From: Clostridiales bacterium
Lineage (GTDB): Bacteria; Bacillota_A; Clostridia; Oscillospirales; Oscillospiraceae
Reading direction: 5' to 3'
NCBI GenBank assembly: GCA_014799485.1
Contig: JAAVHY010000011.1
Span: 20,567 to 84,566, forward strand
Length of the DNA stretch: 64,000 bases
Positions within the stretch are counted from its first letter, which is position 1. The number at the start of each line of letters is the position of its first letter. Below the pieces are notes generated by a model that was given only the letters and a program-made list of their open reading frames with translations, was not told the origin of the DNA and did not search any database. Shown here in pieces: positions 1-64,000 of the stretch. The translations under genes were made by a program, and so were the position numbers.

Positions 1-302
1 TAGGGGTTGCGGGGGTCCACCCCGTCCAGCGCCCGGATATGCGGGGTGCAGGGGGCGGACGTCTCGTTCAGGTCGTTTTCCTGGGGGCTGCTGGCGCCGT
101 ACAGGCCCATGTGGCAGTGGGCGTCGATGAAGCCGGGGAGGACGTGGCCGCCCTTGGCGTCGATCAGGCCGGTGAGGTCGGCGTCCTGGGGCATGTCGGA
201 CATAGGGCCCACCTGGACGATGCGGCTGCCCTTGACCAGCACGAAGCCGCCGGCGATGGTGCCCGCCTCCATGGTATGGATGGTGCCGTTGATGATGAGC
301 AT
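1..302 (-). CDS. Amidohydrolase family protein, N-terminal part (cut by window edge)
   Basis: About the first 100 residues of a metal-dependent amidohydrolase are present; the rest lies outside the window. The N-terminal beta-sandwich reads MLIINGTIHTMEAGTI, and the start of the TIM-barrel metal site is seen in LPGFIDAHCHMGLYG, where the HxH pair would bind the catalytic metal. This form resembles imidazolonepropionase-like and other cyclic amidohydrolases, but the substrate cannot be told from this piece. The ATG at 302 follows a good ribosome site (AAGGAGG). It lies downstream of a terminator that closes the yabPQR block, so it probably has its own transcription start. Confidence 0.8.
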   Translation of the reverse strand, partial: MLIINGTIHTMEAGTIAGGFVLVKGSRIVQVGPMSDMPQDADLTGLIDAKGGHVLPGFIDAHCHMGLYGASSPQENDLNETSAPCTPHIRALDGVDPRNP

Positions 303-450
303 AGCTATTTCCTCCTTGTCACGCTCGGATTGGACGCGCTCTTCCCGGCGGCTTCCCTCCGTCTCGGGCTGGTCTCCGAACCGCTGCGCGGTTCTGCGCT
401 CACCCTCGCTCCAGTCCATCCGCCGGGGCGCGTCTATCCTCACGCTTCTA
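303..450 (-). other. Intergenic stretch with a small inverted repeat
   Basis: No separate gene is seen. Near 382-398 there is a short hairpin with arms GAACCGC and GCGGTTC. The amidohydrolase frame stays open upstream to an ATG at 423, but that start lacks a good ribosome site and the added residues are low-complexity and charged. Confidence 0.4.
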
Positions 451-479
451 AAAAGGGGGGACGCGGATGCGTCCCCCCT
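451..479 (-). terminator. Intrinsic terminator after the S1-domain gene
   Basis: On the minus strand an uninterrupted GGGGGGACGC / GCGTCCCCCC stem with a 4-base loop is followed by TTTTT. It closes the yabP-yabQ-divIC-yabR block. Confidence 0.85.
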
Positions 480-488
480 CGTATCGGT

Positions 489-977
489 TTATTTTCTTCC
501 GCCCCGGCGGCTGCCCCGCTTCTCGTTCATGTGGAGTTCGGAGAGCTTGCTGTCGGAGCTTTGCATAAACTGCTTGAGCTGATCCTCAAAGCTGGCGGGC
601 CCCCTGGGCTGGGAAGGCTCGGGGACATAGCCGCGGCCGGGGGCGGGACGGCGGCCCTGGGCCCGGTGCTCACCTTCGGAACGGGGGCCGGGATTGGACC
701 CGCTTGGACGGGGGCCGGGCCGGCGCTCCGGGCGGGGCGGCGGGGGCAGGGCCTGCTTGATGGACAGGTTGATACGGTTGCTGTCATCGATGCCGATGAC
801 CTTCACCTTGACCTCCTGGCCCTCAGAGAGCAGGTCGTGTACATCGTTGACGTAGGTGTAGGCGATCTCCGAGATATGTACCAGCCCGGAGCGGTTTCCG
901 GGCAGCGCCACGAACGCGCCGAATTTGGTGATCCCCGTCACCTTTCCATCCAAGATAGAACCAACTTCAATCCCCAT
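489..977 (-). CDS. yabR: S1 RNA-binding domain protein (YabR / GSP13-like)
   Basis: 162 residues. Residues 1-75 form one S1 (OB-fold) domain, with GSILDGKVTGITKFGAFVAL and a central SGLVHISEIA typical of polynucleotide phosphorylase-like S1 repeats. The rest is a Pro/Gly/Arg-rich low-complexity tail, probably disordered and RNA-binding. Family members bind RNA or ribosomes and are linked to stress. In Bacillus subtilis yabR follows divIC, and the same order is kept here, 35 bases after the divIC-like gene. The symbol rests on synteny plus the S1 domain. A strong terminator follows. Confidence 0.82.
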   Translation of the reverse strand: MGIEVGSILDGKVTGITKFGAFVALPGNRSGLVHISEIAYTYVNDVHDLLSEGQEVKVKVIGIDDSNRINLSIKQALPPPPRPERRPGPRPSGSNPGPRSEGEHRAQGRRPAPGRGYVPEPSQPRGPASFEDQLKQFMQSSDSKLSELHMNEKRGSRRGGRK

Positions 978-1012
978 AAATCTCTTTTTTCCCTCTCATA
1001 GTGTAGGATTTT

Positions 1013-1303
1013 TTACTTGGAAGAATCTACGAACTCGATCTCCCCGGGCTCCACCAGTCCCAGGCGGTTCCGGGCGATGTCGGCCAGGTAGTCAGGGTCG
1101 TCGCTGTGGTCGATGCCGTCTTGTAGGGCGGCGTTTGCCTCCCGCTGTTCCTGGATCTGGCGGCTCAGCGCGTCCCGGTCGCTTTGGGCGGCGTTGAGCT
1201 GCGCCTGGGTGGACAGCAGGGCGAGCGCCACGGCGGCCAGCAGTACCAGGACCAGCAATTTTGTGGCCATTCCGGCCCGCTTTAGCTTCATGACGGTTCG
1301 CAT
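1013..1303 (-). CDS. divIC: Septum formation initiator, FtsB/DivIC family
   Basis: 96 residues if the upstream ATG is used; the ATG at 1291 (MKLKRAG) is an alternative with better ribosome-site spacing. One N-terminal membrane helix (TKLLVLVLLAAVALALL) is followed by a coiled coil (LNAAQSDRDALSRQIQEQREANAAL) and a C-terminal segment DPDYLADIARNRLGLVEPGEIEFV. That C-terminus is characteristic of FtsB/DivIC proteins, which link FtsL and FtsQ in the divisome. The gene order yabP-yabQ-divIC-yabR matches Bacillus. The upstream yabQ frame runs over the first two thirds of this gene. Confidence 0.88.
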   Translation of the reverse strand: MRTVMKLKRAGMATKLLVLVLLAAVALALLSTQAQLNAAQSDRDALSRQIQEQREANAALQDGIDHSDDPDYLADIARNRLGLVEPGEIEFVDSSK

Positions 1304-1763
1304 CCTCCTCCCCGTTTCTGGCGAAACGGTATAGCATGTTTATTTTATACCAATTCAGCCAATTTTGGAAGAGGTTTTTTTGATTTTTCAAAAATTTTTT
1401 CGCCCACCGTCCCGCCCGCCGGACAGGGGCGGTGGCCAGCCGCCACAGCGCCCGGACCCTCCCCGCCAGCCACAGCAGCGCGGGCAGCACCAGCCGGCTG
1501 AGGGTGAGGAAATACAGCCCGCCGCCCAGCGCCGCCGCGGCCATGTGGTAGATGCGCACACGCCCGTCGTCCCGCAGCAGGGTGAGGGCGAACAGGGCGG
1601 CGGTGACGCCCAGCCAGAACAGCAGATCCAGCAGGAAGGCCAGCCAGGCCAGCATCAGGCTCCGGCGCAGGGCGCGCATCCCGTCGTAGACCAGGCCCAG
1701 CGCGGCTCCCAGCAGGAAGGCCAGACAGAAGACCACCGCCTGATCCGCCACATCCACATACAT
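1092..1763 (-). CDS. yabQ: Spore cortex biosynthesis protein YabQ, with an unusual 3' extension
   Basis: 223 residues as the frame stands. The first about 125 residues are a YabQ-like membrane protein with hydrophobic segments VVFCLAFLLGAALGLVYDGMRA, LAWLAFLLDLLFWLGVTAALFALTL and GLYFLTLSRLVLPALLWLAG. YabQ is needed for spore cortex formation. After about residue 150 the sequence becomes Arg/Gly/Ala/Pro-rich and lies entirely inside divIC in another frame (1092-1303), so this tail is probably a read-on past a lost stop and not a domain. The ATG is 2 bases past the yabP stop, so the pair is translationally coupled. Confidence 0.85.
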   Translation of the reverse strand: MYVDVADQAVVFCLAFLLGAALGLVYDGMRALRRSLMLAWLAFLLDLLFWLGVTAALFALTLLRDDGRVRIYHMAAAALGGGLYFLTLSRLVLPALLWLAGRVRALWRLATAPVRRAGRWAKKFLKNQKNLFQNWLNWYKINMLYRFARNGEEDANRHEAKAGRNGHKIAGPGTAGRRGARPAVHPGAAQRRPKRPGRAEPPDPGTAGGKRRPTRRHRPQRRP

Positions 1764-1765
1764 GG

Positions 1766-2059
1766 TCAGCGCAGCAGGCGGGAGAAGAAGCCGCCCCGGC
1801 CAATGCCGTCGTCCTCGTAGGTGACGGCGTCCACGTCCCCTTCCACCTTCAGGTCGCCCCCGTCCAGGGACAGCTTTTCGATGTGCAGGTTTTCCCCGGT
1901 CACCACCATGGTGCCCTTGGAGGTGGACAGCACGATGGAATTTTCATCAAACCGCTCCACGTCCTCCACGCCGGACACGGTGAGGCTCCTGCGTTCCTCG
2001 ATCACCACATGGTGGGGGGCGGACAGCCCGCTTGTGGACAGGCCACCTTCATATGCCAT
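1766..2059 (-). CDS. yabP: Sporulation protein YabP
   Basis: 97 residues. HHVVIEERRSLTVSGVEDVERFDENSIVLSTSKGTMVVTGENLHIEKLSLDGGDLKVEGDVDAVTY, read in parts, is the YabP/YqfC beta fold: short beta-strands around a 'TSKGTMVVTGENL' core. In Bacillus, yabP and yabQ are made in the mother cell under sigma-E and support cortex assembly. The ATG at 2059 follows AAAGGGAG. The start codon touches one arm of an inverted repeat, and a sigma-E-like promoter lies just upstream. Confidence 0.9.
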   Translation of the reverse strand: MAYEGGLSTSGLSAPHHVVIEERRSLTVSGVEDVERFDENSIVLSTSKGTMVVTGENLHIEKLSLDGGDLKVEGDVDAVTYEDDGIGRGGFFSRLLR

Positions 2060-2118
2060 GGAACCATCTCCCTTTTCGTTGATGGTTCCATTCTATGGGG
2101 TTTGTCCCAGGATTATGA
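2058..2118 (-). promoter_or_regulatory. Putative sigma-E promoter and overlapping inverted repeat of yabPQ
   Basis: Reading the minus strand, TCATAAT (2118-2112), a 14-base spacer and CATAGAAT (2097-2090) fit the sigma-E pattern. An 11-base inverted repeat (ATGGAACCATC and GATGGTTCCAT, 2058-2068 and 2081-2091) overlaps the -10 box on one side and the yabP ATG on the other, with the Shine-Dalgarno in the loop. Confidence 0.55.
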
Positions 2119-2125
2119 GTGGAAA

Positions 2126-3274
2126 TCAGCCTTCCGGCGGCCCTTCCGGCTTTGCCGCCGGGGCGGGCAGCCGGGCGCGCAGATCCTGCTTCAGCAGGGT
2201 GTAGGCCACCGCCGCCAGCGGCACGCTCACCACCATGCCGGCCAGCCCCAGCAGGGAGCCGCCCACGGTGACCGCCGCCAGCACCCAGATGCCGGGCAGG
2301 CCCATGGACGTGCCCACCACCCGGGGATAGATGAGGTTGCCCTCGAACTGCTGGAGGGCCACCAGGAATACCAGGAACCACACCGCCTCCCAGGGGTCGA
2401 TCATCACCAGCAGCAGCACCGCCAGCACCGCCCCCAGGTAGGCCCCCGCGATGGGGATGAGGGCAAACACGCCCACCGCCACCGAGATGAGGGGGGCGTA
2501 GTCGAAGCGGAACACGCACATCCCGACAAAACACAGCCCGCCCAGGATGCACGCCTCCACCATCTGGCCGTTGACATACTTGGAGAAGGTGTCCGCCGTG
2601 AGGCGGGCGACGGTGAGTACGCGGCGGGCCGCCCGCTCGGGCAGATAGGCCCGCACCAGGCGGCGGCACTGGGCGGTGAGCCGGGGCGCGCCGGACAGCA
2701 TATAGATGGAGAACACCAGGGAGATGACCCCGGTGATCACCCCGGACACCACCACGCTGGTCATGGTGATCAGGTGGGGCAGGGTGTTGGTGAGGGCGTC
2801 CAGCGCCCCGGTGAGCAGGTTCTTCAGCGAGTCGCTGATGCCGGTGGACAGATCCAGGTTGGCCAACTGTTCCAGCTCCAGCTTGGCCGCCAGCCAGTGG
2901 AACAGCTCCTGGAAGTTGGCGGCGTAGGTGCTCAGATTGCCCACGAACATCTCAAGGCTGTGGGTGAGCTCGGGCACCACCAGGGACACCAGCACGGTGA
3001 CCAGCGCCGCTACAAGCAGGTAGGCGGTGACCACCGCCAGGGGCCGGGCGGCTTTGCGCGCTTTTTTAGGCAGGGCGCTTTCGTACAGCCGGGCGAAGAA
3101 GGAACAGGGACGGTTGAGGATGAAGGCGATGACCCCGCCGATGACGAGGGGCCTGAAGGCCCCCGCCACCCCGCCCAGCCAGCCGGCCACCGCGTCCAGC
3201 TTGACGATGACGGCCACGAGGACAACGGTGTAGGTGATAAGCAGCAGCAGGCTGCGGAACAGCTTTTTGTCCAT
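2126..3274 (-). CDS. AI-2E family membrane transporter
   Basis: 382 residues from the ATG at 3274, chosen because GGGAGG lies 9 bases upstream; a longer frame to 3334 has no such site and would run across the promoter. About eight hydrophobic segments are arranged as in the AI-2E (YdgG/TqsA, UPF0118) family, with the conserved motifs FSIYMLSG, YVNGQMVEACILGGLCFVG, IPIAGAYLGAVLAVLLL and QQFEGNLIYPRVVG. Family members export small metabolites or exchange sodium; the substrate here is unknown. It lies between tyrA and the sporulation genes and has its own promoter. Confidence 0.87.
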   Translation of the reverse strand: MDKKLFRSLLLLITYTVVLVAVIVKLDAVAGWLGGVAGAFRPLVIGGVIAFILNRPCSFFARLYESALPKKARKAARPLAVVTAYLLVAALVTVLVSLVVPELTHSLEMFVGNLSTYAANFQELFHWLAAKLELEQLANLDLSTGISDSLKNLLTGALDALTNTLPHLITMTSVVVSGVITGVISLVFSIYMLSGAPRLTAQCRRLVRAYLPERAARRVLTVARLTADTFSKYVNGQMVEACILGGLCFVGMCVFRFDYAPLISVAVGVFALIPIAGAYLGAVLAVLLLVMIDPWEAVWFLVFLVALQQFEGNLIYPRVVGTSMGLPGIWVLAAVTVGGSLLGLAGMVVSVPLAAVAYTLLKQDLRARLPAPAAKPEGPPEG

Positions 3275-3305
3275 GGGAACAGGCCTCCCATACAATGTTT
3301 TCCTC

Positions 3306-3334
3306 AGTTTATCATGGGGGGCCTGCCGCGTCAA
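3306..3334 (-). promoter_or_regulatory. Probable sigma-A promoter for the AI-2E permease
   Basis: Minus strand TTGACG (3334-3329), 17-base spacer, TAAACT (3311-3306), between the tyrA stop and the permease start. Confidence 0.55.
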
Positions 3335-3346
3335 TTTAAGATTCCT

Positions 3347-4225
3347 TTAGAACTTGGGGCGCACGTCGTCGCCGCGGGCCCGCTCCAGGTCGATCTGCTT
3401 CTTCCGGCCCGACGCGTGGGCCAGCATGGCGGAGAGCGTCTCCCGGTCATTGTTCTCGATGGCCACCCGGTACTGGCGCATCCGCGCCTCCAGCGCCCCC
3501 ACCACTTTGGCGAGGGCGGGGGCGTTGAGGGTGAACAGCTGGGTCCACATGGCCGGATCCAGGGCGGCCACCCGGGTACAGTCCCGGAAGGAGCCGCCCT
3601 CGAAGCCCTTGCAGGAGAACAGCCCGTCGTCGTCGCACACCGACACGGCGATGACGTGCATGAGCTGGCTGGTGTAAGCAATCATCTCGTCGTGGCGCTC
3701 CGGGGTGGTTACGATGACATCGCCGAACCGGCAGTGCTCCGCCATGCGGTGGAGCAGGTCCAGATGCTCCTGGGTGGCCCTGGGGCCGGGGGTGACGATA
3801 AAGTGGGTGTTGCGGAACAGCCCGGCCTCGGCGTTGTCGATGCCGGACACCTCCTTGCCCGCCATGGGGTGGCAGCCGATGAAGTCCACACCGTCGGGCA
3901 GGCATTGGGCCGCCTCCATGACGGCGGTCTTGACGCCGCACACGTCCCAAATCAGGCACCCGGGCTTGAAGCGTTCCCGGTGCTCCCGCAAAAAGCCGGT
4001 GATGCCAGCCGGATCCTGGCACAGGATGACCACATCCGCCCCGGGCAGCTCGGCGGCGGGGTCGAAGGTGAGGCGGTCCGCCGCATGCTTTGCCGCGGCC
4101 TTCTCATAGGTGGACTGGGAGCGCGCCGCCCCCACCACCTCGTAGTCCTCGAAGCCTTGCAGCGCCATGGCCAGCGAGCCGCCGATGAGCCCTAAGCCCA
4201 CCACTAAAATACGCTTTTGCTCCAT
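3347..4225 (-). CDS. tyrA: Prephenate dehydrogenase
   Basis: 292 residues. It catalyses the NAD-dependent oxidative decarboxylation of prephenate to 4-hydroxyphenylpyruvate, the committed step to tyrosine. The N-terminal Rossmann motif is ILVVGLGLIGGSLAMAL. The catalytic region includes IGCHPMAGKEVSGIDNA, with the conserved His and Gly-Lys-Glu, and RHDEMIAYTSQLMHV. No ACT or chorismate mutase domain is attached, so feedback control by an ACT domain is not visible. It starts 21 bases after aroF, with GAGGGG upstream, and belongs to the same transcript as the Tyr-rich leader peptide. Confidence 0.95.
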   Translation of the reverse strand: MEQKRILVVGLGLIGGSLAMALQGFEDYEVVGAARSQSTYEKAAAKHAADRLTFDPAAELPGADVVILCQDPAGITGFLREHRERFKPGCLIWDVCGVKTAVMEAAQCLPDGVDFIGCHPMAGKEVSGIDNAEAGLFRNTHFIVTPGPRATQEHLDLLHRMAEHCRFGDVIVTTPERHDEMIAYTSQLMHVIAVSVCDDDGLFSCKGFEGGSFRDCTRVAALDPAMWTQLFTLNAPALAKVVGALEARMRQYRVAIENNDRETLSAMLAHASGRKKQIDLERARGDDVRPKF

Positions 4226-4246
4226 GAAAAGCGCCCCTCTCTTTCG

Positions 4247-5263
4247 TTACAGTTCCCGCCCGACGCAGGCGGCCACGGTTTTGAGCTTGCCCATGATGCC
4301 GTCAAACTGCTCCGGGGTGACGGACTGGGCCCCGTCGCACAGGGCGCAGGCCGGATTGTTGTGCACCTCGATGATGAGCCCGTCCGCCCCGGCGGCCACC
4401 GCCGCCATGGCCATGCGCTCCACCATCCACGCCTTGCCGCAGGCGTGGGAGGGGTCCACCACCACCGGCAGGTGGCTCTGCCGCTTCACCGCCAGCACCG
4501 CCGACAGGTCCAGGGTGTTGCGGGTATAGGTCTCGAAGGTGCGGATGCCCCGCTCGCACAGGATGACGTTGGGGTTGCCGCCGGCCATGATATACTCCGC
4601 GCTCATCAGCCACTCCTCGATGGTGGAGGACAGTCCCCGCTTGAGCAGGATGGGCTTGTTGGTGTGGCCCACCTTCTTGAGCAGGTCGAAGTTCTGCATA
4701 TTCCGGGCCCCGATCTGGATCACGTCCACCGCCTCCTCGAAGAGGGGGAGCTGGTCGGCGCTCATCAGCTCGGACACGATGGGCAGGCCGGTGGCCTTCC
4801 GGGCCTCGTCCAGCAGGAGCACGCCCTCCACCCCCTTGCCCTGGAAGGCGTAGGGGGAGGTGCGGGGCTTGTACGCGCCGCCCCGCAGGGCCACGGCGCC
4901 GGAGTTCTGCACCGACTTGGCCACCTCCAGGATCTGTTCCTCGCTCTCCACCGAGCAGGGGCCCGCGATGACCGCCAGCTTGTTCCCGCCGATGGTCACG
5001 CCGCCGCCCATGTCGATCACCGAATCGTCGGGGTGGTACTTGCGGTTGGCCTTTTTGTAGGGCTCGCTCACCCGCATGACCCGCTCCACGCCGGAAAGCT
5101 GGGCCAGCGTCTCCTGGTTCAGGCCGCTGGCGTCGCCCTCGGCGCCCAGGATGGTGGTCTCGCTGCCCTTGGACACCATCACCCGGACGCCGCCCGCCTC
5201 CATGGCGTGGACGGCCTGTTCCAGCTGCTCGGCGGTAAAATCGTGCTTCATAATGACTACCAT
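4247..5263 (-). CDS. aroF: 3-deoxy-7-phosphoheptulonate synthase (DAHP synthase)
   Basis: 338 residues. It condenses phosphoenolpyruvate and erythrose 4-phosphate, the first step of the shikimate pathway. An N-terminal ferredoxin-like regulatory domain (about residues 1-65, MVVIMKHDFTAEQLEQAV) precedes the catalytic barrel, as in Thermotoga-type (AroF/AroG, type I beta) enzymes. Catalytic signatures are VIAGPCSVESEEQI, RGGAYKPRTSPYAFQG, KRGLSSTIEEWLMSAEYI, VVVDPSHACG and EVHNNPACALCDG. It is the first enzyme gene of an operon with tyrA. The 5' leader carries a Tyr-codon-rich peptide and a terminator, which points to control by tyrosine supply. Confidence 0.95.
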   Translation of the reverse strand: MVVIMKHDFTAEQLEQAVHAMEAGGVRVMVSKGSETTILGAEGDASGLNQETLAQLSGVERVMRVSEPYKKANRKYHPDDSVIDMGGGVTIGGNKLAVIAGPCSVESEEQILEVAKSVQNSGAVALRGGAYKPRTSPYAFQGKGVEGVLLLDEARKATGLPIVSELMSADQLPLFEEAVDVIQIGARNMQNFDLLKKVGHTNKPILLKRGLSSTIEEWLMSAEYIMAGGNPNVILCERGIRTFETYTRNTLDLSAVLAVKRQSHLPVVVDPSHACGKAWMVERMAMAAVAAGADGLIIEVHNNPACALCDGAQSVTPEQFDGIMGKLKTVAACVGREL

Positions 5264-5300
5264 GATCTATCGTCTCCTTTTGATTTGTTTCAGAACATAC

Positions 5301-5327
5301 AAAAAGCGGCCGCCCTTTGGCAGCCGC
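5301..5327 (-). terminator. Attenuator terminator in the aroF-tyrA leader
   Basis: On the minus strand GCGGCTGCC, loop AAAG, GGCGGCCGC (9 pairs with one G-U), then TTTTT. It lies between the leader peptide stop (5351) and the aroF ribosome site, where it would block aroF-tyrA transcription unless an alternative fold forms. Confidence 0.85.
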
Positions 5328-5350
5328 GCTCAGCAGAACAGCGGGAACCT

Positions 5351-5419
5351 TCAAGGGCATGACGAAACGCCGCTATCATAATAGCGGTAATAGCCATACC
5401 CATAGTTCCGGCGGTCCAT
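5351..5419 (-). CDS. Tyrosine-rich leader peptide of the aroF-tyrA operon (attenuator peptide)
   Basis: 22 codons, ATG at 5419 and TGA at 5351-5353, preceded by AAAAAAGGAGGACTGCGC, a near-ideal ribosome site. The centre reads NYGYGYYRYYD: six of ten consecutive codons are Tyr, far above chance. The codons ACC-CGC-TAT-TAT region can also fold into a 7-bp hairpin (CCGCTAT / ATAGCGG), and the second arm contains AGCGGC, which is complementary to sequence in the downstream terminator. This is the design of ribosome-mediated attenuation: a ribosome stalled at Tyr codons would free the second arm and favour read-through into aroF-tyrA. The mechanism is inferred; the peptide, promoter and terminator are seen directly. 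Confidence 0.85.
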   Translation of the reverse strand: MDRRNYGYGYYRYYDSGVSSCP

Positions 5420-5449
5420 GCGCAGTCCTCCTTTTTTGCTTCTTACGGT

Positions 5450-5478
5450 ACACTAACACTTTTAAGCGTAAAAGTCAA
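5450..5478 (-). promoter_or_regulatory. Sigma-A promoter of the aroF-tyrA leader transcript
   Basis: Minus strand TTGACT (5478-5473), 17-base spacer, TAGTGT (5455-5450), placed about 31 bases before the leader peptide ATG. Confidence 0.7.
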
Positions 5479-5489
5479 GAGGGAATTTT

Positions 5490-5517
5490 GAGGACGCCTG
5501 ATTGCTCAGGCGTCCTC
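5490..5517. terminator. Hairpin between the amidase gene and the aroF promoter
   Basis: Inverted repeat with arms GAGGACGCCTG and CAGGCGTCCTC around a 5-base loop. On the minus strand it follows the amidase stop at once, but only AAAATT follows it, so the U-tract is poor and termination may be inefficient. Confidence 0.55.
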
Positions 5518-5525
5518 TTTGCGTT

Positions 5526-6320
5526 TCAGTCTAACTTGCCCAACCGGTCCAGCACCGTCAGCGTCCGGCACAGGTCCTCGGACAGGTTCAGCTCACCGTT
5601 GCCGGTGCCGTTCAGCGCGCCCTTGTCCATCGCCTTCTGCACGGCGCCCTTGTACCACGCGGGCACGTCCGCCAGGGTCTTGTAATAGGTCATATCCTCT
5701 TCCTCCTCCTTGTTTCCGCCGTCCATGATCCGGGCCACGTCGGCCCGGAAATCGTTCATATCGAACCCAAACCGGGGGAACCAGTTGTAGATATCCCCGT
5801 GGTTGGAGGCCACCCCCCGGCGGTAGCCGTCCTGGTGGCAGATCACCACCCCGTCGGCCAGCGGATCCAGGCCGTACTGCTTGCACAGCATGGCGGTGAG
5901 CTCCGCGGCGGTCTGGTACGCCTGCTTGAAATATGCCGGGTCGGTGAGGCCGTCCTCACACATCTCGAAGGAGATGTGGGTGTCGTTGGCGCTTTTGCCG
6001 CTGGTGCCCTTCCCCGCGTGCCAGCCCCGGTGGTCCCAGGGCAGGGTCTGCACCGCCGCCACCGTGCCGTCCGCCAGCTTTCCGATGAACCCGTGGACGC
6101 AGGCGTCCAGGCCGGGGCGGTTCCAGTGGTTGCCGTTGGGGTTGGTCCCCAGCGCCGCCAGCAGCCCCTCGCGCCCCGGGGTGGAGGCCACGGGCTGGAC
6201 ATACCGGCGCAGGTTGGGGTTGTTGGCCCCGGTGGAATGCACCATCACGCCCAGGGGCTTGATGGTGCGCTTCTTTTTGTAGCAGTCGCTTTCGGTGAGG
6301 ACGCAGTTCAGCAGCTTCAT
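5526..6320 (-). CDS. N-acetylmuramoyl-L-alanine amidase, phage endolysin-like
   Basis: 264 residues from the ATG at 6320. An amidase_2-type domain (about residues 15-185) carries GVMVHSTGA with the first zinc His, then WHAGKG, HISFEMCED and ICHQDGYRRGVASNHGDIYNWFPRFG with further zinc and catalytic positions. It would cut the amide bond between MurNAc and the stem peptide. The C-terminal about 60 residues (YYKTLADVPAWYKGAVQKAMDKGALNGTGNGELNLSEDLCRTLTVLDRLGKLD, read in parts) look like an SLH-like or cell-wall binding repeat common on clostridial phage lysins. The ATG overlaps the holin stop (ATGA). No other phage genes are near. Confidence 0.88.
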   Translation of the reverse strand: MKLLNCVLTESDCYKKKRTIKPLGVMVHSTGANNPNLRRYVQPVASTPGREGLLAALGTNPNGNHWNRPGLDACVHGFIGKLADGTVAAVQTLPWDHRGWHAGKGTSGKSANDTHISFEMCEDGLTDPAYFKQAYQTAAELTAMLCKQYGLDPLADGVVICHQDGYRRGVASNHGDIYNWFPRFGFDMNDFRADVARIMDGGNKEEEEDMTYYKTLADVPAWYKGAVQKAMDKGALNGTGNGELNLSEDLCRTLTVLDRLGKLD

Positions 6321-6529
6321 GCCCCACCGCTCCCTTTCTGTGCCGTCCGCTCCAGCTGGGAACCGAAGTAGAAGGCGATGATGACGGTGTACACCGTCAT
6401 GAAATCCTGGTCGATCCGGCCCCGCAGCGTCATCACGGCGAACACCGCCGTCAGCACCAGGGTCACCAGCGACTTGACGCACAGCAGCCGGGCCAGCCGG
6501 TTGGCCAATACTTCTTTTACCTCTTTCAT
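6317..6529 (-). CDS. Small holin-like membrane protein
   Basis: 70 residues from the ATG at 6529, which follows AGAGGAGAATTGG. Two hydrophobic helices, LCVKSLVTLVLTAVFAVMTLRG and FMTVYTVIIAFYFGSQ, are joined by a short charged turn, with a charged N-terminus (MKEVKEVLANRLARL). Size, topology and the four-base overlap with an amidase gene match phage-type holins of Clostridia that release the endolysin. The pair sits alone between aroF and hpf, so it may be a phage remnant or a captured lysis module. Confidence 0.75.
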   Translation of the reverse strand: MKEVKEVLANRLARLLCVKSLVTLVLTAVFAVMTLRGRIDQDFMTVYTVIIAFYFGSQLERTAQKGSGGA

Positions 6530-6681
6530 CCAATTCTCCTCTCTGTTTCTGTTTCGGACGGGGATCCCTCGGCAGGGGGCCCCAACCACGGCTATGCGCG
6601 CCGCTCCGCCGCCGTGCCTGTCCAATCCCCGGCAGGTGTCAAAATTCCCGCCCCGCAGGGTAAAAAGAAACAAAAAAAGAA

Positions 6682-6711
6682 TTGCCTATTTGCGTGCAAT
6701 TGTGCTATAAT
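6682..6711 (+). promoter_or_regulatory. Sigma-A promoter of hpf
   Basis: TTGCCT (6682-6687), 18-base spacer, TATAAT (6706-6711). A small hairpin GGGAGC / GCTCCC lies in the 5' leader at 6721-6737, followed by AAAGGAG before the ATG. Confidence 0.75.
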
Positions 6712-6757
6712 ACAAACACGGGGAGCACACCGCTCCCAACCGAAAGGAGCTGAGCAC

Positions 6758-7300
6758 ATGAAGTTTACGTTCACAGACAAGAAGGTCAACCTGCCCAAGT
6801 CCCTGCACAACTATGCGGAAAAGAAGGTAGGCAAGCTGGACCGATACTTCAAGAACGAGGCGGAGGCCAACCTGGTCTTCTCTGTGGAAAAGGATCGGAA
6901 CAAGGTGGAGCTCACCATCCGTTCCGGCGGCACTATCCTCCGGGTGGCGGAGAGCACGTCGGATATGTTCGCCTCGGTGGACGCGGCGGTCACCTCCATG
7001 GAGCGCCAGCTGCGCAAGCACAAGACCCGCCTGGAGAAGCGGCTGCGCCAGGGCGCGTTCAACCCGCCCGAGGCGGTGGAGGAGACCTCCTTTGTCCCCG
7101 ACGTGGAGGAGGACGGGGAGTTCCATGTGGTGCGCACCAAGAAGTTCCCCATTAAGCCCATGACGGTGGACGAGGCCATCCTCCAGATGGACCTGCTGGG
7201 CCACAGCTTCTACGCCTTCAAGAACGAGGACAGCGACGCCTTCGCCGTGGTCTACCGCCGCAACGACGGCGGCTACGGCCTGATCGAGGACGAGGGCTGA
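6758..7300 (+). CDS. hpf: Ribosome hibernation promoting factor, long form
   Basis: 180 residues; the ATG at 6758 follows AAAGGAGC. The N-terminal domain (about 1-100, MKFTFTDKKVNLPKSLHNYAEKKVGKLDRYF) is the sigma-54 modulation / RaiA fold that binds the 30S decoding centre. The C-terminal domain (about 120-180, VVRTKKFPIKPMTVDEAILQMDLLGHSFYAFKNEDSDAFAVVYRRNDGGYGLIE) is the dimerisation domain that lets long HPF join two ribosomes into a silent 100S particle. Length is normal for Firmicutes. It is a single-gene unit with its own promoter and terminator. Confidence 0.95.
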   Translation: MKFTFTDKKVNLPKSLHNYAEKKVGKLDRYFKNEAEANLVFSVEKDRNKVELTIRSGGTILRVAESTSDMFASVDAAVTSMERQLRKHKTRLEKRLRQGAFNPPEAVEETSFVPDVEEDGEFHVVRTKKFPIKPMTVDEAILQMDLLGHSFYAFKNEDSDAFAVVYRRNDGGYGLIEDEG

Positions 7301-7311
7301 CGGAATAGATT

Positions 7312-7345
7312 AAAAATCCCCCACCGGCCGGTGGGGGATTTTTTT
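7312..7345. terminator. Bidirectional terminator between hpf and the TSUP gene
   Basis: AAAAATCCCCCACCGGCC pairs with GGCCGGTGGGGGATTTTTTT, giving a U-tract on both strands; it serves the two converging genes. Confidence 0.9.
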
Positions 7346-7347
7346 GC

Positions 7348-8115
7348 TCAGGTCAGGTAGTTCACCGCCAAAATCGCCGTGCCCAGCACCGCCAGCACCA
7401 CGCCGGTGGCCCGGTTGAGGACGATCGGGCTGGCCTTGTTGGCGAACCGGGCGGCGATGCGGGCCCACAGCAGGGTGGACAGCACGCAGAACAGCAGCAC
7501 CCGCAAATCGGGCATGCCGCCGATGGCGAAGTGGCTCACCGAGCCGGTGAGGGCGGTGAAGGTCATGATGAACACGCTGGTGCCCACGGCGGTCTTCAGC
7601 TCGTACCCCAGCACGGAGGTGAGGATGAGCAGCATCATCATGCCGCCGCCGGCCCCCACAAAGCCGCAGATGAAGCCGATCATGACGCCGCAGACGATGG
7701 ACTGGACGACGCGCTTTTTGGCGGACACCGCCGCCATGGCCTCTTTGGTGGTCATCACGGGCTTGACGATGAACTTGATGCCCAGCAGCAGGGTCATGAA
7801 GGTGGAGAAGCCGCCCATGGTGGTGGCGGGCACCAGGCTGGACACCCAGCTGCCCACCATGGTGAACACCAGCACCGTGGCCATCATCACCAGGCCGTTT
7901 TTTATGTCCAGGTTCTTGTTTTTGCCGTAGGTATAGGCGGAAACGGCGCTGGCCAGCACATCGCTGGCCAGGGCGATGCCCACCGCCTCGTAGGGGGCCA
8001 TATGGAGGAAGGTGATGAGCATGGGGCTGATGACGGCGGCGGCGCTCATACCCGCGAAGCCGGTGCCCAGCCCCGCGCCGATGCCGGCGAGAAAGCAGAT
8101 GATAAACGTAAACAT
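7348..8115 (-). CDS. TSUP (TauE/SafE) family anion permease
   Basis: 255 residues with about eight membrane helices. The paired family motifs are GAGLGTGFAGMSAAAVISPML near the start and IGFICGFVGAGGGMMMLLILTSVLGYELKTAVGTS in the second half, the GxGGG-type repeats of sulfite/organosulfonate exporters. Proteins of this family move sulfite, sulfoacetate or other small anions; the exact substrate is not readable. It lies 9 bases after the MarR-type regulator gene and is co-transcribed with it, which suggests that the regulator senses the exported compound. Confidence 0.88.
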   Translation of the reverse strand: MFTFIICFLAGIGAGLGTGFAGMSAAAVISPMLITFLHMAPYEAVGIALASDVLASAVSAYTYGKNKNLDIKNGLVMMATVLVFTMVGSWVSSLVPATTMGGFSTFMTLLLGIKFIVKPVMTTKEAMAAVSAKKRVVQSIVCGVMIGFICGFVGAGGGMMMLLILTSVLGYELKTAVGTSVFIMTFTALTGSVSHFAIGGMPDLRVLLFCVLSTLLWARIAARFANKASPIVLNRATGVVLAVLGTAILAVNYLT

Positions 8116-8124
8116 GGGAAGACC

Positions 8125-8556
8125 TCACTTTTTCATGGCATTTCGGATATTCCGGGCAATTTTTTCGGAGACGGCCTCCAGGACCCGTTCCTCCTCCGGC
8201 GTAAATCCCCGGTACATGGCCTGATAAAAGGACCGCTGGGCGTCCTGTCCCGCCCGGACCATCTCCCCGGCGGCGGGCAGGGGGGTGAGGCGCAGGGCTT
8301 TGCGGTTGCCCTCGGGGTGTTCGGCGGACAGCAGGCCCTTGTCTTGGAGGGAGTGGACCGCCGCCGATACGTGGGATTTGGTCCACCGGCGCAGGCGGAC
8401 GGCTTCCGCCGCCGTGTCGTGGGCGGGGTTATTGGCAAGGAAGAGCAGAAGATCCAGCTCCATGCGGGTGAGCCCCCAGCGCTGGGCTACGGGGTCAAGG
8501 GCCTGGTCATAGGCGCCCTTGAACAGCAGGACGTTGTCCCAAAACGCTTCCGTCAC
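8125..8556 (-). CDS. MarR family transcriptional regulator
   Basis: 143 residues. A winged helix lies at about residues 30-95: WGLTRMELDLLLFLANNPAHDTAAEAVRLRRWTKSHVSAAVHSLQDKGLLSAEHPEGNRKALRLTPL, with the wing in ENPEGNRKALRL-like form. It is the first gene of an operon with the TSUP permease. A GTTC-N6-GAAC palindrome between its promoter and ATG is a likely site for self-control. The effector is unknown. Confidence 0.9.
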   Translation of the reverse strand: MTEAFWDNVLLFKGAYDQALDPVAQRWGLTRMELDLLLFLANNPAHDTAAEAVRLRRWTKSHVSAAVHSLQDKGLLSAEHPEGNRKALRLTPLPAAGEMVRAGQDAQRSFYQAMYRGFTPEEERVLEAVSEKIARNIRNAMKK

Positions 8557-8571
8557 GGCATGGCCTCCTTT

Positions 8572-8623
8572 TTGTTCTATTTTGAACTATATGGATTATA
8601 GCGCGAAGTCCGCCGCCTGTCAA
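8572..8623 (-). promoter_or_regulatory. Promoter and candidate operator of the marR-TSUP operon
   Basis: Minus strand TTGACA (8623-8618), 17-base spacer, TATAAT (8600-8595): a consensus sigma-A promoter. Just downstream, GTTCTATTTTGAAC (8574-8587) is an inverted repeat of GTTC/GAAC arms placed where a MarR dimer would block RNA polymerase. Confidence 0.7.
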
Positions 8624-8667
8624 GGGGCTGGATGAAAGACAGTCCGGGAAACCCCGAAAGAAGGCAC

Positions 8668-8696
8668 TTGACAAGGGGGAGGCGCTTGGGTATAAT
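8668..8696 (+). promoter_or_regulatory. Sigma-A promoter of the leuA T-box transcript
   Basis: TTGACA (8668-8673), 17-base spacer, TATAAT (8691-8696), a perfect consensus. Confidence 0.85.
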
Positions 8697-8704
8697 ATTT
8701 CAAA

Positions 8705-8970
8705 GCAAAAGGCGCAGATGGGAAGAAGACGCGGCTTCCCCTCGCTCAGAGAGCCGGTGGTTGGTGCGAACCGGCGCGAGACGCCGCGTGGATACTGGCC
8801 CCGGAGCCGCCGGCCTGAACTTGCAGTAAGGCCGGACGGGAGACCCCGTTACAGGTCGTGGCCTTGCTGGAGGCCGGGAGCGCGCATCGGGTGACCGTGC
8901 GCGGAATTAGGGTGGTACCGCGTAGTATATTTATTACGCCCCTGACGAAACGTCGGGGGCGTTTTTCTTT
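8705..8970 (+). promoter_or_regulatory. T-box riboswitch controlling leuA
   Basis: The conserved T-box bulge sequence AATTAGGGTGGTACCGCG is at 8905-8922 and is followed by an intrinsic terminator (CGCCCCTGACG / CGTCGGGGGCG plus TTTTT, 8937-8966). Upstream, CTCAGAGAG (about 8745) and GGTGCGAACC (about 8763-8772) are the distal Stem I motifs, and CGCGGC/GCCGCG form the helix above the specifier loop. The specifier should lie in GGATACTGG near 8800-8808. By alignment to the usual layout it could be ACT (Thr) or, shifted, CTG (Leu); I cannot decide. Uncharged tRNA would pair with the antiterminator and allow leuA expression. Confidence 0.88.
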
Positions 8971-9000
8971 TCCCCCGCGAAACCAAAGGAGGAAAAACCC

Positions 9001-10701
9001 ATGAATTTGAAACCCGGATTTGAAAAGTACATCCCCTTTGCCCCCCAGCCCATCGAGGGGCGGACCTGGCCGGACAAGGTCATTACCCGCGCCCCGGTGT
9101 GGTGCTCCGTGGACCTGCGGGACGGCAACCAGGCCCTCATCGACCCCATGAACCTGGAAGAAAAGCTGGAGTACTTCCATACGCTGGTGGACATCGGCGT
9201 GAAGGAGATCGAGATCGGTTTCCCCTCCGCCTCCGAGACGGAGTACGAGATCTGCCGGGAGCTCATCGAGGGGGGCCACATCCCCGACGACGTGACCATC
9301 CAGGTGCTGGTGCAGGCCCGGGAGCACCTGATCCGCAAGACCTTCGAGGCCATCCAGGGGGCGAAGAACGTCATCCTCCACTTCTACAACTCCACCTCCA
9401 CCCTCCAGCGCAAGGTGGTGTTCCACATGGACCGCGACGGCATCACCAAGATCGCCACGGACGCCGCCGACCTGATCTACGAGATGGCCCAGCCGGTGAT
9501 CGCGGGCGGTATGAACCTGCGCTATGAGTACTCCCCGGAATCGTTCATGGGCACCGAGATGGACTACGCCGTGGAGATCTGCGCGGCGGTGCTGGACCAC
9601 CTCCACGCCACGGCGGAGCAGCCCGTCATCCTCAACCTGCCCACCACGGTGGAGAACTGCATGCCCAACCAGTTTGCCGACATGATGGAGTATTTCATCC
9701 GCAATCTTCCGGGCCGGGAGCGGGCCGTCATCTCCCTCCACCCCCACAATGACCGGGGCTGCGGCGTGGCCACCACCGAGATGGGCCTGCTGGCGGGGGC
9801 CGAGCGGGTGGAGGCCACCCTGTTCGGCAACGGCGAACGCACCGGCAACGTGGACATGGTGACCCTGGCCATGAACATGTACACCCAGGGGGTGGACCCG
9901 AAGCTGGACTTCCACGACATCAACAAAATCCGTGATATGTACGAGCGGTGTACCAAGATGAAGGTGGGGGAGCGGCAGCCCTACGCGGGCCAGCTGGTGT
10001 TCACCGCCTTCTCCGGCAGCCACCAGGACGCCATCAACAAGGGCGTGCACTATATGAACGAGAGCGGCACGGATATGTGGGAGGTGCCCTACCTGCCCAT
10101 CGACCCGTCCGACGTGGGGCGGCAGTACGAGCCCATCATCCGCATCAATTCCCAGTCGGGCAAGGGCGGCGCGGCCTTTGTGATGATGCAGAACTTCGGC
10201 TACGACCTGCCCAAGGCCATGCACACCGAGTTCGGCGCCATCGTCCAGAAGGAGTCCGACCGGGTGGGCAAGGAGCTGAAGCCGGAGCAGATCTTCCAGC
10301 TGTTTGACCAGGAGTACCTCTCCGTGCCCAAGACCTACCAGCTGGAGCGCCACTCCTTCCTGGAGGACGGCCGCCACGGGGACGTGAGCCAGGTGGTATT
10401 TATCGGCGAGGTGGGCTACAACGGGAAGGTCATGGCCGCCCGGGGCGAGGGCAACGGCCCCATCGACGCCTTCTTCAACGCCCTCCACGACCTGCCCGAA
10501 GGGCACATCGAGGGCTACCAGTTCGTGGACTACAAGGAGCACGCCATCTCCTCCGGCTCGGACACCCAGGCGGTGTGCTACATCCACCTGAAAAACCCGG
10601 AGGGCCGGGACGTGTTCGGCGTGGGCAAGAGCCACAACATCAACCGGGCGTCCCTGCGGGCGATCCTGTGCGCCATCAACCGCTCCCTGCTGAACAAGTG
10701 A
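9001..10701 (+). CDS. leuA: 2-isopropylmalate synthase, long form
   Basis: 566 residues; ATG follows AAAGGAGG. It condenses acetyl-CoA with 2-oxoisovalerate in the first step of leucine synthesis. The HMGL-like TIM barrel carries VDLRDGNQALIDPM, the metal-binding ISLHPHNDRGCGVATTEMGL and LFGNGERTGNVDMVTLAMN. The N-terminus KYIPFAPQPIEGRTWPDKVITRAPVWCSVDLRDGNQ, read in parts, is the actinobacterial/yeast-like LeuA class. The C-terminal about 130 residues form the LeuA dimer/leucine feedback domain (GPIDAFFNALHDL, SSGSDTQAVCYIHLKN). It is controlled by the T-box leader; no other leu gene follows in this window. Confidence 0.94.
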   Translation: MNLKPGFEKYIPFAPQPIEGRTWPDKVITRAPVWCSVDLRDGNQALIDPMNLEEKLEYFHTLVDIGVKEIEIGFPSASETEYEICRELIEGGHIPDDVTIQVLVQAREHLIRKTFEAIQGAKNVILHFYNSTSTLQRKVVFHMDRDGITKIATDAADLIYEMAQPVIAGGMNLRYEYSPESFMGTEMDYAVEICAAVLDHLHATAEQPVILNLPTTVENCMPNQFADMMEYFIRNLPGRERAVISLHPHNDRGCGVATTEMGLLAGAERVEATLFGNGERTGNVDMVTLAMNMYTQGVDPKLDFHDINKIRDMYERCTKMKVGERQPYAGQLVFTAFSGSHQDAINKGVHYMNESGTDMWEVPYLPIDPSDVGRQYEPIIRINSQSGKGGAAFVMMQNFGYDLPKAMHTEFGAIVQKESDRVGKELKPEQIFQLFDQEYLSVPKTYQLERHSFLEDGRHGDVSQVVFIGEVGYNGKVMAARGEGNGPIDAFFNALHDLPEGHIEGYQFVDYKEHAISSGSDTQAVCYIHLKNPEGRDVFGVGKSHNINRASLRAILCAINRSLLNK

Positions 10702-10714
10702 GAAGGTGCTGTCG

Positions 10715-11212
10715 ATGGGCGGATATCTCATCAAGCCGATGGAGAGCGAAGAGGAGATCAACGGCAAGGGGTACGTGCACTACAGATCCTGGCATGAGAC
10801 CTACGCGGGACTGATCGACGCGTGTTATTTGGAAAGCATTACCCTGGAAAAGTGTGTCGGGATCGCGCGTCAGTGGCCAGAGAATATCATCGTCGCCAAG
10901 GATGGGGATAAGGTCATCGGCTTTGTGGGCTGCGGGGCTTACCGGGACGAAACCCTGCCGGGATACGGCGAGGTCTTTTCGATCTATGTTCTCCGGGAGT
11001 ACCATGGCCAAAAGGTCGGCTATGCGCTGATGAACGCCGCTTTTGAGCGGCTTTCCGTGTACCAAAGGGTCGCCGTCTGGGTGCTGAAGGGCAACGATAA
11101 GGCCATCCGCTTCTATGAGCGGTACGGCTTCCGCTTTGACGGCGGGTCAGCGGACGTTATGCTGGGCGGTCCGAATACGGAGCTGAGAATGGTTTACGAA
11201 GGCAAAGGATGA
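10715..11212 (+). CDS. GNAT family N-acetyltransferase
   Basis: 165 residues from the ATG at 10715, with AGAAGG 8 bases upstream; a GTG at 10706 is a weaker choice. The acetyl-CoA fold is visible: an IIVAKDGDKVIGFVGCG beta pair, the VFSIYVLREYHGQKVGYALMNAAF motif A (a variant of Q/RxxGxG/A), and VWVLKGNDKAIRFYERYGFRFDGG motif B. It follows leuA by 13 bases and is read from the same transcript. The acceptor substrate is unknown. Confidence 0.88.
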   Translation: MGGYLIKPMESEEEINGKGYVHYRSWHETYAGLIDACYLESITLEKCVGIARQWPENIIVAKDGDKVIGFVGCGAYRDETLPGYGEVFSIYVLREYHGQKVGYALMNAAFERLSVYQRVAVWVLKGNDKAIRFYERYGFRFDGGSADVMLGGPNTELRMVYEGKG

Positions 11213-11214
11213 AG

Positions 11215-11246
11215 AAATCCCGCCGCTTCAAAGCGGCGGGATTTCT
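11215..11246. terminator. Bidirectional terminator
   Basis: AAATCCCGCCGCTT pairs with AAGCGGCGGGATTT; it sits between the converging GNAT gene and the small Nif11-like gene. Confidence 0.88.
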
Positions 11247-11248
11247 TA

Positions 11249-11473
11249 TCACTTCTTGAACAGGTTGCCCAGGCCCTTGACGGCGTCGCCCACGTTGTCG
11301 GCGGTGAGCTTGGCCTTCACCCCGGCCACCACGGTGTCCAGCTGGTCGGTGGGCAGGTCAATGCCGGTGAGCTTTTTCAGCGCGCCTGCGGGGTCGCTGA
11401 GGAACTGCTTTTTCAGGCCCTCGTCCTTTTTGAGCTTCTCGACGATATCCTCAATGGTCTTTTTGACGTCCAT
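11249..11473 (-). CDS. Small helical protein resembling Nif11-type leader peptides
   Basis: 74 residues, start at 11473 after GAGAGGAGGGACTTCC. The pattern VEKLKKDEGLKKQFLSDPAGALKKLTGIDLPTDQLDTVVAGVKAKL resembles the leader region of Nif11/nitrile-hydratase-like peptides ('F..DP..AL....GI.LP..'). It ends with Asp-Asn-Val-Gly and GLGNLFKK without a Cys/Ser/Thr-rich core, and no maturase lies beside it. It may therefore be a free-standing regulatory or structural relative and not a peptide natural product precursor. Function unknown. Confidence 0.7.
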   Translation of the reverse strand: MDVKKTIEDIVEKLKKDEGLKKQFLSDPAGALKKLTGIDLPTDQLDTVVAGVKAKLTADNVGDAVKGLGNLFKK

Positions 11474-11596
11474 GGAAGTCCCTCCTCTCTTATTTTGGAT
11501 ATTTTACAGGATTTTTTCCGGCTTGTCAATTTCTTCTTGCGGCTTTGCCATGGAGGCATTATAATAAAAGTAACTTTTTGGAAAGCAGGGGATACC

Positions 11597-12418
11597 ATGA
11601 AAAAAGCGGCGTTTATCGGCGTAGGCAATATGGGCGGGGCTCTGGCCCGGGCGGCCTGCCGGGCCATCGGCCCGGAGGAGGTCGTCATCGCCAACCGTAC
11701 CCCTGCCAAGGCGGAGGCTTTGGCGGCGGAGCTGGGCTGCGGCGTGGTGGGCAGCGCCGCCGACGCGGTCTGGGCGGCGGAGTACCTCTTTTTCGGGGTA
11801 AAGCCCAACGGACTGCGGCCCCTGCTGGAGGAGCTGGCACCCCAGCTCCGGGACCGGCACCGGGTGGGCGAGGACAAGGTGGTGGTGTCCATGGCGGCGG
11901 GGCTGACCATTGAGGATCTGCGGCCCCATCTGGCCGGGGCGGGGTACTATGTGCCCATCGTGCGCATCATGCCCAACACCTGCGTGGCCATCGGTAAGGG
12001 CATGACCGCCCTGTGCGCCTGGGAGGCGGGGGAGGACCACATCCGGGGCGTGGAAGAGATCCTGTCCGCCTCCGGCGTGGTGGAACGCATTCCCGAGGGC
12101 CTGATGGACCAGTTTTCCGCCGTGGCGGGCTGCGGCCCGGCCTTCGTCTACCCGTACATCGAGGCGCTGGCGGACGGCGGGGTGATGGCCGGCCTGCCCC
12201 GGGAGCAGGCCATGGAGTACGCCGCCCAGACGATGCTGGGGGCCGCGGCCATGGTGCTGGAGAGCGGCAAGCACCCCGGACAGCTCAAGGACGAGGTGTG
12301 CTCCCCCGGCGGCTCCACCATCGCCGGGGTGGCCGAGCTGGAGCGGGGCGGCCTGCGTGCCGCCGCCATCAACGCGGTGCTGGCCGCATACAAACGGAAT
12401 CAGGAGCTGGGAAAGTGA
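11597..12418 (+). CDS. proC: Pyrroline-5-carboxylate reductase
   Basis: 273 residues from the ATG at 11597. It reduces 1-pyrroline-5-carboxylate to proline with NAD(P)H. The N-terminal Rossmann fold MKKAAFIGVGNMGGALARAA is followed by FFGVKPNGLRPLLEEL, VVSMAAGLTIEDL, VRIMPNTCVAIGKGMTAL and the C-terminal family signature LKDEVCSPGGSTIAGVAELERGGLRAAAINAVLAAYKR. Length is normal. It is a single-gene unit closed by a strong hairpin. Confidence 0.96.
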   Translation: MKKAAFIGVGNMGGALARAACRAIGPEEVVIANRTPAKAEALAAELGCGVVGSAADAVWAAEYLFFGVKPNGLRPLLEELAPQLRDRHRVGEDKVVVSMAAGLTIEDLRPHLAGAGYYVPIVRIMPNTCVAIGKGMTALCAWEAGEDHIRGVEEILSASGVVERIPEGLMDQFSAVAGCGPAFVYPYIEALADGGVMAGLPREQAMEYAAQTMLGAAAMVLESGKHPGQLKDEVCSPGGSTIAGVAELERGGLRAAAINAVLAAYKRNQELGK

Positions 12419-12423
12419 CAAGA

Positions 12424-12452
12424 GGGCCGTCCGCATCGCGGACGGCCCTTTT
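12424..12452. terminator. Terminator after proC
   Basis: GGGCCGTCCGC, loop ATC, GCGGACGGCCC, TTTT on the plus strand; it also lies at the 3' side of the converging yebC gene. Confidence 0.9.
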
Positions 12453-12463
12453 CCGTAACAAAA

Positions 12464-13189
12464 TCAGTTGTCCCAGTTGTGCCAGACGTTCTGGACGTCG
12501 TCGTTGTCCTCCATGATGTCGATGAGCTTTTCCATGTTTTTGATATCGCCCTCATCGGACAGGGTGACGTAGTTCTGGGGCACCATCTCCACCTTGGCGG
12601 AGGCGAATACGTAGCCCTTTTCCTCCATGGCGGCCAGCACCGCGCCAAAGGCGTCCGGGTCGGTGTAGACGGTGAAGCAGTCCTCGTCCGCCTCGAAGTC
12701 GGCCGCGCCGCAGTCCAGGGCGTCCATCATGGCGACCTCTTCGTCCAGGTCCTCCCGCTCGATGACCAGCACGCCCTTCTGGTCGAAGGACCAGGACACA
12801 CAGCCGGTGGCGCCCAGGTTGCCGCCGAACTTGTCGAAATTGTGGCGCACCTCGGAGGCGGTGCGGTTGCGGTTGTCGGTGAGGGTCTCCACGATCACCG
12901 CCACGCCGCCGGGGCCGTACCCCTCGTAGGTGATGCCCTCGTAGTCGTTGGCGTTGCCGGAGCCCACGGCCTTCTCGATGGTGCGCTTGATGTTGTCGTT
13001 GGGCATGTTGGCGGCCCGGGCCTTGGCGATGACGGTGGCCAGGCGGGAGTTGTTGTTGGGGTCGCCGCTGCCGCCGGTCTTGACGGCCACGATGATCTCA
13101 CGGGCGATCTTGGTGAACGCCTGGGAGCGCTTGGCGTCCGCCGCGCCCTTGGTTTTCTGGATATTGTGCCACTTGGAATGTCCTGACAT
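12464..13189 (-). CDS. yebC: YebC/PmpR family regulator (TACO1-like)
   Basis: 241 residues. The signature MSGHSKWHNIQKTKGAADAKRSQAFTKIAREI opens the protein, followed by NNNSRLATVIAKARAANMPNDNIKRTIEKA and YEGYGPGGVAVIVETLTDNRNRTASEVRHNFDKFGGNLG. Bacterial YebC proteins act in translation of difficult (for example proline-rich) stretches and have been described as DNA-binding regulators. Three-domain length is complete. It is a single gene with no obvious operon partner. Confidence 0.95.
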   Translation of the reverse strand: MSGHSKWHNIQKTKGAADAKRSQAFTKIAREIIVAVKTGGSGDPNNNSRLATVIAKARAANMPNDNIKRTIEKAVGSGNANDYEGITYEGYGPGGVAVIVETLTDNRNRTASEVRHNFDKFGGNLGATGCVSWSFDQKGVLVIEREDLDEEVAMMDALDCGAADFEADEDCFTVYTDPDAFGAVLAAMEEKGYVFASAKVEMVPQNYVTLSDEGDIKNMEKLIDIMEDNDDVQNVWHNWDN

Positions 13190-13377
13190 GGTGGTATCGT
13201 TCCCTTCGTTGTGAGGTTAAGCCCGTTGGGCGAAAAATTCACCCATCAATATACCACACTTTCCCGGGCATTTCAAGAGCGGCGGCAGGATTTTCCCGCG
13301 GGGCGCTTCCTTTTTCCGGGCCGGTGTGGTATAGTAGACGCGCGTGAGCGATATTTCCGGGATAGGGGGCCCTTTCC

Positions 13378-14748
13378 TTGGCAGACCGTCAGAACGACTT
13401 TTCTCAGGGGAGCATTCCCCGCAATATCATGAATCTGGCCATCCCCATGATGGCGGCCCAACTGGTGAACGTGCTGTACAGCGTGGTGGACCGCATCTAT
13501 TTGGGCCACCTTCAGGGCAGCGACAGCCTGGCCCTCACCGGCCTGGGGGTGACCATGCCCATCGTGTCCATCCTCATGGGCTTTGCCAACCTGTGCGGCA
13601 CCGGCGGCGCGCCCCTGTGCTCCATCGACCGGGGCCGGGGGGACGATGAGGAGGCGGAGCGGGTGATGGGCAACGCCTTTGTGCTGCTCCTCCTGCTGGG
13701 GACGGCGGGCACTGCCTTTTTCCTGGCGCTGAAGGGGCCGATCTTATACCTCTTCGGGGCCAGCCCGGACACGTTCCCCTATGCCGACGGCTATATGAGC
13801 ATCTACCTGTGGGGCACCCTGTTCGTCATGATCAGCCTGGGCATGAACCCCTTCATCAACGCCCAGGGCTTTGGGAGGATGGGGATGATGACGGTGCTGC
13901 TGGGGGCGGCGGTGAACATCGCCCTGGACCCGGTGCTGATCTTCGTGTTCCACATGGGGGTACGGGGCGCGGCCCTGGCCACCGTGTTCTCCCAGGCGCT
14001 GTCGGCGGGATGGGTGCTGCTGTTCCTCACCGGCAAAAAGGCCATTTTGCGTCTCAAGCGGGAAAATCTGCGGCTGGACAAAGCGCGCACGGGGAAGATC
14101 GTCTCCCTGGGCCTGTCCGGCTTTTTCGTGAACCTGACCAACAGCTTGGTGCAGGTGGTGTGCAACGCCACCCTCCAGACCTACGGCGGGGACACCTACG
14201 TGGGGGTGATGACCATCATCAACTCGATCCGTGAGGTGTTCATCATGCCGGTGCAGGGGCTGACCAACGGCTCCCAGCCGGTGGCGGGGTACAATTACGG
14301 CGCGAAGCTGTACGGCCGGACGCGGCAGGCCATCCGCTTCAGCGTGGGGGTGACGGTGGCCTACTCGGCGGCCTTCTGGGCGTTTGCCATGCTCTTCCCG
14401 GAGCCGCTGATCCACATATTCAAAAGCGACCCGGATATTTTGAGGGCGGGGGTGCCCGCCCTGCGGGTCTACTTCGCGATGTTCCTGTTCATGTCCCTCC
14501 AGCTGGCGGGGCAGGGGGTGTTCGTGGGGCTGGGGCGGTCGCGGCAGGCCATCTTTTTCTCCTTGCTGCGCAAGGCGGTCATCAACGCCCCCCTGACCCT
14601 GATCCTGCCCATCTGGCTGGGCGCCGGCGGGGTGTTCGTGGCGGAGGCGGTGTCCCAGCTGGTGGGCGGCCTTGCCTGCTTCACCACCATGTACTTCACG
14701 GTGTACCGCCCCCTGGGCCGCCTGGGGGACGGGGAGGAGGCCCCATGA
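13378..14748 (+). CDS. MATE family multidrug/sodium antiporter
   Basis: 456 residues; TTG start at 13378 after a G-rich site. Twelve hydrophobic segments are arranged in two halves. Family motifs include IPMMAAQLVNVLYSVVDRIYLGH at the first helix and GLTNGSQPVAGYNYGAKLYGRTRQAI in the second half. MATE proteins expel cationic drugs or metabolites using Na+ or H+. The stop overlaps the start of the SprT-like protease gene (ATGA), so the two are translationally coupled. Confidence 0.9.
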   Translation: MADRQNDFSQGSIPRNIMNLAIPMMAAQLVNVLYSVVDRIYLGHLQGSDSLALTGLGVTMPIVSILMGFANLCGTGGAPLCSIDRGRGDDEEAERVMGNAFVLLLLLGTAGTAFFLALKGPILYLFGASPDTFPYADGYMSIYLWGTLFVMISLGMNPFINAQGFGRMGMMTVLLGAAVNIALDPVLIFVFHMGVRGAALATVFSQALSAGWVLLFLTGKKAILRLKRENLRLDKARTGKIVSLGLSGFFVNLTNSLVQVVCNATLQTYGGDTYVGVMTIINSIREVFIMPVQGLTNGSQPVAGYNYGAKLYGRTRQAIRFSVGVTVAYSAAFWAFAMLFPEPLIHIFKSDPDILRAGVPALRVYFAMFLFMSLQLAGQGVFVGLGRSRQAIFFSLLRKAVINAPLTLILPIWLGAGGVFVAEAVSQLVGGLACFTTMYFTVYRPLGRLGDGEEAP

Positions 14749-15269
14749 CCCAGGAATACATAGACGGCCTGCTGGCTTTGGCGATCGCCCAGGCCCGGGC
14801 GGTGAAGATACCCGTCTCCTCCAGCATCGCTCCCCGCGTCCGGCTCAACCGCCGTGCCAGGACCCGGTTCGGCTGCTGTGTCCGCAGGGACGGCAAATAC
14901 GCCATCGAGCTGTCCGCCCGGCTGGCGGAGCAGGGCAGCGAGGACGCCATCCTCCGGGTGCTGGCCCACGAGGTGCTGCATACCTGTTACGGCTGCTCCA
15001 ACCACGGCAAGCGCTGGAAGGGCTATGCCCAGCGGATGAACGACGCCTACGGGTATCAGATCAAGCGCACGGATGATTACAGCGGGCTGGGCATTGAGGA
15101 CGACCGGCCCGTGCGGTACTGGGTGGTGTGCGCCCAATGCGGGAGGCGCATCCCCCGGATGAAGCGCTCCCCGCTGGTGGACCACCCGGGGCGCTACCGC
15201 TGCGCCTGCGGCGGGGCCCTGCGGGTGGAGGAGGCGGGCCCGCGAACGGCGGGAAACGGGGAGCTGTGA
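14745..15269 (+). CDS. SprT-like zinc metalloprotease domain protein
   Basis: 174 residues. A catalytic zinc motif VLAHEVLHTCYG (HExxH-type with Val-Leu) is followed by CSNHGKRWKGYAQRM, where the third His is expected. The C-terminal zinc ribbon is WVVCAQCGRRIPRM...YRCACGGAL with two Cys pairs. SprT-like proteins include proteases that clear DNA-protein crosslinks, but bacterial roles are poorly known. It overlaps the MATE gene by four bases; a functional link is not evident. Confidence 0.85.
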   Translation: MTQEYIDGLLALAIAQARAVKIPVSSSIAPRVRLNRRARTRFGCCVRRDGKYAIELSARLAEQGSEDAILRVLAHEVLHTCYGCSNHGKRWKGYAQRMNDAYGYQIKRTDDYSGLGIEDDRPVRYWVVCAQCGRRIPRMKRSPLVDHPGRYRCACGGALRVEEAGPRTAGNGEL

Positions 15270-15352
15270 AAACGGGAGGGCTTTCTTCCCTGTTTTCATA
15301 TGTTCTGCCCGAAATAAACGAAAAAAACGACCTATTTTTGTTGAGAAAACCT

Positions 15353-15381
15353 TTGACGAAACGGGCAAAGCGGGCTATACT
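15353..15381 (+). promoter_or_regulatory. Sigma-A promoter of the glycogen phosphorylase gene
   Basis: TTGACG (15353-15358), 17-base spacer, TATACT (15376-15381). A hairpin around GCCGCC / GGGCGGC follows in the leader near 15447-15464. Confidence 0.65.
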
Positions 15382-15489
15382 TTCCGTGGAGGCTGAAAGG
15401 GACCAAATCCTTCCAGCCCTTTGATTGGAAACGTTTTCGCCACCTGCCGCCCCAGGGCGGCATGGTCGAATTTTGAAAGGAGATCGTAT

Positions 15490-17781
15490 ATGGACGTCAA
15501 GCAACGGATGCAGGAGCTGTCCCAGGCAAAGTATGGCCGGGAGCTGTCCCAGTGCGGCGGCAGCGAGCTCTACCATGTGCTGCTCCAGCTCACCCAGGAG
15601 CTGTCCCAGGCCCGCCCCGCCCCCCAGGGGGAGCGCAAGCTGTACTATTTTTCCGCGGAGTTCCTCATCGGCAAGCTGCTGAGCAACAACCTGCTGGCCC
15701 TGGGCATTTTTGACGAGGTGAAAAATGTGCTGGCCGAATGCGGCCGCTCCCTGTCCGCCGTCGAGGACGCGGAGCCCGAGCCCTCCCTGGGCAACGGCGG
15801 CCTGGGCCGCCTGGCGGCCTGCTTCCTGGACTCCATCGCCGCCCTGGGCCTGCCCGGCGATGGCGTGGGCCTGAACTACCACTACGGCCTGTTCGAGCAG
15901 AAATTTGCCGGCAACAAGCAGACCGAGCGGCCCAACCCCTGGATCGAGGACGAGAGCTGGCTCATCCCCACCGGCACCGAGTTTGAGGTGCCCTTCGGCT
16001 TCGGCACTGTGAAGGCAAAGCTGTTCGATATCGCCGTGCCCGGCGCCCATACCGGCATCGCCAACCGGCTCCACCTGTTCGACGTGGAGAACCCCGCCCC
16101 CGCCCCCGGAAAGGGCATCGACTTCGACAAGGGCGACCTGCCCGCCCGGCTCACCTCCTTCCTCTACCCGGACGACAGCGACGAGGCGGGACGGCTGCTG
16201 CGGGTGTACCAGCAGTACTTCATGGTGTCCGCCGGGGCCCAGCTGGTGCTGAAGGAACTGGAGGAGCGGGGCTATGACCTGCGCGCCCTCAGCGACCACG
16301 TGGTGGTCCAGATCAACGACACCCATCCCTCCATGGTCATCCCCGAGCTGGTGCGCCTGCTGACCCAGCGGGGCCTGAGCATGGACGAGGCGGTGGAGCA
16401 GGTGAAGCGCACCTGTGCCTACACCAACCACACCATTCTGGCCGAGGCGCTGGAGAAGTGGCCCATCTCCTTCATCGAGAAGGCGGCGCCCCAGCTGGTG
16501 CCCATCCTTCGGGAGCTGGACAGGCGGACCAAGGCGGAGCACCCGGACGCCAAGGTGGCCATCATCCAGGGGGAGGGGGCCAAGGAGACCGTCCACATGG
16601 CCCACCTGGACATCCACTACGGCTACTCGGTGAACGGCGTGGCCGCCCTCCATACCGACATCCTCAAGAGTTCCGAGCTGAAACCCTTTGCCGAGCTCTA
16701 CCCCAGCAAGTTCAACAACAAGACCAACGGCGTCACCCTGCGGCGCTGGCTGGAGGTGTGCAACCCCGAGCTGGCCGCCCTGCTGGATGAGTGCGTGGGC
16801 AGCGAATGGCGCACCGACCCCACCCGGCTGAGCAAGCTGATGGACTTTTACAACGACACGTCCGTGCTGGACCGGATGCTGGACATCAAGGCCGGGAACA
16901 AACGGATGCTGGCCGACGCCCTGCGCCGGGAGCAGGGCGTGGAGATGGACCCCGAGTCCGTGTTCGACATCCAGGTGAAGCGGCTGCACGAGTACAAGCG
17001 CCAGCAGATGAACGCCCTGTACGTCATCCGCAAGTACCTGGACATCAAGGCGGGGCACATCCCCGAGCGGCCCGTCACCGTCATCTTCGGCGCGAAGGCC
17101 GCCCCGGCCTATGTCATGGCCAAGCACATCATCCATCTGATTTTGTGCCTGCGCCAGCTCATTGAGAACGACCCCCAGGTGCGCCCCTGGCTGCGGGTGG
17201 TCATGGTGGAGAACTACAACGTCTCCTGGGCCGAGAAGCTGATCCCCGCCTGCGACATCTCCGAGCAGATCTCCCTGGCTTCCAAGGAAGCCAGCGGCAC
17301 GGGCAACATGAAGTTCATGGCCAACGGCGCGGTCACGCTGGGCACCCGGGACGGGGCCAACGTGGAGATCGCCGACCTGGTGGGCCCGGACAACATCTAC
17401 AGCTTCGGCGCGTCCAGCAACTGGATCATCGAGCTGTACGACCAGAAGGCCCGGGACCCCAAGCTGGGCTACCAGTCCGAGATATACTACCAGCGTCCGG
17501 CGGTGAAGCCGCTGGTGGACTTCCTGCTGGACCCCGTCCTCACCCAGTACGGGGACGCCGCCGATTTGAAGGCCCTTTGGGCCGATCTCACCGGCAAGGA
17601 CTGGTTCATGTCCCTGCTGGATGTGGAGAGTTATATCTCCGCCCGTGACCGCGCCATCCACGACTACGGCGACAAGCCCTTCTGGGCCCGGAAGATGCTG
17701 GTGAACACCGCCCGCTGCGGTTTCTTCTCCAGCGACCGCACCATTGCCCAGTACAACAAAGATATTTGGCATTTAAAATAA
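15490..17781 (+). CDS. glgP: Glycogen/starch/alpha-glucan phosphorylase
   Basis: 763 residues from the ATG at 15490, preceded by GAAAGGAG. It releases glucose 1-phosphate from alpha-1,4-glucan chains using pyridoxal phosphate. Motifs are YYFSAEFLIGKLLSNNLLALG, EPSLGNGGLGRLAACFLDS, the conserved NDTHPSMVIPELVRLL, KFNNKTNGVTLRRWL, DIQVKRLHEYKRQQMN, and the PLP-lysine region SKEASGTGNMKFMANGAVTLGT. It is shorter than E. coli GlgP/MalP (about 800) but all catalytic blocks are present. No other glycogen gene lies beside it. Confidence 0.94.
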   Translation: MDVKQRMQELSQAKYGRELSQCGGSELYHVLLQLTQELSQARPAPQGERKLYYFSAEFLIGKLLSNNLLALGIFDEVKNVLAECGRSLSAVEDAEPEPSLGNGGLGRLAACFLDSIAALGLPGDGVGLNYHYGLFEQKFAGNKQTERPNPWIEDESWLIPTGTEFEVPFGFGTVKAKLFDIAVPGAHTGIANRLHLFDVENPAPAPGKGIDFDKGDLPARLTSFLYPDDSDEAGRLLRVYQQYFMVSAGAQLVLKELEERGYDLRALSDHVVVQINDTHPSMVIPELVRLLTQRGLSMDEAVEQVKRTCAYTNHTILAEALEKWPISFIEKAAPQLVPILRELDRRTKAEHPDAKVAIIQGEGAKETVHMAHLDIHYGYSVNGVAALHTDILKSSELKPFAELYPSKFNNKTNGVTLRRWLEVCNPELAALLDECVGSEWRTDPTRLSKLMDFYNDTSVLDRMLDIKAGNKRMLADALRREQGVEMDPESVFDIQVKRLHEYKRQQMNALYVIRKYLDIKAGHIPERPVTVIFGAKAAPAYVMAKHIIHLILCLRQLIENDPQVRPWLRVVMVENYNVSWAEKLIPACDISEQISLASKEASGTGNMKFMANGAVTLGTRDGANVEIADLVGPDNIYSFGASSNWIIELYDQKARDPKLGYQSEIYYQRPAVKPLVDFLLDPVLTQYGDAADLKALWADLTGKDWFMSLLDVESYISARDRAIHDYGDKPFWARKMLVNTARCGFFSSDRTIAQYNKDIWHLK

Positions 17782-17794
17782 GGAGGAATATGTC

Positions 17795-18469
17795 ATGCGT
17801 TACAATATCACAGGCGAGCCCATGCCCGTGGTCATCTGCGATGTGGAGGCCAACGAGTCCATGATCACCGAGAAGGGTTCCATGGTCTGGATGTCCCCCA
17901 ACATGGAGATGCAGACCAGCGCCGGCGGCATCGGCAAGGCTTTCGGCCGGATGTTCTCCGGCGAGTCCATGTTCCAGAACACCTATACCGCCAAGGGCGG
18001 CCCGGGTATGATCGCGTTCGCGTCCAGCTTCCCCGGCTCCATCCGGGCGGTGGACATCACCCCCGACCGTCCTGTCGTGGTGCAGAAGGCGGGCTTCCTG
18101 GCCTCTGAGCAGGGGGTGGAGCTGTCCGTGTTCTTCCAGAAGAAGGGGATGGCGGGCTTCTTCGGCGGCGAGGGCTTCATCCTGCAAAAGCTTTCCGGCC
18201 ATGGCACGGCCTTTATTGAAATCGATGGCTCCGCGGTGGAGTATGACCTCCAGCCGGGCCAGCAGATCATCGTTGACACCGGCAACCTGGCCATGATCGA
18301 CGCCACCTGCACCGTGGACGTGCAGACGGTGAAGGGGGTCAAAAACGTGCTGTTCGGCGGCGAGGGCCTGTTCAACACCGTGGTCACCGGCCCGGGCCGC
18401 GTGGTGCTCCAGACCATGCCCATCAGCAACTTTGCCGGCGCCATCGCGGCGGTCCTGCCGTCGAAATAA
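17795..18469 (+). CDS. AIM24 / TIGR00266 family protein
   Basis: 224 residues, 13 bases after glgP with AAGGAGG upstream, so probably co-transcribed. Features are MRYNITGEPMPVVICDVEANESMITEKGSMVWMSPNMEM and a Gly-rich double beta-helix with FASSFPGSIRAVDI, QKAGFLASEQGVEL and LQPGQQIIVDTGNLAMID. The family is found in bacteria and mitochondria (AIM24); its biochemical role is not settled. The sequence is full length. Confidence 0.9.
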   Translation: MRYNITGEPMPVVICDVEANESMITEKGSMVWMSPNMEMQTSAGGIGKAFGRMFSGESMFQNTYTAKGGPGMIAFASSFPGSIRAVDITPDRPVVVQKAGFLASEQGVELSVFFQKKGMAGFFGGEGFILQKLSGHGTAFIEIDGSAVEYDLQPGQQIIVDTGNLAMIDATCTVDVQTVKGVKNVLFGGEGLFNTVVTGPGRVVLQTMPISNFAGAIAAVLPSK

Positions 18470-18504
18470 GAAAAGCGGATACCCGCTGAGAAAGACCACA
18501 GTCA

Positions 18505-18543
18505 AAATCCCGGAAGCCTTGAATAGAAGGCTTCCGGGATTTG
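18505..18543. terminator. Terminator after the AIM24-like gene
   Basis: AAATCCCGGAAGCCTT pairs with AAGGCTTCCGGGATTT around a 6-base loop. Confidence 0.88.
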
Positions 18544-18592
18544 GTTTGTGGCCGTAAACAGTTCTCAGTTCATGATTGGCGGATCATGCCGT

Positions 18593-19114
18593 TCACAAAC
18601 AAGGACCCGCTGCCCGCTGAATCACGCCGCAGGCGATTTTTGTGCCGGAATTGCCCGATGGCTGGGTCGTGAAGTCATCGGGATGGTCGTGGATGATGAC
18701 CGTCCGGCCGATCACTTCATCAACGGAAAAACGATTGGTCAAAAACAGGGACAGCGCAAGCCCGTTGTTCCCGAACAATGGCGGCAGATCTCCTGCGTGG
18801 TTTGGATGCCCGCAGTTACCCGGATCGTAATGCGTCATGGCGTCCGCCAATGGATCGTCCATATTGCCGCTGCAGTCGGTCCCTTCGTGGATATGGAACC
18901 CGAAAACCCGTTCCTGGCAGGGAATATCCGATTGGGGCAGGCCGCTGACTTCAGCGAGGACGATTACCCCCTGACTGGTCTGGTAGAGCCGAACGGCGCC
19001 CGATATGCCGGGATAGTTTGTACTGCCCGCGATGCTGGCCGCCGCCTGGGGCCGGCCGCGCAGGACCGAGAGAAGACGAGCCTTGGAATGGCTGCAGGAT
19101 GATGGCCTGTTCAT
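18593..19114 (-). CDS. sodC: Cu/Zn superoxide dismutase family protein
   Basis: 173 residues; start at 19114 with GAGGAG 8 bases upstream. Metal ligands are recognisable: FGFHIHEG (copper HxH), MTHYDPGNCGHPNHAGDLPPLFG (bridging His and zinc site, Asp) and DHPDDFTTQPSGNSGTKIACGVI (last copper His and C-terminal Gly/Arg-like loop, with Lys instead of the usual Arg). A Cys pair (CSGN...IACGV) may form the structural disulfide. There is no signal peptide and no lipobox at the annotated start, so location is uncertain. Cu/Zn SOD is not the usual SOD of anaerobic Firmicutes. Confidence 0.85.
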   Translation of the reverse strand: MNRPSSCSHSKARLLSVLRGRPQAAASIAGSTNYPGISGAVRLYQTSQGVIVLAEVSGLPQSDIPCQERVFGFHIHEGTDCSGNMDDPLADAMTHYDPGNCGHPNHAGDLPPLFGNNGLALSLFLTNRFSVDEVIGRTVIIHDHPDDFTTQPSGNSGTKIACGVIQRAAGPCL

Positions 19115-19222
19115 ATGAAATGCTCCTCGAAATCAAAGTTCTACATGCCATCATATGCGGGCAAAGGGAGCAAGGTCAGCCACGCCAAGGCCAAGGTAAA
19201 AATGTTTTTTGGTGGACTTTTA

Positions 19223-22200
19223 TCACTTTATGATCTCATCCAAGGCATCGAAGAGGGTGTTGATGTCAATGGGTTTGGCGATATGACCGTTCATTCCAGC
19301 GCGAAGGGCCTCCTGGCGGTCCTCCTCAAAGGCATTGGCAGTCATGGCCAGGATGGGGATGGAGGCCAGCTTCGGATCGTCCAGAGCGCGGATGGCCTGG
19401 GTGGCGGCGTAGCCGTCCATAACGGGCATCTGCACATCCATCAGGATCATATCGAAATATCCGGGCTGGGAATCCCGCAGCATATCCACGGCGATCTGTC
19501 CGTTGACGGCAATCTCCACGGTGAAACCGGCCTCGGTGAGAATGGCGGTGGCGATCTCCTGGTTGAGGTCGTTGTCCTCCGCCAGCAGGATATGCCCCGC
19601 GCGGTGCCGCCGCAGAGGCTGGACAGCGTCCGGCGTCTCATCCTTATGCGCGATGGAGTACAGGCAGGCCCTCAACTCAGACATGAACAGGGGCTTGCTG
19701 CAAAAAGCGGCGACGCCCGCGTCCTTGGCCTCGTCCTCGATGTCGGACAGGTCGTAGGCGCTGAGGATGATGATGGGCACGTCCCCGCCCGTTTCCTGAC
19801 GGATGCGCCGGGCCACCTCGACGCCGTTCATGTCGGGTATGAGCCAATCGATGATATACACGCTGTATCCGTCCCCGCGTGTGAGCGCCTGCCGGGTGCG
19901 CAGGACGGCCTCCTTGCCCGACAGCGTCCATTCCGGCCGCATCCCGAACTGCTGGAGCATATAGGTCACGCTGTCGCAGGTGTTGAAATCGTCATCCACC
20001 ACCAGGGCCCGGCAGTCGCGCAGCTCCGGGATGGTCTGGATCTCTCTGGGGCCCCTGTGGAGGCGGAAGGTGAGGGAGACCACAAACTCCGACCCCACGC
20101 CCTGCTTGCTGTACACCTCAATGGAGCCGTTCATCATGTCCACGATGTTCTTGGTGATGGCCATGCCCAGCCCGGTGCCCTGGATCCCGCTGATGGTGGA
20201 ATTGCGCTCCCGCTCAAAGGGCTCGAAGATGTGCTCCACGAACTCCGGGCCCATGCCGATGCCGGTATCCTTGATGCGGAACTCGTAACAGGCGCTGTCC
20301 GCCGAGGGGTCGGGCTTTTCCGTGATGCGCATACTGACCGCGCCGCCCGCGGGGGTATACTTGATGGCGTTGCTCAGCAGATTGAGAAGTACCTGGTTCA
20401 GCCGCAGCTTGTCGCAGTATACGTTCTCGTCCAGCACGTCCACCGTGTCGATGTAGAAGTCCAGCTGCTTGGCCCGGACATCGGCCTGTACGATGCTGCG
20501 CAGACTGTGGAGGGTGTCCGGCAGGCTGCACAGCGCCTCGTCCAGCTGCATCTTGCCGCTCTCGATGCGGCTCATATCCAGCACGTCGTTGATCAGGCTC
20601 ACCAGATGGTTGCCGGAGGTGAGGAGCTTTTTCAGATACCCCTCCACCAGATCCCGCTGGTCCAAATGGGCGAGGGCCAGGGTGGTAAAGCCCACAATGG
20701 CATTCATGGGGGTGCGGATGTCGTGGGACATATTGGACAGGAACGCGCTCTTGGCCCTGTTGGCCTGGTTGGCCTGGGCTAAAGCGTCCTCCAGAAGGGC
20801 AGTTTTTTCCATCTCCTCGCGGGTCTCGTCGTCCACGTTCCGGAAGCCCAGCACCACGCCCCGCTTGGCGTCCCATGTGCCGGCCCGGACGGCCTTCATC
20901 TGGAAAAACTGGATCTCATCGCCGCACAGCGTGCGGTAGTTGACGATGTAGGTGGTCCGTTGTTCCAGGCTTTTGGCCAGCTCCTCGGGGGACAGGGCGC
21001 GGCGCAGGAGTTCCCGGTCGTCCTTGTAAACGCATCGGTTTATATACAGTTCCAGACTGTCCGCGATGGGCAGTTTGCCGGCGAACACCTCGTCCAGGAC
21101 AGCGTGCGGGCAGTAGTGGGTGCGCAGGGGCCCGCCCTCGGCGGTGTCCAGATCGTAGTAGCACACCAGGTTGTAGTCCACGCTCAGCGCCTGTACCAGC
21201 TCGTCCTGCCGCCGTTCCAGCTCCGTGCGCTCCTGCTGCTCCCGCAGCTTTTGGGTGGTGCAGTCCAGGAGGAAGCGCTGGTAGACCAGCTCGCCGCCCT
21301 CCTCCACTAGCTTGATATTGCCCATCACATGGAGGATCCTTCCGTCCTTGTGCCTGACCCGGTACTCCAGGCTGGCGTTGTCGCCCTGCTCCTTCAGGGA
21401 CTGGATGCACTCCTTGAGTTTAGGCTGATCCTCCAACACCACTGAGGGGGCGACCCAGCTGAAGCCGGCCTCCAGATCCTCCATGGAATCGTACCCCAGC
21501 AGCTCCAGGGCGGCCCGGTTGGCGTCCAGGACGCGGGAGCCGTCCAGGGAGTGGGTCAGGATGCCGCAGTCCATGGTGGTGAACAGCCGCTCCAGGGTCT
21601 GATTTTTTTGCAGGAGCTCCTTCTCATAGGCCCGTTCCCGGGTCACGTCGATGGCCACGCCCACGGTGCCCATCACGCTGCCGTCCAGGTCGTACAGGGG
21701 GGATTTGAAGGTGGACAGCGTCCGGGGGCCGCTGCCGGTCTGGATGATCTCGTCCGACACGCAGGTCTGCCCTGTCTCCATGACCACCCGCTCCGATTCG
21801 ATACAGGCCGGGTCCTCCTGCTCCACATCCCAGATGTAGGCGTGGCCCTGGCCCTGGACCTGCTGCCTGGTCTTGTTGACCGTAGCGCAGAAGCTGTCGT
21901 TTACCTTCTCGTGGATGCCGTCTTTGGTCTTGTACCAGACCAGATTGGGCACGCCGTTAATGGTGGCGTCCAAAAAATGGCGGGCCTGCCACAGATCCTT
22001 GCTCTGCCGCCAGCCCTGCTGCCACCGGAGAAAGTGAAATTGCAGCAGTTCCTTTGTCAGCGGAGCGGTCCAGATATCGCTAATCTCAGACAGGTTCCCG
22101 GCCAGTGATGGGAGCTGTTCCTGTCCGGCCAGCAGGATCAGCTGGGCCTGCCGGCCCTTGGCCTGGAGCAGCGTATGTACCGCCCCCGCCCCGTCCAGCG

Positions 22201-22372
22201 TCCGCAGGTCGGCCAGGATCACGTCCGCCTGGCCTGCCAGAGCAGGGTCCGGCCGGTCGCTCTCAGTGAACGTGTGGGTAAAATTCTCAAAGGCCGGGAT
22301 CTCCTTCAGCGCGTCTGACATCTCGCGCTCAAAGCCGACCAGATAAAAGTGGGTAAGACAACGATACATCAT
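19223..22372 (-). CDS. Hybrid sensor histidine kinase with PAS domains and two receiver domains
   Basis: 1049 residues, cytoplasmic (no signal peptide or membrane helix seen). Order: an N-terminal receiver-like segment (1-110) lacking a clear phospho-Asp context, PAS (about 130-255), PAS (about 265-385), a third sensory region (390-530), HisKA with SHDIRTPMNAI (about 560), HATPase with NLLSNAIKYTP, DTGIGM and GTGLGMAI, REC1 (ALVVDDDFNTCD...YIIDWLIPDMNG) and REC2 (ILLAEDNDLNQEIA...MILMDVQMPVMDG). It is an output-less phosphorelay kinase with no DNA-binding domain, so its partner is elsewhere. The same architecture recurs in the kinase at 58.5-62.2 kb. Confidence 0.9.
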   Translation of the reverse strand: MMYRCLTHFYLVGFEREMSDALKEIPAFENFTHTFTESDRPDPALAGQADVILADLRTLDGAGAVHTLLQAKGRQAQLILLAGQEQLPSLAGNLSEISDIWTAPLTKELLQFHFLRWQQGWRQSKDLWQARHFLDATINGVPNLVWYKTKDGIHEKVNDSFCATVNKTRQQVQGQGHAYIWDVEQEDPACIESERVVMETGQTCVSDEIIQTGSGPRTLSTFKSPLYDLDGSVMGTVGVAIDVTRERAYEKELLQKNQTLERLFTTMDCGILTHSLDGSRVLDANRAALELLGYDSMEDLEAGFSWVAPSVVLEDQPKLKECIQSLKEQGDNASLEYRVRHKDGRILHVMGNIKLVEEGGELVYQRFLLDCTTQKLREQQERTELERRQDELVQALSVDYNLVCYYDLDTAEGGPLRTHYCPHAVLDEVFAGKLPIADSLELYINRCVYKDDRELLRRALSPEELAKSLEQRTTYIVNYRTLCGDEIQFFQMKAVRAGTWDAKRGVVLGFRNVDDETREEMEKTALLEDALAQANQANRAKSAFLSNMSHDIRTPMNAIVGFTTLALAHLDQRDLVEGYLKKLLTSGNHLVSLINDVLDMSRIESGKMQLDEALCSLPDTLHSLRSIVQADVRAKQLDFYIDTVDVLDENVYCDKLRLNQVLLNLLSNAIKYTPAGGAVSMRITEKPDPSADSACYEFRIKDTGIGMGPEFVEHIFEPFERERNSTISGIQGTGLGMAITKNIVDMMNGSIEVYSKQGVGSEFVVSLTFRLHRGPREIQTIPELRDCRALVVDDDFNTCDSVTYMLQQFGMRPEWTLSGKEAVLRTRQALTRGDGYSVYIIDWLIPDMNGVEVARRIRQETGGDVPIIILSAYDLSDIEDEAKDAGVAAFCSKPLFMSELRACLYSIAHKDETPDAVQPLRRHRAGHILLAEDNDLNQEIATAILTEAGFTVEIAVNGQIAVDMLRDSQPGYFDMILMDVQMPVMDGYAATQAIRALDDPKLASIPILAMTANAFEEDRQEALRAGMNGHIAKPIDINTLFDALDEIIK

Positions 22373-22421
22373 ACATCACCCTTTGCATCCGCTGATGTGC
22401 TGGATAAATGAAACTACCAAT

Positions 22422-22450
22422 AATATAACACACCTGTTGAACCAATGCAA
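22422..22450 (-). promoter_or_regulatory. Sigma-A promoter of the PAS hybrid kinase
   Basis: Minus strand TTGCAT (22450-22445), 17-base spacer, TATATT (22427-22422), about 50 bases before the start codon. Confidence 0.6.
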
Positions 22451-22507
22451 GATTCAAGGGAGCCGGCAAAATCACTTTTTCGGAAAACGCCGCGGCGCGG
22501 GCATATT

Positions 22508-23671
22508 TCAGGCTTGCCGCCCTGCTTGGAACAGCCGCGCCGTTTCAGCCATCCGCTCCGCGATTTTTACGCCAAAGGGGCAGCGGCTCTCACAGCCCTT
22601 GCAGCCGACGCACTCATCCGCGTGGTGTTCCAGGGCCTCGTAATGGGCGCGGACCGTAGCGGGCACAGACCGCTGCATGGAGGCCAGGTCATAGTATTTG
22701 TTCACCATGGCGATGTCGATGTTCACGGGGCAGGGCTTGCAGTGGCCGCAGTAGGTACACTCCCCCTGGCCGAAGGTGTGCTTGGGGGCCCGGGTCAGCA
22801 CGCTGGCGTAGTCCTTCTCCTCATCGGCGGCGGTCTCGTAGGCCACGGCCTGCTCCACGTGCTCCGGGGTGTCGTACCCCGCCATCACCGCCGCCACGGC
22901 GGGCCGGGTGAGGCAGTAATGGATGCACTGCACCGGGGTGAGGGCCACGCCGAAGGGGGAGCGTTTGGCGTCGAACAGCCGTCCGCCGGCATAGGGCTTC
23001 ATCACCGTTATGCCCACGTCGTGCCGCTCGCACAGCCTGTACAGCTCGGCCCGCTGGGGGTCGATGCCGCCCAACTCTGCCTGATAGTTCTCCCAGTCGA
23101 AATAGGTGTCCAGGTCGTCGGTGGCCGGGTGCATATCAAAGGCCGGGTTGACGCTGAACAGGATCATCTCCACCAAACCATGTTCCACCGCTTTTTTTGC
23201 CATGGCGGGGTTGTGGGTGCTCATGCCGATGTGGCGGATCTTCCCGTCGGCCTTCAGCTCTTTCACATAGTCCAGGTAGGGGCCGTTCATGGCGGCCTCC
23301 CAGTCGTCCTCCGAGTCGATGAAGTGGATCATACCCAGGTCGATATAATCGGTCTGGAGCCGCTCCAGCAAATCCTCAAAAGCTTCCCGGCATTTTCCCA
23401 CGTCCCGTGTGCGGACATACTGCCCATCCTGCCAGGTAGAGCCGATATGCCCCTGGATGTACCAGCGCTCCCGCCGCCCGGCCAGGGCCTGCCCCAAGCT
23501 GGTGCGCACATTGGGCTCAGACATCCAGCAGTCCAGGATATTGACGCCAAGCTCCTCCGCCCGCTCCAGCACCGCTTTGCACTCCTGGGCGGTATGCCGC
23601 TCCATCCACTCCGCGCCGAAGCCGATCTCGCTGACCATCAGGCCGGTCTTGCCAAGTCTGCGGTATTTCAT
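22508..23671 (-). CDS. Aldo/keto reductase with C-terminal 4Fe-4S ferredoxin domain
   Basis: 387 residues from the ATG at 23671, where GGAGG lies 10 bases upstream; an ATG at 23680 sits too close to it. The barrel begins MKYRRLGKTGLMVSEIGFGAEWM and contains DCWMSEPNVR, DYIDLGMIHFID and GKIRHIGMSTHNP. The C-terminus carries two Cys clusters, CTYCGHCKPCPVNIDI and CVGCKGCESRCPFGV, typical of ferredoxin-type AKRs in anaerobes. It is the last gene of the sulfatase block and may reduce a sugar aldehyde or ketone released there. Substrate unproven. Confidence 0.9.
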   Translation of the reverse strand: MKYRRLGKTGLMVSEIGFGAEWMERHTAQECKAVLERAEELGVNILDCWMSEPNVRTSLGQALAGRRERWYIQGHIGSTWQDGQYVRTRDVGKCREAFEDLLERLQTDYIDLGMIHFIDSEDDWEAAMNGPYLDYVKELKADGKIRHIGMSTHNPAMAKKAVEHGLVEMILFSVNPAFDMHPATDDLDTYFDWENYQAELGGIDPQRAELYRLCERHDVGITVMKPYAGGRLFDAKRSPFGVALTPVQCIHYCLTRPAVAAVMAGYDTPEHVEQAVAYETAADEEKDYASVLTRAPKHTFGQGECTYCGHCKPCPVNIDIAMVNKYYDLASMQRSVPATVRAHYEALEHHADECVGCKGCESRCPFGVKIAERMAETARLFQAGRQA

Positions 23672-23728
23672 CGTTTCCATTCCTCCTCAGTTGTCGTCTG
23701 TATTCAGTGTGTCGGGATCGCCCCAAAC

Positions 23729-24838
23729 CTATCGAATCATATCCCTCACCCGGAGCAGGCGGGGCAGCGCGTATTCAAAAAACGCGGCGTAGGACTCGCA
23801 GTAATAGTTTTTCCCCAGCTCGCCGTCTGCCCACAGCCGATCCCGGCGGCAGCCGTTGCGGCACAGGGCGTACCAGCGGCAGGCGCGGCACTCCTCCGGG
23901 ACGCGCCGGGACTGTTCCACGAACCCCAGCTCCTCCCGGGCCTGATCCAGCCGCGCCCAGGAGTCGCTCAGCACGTTTCCCATTTTATAGCCGTCCAGCC
24001 CGTAAAAATCACAGGGGTAGACGCTCCCGTCCGCTTCGATGAGGTATTGGTTGGAACAGCGACCCCGCATGGAGCACTGCTCCGGCGGCCGTCCCGACAG
24101 CATCCACACCAGATTGTCAAAATAGCGGATGGAATAGTATTCTCCCCGCTCCAATTCCCGATACCACAGGTCGAACAGGGTCTTGAGGAAATCCGCGTAC
24201 TGGGCCGGAGTAAGCGAGTAGGCATTCCCGCCCCGGGGGTCTTCCAGGGGGTCCAGGCAGGGGATATACTGCTGGAAGCGGAAGCCGTCTTTGCACAGGG
24301 AGGAGAACACGCTCTGGATGTGCCGTGCCAGATGGTTGGTGACCACTGCCAGCACATTGTACTCCACGCCGGCCCGTCCCAGCAGTTTGGACGCCTTTAC
24401 CGCCTGGTCGTAAGTGCCCCGTCCCGCGCCGTCTTTGCGGAAACGGTCATGGCAGGCCCGGTTGCCGTCCAGGGACAGCCCCACCAGAAAGCGCTTCTCC
24501 GCAAAGAACCGGCACCACTCCTCGTCCAGCAGCGTGCCGTTGGTCTGGATGGCGTAGTGGATGGAAAGTCCTTTGGGCGCGCACCCTTCCACCAGGGCGG
24601 TGAACCGGCGGTAGAATTCCAGCCCCGCCAGGGTGGGCTCCCCCCCCTGGAACAGAAAGGAAATTGACCCCTCCGCCGCGGCCAGCGCCTTGTCCACCAC
24701 CGCCTGGGCCACCTCCTCCGGCATCATGCCGTAATTGGCCACCTGGCGCTTCCGGGCTTCGTCGGCGTAGAAGCAGTAGGCGCAGCGCAGGTTGCAGGCG
24801 CTGGAGGCCGGCTTCAGCAAAAGGCTTAATGGGGGCAT
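23729..24838 (-). CDS. Anaerobic sulfatase-maturating enzyme (radical SAM, SPASM)
   Basis: 369 residues; ATG at 24838 follows AAAGGAGG and overlaps the end of the regulator gene by 13 bases. The radical SAM cluster motif is CNLRCAYCFY (CxxxCxxC), followed by FLFQGGEPTLAG and YAIQTNGTLLDEEW. The SPASM part has CSNQYLIEADGSVYPCDFYGLDGY, CRACRWYALCRNGCRRD and further Cys residues for two auxiliary clusters. anSME oxidises the active-site Cys or Ser of sulfatases to formylglycine. The adjacent sulfatase has a Cys-type site, so it is the natural target. Confidence 0.95.
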   Translation of the reverse strand: MPPLSLLLKPASSACNLRCAYCFYADEARKRQVANYGMMPEEVAQAVVDKALAAAEGSISFLFQGGEPTLAGLEFYRRFTALVEGCAPKGLSIHYAIQTNGTLLDEEWCRFFAEKRFLVGLSLDGNRACHDRFRKDGAGRGTYDQAVKASKLLGRAGVEYNVLAVVTNHLARHIQSVFSSLCKDGFRFQQYIPCLDPLEDPRGGNAYSLTPAQYADFLKTLFDLWYRELERGEYYSIRYFDNLVWMLSGRPPEQCSMRGRCSNQYLIEADGSVYPCDFYGLDGYKMGNVLSDSWARLDQAREELGFVEQSRRVPEECRACRWYALCRNGCRRDRLWADGELGKNYYCESYAAFFEYALPRLLRVRDMIR

Positions 24839-25962
24839 GGCGTCCTCCTTTCCGCGGGGTGGACAGGCTCGATAGACCGACCCACATAGATTTTCGGGGC
24901 CAGCACATAGGAATAGTTTTTATCCTCACAGTCCCGGTTGCGGATCATTTTCATGAGGCGGGAGGCCACCTCCCGCCCGATTTCCCGGCCCTGGTGAATG
25001 GAGCAGGTGACCCCTTCCGCTTCCCAGTCCTGGCCGGAGTAGTCGAAGCACACCAGGGAGCAGTCCTCCGGCACCTGCCGTCCCTGCTTGTCCAGCACCT
25101 GCCGCACCAGGCGGTAGATCATGTAGTTGCAGCACACGACGGCGGTGCAGCGGGGCAGTCCCTTCAAAAACCGGTCGATGGAACGGGTGAACCGGTCGTC
25201 GTGGGCCTCATTGGAGATACACCACTTGATGTAGTCGTCCTGATATTCCACCCCGTTCTGCCGCAGGGCCTCCACCATGCCCTGGAACTTCTCGATGCTC
25301 TGGTAGTTGTCGTACACGAAGATGCCGGCGATATGCCGGTGGCCCGCCTGGACCAGCGGGCCGATCAGTTCCCGGGCGCACTGGAGGTCGTTGACCACCA
25401 CCCGGGGGTATTTCAGGTTTTTGTAATAGTTGTTGTAAAAGATCACAGGGATGCGCTTCTGATAGATCTTCTGGTAGCAGTCCAGGTTGGGGTTGAGAAG
25501 GCTCGCCTTCACCCCGTCTACGATGAACCCTTGGAAGCCCTGGTTCACCACCGCCTGGAGGCAGCGGCGTTCATTGGCGAATTTGTTGTCCGTCAAAAAG
25601 GCGCGGAGGTCCACCTGGTCCGGGGGCAGGATGCTGCGGATGCCGTCTATGAGGCTGGAGTTGGCGTCGCCGTCCTGTCCCTGGAGGATGAGGCCGATCT
25701 TGACCCGCCCCCCGCTGCCGCCGGGCTCCCAGGACAGGGCCTGCTCCTTGTTGATGTAGGTGCCGCTGCCCTTGACCTTGCGCAGCAGCCCCTCTTGGGT
25801 CAGGCAGTCCAGGGCGGCGCGGACCGTCTCCCGGCTCACCGACAGCCGGCGGCTCAGGGCGTTTTCCGAAGGGATGCGGGTGTTGCCGGAGAACTTGTTC
25901 TCCTCAATGTAGGCCCGCACCCACGAGTACACCATCTCCCATTTTCGATCCCTGCCGTTCAC
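24826..25962 (-). CDS. GntR-type HTH / periplasmic-binding-like transcriptional regulator
   Basis: 378 residues from a GTG at 25962, 6 bases after GGGGGGAG; the longer frame to 25986 has no ribosome site. The N-terminal winged helix reads YSWVRAYIEENKFSGNTRIPSENALSRRLSVSRETVRAALDCLTQEGLLRKVKGSGTYI. The C-terminal LacI/GalR-type sugar-binding domain follows (KIGLILQGQDGDANSSLIDGI, VNDLQCARELIGPLVQAGHRHIAGIF, CSLVCFDYSGQDWEAEGVTCSIHQ). This AraR-like arrangement is usual for local regulators of carbohydrate genes, so a sugar or sulfated sugar is a likely effector. It probably controls the flanking sulfatase and transporter genes. Confidence 0.92.
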   Translation of the reverse strand: MNGRDRKWEMVYSWVRAYIEENKFSGNTRIPSENALSRRLSVSRETVRAALDCLTQEGLLRKVKGSGTYINKEQALSWEPGGSGGRVKIGLILQGQDGDANSSLIDGIRSILPPDQVDLRAFLTDNKFANERRCLQAVVNQGFQGFIVDGVKASLLNPNLDCYQKIYQKRIPVIFYNNYYKNLKYPRVVVNDLQCARELIGPLVQAGHRHIAGIFVYDNYQSIEKFQGMVEALRQNGVEYQDDYIKWCISNEAHDDRFTRSIDRFLKGLPRCTAVVCCNYMIYRLVRQVLDKQGRQVPEDCSLVCFDYSGQDWEAEGVTCSIHQGREIGREVASRLMKMIRNRDCEDKNYSYVLAPKIYVGRSIEPVHPAERRTPCPH

Positions 25963-25990
25963 AGGTTCTCCCCCCTGTCTCCGCACATAG

Positions 25991-26020
25991 GCGCAAGGGC
26001 GGCACGTGCCGCCCTTGCGC
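25991..26020. terminator. Perfect 30-base palindrome between sulfatase and regulator genes
   Basis: Arms GCGCAAGGGCGGCAC and GTGCCGCCCTTGCGC meet with no loop. TTTTTT follows it only on the plus strand. For the minus-strand genes it is a hairpin without a U-tract, so it may slow or process the transcript and not end it. Confidence 0.55.
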
Positions 26021-26026
26021 AGTTTT

Positions 26027-27379
26027 TTAATCCGTGATAACGGGCCGGGTCCCCTCCGCCCGCTGGATCCAGTCCAGCAGGCGGACGCGGAGATCCGCCT
26101 TCACCTGGGTATAGGCGGGGTCGCCCACCAGGTTGTCCAGCTGCCAGGGGTCGCGGCTCAGGTCGTAGAGGAAGTCGTCGGCATAGGTGTCGGAGGCCGC
26201 CGCCTCGCCGCCATTGACGCCCGGGGCGTAGACGGAATAGAGCCACTCGGGCGTGCGGATGCACCGGCCCACCCGGCTCTCCGAGATCTGGGCAAACACC
26301 TGGTTGGGTCTATTATCGTCCTTTTTCTCCACCACGTCAAGGAGATTTTCCCCGATCATGGCGTCACCCACGTCCACCCCGGCCAGGGCCAGGATGGTCT
26401 TGGGCAGGCTCTCGGTGCTCACCAGCTCCTCCACCGCGACGCCGCCCTTGAACGGCCCGCCCGCGATGACCAGGGGCACGTGGAGGCAGCCGTCGTGGCA
26501 GGAGCGCTTGTAGTCGTCGTAGCCGTTGAGGTGGCCGTCCCGGTTGCGGGTCAGGAAATGGGAGCCGTGGTCGGAGGCGAAGATGATGACCGTGTCCTCA
26601 TACAGCCCCTCCTTTTTCAGCCGGTCCACCAGACGGCCCAGGTTCTCGTCCAGGCTGGCGCACTGGCCCAGGTAGTCGGGGTACTCCTCCGCGGCGTTGC
26701 CGCCCAGGACCTTCAAATCCTCCGGGAGTATAAAGTTTTTGAACCGCTCCTTGGAGCCGTCAGGCCCTTCATAGTGCTTCCGGTCGTTCTGGTGGTGGGG
26801 CTCAATCTGGGAGATGGTCATGAAGAAGGGCTTCTTCCTGTCGTAGGTGTCGAAGAACTCCAGCGCCATGTCGTTGATGCAGTCCGCCCGGTAGCCCTTG
26901 AAGTCGACGCGGTCGTTGTTTTCGTCAAAGACGAAGCCATCGTAGCCGTGGGAGGTGAACTCCAGCACGTCGGCGGCCCGCCAGTAGCCGGTGTACCCGC
27001 CCCGCAGCTCCCGGGGGATGGGGGTGACGGTGTGGTCGATGGTGGGGGGCTTCTCCAGCTCGCCGTCGCTGGCCAGGTGCCACTTGCCGATGTAAGCGGT
27101 CTCGTAGCCCGCCTCCTCGATGTAGCTGCCCAGGGTCTTGACGCCCGCGGGGAGCATGATGTTGTTGCGGAAGCACCCCGTCTCGGTGGGGTAGCGCCCG
27201 GTCTGGAACAGGGCACGGCAGGGGCCGCACACGGGCTGGGGGGAAAAGGCGTTGTCGAATTTCACGCCCTCCCCGGCCAGACGGTCCAGGTTGGGGGTGA
27301 TGTCCAGGGGCTGGCCGAAGCAGCCGCAGGTGTCCCAGCGCTGCTGGTCGGTGAAGTAGAAAATAATGTTATAGGCCAC
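26027..27379 (-). CDS. Sulfatase, formylglycine-dependent (Cys type)
   Basis: 450 residues from a GTG start at 27379 with GGAGG 9 bases upstream; 4 bases separate it from tctA. The N-terminal metal site is NIIFYFTDQQRWDTCGCFGQP. The formylglycine motif CxPxR is seen in PVCGPCRALFQTGRYPTETG (C-G-P-C-R), and the family second signature GYETAYIGKWHL follows. Further metal ligands are in IIFASDHGSHF. No signal peptide is seen, so it acts in the cytosol on an imported sulfate ester. It would be activated by the anSME encoded next door. Confidence 0.94.
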   Translation of the reverse strand: MAYNIIFYFTDQQRWDTCGCFGQPLDITPNLDRLAGEGVKFDNAFSPQPVCGPCRALFQTGRYPTETGCFRNNIMLPAGVKTLGSYIEEAGYETAYIGKWHLASDGELEKPPTIDHTVTPIPRELRGGYTGYWRAADVLEFTSHGYDGFVFDENNDRVDFKGYRADCINDMALEFFDTYDRKKPFFMTISQIEPHHQNDRKHYEGPDGSKERFKNFILPEDLKVLGGNAAEEYPDYLGQCASLDENLGRLVDRLKKEGLYEDTVIIFASDHGSHFLTRNRDGHLNGYDDYKRSCHDGCLHVPLVIAGGPFKGGVAVEELVSTESLPKTILALAGVDVGDAMIGENLLDVVEKKDDNRPNQVFAQISESRVGRCIRTPEWLYSVYAPGVNGGEAAASDTYADDFLYDLSRDPWQLDNLVGDPAYTQVKADLRVRLLDWIQRAEGTRPVITD

Positions 27380-27383
27380 GGGC

Positions 27384-28886
27384 TCAGTCCTCCTTTTTGG
27401 CGGCGGCTTTGCGCTCCAGCACCTTGCCTCTCACGATGGTGCCCACGGCCGCGGCGATGAGAATCAGGAAAATGATGCAGTATACGCTGCTGAAGAAGAT
27501 CTTGGGGCTGCCGTTGGAGATGAGCAGGGCCCGGCGGAAGTTGGTCTCCGTCATGCTGCCCAGCACCAGGCCCAGCAGGATGGGCACCGGGGGCAGCTCC
27601 AGCTTGCGCAGCACCCAGGCCAGGATGCCGAAGATCAGGGCCACGCCCATGTCGAAGTAGTTCTCGTTCACCGAGAAGGCCCCGGCGAAGCAGAAGATGA
27701 CGATGATGGGGGTCAGAATCTCCTGGGGGATGGACACCACCTTGGCAAACAGGGAGGTGAGGAATTTCCCCTGGAGCAGCATGAAGATGTTGACCAGGAT
27801 GAGGCCCAGCATAATGGCGTACATGATGTCCCCCTGGGTGGTGAACAGGCTCAGACCCGGGTTCAGGCCGTTGATCATCAGGGCGGAGAGCATGATGGCC
27901 ACGGTGCCGTCCCCGGGGATGCCCAGGGTAAGCAGTGGGATGAGGGTGGCGCCGGTGACGGCGTTGTTGGCCGACTCGGCGGCGGCGATGCCCTCCACAC
28001 TGCCATGGCCGAACTCTTCCTTGTGCCTGGACATATTTTTGGCGGTGTTGTAGCTGAACCAGGACGCCTCCGACGCGCCGGTGCCCGGGATGATGCCCAC
28101 CATGACGCCGATAAGGGAGGAGATGATGGTGGGACGGATCATCCGCTTGTACTCGTCCTTGGTGATGACGCCGTCGTCCTTGATCTTTTCGGCGTCCAGA
28201 TCCAACCGGCCCGGCTTTTTCTCCGCTTTGGCCAGGATCTCCACCAGGGCGAACAGGCCGATGAGGCAGACAGCCAGATCAAGGCCCAGGTACAGCCGGG
28301 TGACGCCGAAGGTAAAGCGGTCATAGCTGGTCATGGGATCGGCGCCGATGCAGGAGATGAGCAGGCCCAGGCAGGCGGAGATGATGCCCTTGATCATGCT
28401 CTTGCCGGACACGCCGGCGATGATGGTCAGCCCAAAGACGCACACCATGAAGTACTCCGCGGTGCCCAGTTGGGCGGCGATCCTCGCCACCTGGGGGCCC
28501 AGGAACAGCAGCATCAGCGCGGAGAAGATGCCGCCGAAGGTGGAGGCGTACAGGGCGATCTTCAGCGCCGCCTTGGTGCGGCCCTGCTCGGACAGGGGAT
28601 GGCCGTCCAGCATGGTGGCGGCGGCATGGGGGGTGCCGGGGGTGTTGATGAGGATGGCGGACACGCTGCCGCCGTAGCCGCCCGCGCAGTAGATGCCCAG
28701 CAGGAACATCATGCCGGGGATGGCGGTCATGGAATAGGTGACGGGCAGGAACAAAATGACGCACAGGATGACGCTCAGCCCGGGGATGGCGGCGAACACC
28801 GAGCCGATGAATACGCCGATGTTGATCCACAGGATGTTTTCCAGCGTGAACAGCAGGCCGGAGGCCGGAAGAATATGCTCCAACAT
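27384..28886 (-). CDS. tctA: Tripartite tricarboxylate transporter, large membrane subunit TctA
   Basis: 500 residues with about 11-12 hydrophobic segments. The family signatures are FAAIPGLSVILCVILFLPVTYSMTAIPGMMFLLGIYCAGGYGGSVSAILINTPGTPHAAATMLDGHPL and IGVMVGIIPGTGASEASWFSYNTAKNMS, read in parts. TTT systems import carboxylates such as citrate, with a periplasmic/lipid-anchored TctC. It is in the order tctC-tctB-tctA followed by a sulfatase, which suggests uptake of a carboxylated, perhaps sulfated, compound. Confidence 0.95.
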   Translation of the reverse strand: MLEHILPASGLLFTLENILWINIGVFIGSVFAAIPGLSVILCVILFLPVTYSMTAIPGMMFLLGIYCAGGYGGSVSAILINTPGTPHAAATMLDGHPLSEQGRTKAALKIALYASTFGGIFSALMLLFLGPQVARIAAQLGTAEYFMVCVFGLTIIAGVSGKSMIKGIISACLGLLISCIGADPMTSYDRFTFGVTRLYLGLDLAVCLIGLFALVEILAKAEKKPGRLDLDAEKIKDDGVITKDEYKRMIRPTIISSLIGVMVGIIPGTGASEASWFSYNTAKNMSRHKEEFGHGSVEGIAAAESANNAVTGATLIPLLTLGIPGDGTVAIMLSALMINGLNPGLSLFTTQGDIMYAIMLGLILVNIFMLLQGKFLTSLFAKVVSIPQEILTPIIVIFCFAGAFSVNENYFDMGVALIFGILAWVLRKLELPPVPILLGLVLGSMTETNFRRALLISNGSPKIFFSSVYCIIFLILIAAAVGTIVRGKVLERKAAAKKED

Positions 28887-28904
28887 AATCGTTTCCCCTC
28901 CCTC

Positions 28905-29420
28905 TTAGAAATCTACGCCCAGGACGAACCGGAACGCCGCCCAGATGCCCACGGCCATGGCCAGGGTGATGATGTAATAGGACGGCTTCCGGCACCGGAA
29001 GTAGACCAGAAAGCCCAGGCAGCAGAACACGCCGCCGATTACGAACAGCCCGGTAAGCTTGCTCAGGAAATAGGTGCCCGCCAGGATGGCCAGGATGATG
29101 AGGGCCTTCACCTCCACCAGCAGGTTGATGGTCTTCCAGGTGAGGGGCTGTTTGGTCGCCAGCTTATACAGCTCCTTGCCGATGAGCATGACGCAGCACA
29201 GCAGCATCACCGCCATCAGCAGGGTGGGGAAGGCCCGGCCGTTGACCACGTCCTTTTCCGAGACCACCACCTGATCCGGCATGACCCAGAAGATCGCCAG
29301 GGAAAACAGGGCAAAGAGAATCCCAGTCACAAGATCCACCGGGAAGCGAAGCTCTTTTTTCCCCAAACGTTCACCCATGGCGTCCAGGCGGGCGGCGAGG
29401 CGGTCAAGCTGATCTTTCAT
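28905..29420 (-). CDS. tctB: Tripartite tricarboxylate transporter, small membrane subunit TctB
   Basis: 171 residues from the ATG at 29420, preceded by AAGGAGGAGAACC; the longer frame to 29510 lacks a ribosome site. It has a charged cytosolic start (MKDQLDRLAARLDAMGERLGKKELRF), then about four membrane helices: LVTGILFALFSLAIFWVM, LLMAVMLLCCVMLIG, ALIILAILAGTYFLSKLTGLFVIGGVFCCLGFLVYF and YYIITLAMAVGIWAAFRFVLGV. TctB proteins are poorly conserved; position between tctC and tctA supports the call. Confidence 0.88.
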   Translation of the reverse strand: MKDQLDRLAARLDAMGERLGKKELRFPVDLVTGILFALFSLAIFWVMPDQVVVSEKDVVNGRAFPTLLMAVMLLCCVMLIGKELYKLATKQPLTWKTINLLVEVKALIILAILAGTYFLSKLTGLFVIGGVFCCLGFLVYFRCRKPSYYIITLAMAVGIWAAFRFVLGVDF

Positions 29421-29531
29421 GGTTCTCCTCCTTCCACTTCTTTGAAGAATGATATCTGTGGTTTTTGAAGGGATAAAACGGGGAATGGGCGGGCGTTGTC
29501 CCAGTCCCATTCCCCGTTGTTCCTATGTGGC

Positions 29532-30496
29532 TCAGCCGGCCACGATGTCCTTGTACTGATTCACGATGTCCTTCACGTTGCTCACATGGGCCTCCACGTC
29601 GGCCACGGACATGGTGTCCACTTCCAGCAGCATGGTGTCATGCAGCCAGTCGGCCACTTCCTGGTCGGCCAGGATCTTGCCGTACAGCTCCTTCAGCTCG
29701 GCGACCGTCTTCTCATCGGTGCCGGCGCGGGCCATGACGAAGCAGCGGTTGCGGAAGTAGGGGTAGCCCTTGGAGCCCACGCCCTCGACGCCGGCGAAGG
29801 GGCCGTTCTCGATGGCGCCCTCGTCAAAGGCGCACACCACAGTGACGCCGCCCTGCTGCCAGGTCTCCAGGATCTGGGACTGGTGGGAGACGGCGAACTG
29901 GGTCTCGCCGCGGGCCACGGCCTGGGCGGCCTCGGCGGCGGACTGGTAGGGGGTCAGCTTGAGCCGGTCGCCCGCGCCCATGGAGCCAAACAGGGCGGCG
30001 GCCAGGAAGGCCTCGGAGCCAACGGCGCCGTTGGTGGCCACGCTGATCTCATCGGCGCTCTGGGCATAGGCTTCCAGGTCGGCAATGGAGTTGATGTTCA
30101 GGCTGGCGTCGGCGGACAGCACGAAGATGGAGGAGTACAGGTTCTCCACGAACACGAAGTCCTCGTAGCCGAACTGGAGCTTATCCGGGTCCAGGATGGA
30201 GGTGATGGACAGCAGGCCCTCGCCCACGAACACCAGCTCGGTGTCGTTGGCCTTGTGTCGGCGATCCAGGTGTTGACGGTGGCGGCGTCGCCCTGCTTGG
30301 CCTCAGCCACCAGGGTAATGGTGTCGGAATAGCTGGTGGACTTGGTGGCGGCCTGCTAGCTCACCATGGCGGCCACGCCGGAGGGGGCCCAGGGGCAGGT
30401 GACCTTCCAGGTAGCGTTCTTCTTCCCGCCGCACCCGGCCAGGGTGGCGATGAGAAGGGCGAAGACAAGGCTGAGGCTTAACACTCTCTTTTTCAT
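29532..30496 (-). pseudogene. tctC: Broken tripartite tricarboxylate transporter binding lipoprotein TctC
   Basis: The reading begins at the ATG 30496 with a lipoprotein signal (MKKRVLSLSLVFALLIATLAGCGG, lipobox LAGC). It continues KKNATWKVTCPWAPSGVAAMVS to an in-frame TAG at 30356-30358. Beyond this stop the same frame resumes QAATKSTSYSDTITLVAEAKQGDAATVNTWIADT; then, at about 30254-30258, one base is missing and the frame shifts to NDTELVFVGEGLLSITSILDPDKLQF and on to the end at 29532. Two independent lesions in about 110 bases argue for a real pseudogene, though sequencing error is possible. The wild-type protein would be about 320 residues of the Bug family. Confidence 0.85.
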
Positions 30497-30861
30497 GTTC
30501 ATTCTCCTTTTTCAAGATTTGTTGGGGATGTGTGATCCCCCGGCTGATTTAAACATAGCACAGGGAAAAATCCGATGCAACAACTTACAAAGAAAAAGCG
30601 AATAAGTTGTATGGTTATAGTGAGCATTCACAAAAGCTGTCTGACATTTTGCTCTGTAATAATAGTTTTACACAATTGTTGGCGCGTGTATCACGTGTCG
30701 AGGGATTTAATGCTATGCAACAAGCCGGCCCGGAAGGATTTATTGTTTTTCTAAATAGAAAGTCTTAAATATGCCTATAAGGAATGGCCCTCGACTTGAC
30801 GGACAAGGTATGCTATACTGGACGCAGGACTAAAAAATGGAACAGCAAGGAGAGATAGATC
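30497..30861. promoter_or_regulatory. Divergent intergenic region with tctCBA promoter and inverted repeat
   Basis: Minus strand promoter TTGCAT (30580-30575), 17-base spacer, TATGTT (30557-30552) for tctC. Directly upstream an inverted repeat ACAACTTA (30580-30587) and TAAGTTGT (30603-30610), 15 bases apart, could be an operator. On the plus strand TCGACT (30791-30796), 17 bases, TATACT (30814-30819) may serve the Gfo/Idh/MocA gene. A short hairpin GGGGAT / ATCCCC is at about 30525-30540. No gene is seen here. Confidence 0.6.
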
Positions 30862-32136
30862 ATGCCAAACCCTGTTACCTTTGCCATCTGCGGCTGTGGG
30901 GCCCGGGGACTGGAGGCATACGCCCCCTATCAGGAACAGCATCCCGATGAAATGCGGGTGGTCGCGGGGGCGGACTGCCGCCCGGAGCGGCTTGCTATGC
31001 TCCGCCGGCGCTATGGCGTCCCGGAGGAGCGCTGCTTTGCCTCCGACCTGGAGCTGCTGGCCCAGCCCCGGCTGGCGGACGTGATGATCGTGGCCACCCA
31101 GGACCGCCAGCACGTCACCGATGCCCTGCTGGCGCTGGAGAAGGGCTACCACGTGCTGCTGGAAAAACCCATTTCCCCCAGCCTGGAGGAGTGCCGTGCC
31201 CTGCGGAAAAAGGCCCATGAGACAGGGCGGGCGGTGGTAGTCTGCCATGTCCTGCGGTACACAAGGTTCTATTCCGCCTTGAAGGCGCTGCTGGACCGGG
31301 GGGAGGTGGGCAAGGTGGAGACCATCGACGCGGTGGAGCACGTGGCCTACTGGCACCATGCCCACAGCTTTGTCCGGGGGAACTGGCGGCGGTCCGACGA
31401 GACCAGCCCCATGATCCTGGCCAAGAGCTGCCACGACATGGATATCCTGCGCTGGCTGGCGGGGGAGGAGTGCCTCAAGGTGCAGAGCTTTGGCGCGCTG
31501 GACTACTTCCGGGCGGAGCGCGCGCCGGAGGGGGCGACTCCGCGGTGCCTGGACGGCTGCCAATGCAGGGCGGACTGTCCCTATGACGCGGAGAAAATAT
31601 ACATCACCGACCCCCGCACCGGCATACGGGGCAGGGGGAAGGGCTGGCCCTGCGGCGTGGTGGTCAGCGAGCCCACCGAGGAGAAGCTGATGGAAGCCCT
31701 GCGCACGGGCCCTTACGGACGGTGCGTGTTCCACTGCGACAACGATGTGGTGGATCACCAGACCGTGAACCTGGAGTTTGCCAACAACATCCACGCCACC
31801 TTTACCATGACCGCCTTTACCCAGTCCTGCCACCGCACCATCAAGGTGACGGGGACGGCGGGCGACGTGGAAGGCGACATGGAGGGGGAGAAGCTGGTGC
31901 TCCACCGCTTTGGCCGGCCGGAGCGGGTCATCGACCTGCGGGAAGAAGGCGGGGAGTTCTCCGGCCACGGCGGCGGCGATTTCGGGCTGATGTGCAGCTT
32001 CTGCGCGCTCATCGCCGGCGGGGGGACAGAGGCGCTGACCGGCGTGGACGCGTCGGTGGAGAGCCATGTGATGGCGCTGGCCGCGGAGGCGTCCCGGCGG
32101 GACGGCGGCCGCACCGTGACGCTGTCGGAGTTTTGA
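30862..32136 (+). CDS. Gfo/Idh/MocA family NAD(P)-dependent oxidoreductase
   Basis: 424 residues; ATG follows AAGGAGAG. The N-terminal Rossmann fold is VTFAICGCGARGLEAYAPYQ, and the signature VLLEKPISPSLEECRAL contains the catalytic EKP lysine. The C-terminal domain carries EHVAYWHHAHSFVRGNWRRSDETSPMILAKSCHDMDILRWLAGE, with the usual CHDxD/HxxD catalytic region, and a Cys-rich insert (CLDGCQCRADCPYD) found in a subset of the family. It would oxidise or reduce a sugar or cyclitol. It is divergently placed from the tctC-sulfatase block, so a role on the same substrate is possible but unproven. Confidence 0.9.
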   Translation: MPNPVTFAICGCGARGLEAYAPYQEQHPDEMRVVAGADCRPERLAMLRRRYGVPEERCFASDLELLAQPRLADVMIVATQDRQHVTDALLALEKGYHVLLEKPISPSLEECRALRKKAHETGRAVVVCHVLRYTRFYSALKALLDRGEVGKVETIDAVEHVAYWHHAHSFVRGNWRRSDETSPMILAKSCHDMDILRWLAGEECLKVQSFGALDYFRAERAPEGATPRCLDGCQCRADCPYDAEKIYITDPRTGIRGRGKGWPCGVVVSEPTEEKLMEALRTGPYGRCVFHCDNDVVDHQTVNLEFANNIHATFTMTAFTQSCHRTIKVTGTAGDVEGDMEGEKLVLHRFGRPERVIDLREEGGEFSGHGGGDFGLMCSFCALIAGGGTEALTGVDASVESHVMALAAEASRRDGGRTVTLSEF

Positions 32137-32171
32137 TGCGGTCCCCCTGAAACACAAGGAAAAAGGGAAAG

Positions 32172-32228
32172 AATGACCCTGCCCGATCGGACAACTGGCG
32201 ACAGTTTGTTCCGACTGGGCAGGGCCAT
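32172..32228. terminator. Long imperfect inverted repeat between converging genes
   Basis: CCCTGCCC...CGGACAACTG and CAGTTTGTTCCG...GGGCAGGG pair around a GCGA-like loop, with a few bulges. It probably ends both the oxidoreductase and the GH5 gene transcripts. Confidence 0.7.
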
Positions 32229-32237
32229 TTATCTTGA

Positions 32238-33803
32238 TTACTGGGAAAAGCGGGAGAACACGAACTTGCCGGACTCGGTCAGCTGCTCCTGCCCCCAGGG
32301 GCCTTCCGGCGAGGTGCCGGGGCGCAGGGCGGCGGAGGTCTCGCCCTTGTCGCACAGCGACCAGTTGCACCAGCTGATTCCCCGGGCATCCAAAAAGTCC
32401 AGCCAGGCTTTGGACTCTTCAAGGAATACCCCGCCGCTGCCGTCCGCCCGGCTGGTGCCCCACTCGGAGACAAAAACGGGCAGGCCCTTGGCCAGCGCAT
32501 CGTCAATGCGCTGCCGGAGCTGTGCCCCGTGGGTCCCGGCGTAGAAATGGAGGGTGTACATCAGGTTTTCCCCTTCCAACGGGTCAGCGGCGGCCAGGTG
32601 GATGTCCTGGCTCCAGGTGGGGCTGCCCACCAGGATCACCGCGCGGGGCGAGCGGGCCCGGATGGCGCCGATGACCCGCTGGGCGTAGGGCTTCACACTG
32701 CCGCCCCAGCTCACGTTTCCGTTGGGTTCGTTGCAGATCTCATAGAGAACGTTAGGCGTATCCCGGTATCGCTGGGCCATTTCGGAGAAAAATGCCTCCG
32801 CCTCCTCCACATGGGCCATGGGGTCGCCGTCGCTCAGGATGTGCCAGTCGATGATGACGTACAGGTCGTTTTCAATGGCCGCGTCCACCGCCGCGACCAG
32901 CTTTGCCCTCATGGCCTCCGGCTGGCTGAGATAGCCGCCCTCCCCGGTATACATGGCGGCCCGGAACAGGTTCGCGCCGCAGTCCGCGAGGCTGGATACG
33001 GCCCCGGCGGAGGCGAATTGGCCGTACCACTGGAGACCATGGCTGCTCATTCCCCGCAGGACCACGGGTTCGCCCGTCTCGCCGCAGAGCTGCGTCCCGA
33101 CCACCTGGAGCCAGCCGTTCTGGGAAACGCCGCCCTGACGGGTCTGGGCCGGTTCCGGGAGCGGCTGGGATGAAGCGGGCGGCTGGACGGTCGCCTGCCC
33201 AACTCCGGTGTTTCGGAACAGGGTACACGCTTCCGCGCGGGTCAGGCTGCCCAAGGGATTGAAGGCCCCGCTGGGGTCGCCATGGACCACGCCGGAGGCA
33301 TAGGCCGCCAGGACCGACTCATAATAGCGGCCGTCCAAGGAATTGAAGTCTTTGATCTTCGCGGATTCGGTGACGTAGTCTCCCCGGGCGTCGGGCAGGA
33401 GGGCGCGCATGAGGATCTTCACCGCCAGCTGCCGGGATATGGGAAGGTTGAACCGTTCGCCGGTGGGAGGGATCTCATCCCAATCGTACCAACCCGCCTG
33501 GAGGGCCGCCTGCATTTTCCCCGCGGCCCAGTGGGTGGTCTGGCCCTGGGCGTCGGGCAGGCCGGCCAGACGGACGGCGATCACAACGAATTCTGCCGCG
33601 GAGATGGGCTGGTCGGGCCGGAACGTCCCGTCCGGGTAGCCGGTAAGCGCCCCGGCCTGGGTGAGCTGGGTGACCGCGCCCTCGTACCAGCTGCCCGGAG
33701 CCACATCGCGGAAGGCGGCTTGGGCGGGCAGGATGGCAGCGGCGAGCGATAGGCAGACGGCAGCGGCCAGCGCCCATCCCAAAAGTGCTCTCAGCGGCTT
33801 CAT
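32238..33803 (-). CDS. Secreted SLH-domain glycoside hydrolase family 5 (endoglucanase-like)
   Basis: 521 residues from the ATG at 33803, 9 bases after AAAAGG. A signal peptide (MKPLRALLGWALAAAVCLSLAAAILPAQA) precedes two to three SLH repeats (FRDVAPGSWYEGAVTQLTQAGALTGYPDGTFRPDQPISAAEF; ASGVVHGDPSGAFNPLGSLTRAEA). A Pro/Gln-rich linker (about 205-225) joins them to a GH5 barrel: LRGMSSHGLQWYGQF, DLYVIIDWHILSDG, VLYEICNEPNG with the acid/base Glu and VFVSEWGTSRADGSGG with the nucleophile Glu. It resembles GH5_2 cellulases. SLH repeats would hold it on the cell surface. Confidence 0.93.
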   Translation of the reverse strand: MKPLRALLGWALAAAVCLSLAAAILPAQAAFRDVAPGSWYEGAVTQLTQAGALTGYPDGTFRPDQPISAAEFVVIAVRLAGLPDAQGQTTHWAAGKMQAALQAGWYDWDEIPPTGERFNLPISRQLAVKILMRALLPDARGDYVTESAKIKDFNSLDGRYYESVLAAYASGVVHGDPSGAFNPLGSLTRAEACTLFRNTGVGQATVQPPASSQPLPEPAQTRQGGVSQNGWLQVVGTQLCGETGEPVVLRGMSSHGLQWYGQFASAGAVSSLADCGANLFRAAMYTGEGGYLSQPEAMRAKLVAAVDAAIENDLYVIIDWHILSDGDPMAHVEEAEAFFSEMAQRYRDTPNVLYEICNEPNGNVSWGGSVKPYAQRVIGAIRARSPRAVILVGSPTWSQDIHLAAADPLEGENLMYTLHFYAGTHGAQLRQRIDDALAKGLPVFVSEWGTSRADGSGGVFLEESKAWLDFLDARGISWCNWSLCDKGETSAALRPGTSPEGPWGQEQLTESGKFVFSRFSQ

Positions 33804-33877
33804 TTTCATCATCCTTTTATATAAATGGATTAGGGCATTCTTGTTCAGGTTGGGCGGAGGCGCTCAGGTCATCCTCT

Positions 33878-34420
33878 CTACTCCGCCACAGACATCGCGA
33901 TCTGCTCCGGCGTGATGGGCAGTTCCCGGTGCCATACGCCGGCGGCCCGGTAAATGGCGTGGGCGATGGCCGGGGACGGGGTGTTGATGACGATCTCCCC
34001 GATGGACTTGGCCCCGAAGGGGCCGGTGGGCTCATAACTGCGCTCAAACTCCACCCGGAGCCTGCCCATGTCCAGGCGGGTGGGGAGCTTGTACTGGAGG
34101 AAGGAGGACTCGATAGGCTTCCCGTTGTGGTCGTAGTTTACATCTTCCGTCAGCGTCATGCCGATGCCCTGGACGATGCCGCCCTCCGCCTGGATGCGGG
34201 CCAGGGCCTCGTTGATGGGAATGCCGCAGTCCACCACGGCCATGTAATCCAGCACCGTGACATGGCCGGTGAGCTTGTCCAGCTCGATTTCCGCAGGGTG
34301 ACAAAGACGGGGTACACCTCACACACGGCGGTCTGCTTGGCCCCGAAGCCGCTGCTGATGCGGGGCTTCTCCACCCGAATCTGGCTTTTCGGGATGCCCA
34401 GGGGGGCCCGGGACGGGATG
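33878..34420 (-). pseudogene. Xanthine dehydrogenase molybdenum subunit remnant
   Basis: Two pieces of a molybdopterin-binding subunit are joined out of frame. The first, SQIRVEKPRISSGFGAKQTAVCEVYPVFVT, is the internal GGFGxK region of the large subunit. After about 34300 the frame shifts to EIELDKLTGHVTVLDYMAVVDCGIPINEALARIQAEGGIVQGIGMTLTEDV and runs to the end, FGAKSIGEIVINTPSPAIAHAIYRAAG. Most of an about 760-residue protein is missing, so it cannot be functional. Confidence 0.85.
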
Positions 34421-34690
34421 CCCCGGAGCTGTCCGTCATAGCCGGAACAGCGGCACAGGTTCCCGGCCAGATAAGCGCGGATATGGTAGCCTGTGGGGTC
34501 GGGGATCTCCCGGAGCAGGGCGATGGTGTTCATCACGAAGCCCGGGTTGCAGAAGCCGCACTGGTCTGCCCCCTGGTCGGCGATGAAGCCGATAAAGTCC
34601 GACGCCTCTTCCTGAAGACCCTCCAGGGTGTGGATTTGGTGCCCGTCCGCCCGGGCCGCCAGCATGGAGCAGGACAGGATGGGCACGCTG
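34421..34690 (-). pseudogene. Xanthine dehydrogenase iron-sulfur subunit remnant
   Basis: The C-terminal 2Fe-2S domain is intact in sequence: ADQGADQCGFCNPGFVMNTIALLREI and AYLAGNLCRCSGYDGQLRGI. The N-terminal plant-type ferredoxin domain is absent. On one side it is fused in frame to the FAD-subunit fragment (DVLTVFLALDTYVELYKG-SVPILSCSMLAARADG), and on the other to the molybdenum-subunit fragment, so deletions joined three genes. Confidence 0.85.
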
Positions 34691-34912
34691 CCCTTGTACA
34701 GCTCCACATAAGTATCCAGGGCCAGAAAGACAGTGAGCACGTCGGAGAAGCCGGAGCAGCCGAAGATTCTGCCCCCACCGTGGCCATATTGCGGAACTGG
34801 ACGCCCACGATGTCCTCCACCGCACGGCGCATCGCCCCCTGGGTGTACTCGTTCAGCCCAGGGTGCAGTTCCAGCTGCCGCAGGGTTGCCATAGCGCCGA
34901 TGGAAAACCCAT
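34691..34912 (-). pseudogene. Xanthine dehydrogenase FAD-binding subunit remnant
   Basis: FSIGAMATLRQLELHPGLNEYTQGAMRRAVEDIVGVQFRNMATVG matches the FAD-binding subunit of xanthine/CO dehydrogenases. A frameshift near 34760 then joins RIFGCSGFSDVLTVFLALDTYVELYKG. The first about 60-90 codons and the C-terminal half are gone. Upstream to 35040 nothing coding is seen, apart from a TATAAT-like box. Confidence 0.8.
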
Positions 34913-35060
34913 CCCAGCTCTCCTCGATGGTATTTGCCGATATTATAGCACGGTTTTCTTGCAATCGAAAGATGTATTTGCTAAAATTCGTTGTGTTTTT
35001 ATAGCTGTAGATGCCCAGCAAAACCGAGTCTTGGAACGGTAAGGAGGTATGAAAGAGATA

Positions 35061-35555
35061 TGCCGCTTTCCGAGATCAATGCGTCCAAGCCAGCCGGCGA
35101 GTTGATTGAACGATCTTCGGCGCCGACCTCTGAGCCTTTGATGGGTTTGGGGTGCGTCGTCATGGTCTCCGGGCAGGGGAAGCGCTTCGCGGAAACAAGC
35201 TGATGGCGGGATTGGGCGGAAAGCCGTTGATCGGCTGGGTGCTGGCTGTATGTTCTGCCCCGGGGCCCAGCCGCTTTTGTCCCGGGAGAGCGTCCGGGCG
35301 ATGGCGCTGTGGGCCGCCCAGGGGCCGGAGTTCATCTGGCGGCTGGCCTGTGGCGATACCGCCGGGACGCCGGTACTCTTTCCACGGTGGGCCTTTCCCC
35401 AGCTCCTGGCGCTGCCCGAAGGTAAGGGGGGCAGTGTGATCCTGCAAAAAAATCCCGGGCAGGTACGCCTCGTACCTGTCCGGAGGGAATGTGAACTGTG
35501 GGACGTGGATTCTCCTGACGATTTGAAGCTCGTATCGGGCTGTTTGGAGCGGTGA
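35061..35555 (+). pseudogene. MocA-like molybdenum cofactor cytidylyltransferase remnant
   Basis: Starts MPLSEINASKPAGELIERSS, then GCVVMVSGQGKRF, the nucleotide-binding motif. One base is missing just after (TTCG-CGGAAAC), and the frame moves to NKLMAGLGGKPLIGWVLAV. A second junction, probably an internal deletion, leads to FCPGAQPLLSRESVRAMALWAAQGPEFIWRLACGDTAGTPVLFPRWAF and ends VDSPDDLKLVSGCLER. In life the enzyme matures the cofactor of xanthine dehydrogenase-type enzymes, so it belongs with the broken subunits beside it. Confidence 0.82.
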
Positions 35556-35565
35556 CCGGCCGGGG

Positions 35566-36071
35566 TCACTGCTCCTTTTCTTTGGGCAGGACCACGTTGA
35601 GCAGAATGGCGACCAGGGCTGCGGGCACGATGCTGGAGCCGCCGAAGATGAGCTGGACGGCCTGGGGGGTCTGGGACAGGATGCTGGGGTTGGCGCCCAT
35701 GCCGTAGCCCACGCCCAGCGCCACCGAGACGATAGTCCGGCCGCGGGCATTGAGGGGTTCTTTGGTAATGAGCTGGATGCCGCTGATGACGATGGAGGAG
35801 AACATCATGACGGCGGCTCCGCCCAGCACGGACTGGGGCATGATGGACACCAGGGCGCCCAGCTTGGGAATCAGGCTACACAGGATCAGGAAGATCGCGC
35901 CGGTGGCCAGGGCAAAGCGGTTGACCACCTTGGTCATGGTCACTAGGCCCACGTTCTGGCTGAAAGAGGTGTTGGGCAGCACGTGCTGCAGTCCCAGGGG
36001 GATTGCCTGCTGGAGGGGCATCTTCCCCTCAAACTGAAATGCCCCTCCGCCAATTGGATTCCTTTTTTCAT
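35566..36071 (-). pseudogene. NCS2 family nucleobase (xanthine/uracil) permease remnant
   Basis: From an ATG at 36071 (ribosome site AGAGG) the run of A bases is one short, so the frame shifts before FQFEGKMPLQQAIPLGLQHVL, the usual N-terminus of purine permeases. This is joined directly to PNTSFSQNVGLVTMTKVVNRFALATG, which is from the C-terminal half; about half of the protein is deleted. The end (IIFGGSSIVPAALVAILLNVVLPKE-like) is intact. It fits a former purine-uptake and degradation locus. Confidence 0.85.
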
Positions 36072-36359
36072 GACAACACCTCTCTGCTTTTCTTTATGGG
36101 AACCAGTGTATCACGATTCGACAAGATATTTAATTGTGTATTCCAATGATATCCTGCACGGTTCCATCTGGAATCTTGTAATTAAGTAACCACATTGGTA
36201 ACACTTGTACAGGGCTATTATTTACTTGCTTTTCTTGCCCCAATCTGTTATGATTTAATATTATGATAATCCGTGGCAACGTGGTTATGCAGGCCGGAAT
36301 TGTTGTGCAGGCGGTAGAGGGATTGTTAGATGTAAAACTTTGGAGGAGGAGAAGAAGAA
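36072..36359 (+). promoter_or_regulatory. Intergenic region with promoter of the fucose block
   Basis: TTGCTT (36226-36231), 17-base spacer, TATGAT (36249-36254) is a likely sigma-A promoter for the fucosyltransferase operon. No purine riboswitch or gene was recognised in the rest of the region. Confidence 0.6.
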
Positions 36360-37316
36360 ATGATACTTACAGACCTGCATAATGGATTAGGGAACCAGCT
36401 GTTTCGCTATGCGTTCACTCGCGCGATTCAGGAAGAAGCAGGCGGGTGCACTGTCTATTTCAGCAGAGAGCTGTGCGAGCGGAGCTGCAGAGATGCGGGT
36501 ATGGTCATGCCGGAATTTCTCTTTGATTATTACAACCTTTTGCCTGGCAGGACGGTCGTGCTGGATGGAAAGATCCCTCTTCTTCTTGCTTTAATCTATC
36601 GCAAATGCTTTCGGCTGCTCTTTCCAAGGGAGCCTAACGGGTTGACACGGGAACAATTTGCCAAACGTGTGAAAGCAGGATACATATCCTCGTTTGATGA
36701 AGAGTGCCTCTGCGATGATGTTTCCCAATTGCCTGTGACTTCGAAGCTGAACTATATTGATGGGTATTTTCAATGGCCCGATGCTTTCCTCCACTTGCGG
36801 GACAAATTGCGGGCGGAGACGTCACTGAAGGTACCGCTTAGCGAAAGCGAGCAGCCCTTGTTGCAAGAGATCAAGAGTTGTGAATCTGTTTGCCTGCATG
36901 TCCGTCGCGGAGACTACTTGGAGGATGAGTATGCCAGCTTTCTGGACATTTGCCATTACCAGTATTATAAAGAGGCTATGGAGTATATAGCCGAAAAAGT
37001 TGAAAACCCGCTTTTCTATGTCTTTTCTAACGACATTGATTGGGTGGAAAAGAATTATGAGATCCCTTATCCGCATAAATTTGTAAAAGGAAACCACATA
37101 GCTCCTTTTGAGTTGGAGCTTATGCGGAACTGCAAACATTTTATTATTGCAAACAGCACATTCAGCTGGTGGGCGCAGTTTTTAGCGGAAAATGAATCTG
37201 CTGTTGTTGTGGCCCCCCGCCCCTGGTTTGGGGATGGGCGCCAATGCTCCTTGTATCTTCCGCATTGGCATACGATAGATCCTCTTGCGGGCGGGGAACC
37301 GGGAGGCACGGGATAG
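36360..37316 (+). CDS. Alpha-1,2-fucosyltransferase (GT11)
   Basis: 318 residues; ATG follows GGAGGAGGAGAAG. The GT11 motifs are LHNGLGNQLFRYAF near the N-terminus, HVRRGDYLE for GDP-fucose binding and the C-terminal NSTFSWWAQFLAENESAVVVAPRPWF. The enzyme would transfer L-fucose from GDP-fucose in alpha-1,2 linkage to a galactose-like acceptor of the surface glycan. It opens a block that also encodes synthesis of GDP-L-fucose. GT11 products resemble host H-antigen structures, but the acceptor here is unknown. Confidence 0.9.
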   Translation: MILTDLHNGLGNQLFRYAFTRAIQEEAGGCTVYFSRELCERSCRDAGMVMPEFLFDYYNLLPGRTVVLDGKIPLLLALIYRKCFRLLFPREPNGLTREQFAKRVKAGYISSFDEECLCDDVSQLPVTSKLNYIDGYFQWPDAFLHLRDKLRAETSLKVPLSESEQPLLQEIKSCESVCLHVRRGDYLEDEYASFLDICHYQYYKEAMEYIAEKVENPLFYVFSNDIDWVEKNYEIPYPHKFVKGNHIAPFELELMRNCKHFIIANSTFSWWAQFLAENESAVVVAPRPWFGDGRQCSLYLPHWHTIDPLAGGEPGGTG

Positions 37317-37417
37317 AAGATTTAACAGCGGCTGCTCAGCGACTGGTCAATGTCCCAAACAGATAAAATCTAATACTAAATCTACCCAAGTAGATTATTT
37401 AAAGAGGAAAATATACA

Positions 37418-38473
37418 ATGAAAACGGCTTTAATAACTGGCATTACCGGCCAAGACGGCAGTTACCTTGCGGAGCTGTTGTTGGAAAAAGGCTATGAGGT
37501 TCACGGACTTCTGCGCCGAACCTCTACCAGCAACACGGAACGCATTGACCACCTCATCCGAGATAACAAAATCACCTTGCATTTGGGAGATATGGCCGAC
37601 TCCAGCAGCATCATCCGCATTGTGGCGTTGGTAAAGCCTGACGAGATATACAACCTCGCGGCCCAAAGCCATGTGGCCCTCAGCTTTGACGCCCCGGAGT
37701 ACGCTGGGGATGTGGATGCCCTAGGTACCCTACGCATTTTGGAGGCGGTGCGGATCCTGGGCCTCACGGAAACCTGCCGTGTCTACCAGGCTTCGACCAG
37801 TGAGCTGTATGGCAAAGTGGAGGAGGTCCCCCAAAACGAGAATACGCCTTTCCATCCATACAGCCCTTATGCCGTAGCGAAGCAGTATGGCTTCTGGATC
37901 GTGCAGGAGTACCGGGAGGCCTACGGAATGTATGCCTGCAATGGTATCCTTTTCAACCACGAATCTGAGCGCAGGGGGGAAAACTTCGTCACCCGGAAGA
38001 TTACCCTTGCTGCCGGCCGTATTGCCTGCGGTTTACAGGACAAGCTGTATCTTGGGAATTTGAACAGCTTACGGGATTGGGGCTACGCCAAAGACTATGT
38101 GGAGTGTATGTGGCTGATGCTCCAGCAGGAGAAGCCGGAGGACTTTGTAATTGCCACTGGTGTCCAGCACACCGTCCGGGAGTTTGCCGAGCTTGCATTT
38201 CAAGAGGTTGGCATCGATTTGGAATGGCGGGGGACCGGTCTTGAGGAAAAAGGGGTCGATAGAGCCACCGGCCGGATTCTTGTGGAGGTAAGCCCGGACT
38301 TTTATCGCCCCACCGATGTTGTAAACCTCTGGGGTGACCCCACAAAAGCAAAAACTGTATTAGGATGGGATCCGCAAAAGACCAGTTATGGGGAATTAGT
38401 TGCCCTCATGGCGAGGCATGATCTGGAAAGAGCAAAGCGCGAAGCCGCCGCGAAGGAGGGGGTGAATCAATGA
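37418..38473 (+). CDS. gmd: GDP-mannose 4,6-dehydratase
   Basis: 351 residues; ribosome site AGAGGAAAA. It converts GDP-mannose to GDP-4-keto-6-deoxymannose. The SDR nucleotide motif is [29 protein letters not shown], and later [12 protein letters not shown] and [23 protein letters not shown] carry the Ser/Tyr/Lys catalytic set. [16 protein letters not shown] is diagnostic of the family. It overlaps fcl by four bases. Confidence 0.96.
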
Positions 38474-39381
38474 TTCTGGTAACAGGAGCTACAGGTTTCC
38501 TGGGAAAACGTGTATGCAAAAAGCTGGATGAGCGTGGACTTCCCTACATAAAGACGGCCTTAAGCCTTGGAGCGGATTTAAGAAACCCCGGACAAACAAT
38601 GACCCTTTTTGAGTCGGTAAAACCGGAATATGTCCTGCATTGCGCGGCCTATGTGGGGGGAATCCAATTTGGGCTTAAGCATACGGCAGAAATGTTCAGC
38701 AACAACCTTCTTATGAGCATCAACCTATTTGAAGCTTGCCGCCGATATCAAGTGAAGCGTCTGGTGAACCCCATCTCCAATTGTTCTTATCCGGCAAAGG
38801 CGACTCTCTTTAGGGAGGACGAATATTGGGACGGCCCACTGCATGATTCTGTGGCAACCTACGGCTTTGTCCGGAAAGCCAGCTTTGTAGGTGCCCAAGC
38901 TTATGCGAAGCAGTATGGGCAGGATACGATCAATATTATTCTCTCAAATATGTATGGGCCGGAAGACCATTTTGAGGAGGAACGATCCCACGCCATGGGG
39001 GCGCTTATCATGAAAATGGTAAAGGCTAAGCGTGAGGATCTCCCTGAAGTTGTAGTGTGGGGAACTGGCACCCCCGTTCGGGAGTGGCTTCACATTGACG
39101 ATGGGGCCGAAGCAATGATCCGGGCGATGAAAATCCAGGAAACCATGGAGTTGCTGAATATTGGGGTGGCCAGCGGTGTCTCTATTAAAGAAATGGCAGA
39201 GATGATCCAGCGTGAGGTTGGGTATGCTGGGAAATTAGTGTTTGATACCAGCAAAGCGGACGGAGACCCTTACAAAACGGTTGATGGCAGCCGGGCGAGG
39301 GCAGTGTTTGGCTGGGCACCGGAAATCAACTTGGAGCAGGGGATACGCGATACCGTAAAGTGGTATTTGGAAAACCGCTGA
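38470..39381 (+). CDS. fcl: GDP-L-fucose synthase
   Basis: 303 residues. It epimerises and reduces the Gmd product to GDP-L-fucose. The SDR motif is [18 protein letters not shown], and the catalytic region has [21 protein letters not shown] with Ser/Cys and [21 protein letters not shown] with the YxxxK pair. [24 protein letters not shown] and [15 protein letters not shown] are usual for WcaG/Fcl. The start lies inside the gmd stop (ATGA). 156 non-coding bases follow before manC. Confidence 0.95.
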
Positions 39382-39537
39382 AGGAGAAGTCGGTATCCTT
39401 GCGAAGTGTATGTAGCTCAGGACGGAGACGGCGTGCATTTTATCTGCGCAGATGAAAACTATAGTAGAAAGGCGACTGCTTATCTGCATACTTTCACCTT
39501 TTAGTATGACGGTTGAGCGGCTGACGTGGTAATTGAC

Positions 39538-40869
39538 ATGAACCTGATTCTCCTCTCCGGCGGCAGCGGCAAGCGCCTCTGGCCGCTATCCAACGACATC
39601 CGTTCCAAGCAATTCCTGAAGATTTTGAGAAGCCCAAGCGGAGAATATGAGTCCATGGTTCAGCGGGTCTGCCGCCAGATAAAAACCGCTATTCCGGATG
39701 CGGAAATCACCATTACCCCGGGTAAACGCCAGGTGAGCAGCATCTTAAACCAGATAGGGGATAAAGTTTCCATTTGTGTAGAGCCTGCCCGCCGTGATAC
39801 GTTTCCGGCCATTGCTCTTGCATCGGCCTTCCTCGCCAGCGAAAAGGGGGTGGACCCTGCTGAGCCGGTGGTGGTCTGTCCTGTGGACCCCTACACGGAC
39901 GACGGTTATTTCAAGGCCCTGGGGGAGTTAGCAAAAGCGGCGGGGAAGGGCGAGAGCAACCTCTACCTTCTGGGGGTAAAGCCTACATATCCTTCTGAAA
40001 AATACGGCTATATCATGCCGGGAGCACCTCAAGGCGGGGGTTGCTATTCAGTGAACGCCTTTAAGGAAAAGCCCACTGCAGAAAAAGCAAAGGACTATAT
40101 CAAACAGGGAGCCCTTTGGAACTGCGGAGCTTTCGCCTTCCGCTTGGACTATCTCTTGGATATTGTCCGCCGACAGATTTCATTTGAGACTTATTGGGAC
40201 GTCTACCGCCAATACGAGAAGTTGGAAAAAATCAGCTTTGATTATGCGGTGGTGGAAAAAGAACCTCACATTTCCTGCATGGAGTACAGCGGCGATTGGA
40301 AAGACATCGGCACATGGAACACAATGGTCGAGGAGATGGCGGAACCAACAGTCGGGAACGTGATCCCAAACGACACCTGCGAAAATACCGCTGTGATCAA
40401 TGAATTGAGTATCCCTGTACTCTGCATGGGGATGAAAGATGCAATTGTAGCGGTCAGCGGGGACGGTATCCTTGTGAGCAGTAAGGCGGAAAGCTCCAAT
40501 ATCAAGCCGCTTGTGGACAAGCTGAACCAACAGGTCCGATATGCGGAAAAGTCCTGGGGCAGCTTTACGGTGCTGGATGTCCAGGAACACTGCATGACGA
40601 TCAAGATTTTTCTGCGCCCAGGCCAGCGGCTGACTTACCATCGCCACGAGCATCGGGACGAGGTCTGGACAGTGATATCTGGCAGGGGCTATACCATCGT
40701 GGACGGGATGGAGGAGTCCATCAAGCCCGGCGACGTGATCGCCATGGCGGCAGGCTGTAAGCATACGGTCCGGGCCGAAACGGAGCTGCAGTTGATCGAA
40801 GTCCAGGTAGGGGAAGAAATCAATGCGGCAGACAAAGAAAAATTTGACCTTGCGGAAGAACTGAGATAA
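39538..40869 (+). CDS. manC: Mannose-1-phosphate guanylyltransferase / mannose-6-phosphate isomerase-like, ManC type
   Basis: 443 residues from the ATG at 39538; a GTG at 39526 is less likely. The nucleotidyltransferase motif MNLILLSGGSGKRLWPLSNDIRSKQFLKIL is followed by CPVDPYTDDGYF, VKPTYPSEKYGYIMPG and FKEKPTAEKAKDYI. The C-terminal cupin (EKSWGSFTVLDVQEHCMTIKIFLRPGQRLTYHRHEHRDEVWTVISGRGYTIVDG) is the short PMI type II domain. It makes GDP-mannose for gmd. A phosphomannomutase gene is not in this window. Confidence 0.94.
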   Translation: MNLILLSGGSGKRLWPLSNDIRSKQFLKILRSPSGEYESMVQRVCRQIKTAIPDAEITITPGKRQVSSILNQIGDKVSICVEPARRDTFPAIALASAFLASEKGVDPAEPVVVCPVDPYTDDGYFKALGELAKAAGKGESNLYLLGVKPTYPSEKYGYIMPGAPQGGGCYSVNAFKEKPTAEKAKDYIKQGALWNCGAFAFRLDYLLDIVRRQISFETYWDVYRQYEKLEKISFDYAVVEKEPHISCMEYSGDWKDIGTWNTMVEEMAEPTVGNVIPNDTCENTAVINELSIPVLCMGMKDAIVAVSGDGILVSSKAESSNIKPLVDKLNQQVRYAEKSWGSFTVLDVQEHCMTIKIFLRPGQRLTYHRHEHRDEVWTVISGRGYTIVDGMEESIKPGDVIAMAAGCKHTVRAETELQLIEVQVGEEINAADKEKFDLAEELR

Positions 40870-40889
40870 CAATATTCGGGGTAGGGGAA

Positions 40890-41855
40890 ATGAATCTGGG
40901 ACCGTTTGTTCTTGAGCCTGCCGTTAAGGATTATATCTGGGGCGGCACAAGGTTGAAAACAGAATACGGGAAAAAAACCGATTTGGATGTTGTAGCGGAA
41001 AGCTGGGAATGCTCCATCCACCCGGATGGGTATAGCCGCATTGCTACTGGTCCCTGGAAAGGGAGAACCCTGGCGGAGTTCCTGGAAGCGCATCCGGAAG
41101 CGATGGGGATCCACGGGCAGAGGTATAAAAATCTGCCGGTCCTCGTCAAGCTGATCGATGCGAAAGAAGACCTTTCTGTCCAAGTCCATCCCAACAGTGC
41201 CTACGCCTTGGAACATGAGGGCCAGTCCGGCAAAACCGAACTGTGGTATATTCTGAAGGCTGATCCAGGCGCAACCCTGATCTACGGTTTTGCCCACGAT
41301 GTAACGCCAGAATTGGTGCGGAGATCAGCACAAAACGGGACTATTTTGGAGCATTTGCAACGGGTTCCAGTTTGCGAGGGGGATGTGTTTTTCATTGAGC
41401 CGGGAACCGTTCATGCTATAGGCGGCGGAATACTGTTAGCGGAGATACAGGAGAATTCCAATGTAACATATAGGATCTATGACTATAGCCGCCGGGATAA
41501 GGAAGGGAAGCTGCGGGAGCTTCATCTGGAAAAGGCTCTGGAAGTGATGGACTTTAAGGCGGCGAAGGTTCCCAGAAGCCCGCAGAGGATGATTCGATAC
41601 ACACCAGGGATGGCTCGGGAACTGGTGGGTAGATGTCAAAGCTTTCAAGTAGAGCGAATTGCGATTAATGGGGAATGCTCCTTAAGAAGCAGTGCAGATT
41701 CCCTCCAAATATATGTGGTGATAGAGGGCGAAAGCAGGATAGGACGCGCAGATTGCGCTCATACAATAAAGGCGGGGGAAACGATACTTATAGCGGCAAA
41801 TAGGGGTGAAGGTAAGATATATGGAAGGGCTTCTTTGATTCGTGTCGATATCTGA
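40890..41855 (+). CDS. manA: Class I mannose-6-phosphate isomerase
   Basis: 321 residues; GGGGTAGGGG upstream. It interconverts fructose 6-phosphate and mannose 6-phosphate, feeding GDP-mannose. Zinc-binding signatures are VKLIDAKEDLSVQVHPNSAYAL (QxHP) and VFFIEPGTVHAIGGGILLAEIQENSNVTYRIYDY, with the catalytic Arg-Asp region RDKEGKLRELHLEKALE. A separate ManA next to the PMI-like cupin of ManC is common in such loci. Confidence 0.93.
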   Translation: MNLGPFVLEPAVKDYIWGGTRLKTEYGKKTDLDVVAESWECSIHPDGYSRIATGPWKGRTLAEFLEAHPEAMGIHGQRYKNLPVLVKLIDAKEDLSVQVHPNSAYALEHEGQSGKTELWYILKADPGATLIYGFAHDVTPELVRRSAQNGTILEHLQRVPVCEGDVFFIEPGTVHAIGGGILLAEIQENSNVTYRIYDYSRRDKEGKLRELHLEKALEVMDFKAAKVPRSPQRMIRYTPGMARELVGRCQSFQVERIAINGECSLRSSADSLQIYVVIEGESRIGRADCAHTIKAGETILIAANRGEGKIYGRASLIRVDI

Positions 41856-42153
41856 AGATTGTATTCAGGACATGTGGAATTTTCAAAAGCAGTAAACCTT
41901 GACGGAGGAAAACTGCCTCAGGGACTTTGGTATTTGGACTTTTCTCCAATGTTTTGAAGGCAAAAAGCGAGGGGCAAAGGTTCTTGCATTTGCATAGGTG
42001 CTATGCTATAATTCTAATGGGTATCGTCGCATACGGTCAATGCGCTTTCTGCAAAGCCATAATATGATGCAGCAACGCCCCGCGGGGCGTTGTTCGTGCC
42101 GGAACGGCACGAACAATCAACTTTTCTGTTTGAAAACAAATAGGAGATTGAGG
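41856..42153 (+). promoter_or_regulatory. Promoter and structured leader of the second capsule block
   Basis: A promoter, TTGCAT (41984-41989), 17-base spacer, TATAAT (42007-42012), is followed by about 140 bases of leader. Two adjoining hairpins are seen: a 20-base palindrome with arms CAACGCCCCG and CGGGGCGTTG (42073-42092), then GTTCGTGCC, loop GGAAC, GGCACGAAC (42092-42114), followed by AATCAACTTTTCTGTTT. Such structures in front of long polysaccharide operons often act in termination/antitermination; here the U-tract is weak. Confidence 0.65.
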
Positions 42154-42912
42154 ATGGAGAAACAGAACAACGAGGAATACATAGAGATCGATTTGATGCG
42201 CTTGGTGAAGGCGTTATGGCGGCATGTGGTGGTCATTGGGCTGGCGATGATCCTGGGCGGCGGCACAGGGCTTTGCTTGGCCCGCTACGTGGTGCCGGCC
42301 AAATACCAGGCCAGCGCGCTGCTGTATGTAAATAACAGCTCCTTTTCGGTTGGGAGCACATCAATCAGCCTGTCGGATCTGGATGCCTCCCAGACGCTGG
42401 TGGACACCTATATCGCCATTCTGGAAACCCGCCTGACCTTGAACGACGTGATTGACCGCGCGGGGTTGGACTACAGCTTCGAAGAACTGAGGGAAATGAT
42501 CGATGCAAAGGCGGTAAACGGCACGGAGATTTTCGAAGTCACCGTCACCAGCGAAAACCCGGAAGAGACGGAGCGGATCGCCAACACCATTGTGGAGGTG
42601 CTGCCCGACAAGATCGCGCAGATCGTGGACGGCTCGTCGGCGCGGACGGTGGATCTGGCGGTGGTGCCGGAGAGGCGGCACAGCCCGAGTTACACTAAAT
42701 TCACCATGATAGGTGCAATGGTGGGGCTGCTGTTCAGCGCCGGTATTGTGGTGATCCGTGAGCTGCTGGACGACCAGATCCGCGGCGAGGAAGAGCTGCT
42801 GCAGGGCTATGGCTTGCCTGTGCTGGCTGTCATCCCTGATTTGCTGACGACGCAGACAGGGAAGGGCTATGGTTCATACTACGCCGCGGCGGAGAGGAAG
42901 GACAAAGCATGA
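42154..42912 (+). CDS. Polysaccharide chain-length determinant / BY-kinase modulator (Wzz, CpsC/YveK-like)
   Basis: 252 residues from the ATG at 42154; the frame extends upstream but into the leader hairpins. Two membrane helices enclose an outer loop: VVVIGLAMILGGGTGLCLARYVVP and FTMIGAMVGLLFSAGIVVIRELLDD. The Wzz pattern (EYIEIDLMRLVKALWRH at the start, YQASALLYV, PEETERIANTIVEVLPDKI) is clear. In Firmicutes this subunit carries the activating segment for the separate tyrosine kinase, which follows with a four-base overlap. Confidence 0.92.
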   Translation: MEKQNNEEYIEIDLMRLVKALWRHVVVIGLAMILGGGTGLCLARYVVPAKYQASALLYVNNSSFSVGSTSISLSDLDASQTLVDTYIAILETRLTLNDVIDRAGLDYSFEELREMIDAKAVNGTEIFEVTVTSENPEETERIANTIVEVLPDKIAQIVDGSSARTVDLAVVPERRHSPSYTKFTMIGAMVGLLFSAGIVVIRELLDDQIRGEEELLQGYGLPVLAVIPDLLTTQTGKGYGSYYAAAERKDKA

Positions 42913-43700
42913 GCAAGCAGACCGATGGGAAACGTCCGCTCCGCCTGGAGGATGAGAAAAAGACCTTCGGAGAGGGCCTGAGCTTCGCGGCCGCGGAGGC
43001 GTACCGTTTGCTGCGCACCAATGTATTGTTTGCCCTGCCGTTCGCCTCCTTATCCGAGGGACAAACCTGCCGCGTGATCGGGATCACCAGCTCGCTGAGC
43101 GGGGAGGGCAAGAGTACTACGGCGCTGAACATGGCCTGTGTGCTGGCGGAATCCGGACGCAAGATCCTGCTGGTGGAGGCGGATATGCGTCTGCCCACGA
43201 TCTCGAAGCGGCTGGGGCTGGAGAAAAAAGAGGGCCTGTCCAACCTGCTGGCTGGGCTGTGCGAGGCGGAGAAGGTGCTGCAGCCCTCCGGACTGCAGGA
43301 ACAGCTGTGGATAGTGGGATCGGGGGAGACGCCGCCCAACCCGTCGGAGCTGCTGGGCTCAGGGCGGATGCGGGACGCGATCAACCGCTATGCCGCTGAG
43401 TTTGACTTCATTATCTTGGACCTGCCGCCGGTGAACGAGGTTTCGGACGCGCTGGTGGTGTCCCGGCTGACCCACGGGATGGTCATGGTGGTGCGGCAGG
43501 GATATGCCACGCGCTCTTCGGTGTCGGCGGCCATGCGGCAGCTGGGCTATGTGGACGCGAAGGTACTGGGCTTCGTGATGACCCACGCGAACATACAGAC
43601 TGGGAAATACAAGAGCTATTACAAGGGCAAGTATGGCTATAGCTACGCTGGGGCGGGCAAGGCCAAGGAGAGCAAGACCAAGAAGGGGAAGACGCAATGA
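42909..43700 (+). CDS. Bacterial tyrosine kinase (CpsD/CapB, YveL-like)
   Basis: 263 residues. Walker A is SSLSGEGKSTTALNMACVLA, Walker A' is ILLVEADMRLPTI and Walker B is DFIILDLPPVNEVSDALV. The C-terminus is the expected tyrosine cluster (YKSYYKGKYGYSYAGAG), the autophosphorylation tail, followed by a lysine-rich end. BY-kinases cycle with the phosphatase to control chain length and export. The ORFs for modulator, kinase and phosphatase overlap by four bases each, a tightly coupled module. Confidence 0.95.
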   Translation: MSKQTDGKRPLRLEDEKKTFGEGLSFAAAEAYRLLRTNVLFALPFASLSEGQTCRVIGITSSLSGEGKSTTALNMACVLAESGRKILLVEADMRLPTISKRLGLEKKEGLSNLLAGLCEAEKVLQPSGLQEQLWIVGSGETPPNPSELLGSGRMRDAINRYAAEFDFIILDLPPVNEVSDALVVSRLTHGMVMVVRQGYATRSSVSAAMRQLGYVDAKVLGFVMTHANIQTGKYKSYYKGKYGYSYAGAGKAKESKTKKGKTQ

Positions 43701-44392
43701 TCGACATCCACAGCCACATCCTGCCCGGTTTGGACGACGGAAGCCGGAGCGTGGAGGAGAGCCTGGCCATGCTGAAGGCATCGGCGGCGCAGGGAGTAGG
43801 CTGTATAGCGGCCACGCCCCATTTTTACGCGGAGGAGAACAGCCCGGAGAAATTTTTGGAGCGGCGGGCCGCGTCGGAGGAAAGGCTGCGGGGGGCCTGG
43901 CAGCCCGGTCTGCCGGAGCTGAAGCTGGGGGCCGAGGTGTGCTTTTTCGAGGGGATCAGCCAGTGCGAGGGGCTGGACAGTTTGAAGCTGGAAGGCACAG
44001 ACCTGCTGCTGCTGGAGATGCCCTTCGCCCATTGGAGCCAGCGGACACTCCAGGAGGTGCGGGCGGTCCAGGCGCAGGGGATAACGGTCGTGCTGGCGCA
44101 CATCGAGCGGTATCTGCACTGGCAGGATGAGGAGACCTGGGAGGCGCTGCTGGATTGGGGCGTGCTGAACCAGTGCAACGCATCCTTCTTCCTTCACTGG
44201 AAAACGAGACGCAAGGCCCTGCATATGCTGCGGGGGGGCAGGATCCATCTGCTGGGCTCGGACTGCCACAATATGGACGCCCGCCCGCCCCAATTGGGGA
44301 AGGCCCTGGCCGGGCTGGGGGCGCGGGAAAGGAACGTCTTGGAGGAAAACAGCAGGGAGTTCCTGCCGGACTGGGAGGAGATGGTGAGATGA
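43697..44392 (+). CDS. PHP-type tyrosine phosphatase (CpsB/YwqE)
   Basis: 231 residues. The PHP metal site starts MIDIHSHILPGLDDGSRSVEESLAML, then AATPHFY, GAEVCFFEG, VLAHIERY and LLGSDCHNMDARPPQL, giving the His/Asp/Glu ligands of the manganese-dependent phosphatase. It removes phosphate from the BY-kinase tail. Complete length. Confidence 0.95.
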   Translation: MIDIHSHILPGLDDGSRSVEESLAMLKASAAQGVGCIAATPHFYAEENSPEKFLERRAASEERLRGAWQPGLPELKLGAEVCFFEGISQCEGLDSLKLEGTDLLLLEMPFAHWSQRTLQEVRAVQAQGITVVLAHIERYLHWQDEETWEALLDWGVLNQCNASFFLHWKTRRKALHMLRGGRIHLLGSDCHNMDARPPQLGKALAGLGARERNVLEENSREFLPDWEEMVR

Positions 44393-45180
44393 AGCGGCGG
44401 TATCTCATAGGCGGCGGACTGCTGCTGCTGGTCATTGCCTGCATACTGTTTGGGGTGATGGCCTGGCAAAAGGCGAACCCGCCGGAGACGGCTGAGGTCC
44501 GGGTGCGGGCCGCGGTGCTGGAGCGGGGGACCGCGGCGCATGCGCCGGAGGCGTCAGACGCCCCGGAAGCGGCGGCCCCATCCTACGAAAGCCCGGTGGA
44601 TTTTGAGTCCCTGTGGGAGATGAACCCGGATATTTACGCCTGGCTTTACATACCCGGGACCGAGGTGAGCTACCCCATCCTCCAGAGGGAGGGGGAGGAC
44701 GACTTCTACCTGAGGCGCAACAGCGAGTGTGAGTCCGATACGGCGGGGTGCATTTTTACCGAGGGCACCTACACGAAAAAGGATTTTTCGGATCCGGTGA
44801 CAGTGGTTTACGGGCACTGCATGCGCGCGGGGACCATGTTTGGGACATTACAGAGCACCTATTCCGCCCCGGGCGGGATCGAGGGATACCGGGATATCGT
44901 GGTATATCTTCCCGAGCGCGAGCTGCGCTACGAGGTGTTTGCGGCGGTGCCCTACGATACGAGGCACATCTTGTATTACCACGATTTTACAGACCCGGCG
45001 GTATTTGAGGCGTTCCTGGAGCGGACGCTGTCTGTGCGATCCATCAATGCCAGCATCGATGAGGAGGCTGAGGTGACGGCAGGGGATAAGCTCCTGGTCC
45101 TGTCTACCTGTCTGCGGGGCGACTCGCAGCAGCGCTACCTGGTGCTGGCAAAGAAGGCGCAGGAGAGCCCCGCGCCATGA
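44389..45180 (+). CDS. srtB: Class B sortase
   Basis: 263 residues from the ATG at 44389, which overlaps the phosphatase stop. An N-terminal anchor (MKRRYLIGGGLLLLVIACILFGVMAW) is followed by an Ala/Pro-rich linker and the sortase fold: LWEMNPDIYAWLYIPGTEVSYPILQ, VVYGHCMRAGTMFGTLQ with the catalytic His, VVYLPERELRYEVFAA, and LVLSTCLRGDSQQRYLVLAKK with the catalytic Cys and Arg. SrtB-type enzymes attach proteins to peptidoglycan; in C. difficile the signal is (S/P)PxTG. The gene just downstream encodes a protein with SPKTG. Confidence 0.93.
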   Translation: MKRRYLIGGGLLLLVIACILFGVMAWQKANPPETAEVRVRAAVLERGTAAHAPEASDAPEAAAPSYESPVDFESLWEMNPDIYAWLYIPGTEVSYPILQREGEDDFYLRRNSECESDTAGCIFTEGTYTKKDFSDPVTVVYGHCMRAGTMFGTLQSTYSAPGGIEGYRDIVVYLPERELRYEVFAAVPYDTRHILYYHDFTDPAVFEAFLERTLSVRSINASIDEEAEVTAGDKLLVLSTCLRGDSQQRYLVLAKKAQESPAP

Positions 45181-45202
45181 ACCATAATTTTAGAAGGAAA
45201 GG

Positions 45203-45646
45203 ATGTGTATCAAGATGAGAAAGCTGTTGCTGTTCATGGTGGCTGCCATGAGCACGGTGCTGCTGATGTCCACCACGGCGTTTGCCGCGCCCCTGGTGAA
45301 TTCGGCCACCGAGCGCCCCCCGGAAGTCGACATCGATGATCCGGACGTTCCTCTGGGCGATCTCACAGGTGAGAACGGGGACACCGACATCGATGACCCG
45401 AGCATCCCCCTGGGCGATCTCCCGGGCGAGGATGTCGAGATCGACGACCCGGAGACCCCCCTGGGCGATCTGCCGGGTTACGGGGTCGAGATCGACGATC
45501 CGGATGTCCCCCTCTCGGGAGGTGTGCTCTCCCCCAAGACCGGTGTGACCGGTTTGACCGGTACGGAGTGCATGGCTCTGTTGGCCGCGGCCTTTGCCGT
45601 GGGCGGCGGCGCTATGCTGGCGAAGGCACGGAAGCAGGCCCGCTGA
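45203..45646 (+). CDS. Short sortase-anchored repeat protein with SPKTG signal
   Basis: 147 residues (an ATG at 45215 is an alternative). A signal peptide (RKLLLFMVAAMSTVLLMSTTAFA) is followed by four tandem acidic repeats of the form (D/E)IDDPxxPLGDLPG (about residues 41-107). The C-terminus has SPKTG, a hydrophobic stretch (CMALLAAAFAVGGGAMLA) and a basic tail KARKQAR, a full sorting signal. It lies between srtB and the LCP ligase gene, so it is probably the dedicated substrate of that sortase. The mature part is only about 90 residues, mostly repeats, and no enzymatic domain is seen. Confidence 0.88.
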   Translation: MCIKMRKLLLFMVAAMSTVLLMSTTAFAAPLVNSATERPPEVDIDDPDVPLGDLTGENGDTDIDDPSIPLGDLPGEDVEIDDPETPLGDLPGYGVEIDDPDVPLSGGVLSPKTGVTGLTGTECMALLAAAFAVGGGAMLAKARKQAR

Positions 45647-45647
45647 G

Positions 45648-46676
45648 ATGAGATTCCGCGTTGACCGCAAGGTAATACGAGCGGCCGCGGGGTTCCTGGT
45701 GGTGCTTGCCCTCCTCCTGGGTGGGGCGTTGCTGCTCTACATCCTGGAGGAGGGCGGCTTCCGGCGTGGGGAACCTGCCGCGGCAAGCCAGCCCCCGGAG
45801 GACGATGACGACGGGGAGCGCATTTTTTACGATGGGGCGTGGTATGCGCCCCGGGACGACATAGAAACCGTCCTGGTGCTTGGCCTGGACCGGTCTGACC
45901 GGGAGGGCATCGCGGAGGCGGGGGATTACGCCCAGTCCGACCTGATGATGCTGCTGGAGATCGACCGGGCCAATGGGGCCTGCCGGGCGATCCACTTGAA
46001 CCGTGACACCATGACGGACATACAGGATTTTGACCGGCACGGCCAGCCCAACGGGACGTATATGGCGCAGCTGACGCTGGCGTATGCCCATGCGCAGGCA
46101 TACACCAGAAACGACACCACCGCCTGCATGGCGTCGGTGAAGGCGGTGTCCGGGCTGCTGTACGGCGTCAAGATCCACCACTATGTTACCCTGACCATGG
46201 ATGGGCTCATGGAGCTGAACGACCTGGTGGGCGGGGTAGAGGTGGAGATCCGCGACGATTTCTCCGCTGTCGACCCAACGCTTGTACAGGGCGAACGGGT
46301 GACGCTGCTGGGGGAGCACGCGCTGAACTATGTGCGGGCCCGGTGGTACGTGGGAGACAGCACGAATCTGGAGCGGATGGAACGGCAGCAGGAGTACATG
46401 ATGGCGCTGCAGGAGAAGCTTTCCGTGCTGGCAGAGGGGGATGAGGAGTTCATCCTGTCCTCGCTGCTGGAAATCAATGAGTATATGAACTCGGATTGCA
46501 CCGTGCAGCAGTTGGCACAGCTGGCGAAGGACATCCAGACCTGTCCGCTGGAGCGGTACTCGTCGCTGGAAGGCGAGGCAGTGCGGGGCGAGGAGTTCAT
46601 GGAGTTCTACGCGGATGAGGACGCGCTGCGGCGGCTCGTGATCGAGGATTTTTATGAGCCGGTGGAGGAACCGTGA
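45648..46676 (+). CDS. LytR-CpsA-Psr (LCP) family glycopolymer ligase
   Basis: 342 residues from the ATG at 45648, 1 base after the repeat-protein stop. A membrane helix (VIRAAAGFLVVLALLLGGALLLYIL) and an acidic linker precede the LCP domain: ETVLVLGLDRSDREGIAEAGDYAQSDLMMLLEID, CRAIHLNRDTMTDIQDFD, HHYVTLTMDGLMELNDLVGGVEVEIRDDF and LLGEHALNYVRARWYVGDSTNLERMERQQEYMMAL with conserved Arg residues. LCP enzymes move undecaprenyl-linked glycopolymers onto peptidoglycan, so the glycan here is probably wall-anchored. Confidence 0.93.
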   Translation: MRFRVDRKVIRAAAGFLVVLALLLGGALLLYILEEGGFRRGEPAAASQPPEDDDDGERIFYDGAWYAPRDDIETVLVLGLDRSDREGIAEAGDYAQSDLMMLLEIDRANGACRAIHLNRDTMTDIQDFDRHGQPNGTYMAQLTLAYAHAQAYTRNDTTACMASVKAVSGLLYGVKIHHYVTLTMDGLMELNDLVGGVEVEIRDDFSAVDPTLVQGERVTLLGEHALNYVRARWYVGDSTNLERMERQQEYMMALQEKLSVLAEGDEEFILSSLLEINEYMNSDCTVQQLAQLAKDIQTCPLERYSSLEGEAVRGEEFMEFYADEDALRRLVIEDFYEPVEEP

Positions 46677-47149
46677 GGCAGATGGCAGACAGGAAGAAAG
46701 ACTATGCGGTGGTGCTGGGATGCGCGCTGCTCACGTTTTTGAGCGCGGCGGCCATCATAGGGCTTTCCGGGCAGGACAGCGGGCAGTCCCACGCGCTGAG
46801 CAAGGGACTGACGGCTTGGATCCTGTCCTTCCTGCCGCTGGAAAACACCCCGGAAAACCTGGAGTTTTTGAACTTTATCCTGCGGAAGCTGGCCCATTTT
46901 GGGCTGTACTTCCTGCTGGGGGTCGGGCTGACGGGGCTTGTCCAAGGACGGTGGAAGGCACCCACGGTCCTGATCGTGATCTTGCTGGGCGGGCTGTTCG
47001 CGGCAAGCGATGAATTCCACCAGCGATTCTCCCAGGGACGTTCCCCCAGCGGGTGGGACGTGTTGCTGGACACCTGCGGCGTAGCCGCGGGGTGGGGAGT
47101 TTTCCAAGGGCAAAAGTGGCTGAAAAAAAGATGGGACGGACGGCGATAG
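46673..47149 (+). CDS. VanZ-like membrane protein
   Basis: 158 residues; GTG at 46673 overlapping the LCP stop, or ATG at 46682. Four membrane helices carry the VanZ pattern: AIIGLSGQDSGQSHALS, ILRKLAHFGLYFLLGVGLTGLV, ILLGGLFAASDEFHQRFSQGRSPSGWDVLLDTCGVAAGWGVF. VanZ-like proteins are common in capsule loci and are linked to teicoplanin resistance in enterococci; molecular role unknown. Confidence 0.9.
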   Translation: MRQMADRKKDYAVVLGCALLTFLSAAAIIGLSGQDSGQSHALSKGLTAWILSFLPLENTPENLEFLNFILRKLAHFGLYFLLGVGLTGLVQGRWKAPTVLIVILLGGLFAASDEFHQRFSQGRSPSGWDVLLDTCGVAAGWGVFQGQKWLKKRWDGRR

Positions 47150-47151
47150 AG

Positions 47152-47823
47152 ATGAAAGTCTCCGAGACTACGACAAAAGCAGACCGCGTCGCGCTTCTGG
47201 AGCAGCCCTCCGGGAAGGGCGCATATCTGGCGGTAAAGCGGCTTCAGGATATCGTGTTTTCCCTGCTGGCGCTGGTAGTGCTGTCCCCGCTGCTGCTGGG
47301 GATCGCCCTGATGGTTGTGATCGATGACCCCCATGGGGGCCCGTTTTTCTCCCAGGAACGTACGGGCAAAGGCGGAAAGCTGTTCCGGATGTATAAGTTC
47401 CGCACTATGTGCGTGGACGCGGAGAAGAGGCTGGCGGAACTTGCCCAATACAATGAGAGAGAGGGCCCGGTTTTCAAGATCAAAAACGACCCCAGGATCA
47501 CCAGGGTGGGGGGCTTCCTTCGCCGCACCAGCCTGGACGAGCTGCCCCAGCTGGTAAACGTACTGCGCGGCGATATGACCATCGTAGGCCCCCGCCCGGC
47601 GCTGCCGGCGGAGGTAGCGCAGTATACGAGCGAGCAGCTGCGGCGGCTGGAGGTGACGCCGGGACTGACCTGCTTCTGGCAGGTACATCCGGACCGCTAC
47701 CAGCTGACCATGGACGAGTGGCTGGAGCTGGATATCAAATACATCCAGGAGCGGAGCTGGCGCCTGGATTGGATCTTGATTTTCAAGACAGTGGGCACGA
47801 TGCTGCAGGCGAGCGGGGAGTAG
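47152..47823 (+). CDS. Priming undecaprenyl-phosphate sugar transferase (WbaP/EpsL-like)
   Basis: 223 residues from the ATG at 47152 (47131 is possible). One membrane helix (RLQDIVFSLLALVVLSPLLLGIALMVVI) leads into the catalytic domain: GPFFSQERTGKGGKLFRMYKFRTMCVDAE, FLRRTSLDELPQLVNVLRGDMTIVGPRPALPAEVAQY and GLTCFWQVHPDRYQLT. It adds the first sugar-phosphate to the lipid carrier and starts the repeat unit. This short form lacks the multi-helix N-terminal part. Confidence 0.93.
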   Translation: MKVSETTTKADRVALLEQPSGKGAYLAVKRLQDIVFSLLALVVLSPLLLGIALMVVIDDPHGGPFFSQERTGKGGKLFRMYKFRTMCVDAEKRLAELAQYNEREGPVFKIKNDPRITRVGGFLRRTSLDELPQLVNVLRGDMTIVGPRPALPAEVAQYTSEQLRRLEVTPGLTCFWQVHPDRYQLTMDEWLELDIKYIQERSWRLDWILIFKTVGTMLQASGE

Positions 47824-47826
47824 CCG

Positions 47827-48984
47827 GTGGACAGGAAAGGATCAGGGAGCCGTCCCCTCCGCGTGGCCATGCTGGGACATAAACGCATCCCCTCCCGGGA
47901 GGGAGGCATAGAGGTCGTGGTGCAGGAGCTGGGCGCGCGGTTGGTGGAGCTTGGCTGTGAAGTGACCTGCTACAACCGGGGCGGGCACCATGTCAGCGGG
48001 AAGGAATTCGATACCGGGAACGCGAAAGAGTACATGGGGATAAGGCTCAAGTCCGTTCTCACCATCGATAAAAAGGGTCTTGCCGCCATGACCTCCTCTT
48101 TTTTTGGCGCGATCTGCTGTGCGTTTGGCAAATATGATGTCGTCCACTTCCACGCGGAGGGGCCGGCCTTTATGTGCTGGCTGCCGAAGCTGTTTGGGAA
48201 ACGGGTGGTAGTGACGGTCCATGGGCTGGACCACCAGCGGGCCAAGTGGGGCAGGCTGGCCTCGGCGTACATCATGGCGGGTGAGAGGAACGCCGTAAAA
48301 TACGCAGATGAGATCATCGTACTGAGTGAAAGCGTCCGGCAGTATTTCAAGGATACCTACGGGAGGGATACGGTGTGTATCCCCAATGGAGTGAAGCGGC
48401 CCGAAAAGATGCGCGCGGAGCTCATCCGGGAACGGTATCAGCTTGAACAAGACAGCTATATCCTTTTCCTGGGGCGGATCGTTCCGGAAAAGGGGCTGAG
48501 ATATCTGCTGGAGGCGTTTCAAAGTGTCCAGACGGAGAAAAAATTGGTAATTGCCGGGGGAAGCAGCGATACGGACGGCTTCCTGGGTGAGCTGAAGGGA
48601 ATGGCGGAAGCCGATCCCCGTATCCTGTTTACTGGGTTTGTGCAGGGCAGGCCGCTGGAAGAGCTGTACAGCAGTGCTTATGTATATGTCCTGCCCAGCG
48701 ACCTGGAAGGGATGCCCCTGAGCCTGCTGGAAGCGATGAGCTACGGGAACTGCTGCCTGGTCTCGGATATCCCGGAGTGCGCGGACGTCATTGAGGACCA
48801 CGGCGTTACATTCCGCCGGGGAAACGCACAGGACTTGCGGGACAAGCTGCAGATGCTGTGCGATGGGCCGGAAGCGGTGGAGCGGTACAGCCTTGAGGCG
48901 GCGGACTTTATCTGCGGGAAGTATGCCTGGGACGACATGGCCCGGGAGACATTGGATCTGTACGGGAGGCTGTATGGGGGCTAA
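47827..48984 (+). CDS. Glycosyltransferase family 4
   Basis: 385 residues; GTG start at 47827, 7 bases after GGGGAG. N-terminal domain VAMLGHKRIPSREGGIEVVVQELGARLVELGCEVTCYNR, then VTVHGLDHQRAKW, DEIIVLSESVRQYF and CIPNGV; the C-terminal Rossmann part has YILFLGRIVPEKGLRYLLEAFQ, ILFTGFVQGRPLEELYSSAYVYVLPSDLEGMPLSLLEAMSYG with the GT4 EX7E-type Glu residues. It probably adds the second sugar. Donor and linkage unknown. Confidence 0.9.
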   Translation: MDRKGSGSRPLRVAMLGHKRIPSREGGIEVVVQELGARLVELGCEVTCYNRGGHHVSGKEFDTGNAKEYMGIRLKSVLTIDKKGLAAMTSSFFGAICCAFGKYDVVHFHAEGPAFMCWLPKLFGKRVVVTVHGLDHQRAKWGRLASAYIMAGERNAVKYADEIIVLSESVRQYFKDTYGRDTVCIPNGVKRPEKMRAELIRERYQLEQDSYILFLGRIVPEKGLRYLLEAFQSVQTEKKLVIAGGSSDTDGFLGELKGMAEADPRILFTGFVQGRPLEELYSSAYVYVLPSDLEGMPLSLLEAMSYGNCCLVSDIPECADVIEDHGVTFRRGNAQDLRDKLQMLCDGPEAVERYSLEAADFICGKYAWDDMARETLDLYGRLYGG

Positions 48985-49179
48985 GCGGTATGACGCGATA
49001 TAGCTGTTTTCTCATGATTGAGAAGTTTGAGCTGAATACGGCCATAGGCAATGGAAATACATAGCGACAGCCATTTTGGTAGCAGCAGGCACGGTTATAT
49101 TTGTGATAACGGTGCAGAAAGTTCTTGCGGGCAGCAAGGCATATTCGCAAAAAAAGAACGATTGGGGATTTAGATAGGT
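48985..49179 (+). other. Intergenic stretch with a membrane-peptide-like open frame
   Basis: From about 48999 to the TAG at 49175-49177 one frame reads RQWKYIATAILVAAGTVIFVITVQKVLAG followed by SKAYSQKKNDWGFR. It looks like the C-terminal helix of a membrane protein, but a stop lies just upstream and there is no ATG. It may be a remnant of a deleted gene, or chance. Confidence 0.35.
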
Positions 49180-50430
49180 ATGAAGGTGCTGCTGGTCAAC
49201 AAATTCCACTATAAAAAAGGCGGCTCGGAGACCTATTACTTTACCTTGGCGGAGGCGCTGAAAGCCCGGGGACATGAGGTGATCTTTTTCTCTATGAAGG
49301 ATCCGGAGCGGAACCTTCCGTGTGAGCAGGAGAAATATTTTGTGTCCAATGCTTCGGTAGGCGGAGCGCTCAAGAGCAAAATCAATATGGTAACGCGTAT
49401 GGCCTACTCCAAAGAGGCATACCGAAACATAACGCAATTGCTCAAGGACGAAAAGCCTGACTTGGTGATGCTCAACAATATCCATCGGCAGATCACACTG
49501 TCTGTGATTGATGCGGTGAAGGATTTTGATTCGAAGCTGCCAATCTTTTGGACGATGCACGATTTTGCGACGGCCTGTCCGGCTTATACCATGCTGGATG
49601 GGGCCGGTAAAATCTGTGAAAGATGCCTGGATGGGGACTTTGGGCATTGTGTGGATAACCGATGCATGAAGGGCTCCAAACTGATGAGCATGCTGGTGAA
49701 GTATGAGGCGGATTTTATACGGAGAAAGCGCTTGTACGACAAGGTGGATTTGTATATCTGCCCATCGGAGTTCATTATGCGAATGTTGCAACATGCGGGA
49801 TTCACAAAACGTGAAATAGTAATGATGCGCAATCCGCTACCCATGGATACGCAGTATAAGCTGAGTGACACGACCGGGGATTATGTCCTTTATTTTGGCA
49901 GGTTGTCTGAGGAAAAAGGCGTTCGGGTATTGATTGACGCAGTAAGCAAGGTTGGCTGTAGGCTGGAGATTGTGGGGACTGGTCCGCTCGAGGATGAACT
50001 GAAGGACTATGTGAAGCGGGCCGGCGCCAAAGGCGTCACGTTCCGCGGCTTCCAGACGGGCCGGGCACTGACTGACTATGTCGCGGGGAGCCGGTGCGTG
50101 GTGGTGCCGTCAGTGTGGTATGAAAATGGGCCGTACAATGTCATGGAAGCCATGGCGATTGGGAAGCCGCTGATTGTTTCCCACTACGGCGGTTTGCCGG
50201 AACTGGTGGAGCACGGAAAAAATGGGTATGTTTATCATGCGGCTGACGGCAACGCTGCGGACGCGCTGGCAGATCACATCAGGAAGATGTTTGCCCTGAC
50301 GGAGGATGAATATGCCGGAATGGCGCGCAGTTCGTTAGAGAAGGCAAAAGAGATGTTTGATGCAGAGCAGTATGTTGTTGGAATTGAAAAATTCTATAGT
50401 ATGTCCAACAATATGGGAAGGCAATGTTAG
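49180..50430 (+). CDS. Glycosyltransferase family 4
   Basis: 416 residues. N-terminal domain MKVLLVNKFHYKKGGSETYYFTLAEALKARGHEVIFFSM with a Cys-rich insert CERCLDGDFGHCVDNRCMKGS, then DLYICPSEFIMRMLQHAGF. C-terminal domain YVLYFGRLSEEKGVRVLIDAV, VTFRGFQTGRALTDYVAGSRCVVVPSVWYENGPYNVMEAMAIGKPLIVSHYGGLPELVEHGKNGYVY with the catalytic Glu region. Sugar donor unknown. GC content starts to fall within this gene. Confidence 0.9.
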   Translation: MKVLLVNKFHYKKGGSETYYFTLAEALKARGHEVIFFSMKDPERNLPCEQEKYFVSNASVGGALKSKINMVTRMAYSKEAYRNITQLLKDEKPDLVMLNNIHRQITLSVIDAVKDFDSKLPIFWTMHDFATACPAYTMLDGAGKICERCLDGDFGHCVDNRCMKGSKLMSMLVKYEADFIRRKRLYDKVDLYICPSEFIMRMLQHAGFTKREIVMMRNPLPMDTQYKLSDTTGDYVLYFGRLSEEKGVRVLIDAVSKVGCRLEIVGTGPLEDELKDYVKRAGAKGVTFRGFQTGRALTDYVAGSRCVVVPSVWYENGPYNVMEAMAIGKPLIVSHYGGLPELVEHGKNGYVYHAADGNAADALADHIRKMFALTEDEYAGMARSSLEKAKEMFDAEQYVVGIEKFYSMSNNMGRQC

Positions 50431-51651
50431 ATGAAATTCACCATAACAGAGTTATATTTTTATATCATACTATTTTTCCCCATTACGACATTATTTCAAG
50501 ATTATATAGATGGGCTTAACCGGCTTGCATTTATATTCCTCTTTTTAATTCAGACAATACTATTTACAAAAAGAATACGAAAAAAAACGCTGTGGGTAAC
50601 CATGGTAATGATGGTCAATTATTTATATTCACTTATGGTTACGCATGGTAGTCCAGACAATCTGAATGATTTGTTTTATTTTCCGTTTTCTATTATTTTT
50701 ATGCTGTATATAAGTGAGAATATGGGACTTATAGATAATTTTCTGGAAAGAAAAAGAGTTTTTGTTCAGCGTATTTTAGGCGCTTGGAACGTCTTGGTTT
50801 TCCTTTCTCTCCTTTTACCATCCAGCTATGGAGCGGGATGGGGTGGCAGTAAATATTTTACATCATTTTGTGGCTCTGTTTTCCGCCTTGCCCCCACGGC
50901 CATTTTTATTATGTCCTTGGCGCTTTGCGCAATGGTATACTATAAAGAACGAAAATACTTTGCGTATACTCTGTTTCCGTTGGTTACCATTTACATGGGC
51001 GGGTCAAGAACGTACCTGCTGGTTGCACTTGCGCTATTTATGATAGTTTGGTATTTTTTTCTGTCATCAAAGAGGCTTTTCTTTTTGTCTATGCTCCCCC
51101 TGGGAGGAATTTTGATTGGAGCAATTTCGATAAGCTCTATGGGTGATAAACTTTTGGCTACGTCCTATACTGCTGACAGCTATTTCGATTTTTGGGGAAC
51201 GATTTCAAGTGGAAGGACTGTATTTTGGGCAGCTGAGGTGGAAGCGTTTAAAGAGTGCGGGATCATTCAAAAGTTGCTTGGCGGTGGATATAATTATATT
51301 TATGATATAAATGAAGCTGTAGTACAGGCCCGCATATGGGCCCATAATGACTTTTTGAATCTTTTGATTGGAAATGGAATAGTTGGGTTGGGTCTGTACT
51401 TATATGCAGTCAAAGAAATATTTAATAATATAAAAGAAGGATTAGAAAACAAGCAATGCGGATGGATTCCAATAATGGGGTGTTTTGCGGTCTGGTTCAT
51501 TAATGCAATGTTTAACATGTTTTATACCTATTTTTGTGCTCTCTTGGCGTTCCCACTCTTGATTTGTGCAGTTTATAAGAAATGTGACATGGGGAGAGAA
51601 GAAGATGCTTCAAAAGATGAACGGTACAGTCATTGTAACTTACCGCTGTAA
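50431..51651 (+). CDS. O-antigen/capsule polymerase (Wzy-like)
   Basis: 406 residues, starting directly after the previous stop with GGAAGG upstream. About 10-11 membrane helices, low sequence conservation, and a large outer loop near the C-terminus (SYTADSYFDFWGTISSGRTVFWAAEVEAFKECGIIQKLLGGGYNYIYDINEAVVQARIWAHNDFLNLLIGNGIVGL) fit Wzy polymerases of the O-antigen ligase superfamily. It joins repeat units on the outer face. The gene is strongly AT-rich compared with the first half of the window, as is usual for Wzy. Confidence 0.85.
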   Translation: MKFTITELYFYIILFFPITTLFQDYIDGLNRLAFIFLFLIQTILFTKRIRKKTLWVTMVMMVNYLYSLMVTHGSPDNLNDLFYFPFSIIFMLYISENMGLIDNFLERKRVFVQRILGAWNVLVFLSLLLPSSYGAGWGGSKYFTSFCGSVFRLAPTAIFIMSLALCAMVYYKERKYFAYTLFPLVTIYMGGSRTYLLVALALFMIVWYFFLSSKRLFFLSMLPLGGILIGAISISSMGDKLLATSYTADSYFDFWGTISSGRTVFWAAEVEAFKECGIIQKLLGGGYNYIYDINEAVVQARIWAHNDFLNLLIGNGIVGLGLYLYAVKEIFNNIKEGLENKQCGWIPIMGCFAVWFINAMFNMFYTYFCALLAFPLLICAVYKKCDMGREEDASKDERYSHCNLPL

Positions 51652-52699
51652 TGCGCGGTGCACGATGTGCAACCGGTATAAAGCCCCTTCTAAACCGGAA
51701 GAGGAGCTTTCGATTGAAACGATCAAAAAGCTTCCGCCAATGTCCTTTACAAACATCACCGGCGGGGAGCCGTTTATCAGGACGGACTTAAAAGAAATCG
51801 TACGGTCGCTTTATGAAAAGAGCGACCGGATCGTGATTTCCACAAATGGCTACTTTACGGATCGTATCATCGACTTATGCCAGGAGTTCCCGCAGATTGG
51901 GATACGCATCTCCATTGAGGGCTTGGAACAAACCAATAATGAGATCCGCGGTCTGGACGACGGCTTCCGGCGGGGAGTGGACACCCTTAAGAAGCTGCGC
52001 GCAATGGGGATGAAGGACGTGGGCTTTGGCATGACCGTGCAGGACAAAAACGCGCCGGAGCTGGTTCCGCTATACCAGTTGTCCAATGAATACGGCATGG
52101 AATTTGCCACGGCAACTTTGCACAACAGCTTTTATTTTGTTGAAACTAAGAATATAATACATGACCGCCCAATGGTAGCGCAGAACTTTGAGGCGCTGAT
52201 CAACGAACTGTTGAACTCCAGCAGTCCTAAGAAGTGGTTCCGGGCCTATTTCAACCATGGGTTGATCAACTACATATATGGGCAAGACCGCTTGCTGCCC
52301 TGCGATATGAGCTTTGATACCTTCTTCATCGACCCTTATGGGGATGTCATGCCCTGCAATGGGACCAGGGAGAAAGAGGTCATGGGGAATCTGAACCGGC
52401 AGAGCTGGGACGAGCTGTGGAACAGTCCGGAAGCCGATGAGGTCAGGAAGCACGTAAGGGCCTGCGGCCGGAACTGCTGGATGATCGGCAGCGTTAGCCC
52501 TGCTATGCATAAGTATATTTGGAAGCCGGCATGGTGGGTCGTGAGGCACAAGTTTTTGACCTTCCGTAAGAAAAAATATTCCATGTATGAAAACAAGATC
52601 GTCCGGGATTATCGGGACGGCAAGGTGAGCAAAGAAGAACTGGATAAGCGCAGTACCTGTGAGCTGTGTGGAAACTGCATAGGGGGTACTGTCAGATAG
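51605..52699 (+). CDS. Radical SAM protein with SPASM-like C-terminus
   Basis: 364 residues from the ATG at 51605, which overlaps the wzy end by 47 bases; GGGGAGAGAAGAAG lies upstream. The cluster motif is TYRCNARCTMCNRY (CxxxCxxC), followed by ITGGEPFIRTDL and IVISTNGYFTDRII. The C-terminal half has DVMPCNGTREKEVMGNL, ACGRNCWMIG and CELCGNC, Cys groups that could hold auxiliary clusters. There is no precursor peptide gene nearby. Radical SAM enzymes within polysaccharide loci are known but their reactions are mostly unassigned; sugar modification of the repeat unit is a reasonable guess. Confidence 0.88.
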   Translation: MLQKMNGTVIVTYRCNARCTMCNRYKAPSKPEEELSIETIKKLPPMSFTNITGGEPFIRTDLKEIVRSLYEKSDRIVISTNGYFTDRIIDLCQEFPQIGIRISIEGLEQTNNEIRGLDDGFRRGVDTLKKLRAMGMKDVGFGMTVQDKNAPELVPLYQLSNEYGMEFATATLHNSFYFVETKNIIHDRPMVAQNFEALINELLNSSSPKKWFRAYFNHGLINYIYGQDRLLPCDMSFDTFFIDPYGDVMPCNGTREKEVMGNLNRQSWDELWNSPEADEVRKHVRACGRNCWMIGSVSPAMHKYIWKPAWWVVRHKFLTFRKKKYSMYENKIVRDYRDGKVSKEELDKRSTCELCGNCIGGTVR

Positions 52700-52718
52700 C
52701 TTTGAAGGGGATGTACGA

Positions 52719-53603
52719 ATGAGCGGATTATCAATTTTGACGCCAACGTATAACCGGGCGGAGAATTTAAACGCGCTGTTTTCATCGCTGTGCGCGCAGA
52801 CAAGCCAGGATTTTGAGTGGTGGATTGTTGATGATGGCAGTACAGACGATACGGCAAAGGCTGTTCAGTTATTTACCGAGCAAGCCGACTTCCCGATCCA
52901 CTATATTTACAAAGAAAACGGCGGGAAGCATACCGCGCTTAACGTGACGATCCCCCGCATCACATCTGAGCTTACGATCATCGTGGATTCGGATGACCTG
53001 CTGACGAGCGATGCGGTCGAGATTATATATCAATATCACAACAAGTATGCCGCGCATCCTGGTCTGTGTGGTTACACATTCCTTCGGAAGCACCCAGACG
53101 GGCTTGTCAGCGGGAAGCTGTTTACTCCCGATGAAAGGATTGCGTCTTATATTGATGTACGGATCAATGGAGACGATACTCACGTAGATAAGGCGGAGGT
53201 GTTCTATACCCGCTGCCTGCAGGAATTCCCATTTTCGGAGTTTCCGGGAGAAAAATTTCTTGGGGAGGATGCTGTCTGGCTCCAAATGGGCAGAAAATAC
53301 GCAATGGTTCATATCAACCAGGCGATTTATGTATTTGAGTATCGGGAAGACGGGCTCACAAGGAATCGCAGGCGGCACAACATTGCTTCGCCGCGGGGAT
53401 GTATGTATCGGGCAGCGCTTTATATGGAAAAGGATATCAAGCTGAGATATCGAATAAAAGCAATGTTGCAGTATTTGATATATGGAAGGTTTGCAGGAGA
53501 GAGCATGGGTGCGCTCCTGCGCACGGTAAAGTGCAAGTTGTGGCCAATACTGCTTGTCATACCGGCCCAATTGATTTATGTAGTTTGGAGTCATAAATAC
53601 TAA
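52719..53603 (+). CDS. Glycosyltransferase family 2
   Basis: 294 residues; AAGGGG upstream. GT-A fold: LSILTPTYNRAENLNALFSSLCAQTSQDFEWWIVDDGSTDDTAKAV, GGKHTALNVTIPRITSELTIIVDSDDLLTSDAVEII (DxD), and FLGEDAVWLQMGRKY with the acceptor-site acidic residue. Inverting transferase of unknown donor. Distinct from the duplicated pair that follows. Confidence 0.9.
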   Translation: MSGLSILTPTYNRAENLNALFSSLCAQTSQDFEWWIVDDGSTDDTAKAVQLFTEQADFPIHYIYKENGGKHTALNVTIPRITSELTIIVDSDDLLTSDAVEIIYQYHNKYAAHPGLCGYTFLRKHPDGLVSGKLFTPDERIASYIDVRINGDDTHVDKAEVFYTRCLQEFPFSEFPGEKFLGEDAVWLQMGRKYAMVHINQAIYVFEYREDGLTRNRRRHNIASPRGCMYRAALYMEKDIKLRYRIKAMLQYLIYGRFAGESMGALLRTVKCKLWPILLVIPAQLIYVVWSHKY

Positions 53604-53668
53604 AGGATGGCTTAAAACTTGTGCCAATAAGCGGGCAGTTCCCAATGTCAGGCAGCAGGAGGATAGAC

Positions 53669-54694
53669 ATGGATCAAAGGAATGCTCAGCCGCTTGTATC
53701 GGTGATCGTGCCGGTCTACAATGTGGAAAAATACCTGGTGTGCTGCCTGGATTCCATCATAGGGCAGACCTATCAAAATCTGGAAATTATTCTGGTGAAT
53801 GATGGAAGCACAGATGGGAGTGGAGAAATCTGCCTTCGATATGAGCAGAGCGACCCAAGAGTCCGCCTGTTTACCCAGGAAAACAGTGGACTATCTGCTG
53901 CACGCAATACCGGCTTGGATCACATGAAGGGAGACTATATTGTTTTCGTCGATTCGGATGATTATATTGCGCCGCATTTGATAGAGATACTCCTGAATAA
54001 GGCTTTGGAATATGATGTGCCTCTCGCTATGTGCAGCTGGTTAGAGGTTGAGGACGGGAGCGACTACGCTGCGTGGGATATGGCTTCGTCAGGACAGGCA
54101 GATTTCTGTGAAAAGATGAGCCGGGATGAAGTATTCGACATGATAGGGACCCGGGGCGATGTCAGGTTCGTAGTGGCACATGGGAAAATATACAGTAGAA
54201 GGATATTTGAAACACTGCGGTTTGCTGTCGGAAGGTTTCACGAAGATGAGTTTGCTTTCCATGAGATATATCGTCAAGTGGATGACGTGTGCCGTGTGGA
54301 TTTGAGATTATACGCTTATCGGCAAAGCCTAAACAGCATTACGAGAAAAGATGGAGTGAAGCGTACACATATAAGGGATGTCATAGATATGCGCCTGGAA
54401 CGGCTTGCCTTCTTCAAGGAGTACGGGGTGGAGAAGTACTGCCTTGCGACGCAAAGAGGGCTGTTTTCTGAGTTGGCGGCCTACTTCTCTGAGGAGGATG
54501 TCCTGAAAGATGATATACAGAGGAAGGAAGGGAATCAATACATAAAAGAAGTTGAAGCGAAAGTATACCAAATCATGGGCAAAAGGTATTTTTCGTGGAG
54601 ATGGACGCTGTTTAAAATGGCTCCCAGGACGTATCGATTTGTAAGAGCATACTATTTGAGGGTCAAGGAACTGAAATGCAAAAAATCTACATAA
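53669..54694 (+). CDS. Glycosyltransferase family 2, copy 1 of a tandem pair
   Basis: 341 residues from the ATG at 53669 (AGGAGG upstream). MDQRNAQPLVSVIVPVYNVEKYLVCCLDSIIGQTYQNLEIILVNDGSTDGSGEICLRY opens the GT-A domain; DYIVFVDSDDYIAP is the DxD, and GRFHEDEFAFHEIYR is the catalytic ED region. The C-terminal part (YFSWRWTLFKMAPRTYRFVRAYYLRVKELK) is basic and may contact the membrane. It is the same length as the next gene with no gaps, and is about 70% identical to it by eye. Confidence 0.9.
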   Translation: MDQRNAQPLVSVIVPVYNVEKYLVCCLDSIIGQTYQNLEIILVNDGSTDGSGEICLRYEQSDPRVRLFTQENSGLSAARNTGLDHMKGDYIVFVDSDDYIAPHLIEILLNKALEYDVPLAMCSWLEVEDGSDYAAWDMASSGQADFCEKMSRDEVFDMIGTRGDVRFVVAHGKIYSRRIFETLRFAVGRFHEDEFAFHEIYRQVDDVCRVDLRLYAYRQSLNSITRKDGVKRTHIRDVIDMRLERLAFFKEYGVEKYCLATQRGLFSELAAYFSEEDVLKDDIQRKEGNQYIKEVEAKVYQIMGKRYFSWRWTLFKMAPRTYRFVRAYYLRVKELKCKKST

Positions 54695-54892
54695 TCTATG
54701 TAGCGAAGGGGCCTCGATATTTGGTTTTCCTGAGGAGATAAGTTTCGGGATGCTGGGGTTATCTGGAATAGGGATTTGGTTTGACAGTCGAAGACGGGAT
54801 AGAGTTGGATCTGCATGATATCGGGGATAGTGCAAAATAGAGGAAGCGATTCATAATGAACCGCTCCAGCAAAGGCAGTAGGAGGGACAGAT
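54695..54892 (+). other. Spacer between the duplicated glycosyltransferase genes
   Basis: 198 bases, AT-rich, with no complete gene. The homology between the two copies begins at a shared GGCAG-AGGAGG element about 20 bases before each ATG, so the duplication includes the ribosome site but not this spacer. Confidence 0.6.
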
Positions 54893-55918
54893 ATGGATCA
54901 AAGAAATTCTCAGCCGCTTGTATCGGTGATCGTGCCGGTTTACAAAGTGGAAAAATACTTAGCACATTGCTTAGATTCCATTATAGAGCAGACCTACAAA
55001 AATCTGGAGATTATTGTAATCAACGATGGGAGTCCTGACCGCTGCGGAGAGATCTGTCTTCAATATGCTCAGAAGGATCCGCGGATTCGTGTGTTTACCC
55101 AAGAAAACCAAGGGCTGTCTGCGGCGAGAAATGTCGGGTTGGATAATATGAACGGGGAATATGTTACCCTTGTCGACTCAGACGATTACATTTCACCGTT
55201 TATGGTGGAGGTCCTTCTGGCTAAGGCTTTGGAATATGATGTACCCATTGCCCTTTGCAACTATTTGGAGGTCGCAGACGGGGATGAGTACGCTGTGCTG
55301 GATGAGGTCCCACCAAATCAGGAGAGCCTCTGCAAAAGGGTGAGCCGGGATGAAGTGTTTGACACCATGCGAACGAAGGACAACGTCAAGTTCGCTGATG
55401 TTATTTGGAAAATATACCATAAAAGGATATTTGAGACACTGCGGTTTGCTATCGGAAGATTTCACGAGGATGAGTTTGCTTTCCATGAGATATACCGTCA
55501 AGTGAATGACGTGTGTTATGTAGACTTGAAATTATACGCTTACCGGCAAAGCGTAAACAGCATTACGAGAGAAGATGGAGTGAGGCGTACACATATAAGG
55601 GATGTCATGGATATGCGCCTGGAACGGCTTGCCTTCTTCAAGGAGTACGGGGTGGAGAAGTACTTCCTTCTCGTGAAGAGGGAGCTCTTTTCTGAGTTTG
55701 CGGCCTATTTCTCCGAGGAGAATATCCTGAGAGATGATAAACTGAGGGAAGAAGCGAAGCAATACACAAAAAAGATTGAAGCGAGAGTATACCAAATTAC
55801 TGGCAAAAGGTATTTTTCGTGGAGATGGACGCTGTTTAAAATCGCTCCGAGGGCATACCGATTTACAAGAGAGCGCTATTTGAAGGTCAGGGAACTGAAA
55901 CACAAAAAATCTATATAG
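54893..55918 (+). CDS. Glycosyltransferase family 2, copy 2 of a tandem pair
   Basis: 341 residues. MDQRNSQPLVSVIVPVYKVEKYLAHCLDSIIEQTYKNLEIIVINDGSPDRCGEIC, YVTLVDSDDYISPFMVEVLL and GRFHEDEFAFHEIYRQVNDVCYVDLKLYAYRQ match copy 1 position by position. The stretch around THIRDVMDMRLERLAFFKEYGVEKY is nearly identical in DNA (one difference in about 75 bases), although the middle parts differ a lot, for example around residues 135-175. The catalytic residues are kept, so both should be active. Confidence 0.9.
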   Translation: MDQRNSQPLVSVIVPVYKVEKYLAHCLDSIIEQTYKNLEIIVINDGSPDRCGEICLQYAQKDPRIRVFTQENQGLSAARNVGLDNMNGEYVTLVDSDDYISPFMVEVLLAKALEYDVPIALCNYLEVADGDEYAVLDEVPPNQESLCKRVSRDEVFDTMRTKDNVKFADVIWKIYHKRIFETLRFAIGRFHEDEFAFHEIYRQVNDVCYVDLKLYAYRQSVNSITREDGVRRTHIRDVMDMRLERLAFFKEYGVEKYFLLVKRELFSEFAAYFSEENILRDDKLREEAKQYTKKIEARVYQITGKRYFSWRWTLFKIAPRAYRFTRERYLKVRELKHKKSI

Positions 55919-55928
55919 CGAGGATGCC

Positions 55929-57452
55929 ATGTCGAGGACAGAGAATTCACTTAGGAATATAAAAGTCTCACTGTTCTTCCAAGTAATGAGAATGATTACA
56001 AACTTTTTCGCCCGGAAAGTGTTTGTGATGGTGCTGACGCAGGAGTACCTGGGGTTGAATGGAACCTTCTCCAACATTCTCTCTATGCTGTCCCTGGCAG
56101 AGCTGGGGATAGGCACTGCCATTACATACAGCCTGTATAGGCCGCTGGCGCAGCATGACGAAGAACAGATCGCTGCCCTGATGAGACTGTACCGCAGGGT
56201 TTATGAGATCATTGGCCTTGTGGTTGCCCTGTTGGGATTTGCGTTAGCGCCGTTTCTTCCAATCCTCATTCGGGATTTGCCTGATATCCCGCACATCTAT
56301 TTGATTTATCTGCTGTTTGTGCTGAATTCCTCACTGTCCTATTTCTTCGTTTACAAACAGTCACTGATCATTGCAGACCAGCGGCAGTATATTGTAACCA
56401 TTTGCAACGCCCTGTTCAATATACTGCTTTGCACCGTCCGAGCCGTGTTTCTCTGGATCACGGGGAACTACTTTGTATACCTTGGCCTTCAAATTGGATT
56501 AGCGTTGGTGGAAAATTTAACCCTTTCATACATAGCGGATCGACTTTATCCATATGTTAACGCCAAACCTTATGGGAAGCTTGACCCAAATACAAAAAAG
56601 GAGATCGTAAAGAATACAAAGGGAATGATAATCCATAAAGCGAGCAGTGTTGTTGTATTCAGCACAGACAACTTGCTGATTTCCAGCTTTGTTGGTGTAG
56701 TCGAGGTGGGTCTGTACTCGAACTATCTGATGATTACGCAGGCTCTGAGTTCAGTTTATCTTCCGCTGTTTAATTCCCTGCTCGCCAGCATAGGTAATTT
56801 AGGGGTCACCGCAGATTCGAGACAAGTTCTATCGGTATTCAACCGGCTTAATTTTGTTGGAAACTGGCTCTACGGCTTTTCAGCTGTTTGTCTGGCCATT
56901 TTGATGAATCCGTTCATTGAGCTTTGGCTGGGGGCGGATTACCTGTTCTCGCCGGCAATTGTCGGCTTGATTGCTTTAAACTTTTATGTGACTGGGATGC
57001 GTCAGGCCGTAGGAGTATTTTGTTCAGCGGAGGGACTCTATTGGTATGGCCGCCGAAAAGCGGTTGTGGAGTCAATCATTAACTTGGTTGCTTCGGTTGT
57101 CTTAGCAGTGCCGTATGGCATAGCAGGTATATTCCTCGGCACTTTTATCAGCACGATGACTACCTGCTTTTGGGTCGAGCCGCTGATATTGTTCGAACAT
57201 GGTCTGCGTGCGTCGGCCAAACCCTATTTCAGGGATTATGCCATTAATACATTGGTTACGCTGCTGACCGTTGTGGCGATATGGTATATCAGTGCTGTGC
57301 TGCCGGGAAAGGGCCTGGTGCTTTTTGTAGAAAAAATGGCGGTATGCGTGGTGGTTGGCAACATAGGATATCTGTTGATAAACTGTCGAAGAGAAGAATT
57401 CCACTATTTTGTCGAATTACTGAAGAAGCTGCTCAGAAGACAGAAGGTATAA
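55929..57452 (+). CDS. Polysaccharide flippase (Wzx-like, MOP superfamily)
   Basis: 507 residues with 12 or more membrane helices. It begins MSRTENSLRNIKVSLFFQVMRMITNFFARKVFVMVLTQEYLGLNGTFSNILSMLSLAELGIGTAITYSLYRPLA, typical of Gram-positive PST/Wzx proteins, and has FSTDNLLISSFVGVVEVGLYSNYLMI at the centre. It would flip the lipid-linked repeat unit across the membrane for Wzy. It is the last intact gene of the capsule locus, 10 bases after the GT2 gene. Confidence 0.92.
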   Translation: MSRTENSLRNIKVSLFFQVMRMITNFFARKVFVMVLTQEYLGLNGTFSNILSMLSLAELGIGTAITYSLYRPLAQHDEEQIAALMRLYRRVYEIIGLVVALLGFALAPFLPILIRDLPDIPHIYLIYLLFVLNSSLSYFFVYKQSLIIADQRQYIVTICNALFNILLCTVRAVFLWITGNYFVYLGLQIGLALVENLTLSYIADRLYPYVNAKPYGKLDPNTKKEIVKNTKGMIIHKASSVVVFSTDNLLISSFVGVVEVGLYSNYLMITQALSSVYLPLFNSLLASIGNLGVTADSRQVLSVFNRLNFVGNWLYGFSAVCLAILMNPFIELWLGADYLFSPAIVGLIALNFYVTGMRQAVGVFCSAEGLYWYGRRKAVVESIINLVASVVLAVPYGIAGIFLGTFISTMTTCFWVEPLILFEHGLRASAKPYFRDYAINTLVTLLTVVAIWYISAVLPGKGLVLFVEKMAVCVVVGNIGYLLINCRREEFHYFVELLKKLLRRQKV

Positions 57453-57776
57453 TAAGTAATCGACAAGTGAATGAGCAGGTGATTATGCTGTTGAGGGCAT
57501 AGGGGTCCTCTTTGGCGTGACCAATTGTAACTTGACCAGCGGCAGGAGATATCAGCACTCCCTCCGAGGCTATACCGACTGGATTTCCAGAGGGCAACGC
57601 AACCATCCAAGGCGGCGTGAACAAGCCGTTCACGTCGCCTTTGGGTAAGCTTATCAACATCTTGTATCCCCTTGGGTGGAGTGAGAAAATACAATAGAGT
57701 CTGATAAAGTGCCATGTACGGTCGGAAGTACATGGCACTGCTTGTAGTAGGATAGATTTTTTGTGGGGGAACCAAG
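57453..57776 (+). other. Non-coding stretch after wzx with two large hairpins
   Basis: No gene was recognised. Hairpin 1: 14-base arms AAGGCGGCGTGAAC and GTTCACGTCGCCTT (57609-57622, 57628-57641) with one mismatch. Hairpin 2: perfect 12-base arms AGTGCCATGTAC and GTACATGGCACT (57708-57719, 57728-57739). Neither is followed by a clear U-tract. They may be ends of a mobile element or weak terminators for the capsule transcript. Confidence 0.55.
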
Positions 57777-57890
57777 ATGGCGCAAGGGCTTCAACAGGTA
57801 CATCATCGCAGTCGGTTGATGGAGTGGGGCCGCGAGTAGAGGCGTGCCGGAAGAGCGGACAGCAGTACGGGAGACATTGAAGTTAATCTC
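57777..57890 (+). pseudogene. IS66-type orf1 (TnpA-like) fragment
   Basis: MAQGLQQVHHRSRLMEWGRE followed by a stop, then CRKSGQQ-like residues in another frame, resembles the N-terminus of the small IS66 accessory protein. Only a few dozen codons remain. Confidence 0.5.
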
Positions 57891-57912
57891 GGTCAAGGCT
57901 ATCCTGCGCAGG

Positions 57913-58427
57913 GATGTACTATACCTACATTTGCGAAAACTGCAAGAAAAACGAGGTTTCAACGCTTATCATGAAAGTGCCGAAAGAGCTGCCTGTAATC
58001 CCCGGTAGCTTTGCCTCGCCGGAAGCCATCGCCCATATCTAAAGCCAAATCAGTGCCCAGCACAGCGGGTTCGATTTGGAGAGGAGGGGAAGGGAGCGGG
58101 ATTCGGAATGCCCGGAGGGCGTTCCGAATCAGAGCGGACTTTGCGGTAATGCGCCGCTGAGGCCATGTCCGAAGGAAGTTCGACGAGACGCTCAGCGCCC
58201 TGCCGCCGGACAAGCGGGAGGGCACGGCGGCGCTCACCGGACTGAACTATTGCAACAGGCTGCTCGCCTGGAAGGAGCGGTTCAAAAAACTTTCCCCAGA
58301 GGAACGGGTAAAACAGCGTCTGAAGGAGGAAAAGCCGATTTTAAACGCGTTTTTGGCATGGGCAGATCCAACTCCTGCCGTACTTAAGTCTGCGCTGGGC
58401 AAAGCTTTGCATTACCTCAAAGAGTAA
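57913..58427 (+). pseudogene. IS66 family transposase remnant
   Basis: MYYTYICENCKKNEVSTLIMKVPKELPVIPGSFASPEAIAHI, then a stop, matches the zinc-finger and linker region of IS66 TnpC. After about 130 unmatched bases the C-terminal end appears: RKKFDETLSALPPDKREGTAALTGLNYCNRLLAWKERFKKLSPEERVKQRLKEEKPILNAFLAWADPTPAVLKSALGKALHYLKE, to TAA at 58427. The large catalytic centre is missing, so this is a scar of a past insertion at the 3' edge of the capsule locus. Confidence 0.85.
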
Positions 58428-58455
58428 TGGCTCTAAAAGAACACGCGGATATAAG

Positions 58456-58488
58456 AAAAGCGATGAGCCATAACGGCTCATCGCTTTT
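58456..58488. terminator. Bidirectional terminator before the large kinase gene
   Basis: AAAAGCGATGAGCC, loop ATAAC, GGCTCATCGCTTTT gives a U-tract on both strands. Confidence 0.9.
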
Positions 58489-58499
58489 CACGTAAGCTG

Positions 58500-62195
<3,696 letters not shown>

Positions 62196-62849
62196 AGTCT
62201 CATGTCCCTTTTCTGTTCATCTTAGAATCCGCATCCATAAGCGGGGGGATGCCGGATGGGCCCCGATAAGAGGCCGGCCGCCGCGGGGCTGAAGCCGCTA
62301 CGCCGCTATTATATTCCTTTTCGCCCGCGCATTCAAGGGAGAACTTAAGAAAATGGATCATCAGCACCCTTTTAGGGGGTTTGTTCATATACTACCATCG
62401 CACAGGCAGCAATCTTTGGTTGATGTGCCGGAGTGATGCCCCGATTCATTGTCCTGAGCGGTGCTTGACCCTGATCCACACCCGGTCAGAATGGAAGCAG
62501 CAACGCCAGCAGAGCAAGTGTAACTCGTTTCATATCCATCCTCTCAGATAGAACGTCAGAAACCGTTGCGGCAGGGGCATATGGGTCTTGTGCAGTATGG
62601 TCTGCCCCGTCACTGAGGTTGGTACATTGATATCATTTGTTGGACAGCCGGCATCCATAACGCGACAATATTTCAGACAAATATACTTTTGCTAACAAAA
62701 AGCGGAATTTACTGTCGAGGAATTAAAAAATTCTTTGATATACACAAGCAAGTATCGATTTGCGGCCCAAATTTCGGCTTCCGGCTCAGTTGTCCTCCTG
62801 GTCAATCTTGCTGGGGCAGGCACCACAAAAATTCTTCCAGGAGGCAGCT
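62196..62849. promoter_or_regulatory. Intergenic region: kinase promoter and unexplained sequence
   Basis: Minus strand promoter TTGAAT (62336-62331), 17-base spacer, TATAAT (62313-62308) fits the kinase gene. Around 62470-62515 the plus strand reads CCGGTCAGAATGGAAGCAGC, which recalls the conserved tip of the bacterial SRP RNA, but the flanking stem and tip bases do not match, so it is not called as an RNA gene. Nothing else is recognised. Confidence 0.45.
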
Positions 62850-63113
62850 ATGGCAAAACTAAAATCAATCGTCTTTGTGGCTGGCTTGATGCTGCTGATT
62901 TTAGCGGCGGCGGTGGGCTATCTCTCCATCAAGTATCTGTCCGCTATTCTTCCCGCCGACAGCTACAAGGACAACGGCGCTTATGACTTTTCGCCCTATC
63001 AAATGTTGTCTGTCCAGGTGCAGAACACAAGCGCAAGCGGGTGTGACCGCCGTATGAACCCCACTAAACCGCTTAATTATGCACTACAAGGATTTTCCTT
63101 TTCTTCAATATGA
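62850..63113 (+). pseudogene. Truncated membrane protein resembling DUF3592-type proteins
   Basis: ATG at 62850 after CCAGGAGGCAGCT. MAKLKSIVFVAGLMLLILAAAVGYLSIKYLSAILPADSYKDNGAYDFSPYQMLSVQVQNTSASGCDRRMNPT has a membrane helix and a DRRMNPTK end. That end looks like the start of a longer soluble domain, but the reading then runs into unrelated residues (LNYALQGFSFSSI) and stops. A deletion joint near 63070 is likely. The family call is tentative. Confidence 0.55.
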
Positions 63114-63390
63114 GATTGAGTACCACTATTTACGGGAACAGGAAATATCCTATTGCCAAAATGAAAACCGTGAATGGATCCTTTTATCCGCTGAGTAGCT
63201 GCGGTTATTTCAGAACACGGCCTTCCTGCCAGGGGCAAGTGAGCCAGAAGCGTAGACGAGACAGCGCGGGCTATGGCGGACAGTTTTGCTTGGGATTGTT
63301 CGGCCCTATACATAAAGAGAACAGCAAATCGGTATGGAGAGTGAAAAATATGCAAGAATACCTTTTGCGTGCTCCCCCGGCATAATATGC
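63079..63390 (+). pseudogene. Degenerate small gene, unrecognised
   Basis: The first open part (63079-63198) reads MHYKDFPFLQYEIEYHYLREQEISYC to an in-frame TAG. Beyond it the same frame goes on LRLFQNTAFLPGASEPEA, then a shifted frame gives DETARAMADSFAWDCSALYIKRTANRYGE, then another shift gives SEKYARIPFACSPGI. The residues look like a genuine ancestral protein with one stop and at least two frameshifts. Similar small proteins occur in clostridial mobile elements; the function is unknown. Confidence 0.5.
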
Positions 63391-63408
63391 GCCAACAAAA
63401 ACCTCCTG

Positions 63409-63436
63409 TTGCGGCATCCTCTTTTTATGGTAAAAT
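63409..63436 (+). promoter_or_regulatory. Putative promoter of the sigma factor gene
   Basis: TTGCGG (63409-63414), 16-base spacer, TAAAAT (63431-63436), ahead of CAAAGGAGGAGTCCGCC and the ATG at 63469. Confidence 0.5.
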
Positions 63437-63468
63437 ATAAATTGCCGATATCAAAGGAGGAGTCCGCC

Positions 63469-64000
63469 ATGCGGGAGAATGATCTCAAACAGATCCTTAC
63501 ACAAATCAAGGATAAAGACCCGGGAGGCTTTGAACTGCTCTATCAACACTATTTCCGCTTTATGTTCAGTACAGCCTACACCGTTCTGAGCAACGCGGAC
63601 GACTGTTACGACGTGATCCAGTCTGTGATGCTGCGCCTCTATACGCTGGACCGTGACCTGTTTCCCACAGCACATGAGTGGGGCTGGCTCCAGACGGTGG
63701 TAAAAAATGAGGCGCTGATGCGGCTGCGCAGGGAAAAGCCCACTGTGCCGCTGAAAGACAGCTTTGATCTCCCGGTGTATGACCGGCGAATTGACGACTT
63801 TGTGGATATGGACGAATTTCGTGCCTTAACCGCCTCCCTGAACGAGCGGCAGAGAAAGGTAGTCACCATGAAAATCATGGGTAATATGACCCACAAAGAA
63901 ATCGCCAAGCTCCTCTCCCTTCCCATTGGCACCGTGCAGTGGCTCTACAATACCTCCATTAAGGAGCTGCGCCGGGCCATGGCCGCATTGGCGGCGTTGG
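63469..64000 (+). CDS. RNA polymerase sigma factor, ECF-like (3' end outside window)
   Basis: About 177 codons are present and open to the window edge. Region 2 is MRENDLKQILTQIKDKDPGGFELLYQHYFRFMFSTAYTVLSNADDCYDVIQSVMLRLYTLDRDLFP, with W-G-W-L-Q-T-V-V-K-N-E-A as the end of region 2. Region 4 is LTASLNERQRKVVTMKIMGNMTHKEIAKLLSLPIGTVQWLYNTSIKELRRAMA, a helix-turn-helix. Any anti-sigma partner would lie downstream, outside the window. The ATG has an ideal ribosome site. Confidence 0.88.
   Translation, partial: MRENDLKQILTQIKDKDPGGFELLYQHYFRFMFSTAYTVLSNADDCYDVIQSVMLRLYTLDRDLFPTAHEWGWLQTVVKNEALMRLRREKPTVPLKDSFDLPVYDRRIDDFVDMDEFRALTASLNERQRKVVTMKIMGNMTHKEIAKLLSLPIGTVQWLYNTSIKELRRAMAALAAL

What the first reader, a model, noticed from the sequence alone, without database searches (positions are those of the whole stretch)
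5301..5478. Tyrosine-codon leader peptide and terminator in front of aroF-tyrA
Seen: promoter, GGAGG site, a 22-codon peptide with six Tyr in ten consecutive codons, a hairpin overlapping those codons, and a strong terminator before aroF. Known: ribosome-mediated attenuation by leader peptides is classic in proteobacterial amino-acid operons, while Firmicutes mostly use T-boxes, as leuA does 3.5 kb away. Inferred: this operon senses Tyr-tRNA by translation and not by a T-box. Two different attenuation logics within a few kilobases of one clostridial genome are worth describing.
Basis: partly seen in the sequence, partly recalled or inferred. Interest (0 to 1): 0.72.

Follow-up and report, generated by a model that had tools for sequence, protein, structure and literature searches.

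The report
Tyrosine-sensing leader peptide before aroF-tyrA
A short tyrosine-rich peptide gene in front of a bacterium's tyrosine-making genes looks like a ribosome-driven off-switch, and relatives carry a matching phenylalanine-rich one in front of their second copy of the same enzyme.

Summary
On the minus strand, 5478-5301 holds a promoter, an AGGAGG site, the ORF MDRRNYGYGYYRYYDSGVSSCP (six Tyr in ten codons), alternative hairpins and an intrinsic terminator before aroF-tyrA. Of 44 type-A aroF loci (window plus 43 relatives), 36 have a leader ORF and 8 lack an intact one; parsimony puts it at the root of the clade with six losses. The helix pairing Tyr-codon and stop-codon segments co-varies strongly (own -25.8, swapped -19.3 kcal/mol, z -9.4). 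The antiterminator does not co-vary significantly here, though a ribosome-position model favours it. No Rfam T-box lies here; one precedes leuA. Beyond the finding: 27 of 150 family genomes carry type A plus a second DAHP synthase. In all 18 where both leaders were identified, aroF-tyrA has the Tyr-biased leader (Y:F 93:27) and the other copy a Phe-biased one (19:91). Best reading: ribosome-mediated transcription attenuation by Tyr-tRNA, one of a pair of isozyme-specific attenuators. The mechanism is known, also in Firmicutes, and was once hypothesised for E. coli aroF-tyrA. Function is untested.

The parts
5450..5478 (-). Promoter: TTGACT -35, 17-nt spacer, extended TGT-TAGTGT -10; the spacer carries ACTTTT-N6-AAAAGT, possibly an operator
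   Evidence: Sequence; motif found once in the window; present in 38 of 44 type-A and 1 of 98 other aroF upstream regions
5427..5432 (-). Shine-Dalgarno AGGAGG of the leader ORF, 7 nt before ATG
   Evidence: Sequence
5351..5419 (-). Leader peptide ORF MDRRNYGYGYYRYYDSGVSSCP plus stop
   Evidence: conserved in relatives
5393..5409 (-). Segment 1: GGAACUAUGGGUAUGGC, overlapping Tyr codons 6 and 8
   Evidence: Fold; co-varies with segment 2 across relatives
5370..5387 (-). Inner hairpin CCGCUAUUAUGAUAGCGG within codons 11-17
   Evidence: swap test z -4.3
5344..5363 (-). Segment 2: GUCAUGCCCUUGAAGGUUCC, across the stop codon; pairs with segment 1 or, through GGUUCCCGC, with the terminator 5' arm
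   Evidence: the 2:3 pairing is not significant by swap test
5306..5327 (-). Intrinsic terminator (3:4), followed by TTTTT 5305-5301
   Evidence: terminators in 33 of 35 type-A leaders by the automatic finder
4247..5263 (-). aroF, class I-beta DAHP synthase with ferredoxin-like domain (type A)
   Evidence: NCBIfam NF006421 (PRK08673) above cut-off, Pfam PF00793 and PF18152
3347..4225 (-). tyrA, prephenate dehydrogenase
   Evidence: Pfam PF02153 and PF20463 above cut-off
8706..8946 (+). T-box leader before leuA (the contrasting logic, not part of the switch)
   Evidence: Rfam RF00230, 110.3 bits

Best explanation
Ribosome-mediated transcription attenuation. A ribosome translates the Tyr-rich leader behind RNA polymerase. 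With ample Tyr-tRNA it reaches the stop codon and covers segment 2, so the terminator forms and aroF-tyrA is not transcribed. With little Tyr-tRNA it stalls on the Tyr codons, blocking the 1:2 helix and leaving segment 2 free to hold the terminator's 5' arm, so transcription continues. Without translation the 1:2 helix forms and termination is the default. Supported here by comparison: ORF, SD, Tyr run, 1:2 helix, inner hairpin, terminator. Inferred: the 2:3 antiterminator in this leader, Tyr-tRNA as the signal, transcription-translation coupling. In relatives with two DAHP synthases this Tyr attenuator is one of a pair; the other isozyme has a Phe-biased one.
For: Anatomy. Type-A loci: 36 of 44 have the leader, 8 scattered rows lack an intact one, six losses on the tree, root state 'present'. 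1:2 helix own -25.75 versus swapped -19.32, z -9.4, n=31; inner hairpin z -4.3. In L005, L008, L011, L012 and L133 the stop codon comes earlier, yet TGCCC/CGCCC is kept outside the ORF. At one Tyr column 29 of 32 rows have Tyr with mixed TAT/TAC, 16:13. Ribosome-position model: terminator 5' arm paired upstream 0.69 at Tyr codons, 0.38 at the stop (33 leaders); the drop is 0.31 against 0.08 with shuffled spacers, larger in 28 of 33 (p 1e-6); E. coli pheL as positive control gives 0.83 at most Phe codons and 0.00 at the stop. CM R1: 22 of 150 family genomes at E <= 7e-7, all at type-A aroF; at least three of these supplied rows of the model. Paired leaders: 18 of 18 genomes, Y:F 93:27 against 19:91.
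Against: The 2:3 antiterminator does not co-vary significantly for type A (p 0.12, 0.08, 0.34). At equilibrium the terminator wins in most rows: mean P 0.87 with the ribosome on Tyr, 0.97 at the stop, and only 6 of 33 have any Tyr codon with P below 0.5, so a kinetic argument is needed. In L003, L005, L008, L011, L012, L118, L119, L121 and L133 the shift between Tyr codons and stop is 0.1 or less, or reversed. In the first swap test the window's own segment 2 ranked only 8th of 18 as partner of its segment 1, L001 and L005 12th. L005 has two Tyr. Codon-position statistics show little coding signal outside Tyr. Six losses show it is dispensable. Rows are related, so p values are indicative. No expression or ribosome data.
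Confidence: 0.85

Rival explanations
1. The nascent peptide itself senses free tyrosine (TnaC-like arrest) rather than the ribosome sensing charged Tyr-tRNA.
For: The peptide has conserved parts outside Tyr: YR.Y.SG...CP.
Against: Tyr number (2 to 8) and positions vary, and much of the constant part coincides with conserved RNA pairing (CCGCUA/UAGCGG, UGCCC). L018 keeps AGCGG in another reading frame.
Confidence: 0.05
2. A protein or other ligand works the terminator, and the Tyr-rich ORF is a by-product of RNA structure.
For: Part of the Tyr codons (TACCGCTAT) lies in a conserved hairpin; one column is TAC in 27 of 27 Tyr rows; third codon positions vary hardly more than second ones, 0.454 against 0.440.
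Against: Tyr is also conserved at a column that uses both TAT and TAC (16:13); 117 of 149 internal gaps are multiples of three, the other 32 being 1 or 28 nt; Phe replaces Tyr in the leader of the other isozyme.
Confidence: 0.06
3. A promoter-level repressor acting at the ACTTT-N8-AAAGT motif is the real Tyr control; the leader is secondary or decaying.
For: Motif in 38 of 44 type-A versus 1 of 98 other aroF upstream regions, kept within 120 nt of aroF in five rows without the leader.
Against: Does not explain the co-varying leader helices or the Tyr/Phe difference between isozymes. Could act together with attenuation.
Confidence: 0.12
4. Chance: a small Tyr-containing ORF before a terminator.
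For: Small ORFs are common; 5.1% of control genes reach the threshold.
Against: 0.5% of type-A shuffles reach the threshold; conserved and co-varying.
Confidence: 0.01

Closest known systems
E. coli pheL/trpL-type ribosome-mediated attenuators
   Same: Leader ORF rich in the end product's codons, 1:2 / 2:3 / 3:4 alternatives, terminator before the first gene; pheL gives the same kind of ribosome-position profile
   Different: Tyr as regulatory residue and aroF-tyrA as target
Attenuator sensing Tyr-tRNA hypothesised for E. coli aroF-tyrA (Camakaris 1980, not read; cited in PMC2659441, which lists Shewanella aroF under it, and in PMC8632094; passages read)
   Same: Same operon and same proposed signal
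   Different: Proteobacteria; in E. coli MG1655 I saw no Tyr-rich small ORF in the 210 nt upstream of aroF; control there is by TyrR (recalled)
uORFC-13-1 motif of Acholeplasma aroF (PMC8632094, section 26 and passages read)
   Same: uORF and terminator before DAHP synthase, read as attenuation
   Different: Phe (at least one codon), 24 representatives, no Tyr run and no isozyme pairing mentioned in that section
Listeria rli60 ilv attenuator (PMC5864092) and S. aureus ilv leader (PMC5794164), passages read
   Same: Leader-peptide attenuation in Firmicutes, with experiments
   Different: Branched-chain amino acids, other operon
His-leader attenuators in Firmicutes (PMC9413887, PMC2965389, passages read)
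   Same: Predicted leader-peptide attenuators where others use T-boxes
   Different: his operon, hisS, hisZ
T-box riboswitch (RF00230)
   Same: Senses tRNA charging; present at leuA in this window and, by core motif, at aroF in L037
   Different: No Rfam T-box match here; acts without translation (recalled)

Membership tests
Ribosome-mediated transcription attenuator | Translatable leader ORF with SD | tested here: met
   SD and ORF seen and conserved; translation itself not observed
Ribosome-mediated transcription attenuator | Run of codons for the operon's product | tested here: met
   Six Tyr in ten codons before aroF-tyrA; 18 of 18 genome pairs show the Tyr/Phe split
Ribosome-mediated transcription attenuator | 1:2 helix between codon run and stop region, conserved by co-variation | tested here: met
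   z -9.4, p 5e-5, n=31; rows are related, so p is indicative
Ribosome-mediated transcription attenuator | 2:3 antiterminator | tested here: inconclusive
   Swap p 0.12, 0.08, 0.34; profile drop 0.31 versus 0.08 in shuffles, 28 of 33. Type B: swap p 0.015, n=25
Ribosome-mediated transcription attenuator | 3:4 intrinsic terminator before the first gene | tested here: met
   33 of 35 type-A leaders
Ribosome-mediated transcription attenuator | Expression responds to charged-tRNA level through translation | not testable with these tools
   No expression data
T-box riboswitch | RF00230 match or T-box core upstream | tested here: not met
   Only Rfam match in the window at gathering threshold is at leuA. 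Core regex hits 2 of 142 aroF upstream regions: L037, and L124 where it falls on the terminator
uORFC-13-1 | Phe-coding U run in the uORF | tested here: not met
   The window's leader has no Phe

The most novel reading that the evidence does not exclude
In this Oscillospiraceae-like lineage two DAHP synthase isozymes in one genome are each metered by a different aminoacyl-tRNA through separate ribosome-mediated attenuators: Tyr for aroF-tyrA, Phe (with some Trp and Tyr) for the copy that heads the general shikimate operon. That does with stalled ribosomes what E. coli does with TyrR and isozyme-specific repression (recalled), and it implies close following of polymerase by the ribosome in a clade of the phylum for which uncoupled transcription has been argued from B. 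subtilis.
Probability: 0.65. Interest if true: 0.68.

Novelty: new member of a known kind. Interest (0 to 1): 0.55.

Why it matters
It gives Firmicutes a candidate Tyr attenuator on aroF-tyrA and, in relatives, a matched Phe attenuator on the second DAHP synthase: a built-in comparison of two codon-specific sensors in one cell. Because the mechanism needs the ribosome close behind RNA polymerase, it turns the question of whether clostridia couple transcription and translation into a reporter experiment. T-box (leuA) and leader peptide (aroF) about 3 kb apart can be compared in the same strain. Rfam at gathering threshold reported nothing at this leader, and in 27 relatives' loci only tRNAs and one T-box away from aroF.

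Tried and rejected
Equilibrium folding as the sole test: the terminator wins almost everywhere, so I added folding before the 3' arm is made. RNAalifold on the MAFFT alignment found the terminator and little else; the 1:2 register slides between rows, so the own-versus-swapped duplex test replaced it. 2:3 swap test in several forms for type A: none significant. Other genes with the same leader by covariance model: the 22 strong hits are all type-A aroF. I looked at six weaker hits (which read L204 and L206 on the wrong strand; both re-read): five show no aromatic leader, and one (G116, E 1e-5) is a divergent leader MKNFFFYAYYYRFTFHNSRAVL before that genome's aroF. The many hits weaker than these were not opened. 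Stop-to-terminator distance as a proxy for uncoupled transcription: too few terminators (16 in E. coli, 5 in the window, 23 in type-A loci, 7 in Clostridium/Pelosinus), p 0.22, inconclusive. Promoter motif as a wider regulon: besides aroF, hits have mostly 2-3 mismatches; eight loci (one of them aroF itself) were looked at, no clear regulon.

Rows dropped before counts. From then on, L111, L125, L134, L139, L168, L170 (same places as other rows) and L120, L140, L169 (near copies with the same leader). L002, L011, L019 from the nonredundant sets. L124 (no inner-hairpin motif); L115 and L137, where the terminator finder failed though imperfect terminators are visible, from the terminator tests. 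L144, L156, L163 (no terminator found). L015's leader was not included in the structural tests. For G037, G012 and G013 the leader of L019, L017 and L018 stood for L120, L125 and L134. In one search L138 (just under 69%) was counted with the others; as type A.

Full report
Observation. The finding is exact. On the minus strand 5478-5301 I find TTGACT with a 17-nt spacer and a weak extended -10 (TGT-TAGTGT), AGGAGG, an ATG ORF of 22 codons (MDRRNYGYGYYRYYDSGVSSCP) with six Tyr in codons 5-14, a hairpin inside those codons, and a 9-bp GC-rich terminator with TTTTT. The leader RNA folds better than all 200 dinucleotide shuffles (z -4.2). Downstream lie a DAHP synthase with the ferredoxin-like N-terminal domain and a prephenate dehydrogenase. 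The only Rfam match in the window at gathering threshold is the T-box at 8706-8946 before leuA.

Relatives. One scan of genome contigs kept the best 80 aroF loci of 584. A search of 150 genomes drawn from the family of the nearest relative found a DAHP synthase at E <= 1e-60 in 117. Type A (69-93% to the window) is found in 28 of the 150; 27 of these also have a second copy, and five further genomes have more than one copy, none of type A. I took 44 distinct type-A loci, the window included. tyrA follows on the same strand within 165 nt in 40 of 44; in L007 and L132 the hit begins about 1.1 kb on, and L015 and L136 show none. 35 leaders were read in full, L015 has one further upstream, and 8 have no intact one. 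On a tree of AroF, A is separated from the four other copies included (100/100); the rows without leader form six groups, and parsimony puts the leader at the root of A. Five leaderless rows (L016, L113, L116, L117, L138) keep the promoter motif within 120 nt of aroF. L127 has a degraded leader, L135 an in-frame TAG near ambiguous bases, L136 nothing I recognise.

Is the ORF translated and the Tyr run selected? An SD-preceded small ORF with at least 5 aromatic residues in 12 codons occurs in 28 of 43 type-A and 67 of 99 other aroF upstream regions, against 0.5% and 2.8% of shuffles and 5.1% of 392 control genes. One Tyr column is Tyr in 29 of 32 rows with TAT 16 and TAC 13; another is TAC in all 27 Tyr rows, where it reaches into the hairpin. 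Third-position differences (0.454) only slightly exceed second-position ones (0.440), so the general coding signal is weak. Tyr number ranges from 2 to 8 in the 35 leaders.

RNA structure. I compared the duplex energy of each row's own segments with swapped partners (31 nonredundant rows). Outer 1:2 helix (Tyr-codon segment with the TGCCC-stop segment): own -25.75, swapped -19.32 kcal/mol, z -9.4, p 5e-5, 29 of 31 rows better than their median swap. Inner hairpin: z -4.3, p 1e-4, with 19 of 31 better than the median. Antiterminator 2:3: p 0.12 (29 rows), and 0.08 and 0.34 with narrower definitions, so not significant. In the earlier 18-row test the 1:2 result was also p 5e-5, but the window's own segment 2 ranked 8th of 18 for its segment 1 and L001 and L005 12th. 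Rows are related, so p values are indicative. Examples: GGAAC/GUUCC in the window, GGUAC/GUACC in L006, CCGGUUAUG/CAUAACCGG in L017, AGGGUAUUAC/GUGAUGCCCU in L012. In L005, L008, L011, L012 and L133 the ORF ends before TGCCC (CGCCC in L005 and L133), yet those bases are kept, which points to pairing, not coding.

Ribosome-position model. Masking the RNA under a ribosome and folding what has been made before the terminator's 3' arm, the terminator's 5' arm is paired upstream with mean probability 0.69 with the ribosome on Tyr codons and 0.38 at the stop (33 leaders). The drop is 0.31, against 0.08 with shuffled spacers, and larger than the control in 28 of 33 (p 1e-6). E. coli pheL, run as a positive control, gives 0.83 at six of seven Phe codons, 0.64 at the last, and 0.00 at the stop. 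Against the reading: with the whole RNA at equilibrium the terminator is formed at 0.87 (Tyr) and 0.97 (stop), only 6 of 33 rows have any Tyr codon below 0.5, and in L003, L005, L008, L011, L012, L118, L119, L121 and L133 the arm shift is 0.1 or less, or reversed. So antitermination would have to win by forming first, as in classical attenuators (recalled).

Specificity. A covariance model of 18 leaders (R1) finds the window, one of its own rows, at E 8e-27 and 22 of 150 family genomes at E <= 7e-7, each at type-A aroF; G001, G012 and G013 among them supplied model rows, and the search used strict filters. Of the other six type-A genomes, five are those without a recognisable leader and one (G064, degraded leader) matches at E 0.002.

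The second isozyme. In the 27 paired genomes the second copy shows no tyrA hit in the stretch fetched. In the eight such or similar loci opened, an aroB-like ORF follows directly or after one small gene; Pfam confirms DHQ synthase and EPSP synthase in L161, and DHQ, EPSP and chorismate synthase in L025 (C. difficile CD160). Its leader is different, about TASFxFxxGWARFMGxGFFGMxK. In the 27 genomes I identified both leaders in 18; in all 18 the aroF-tyrA leader is more Tyr-biased, Y:F:W 93:27:8 against 19:91:17. The leaders were picked by total F+Y+W, so this split was not selected for. Of 28 such type-B leaders examined, 25 have a terminator; 1:2 swap z -7.7 (n=28), 2:3 swap p 0.015 (n=25), arm pairing 0.75 at aromatic codons against 0.42 at the stop, lower in all 25, while the equilibrium terminator stays at 0.95 and 0.97. 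Elsewhere the picture is mixed: other lineages have a single aroF among the loci I saw, some followed by a distant tyrA, with F+Y-rich leaders (for example L041, L054, Clostridium L020 and L023, C. difficile L025, Pelosinus L028, L030, L031, Megasphaera L068); I did not test those structures. Whether the window's own genome has a type-B copy is unknown, since only 64 kb are held; its nearest relative has one (L152).

Literature. Papers were seen as search listings and passages; section 26 of PMC8632094 and section 4 of PMC4833913 were read whole. Leader-peptide attenuators in Firmicutes are tested in Listeria (PMC5864092), supported in S. aureus (PMC5794164) and predicted for his genes (PMC9413887, PMC2965389). 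PMC8632094 describes a Phe-coding uORF before aroF in Acholeplasma and recalls that attenuation of E. coli aroF was hypothesised in 1980; PMC2659441 lists Shewanella aroF as 'attenuator sensing tyr-tRNA' on the same source. So the idea for this operon is old in Proteobacteria. PMC2494555 reports a T-box before the tyrosine operon of the B. cereus group. In ten searches I saw no description of a Tyr leader on clostridial aroF-tyrA nor of a Tyr/Phe pair; the library lacks most subscription papers. PMC7858274 (passages) summarises the case for uncoupled transcription, which is why attenuators here are of interest.

Verdict. A known mechanism, well supported by comparison except for its antiterminator, on a target not described in Firmicutes as far as I could find. 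The more interesting part lies outside the window: isozyme-specific Tyr and Phe attenuators in the same genome. New member of a known kind; interest 0.55 (lowered from 0.56 on recheck, because of the older E. coli hypothesis).

Noticed in passing
window 5478-5450 (-); type-A relatives: Conserved promoter motif TTGACTTT-N8-AAAgxGxTA with a half-palindrome ACTTT..AAAGT in the spacer, in 38 of 44 type-A and 1 of 98 other aroF upstream regions: a possible operator for an unknown repressor, kept in five rows where the leader is lost.
   Followed up: partly
L141-L166 (most) and L024, L027, L040, L049, L060, L171: Second DAHP synthase with a Phe-rich leader; many have a terminator of the form CTCATTGATTTCATCAATGAG whose 5' arm and loop can pair with a stretch like GGATGAAATGAATG after the leader stop.
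   Followed up: yes
L204 (G116), before its aroF: Divergent leader MKNFFFYAYYYRFTFHNSRAVL with terminator, found by the covariance model at E 1e-5.
   Followed up: partly
L037 upstream of aroF: T-box core GGTGGAACCACG before aroF and no leader peptide found: perhaps a switch of sensing system on the same gene.
   Followed up: no
L103 and L093, near position 1500: A similar promoter motif precedes a gene that looks like iorA (recalled from its sequence), with a terminator in between, and an acyl-CoA synthetase-like gene (impression) with a T-box-like GGTGGTACCACGG.
   Followed up: no
L015, about 440 nt before aroF: Tyr-rich leader MTNFICTNYYYNYRYYFNGVICV separated from aroF by a long stretch with inverted repeats, perhaps an insertion.
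   Followed up: no
L135 upstream of aroF: Leader with an in-frame TAG in the Tyr run next to ambiguous bases, RNA model still matched at E 2e-16: early decay or assembly error.
   Followed up: no
window 5526-6673 (-): ORFs upstream of the leader look like an amidase and a holin-like protein (impression from sequence only, untested); a strong terminator-like hairpin 5490-5517 lies between them and the aroF promoter.
   Followed up: no
window 2126-3283 (-) and 7348-8115 (-): AI-2E family transporter downstream of tyrA and a TauE/SafE exporter between the leader region and leuA.
   Followed up: no
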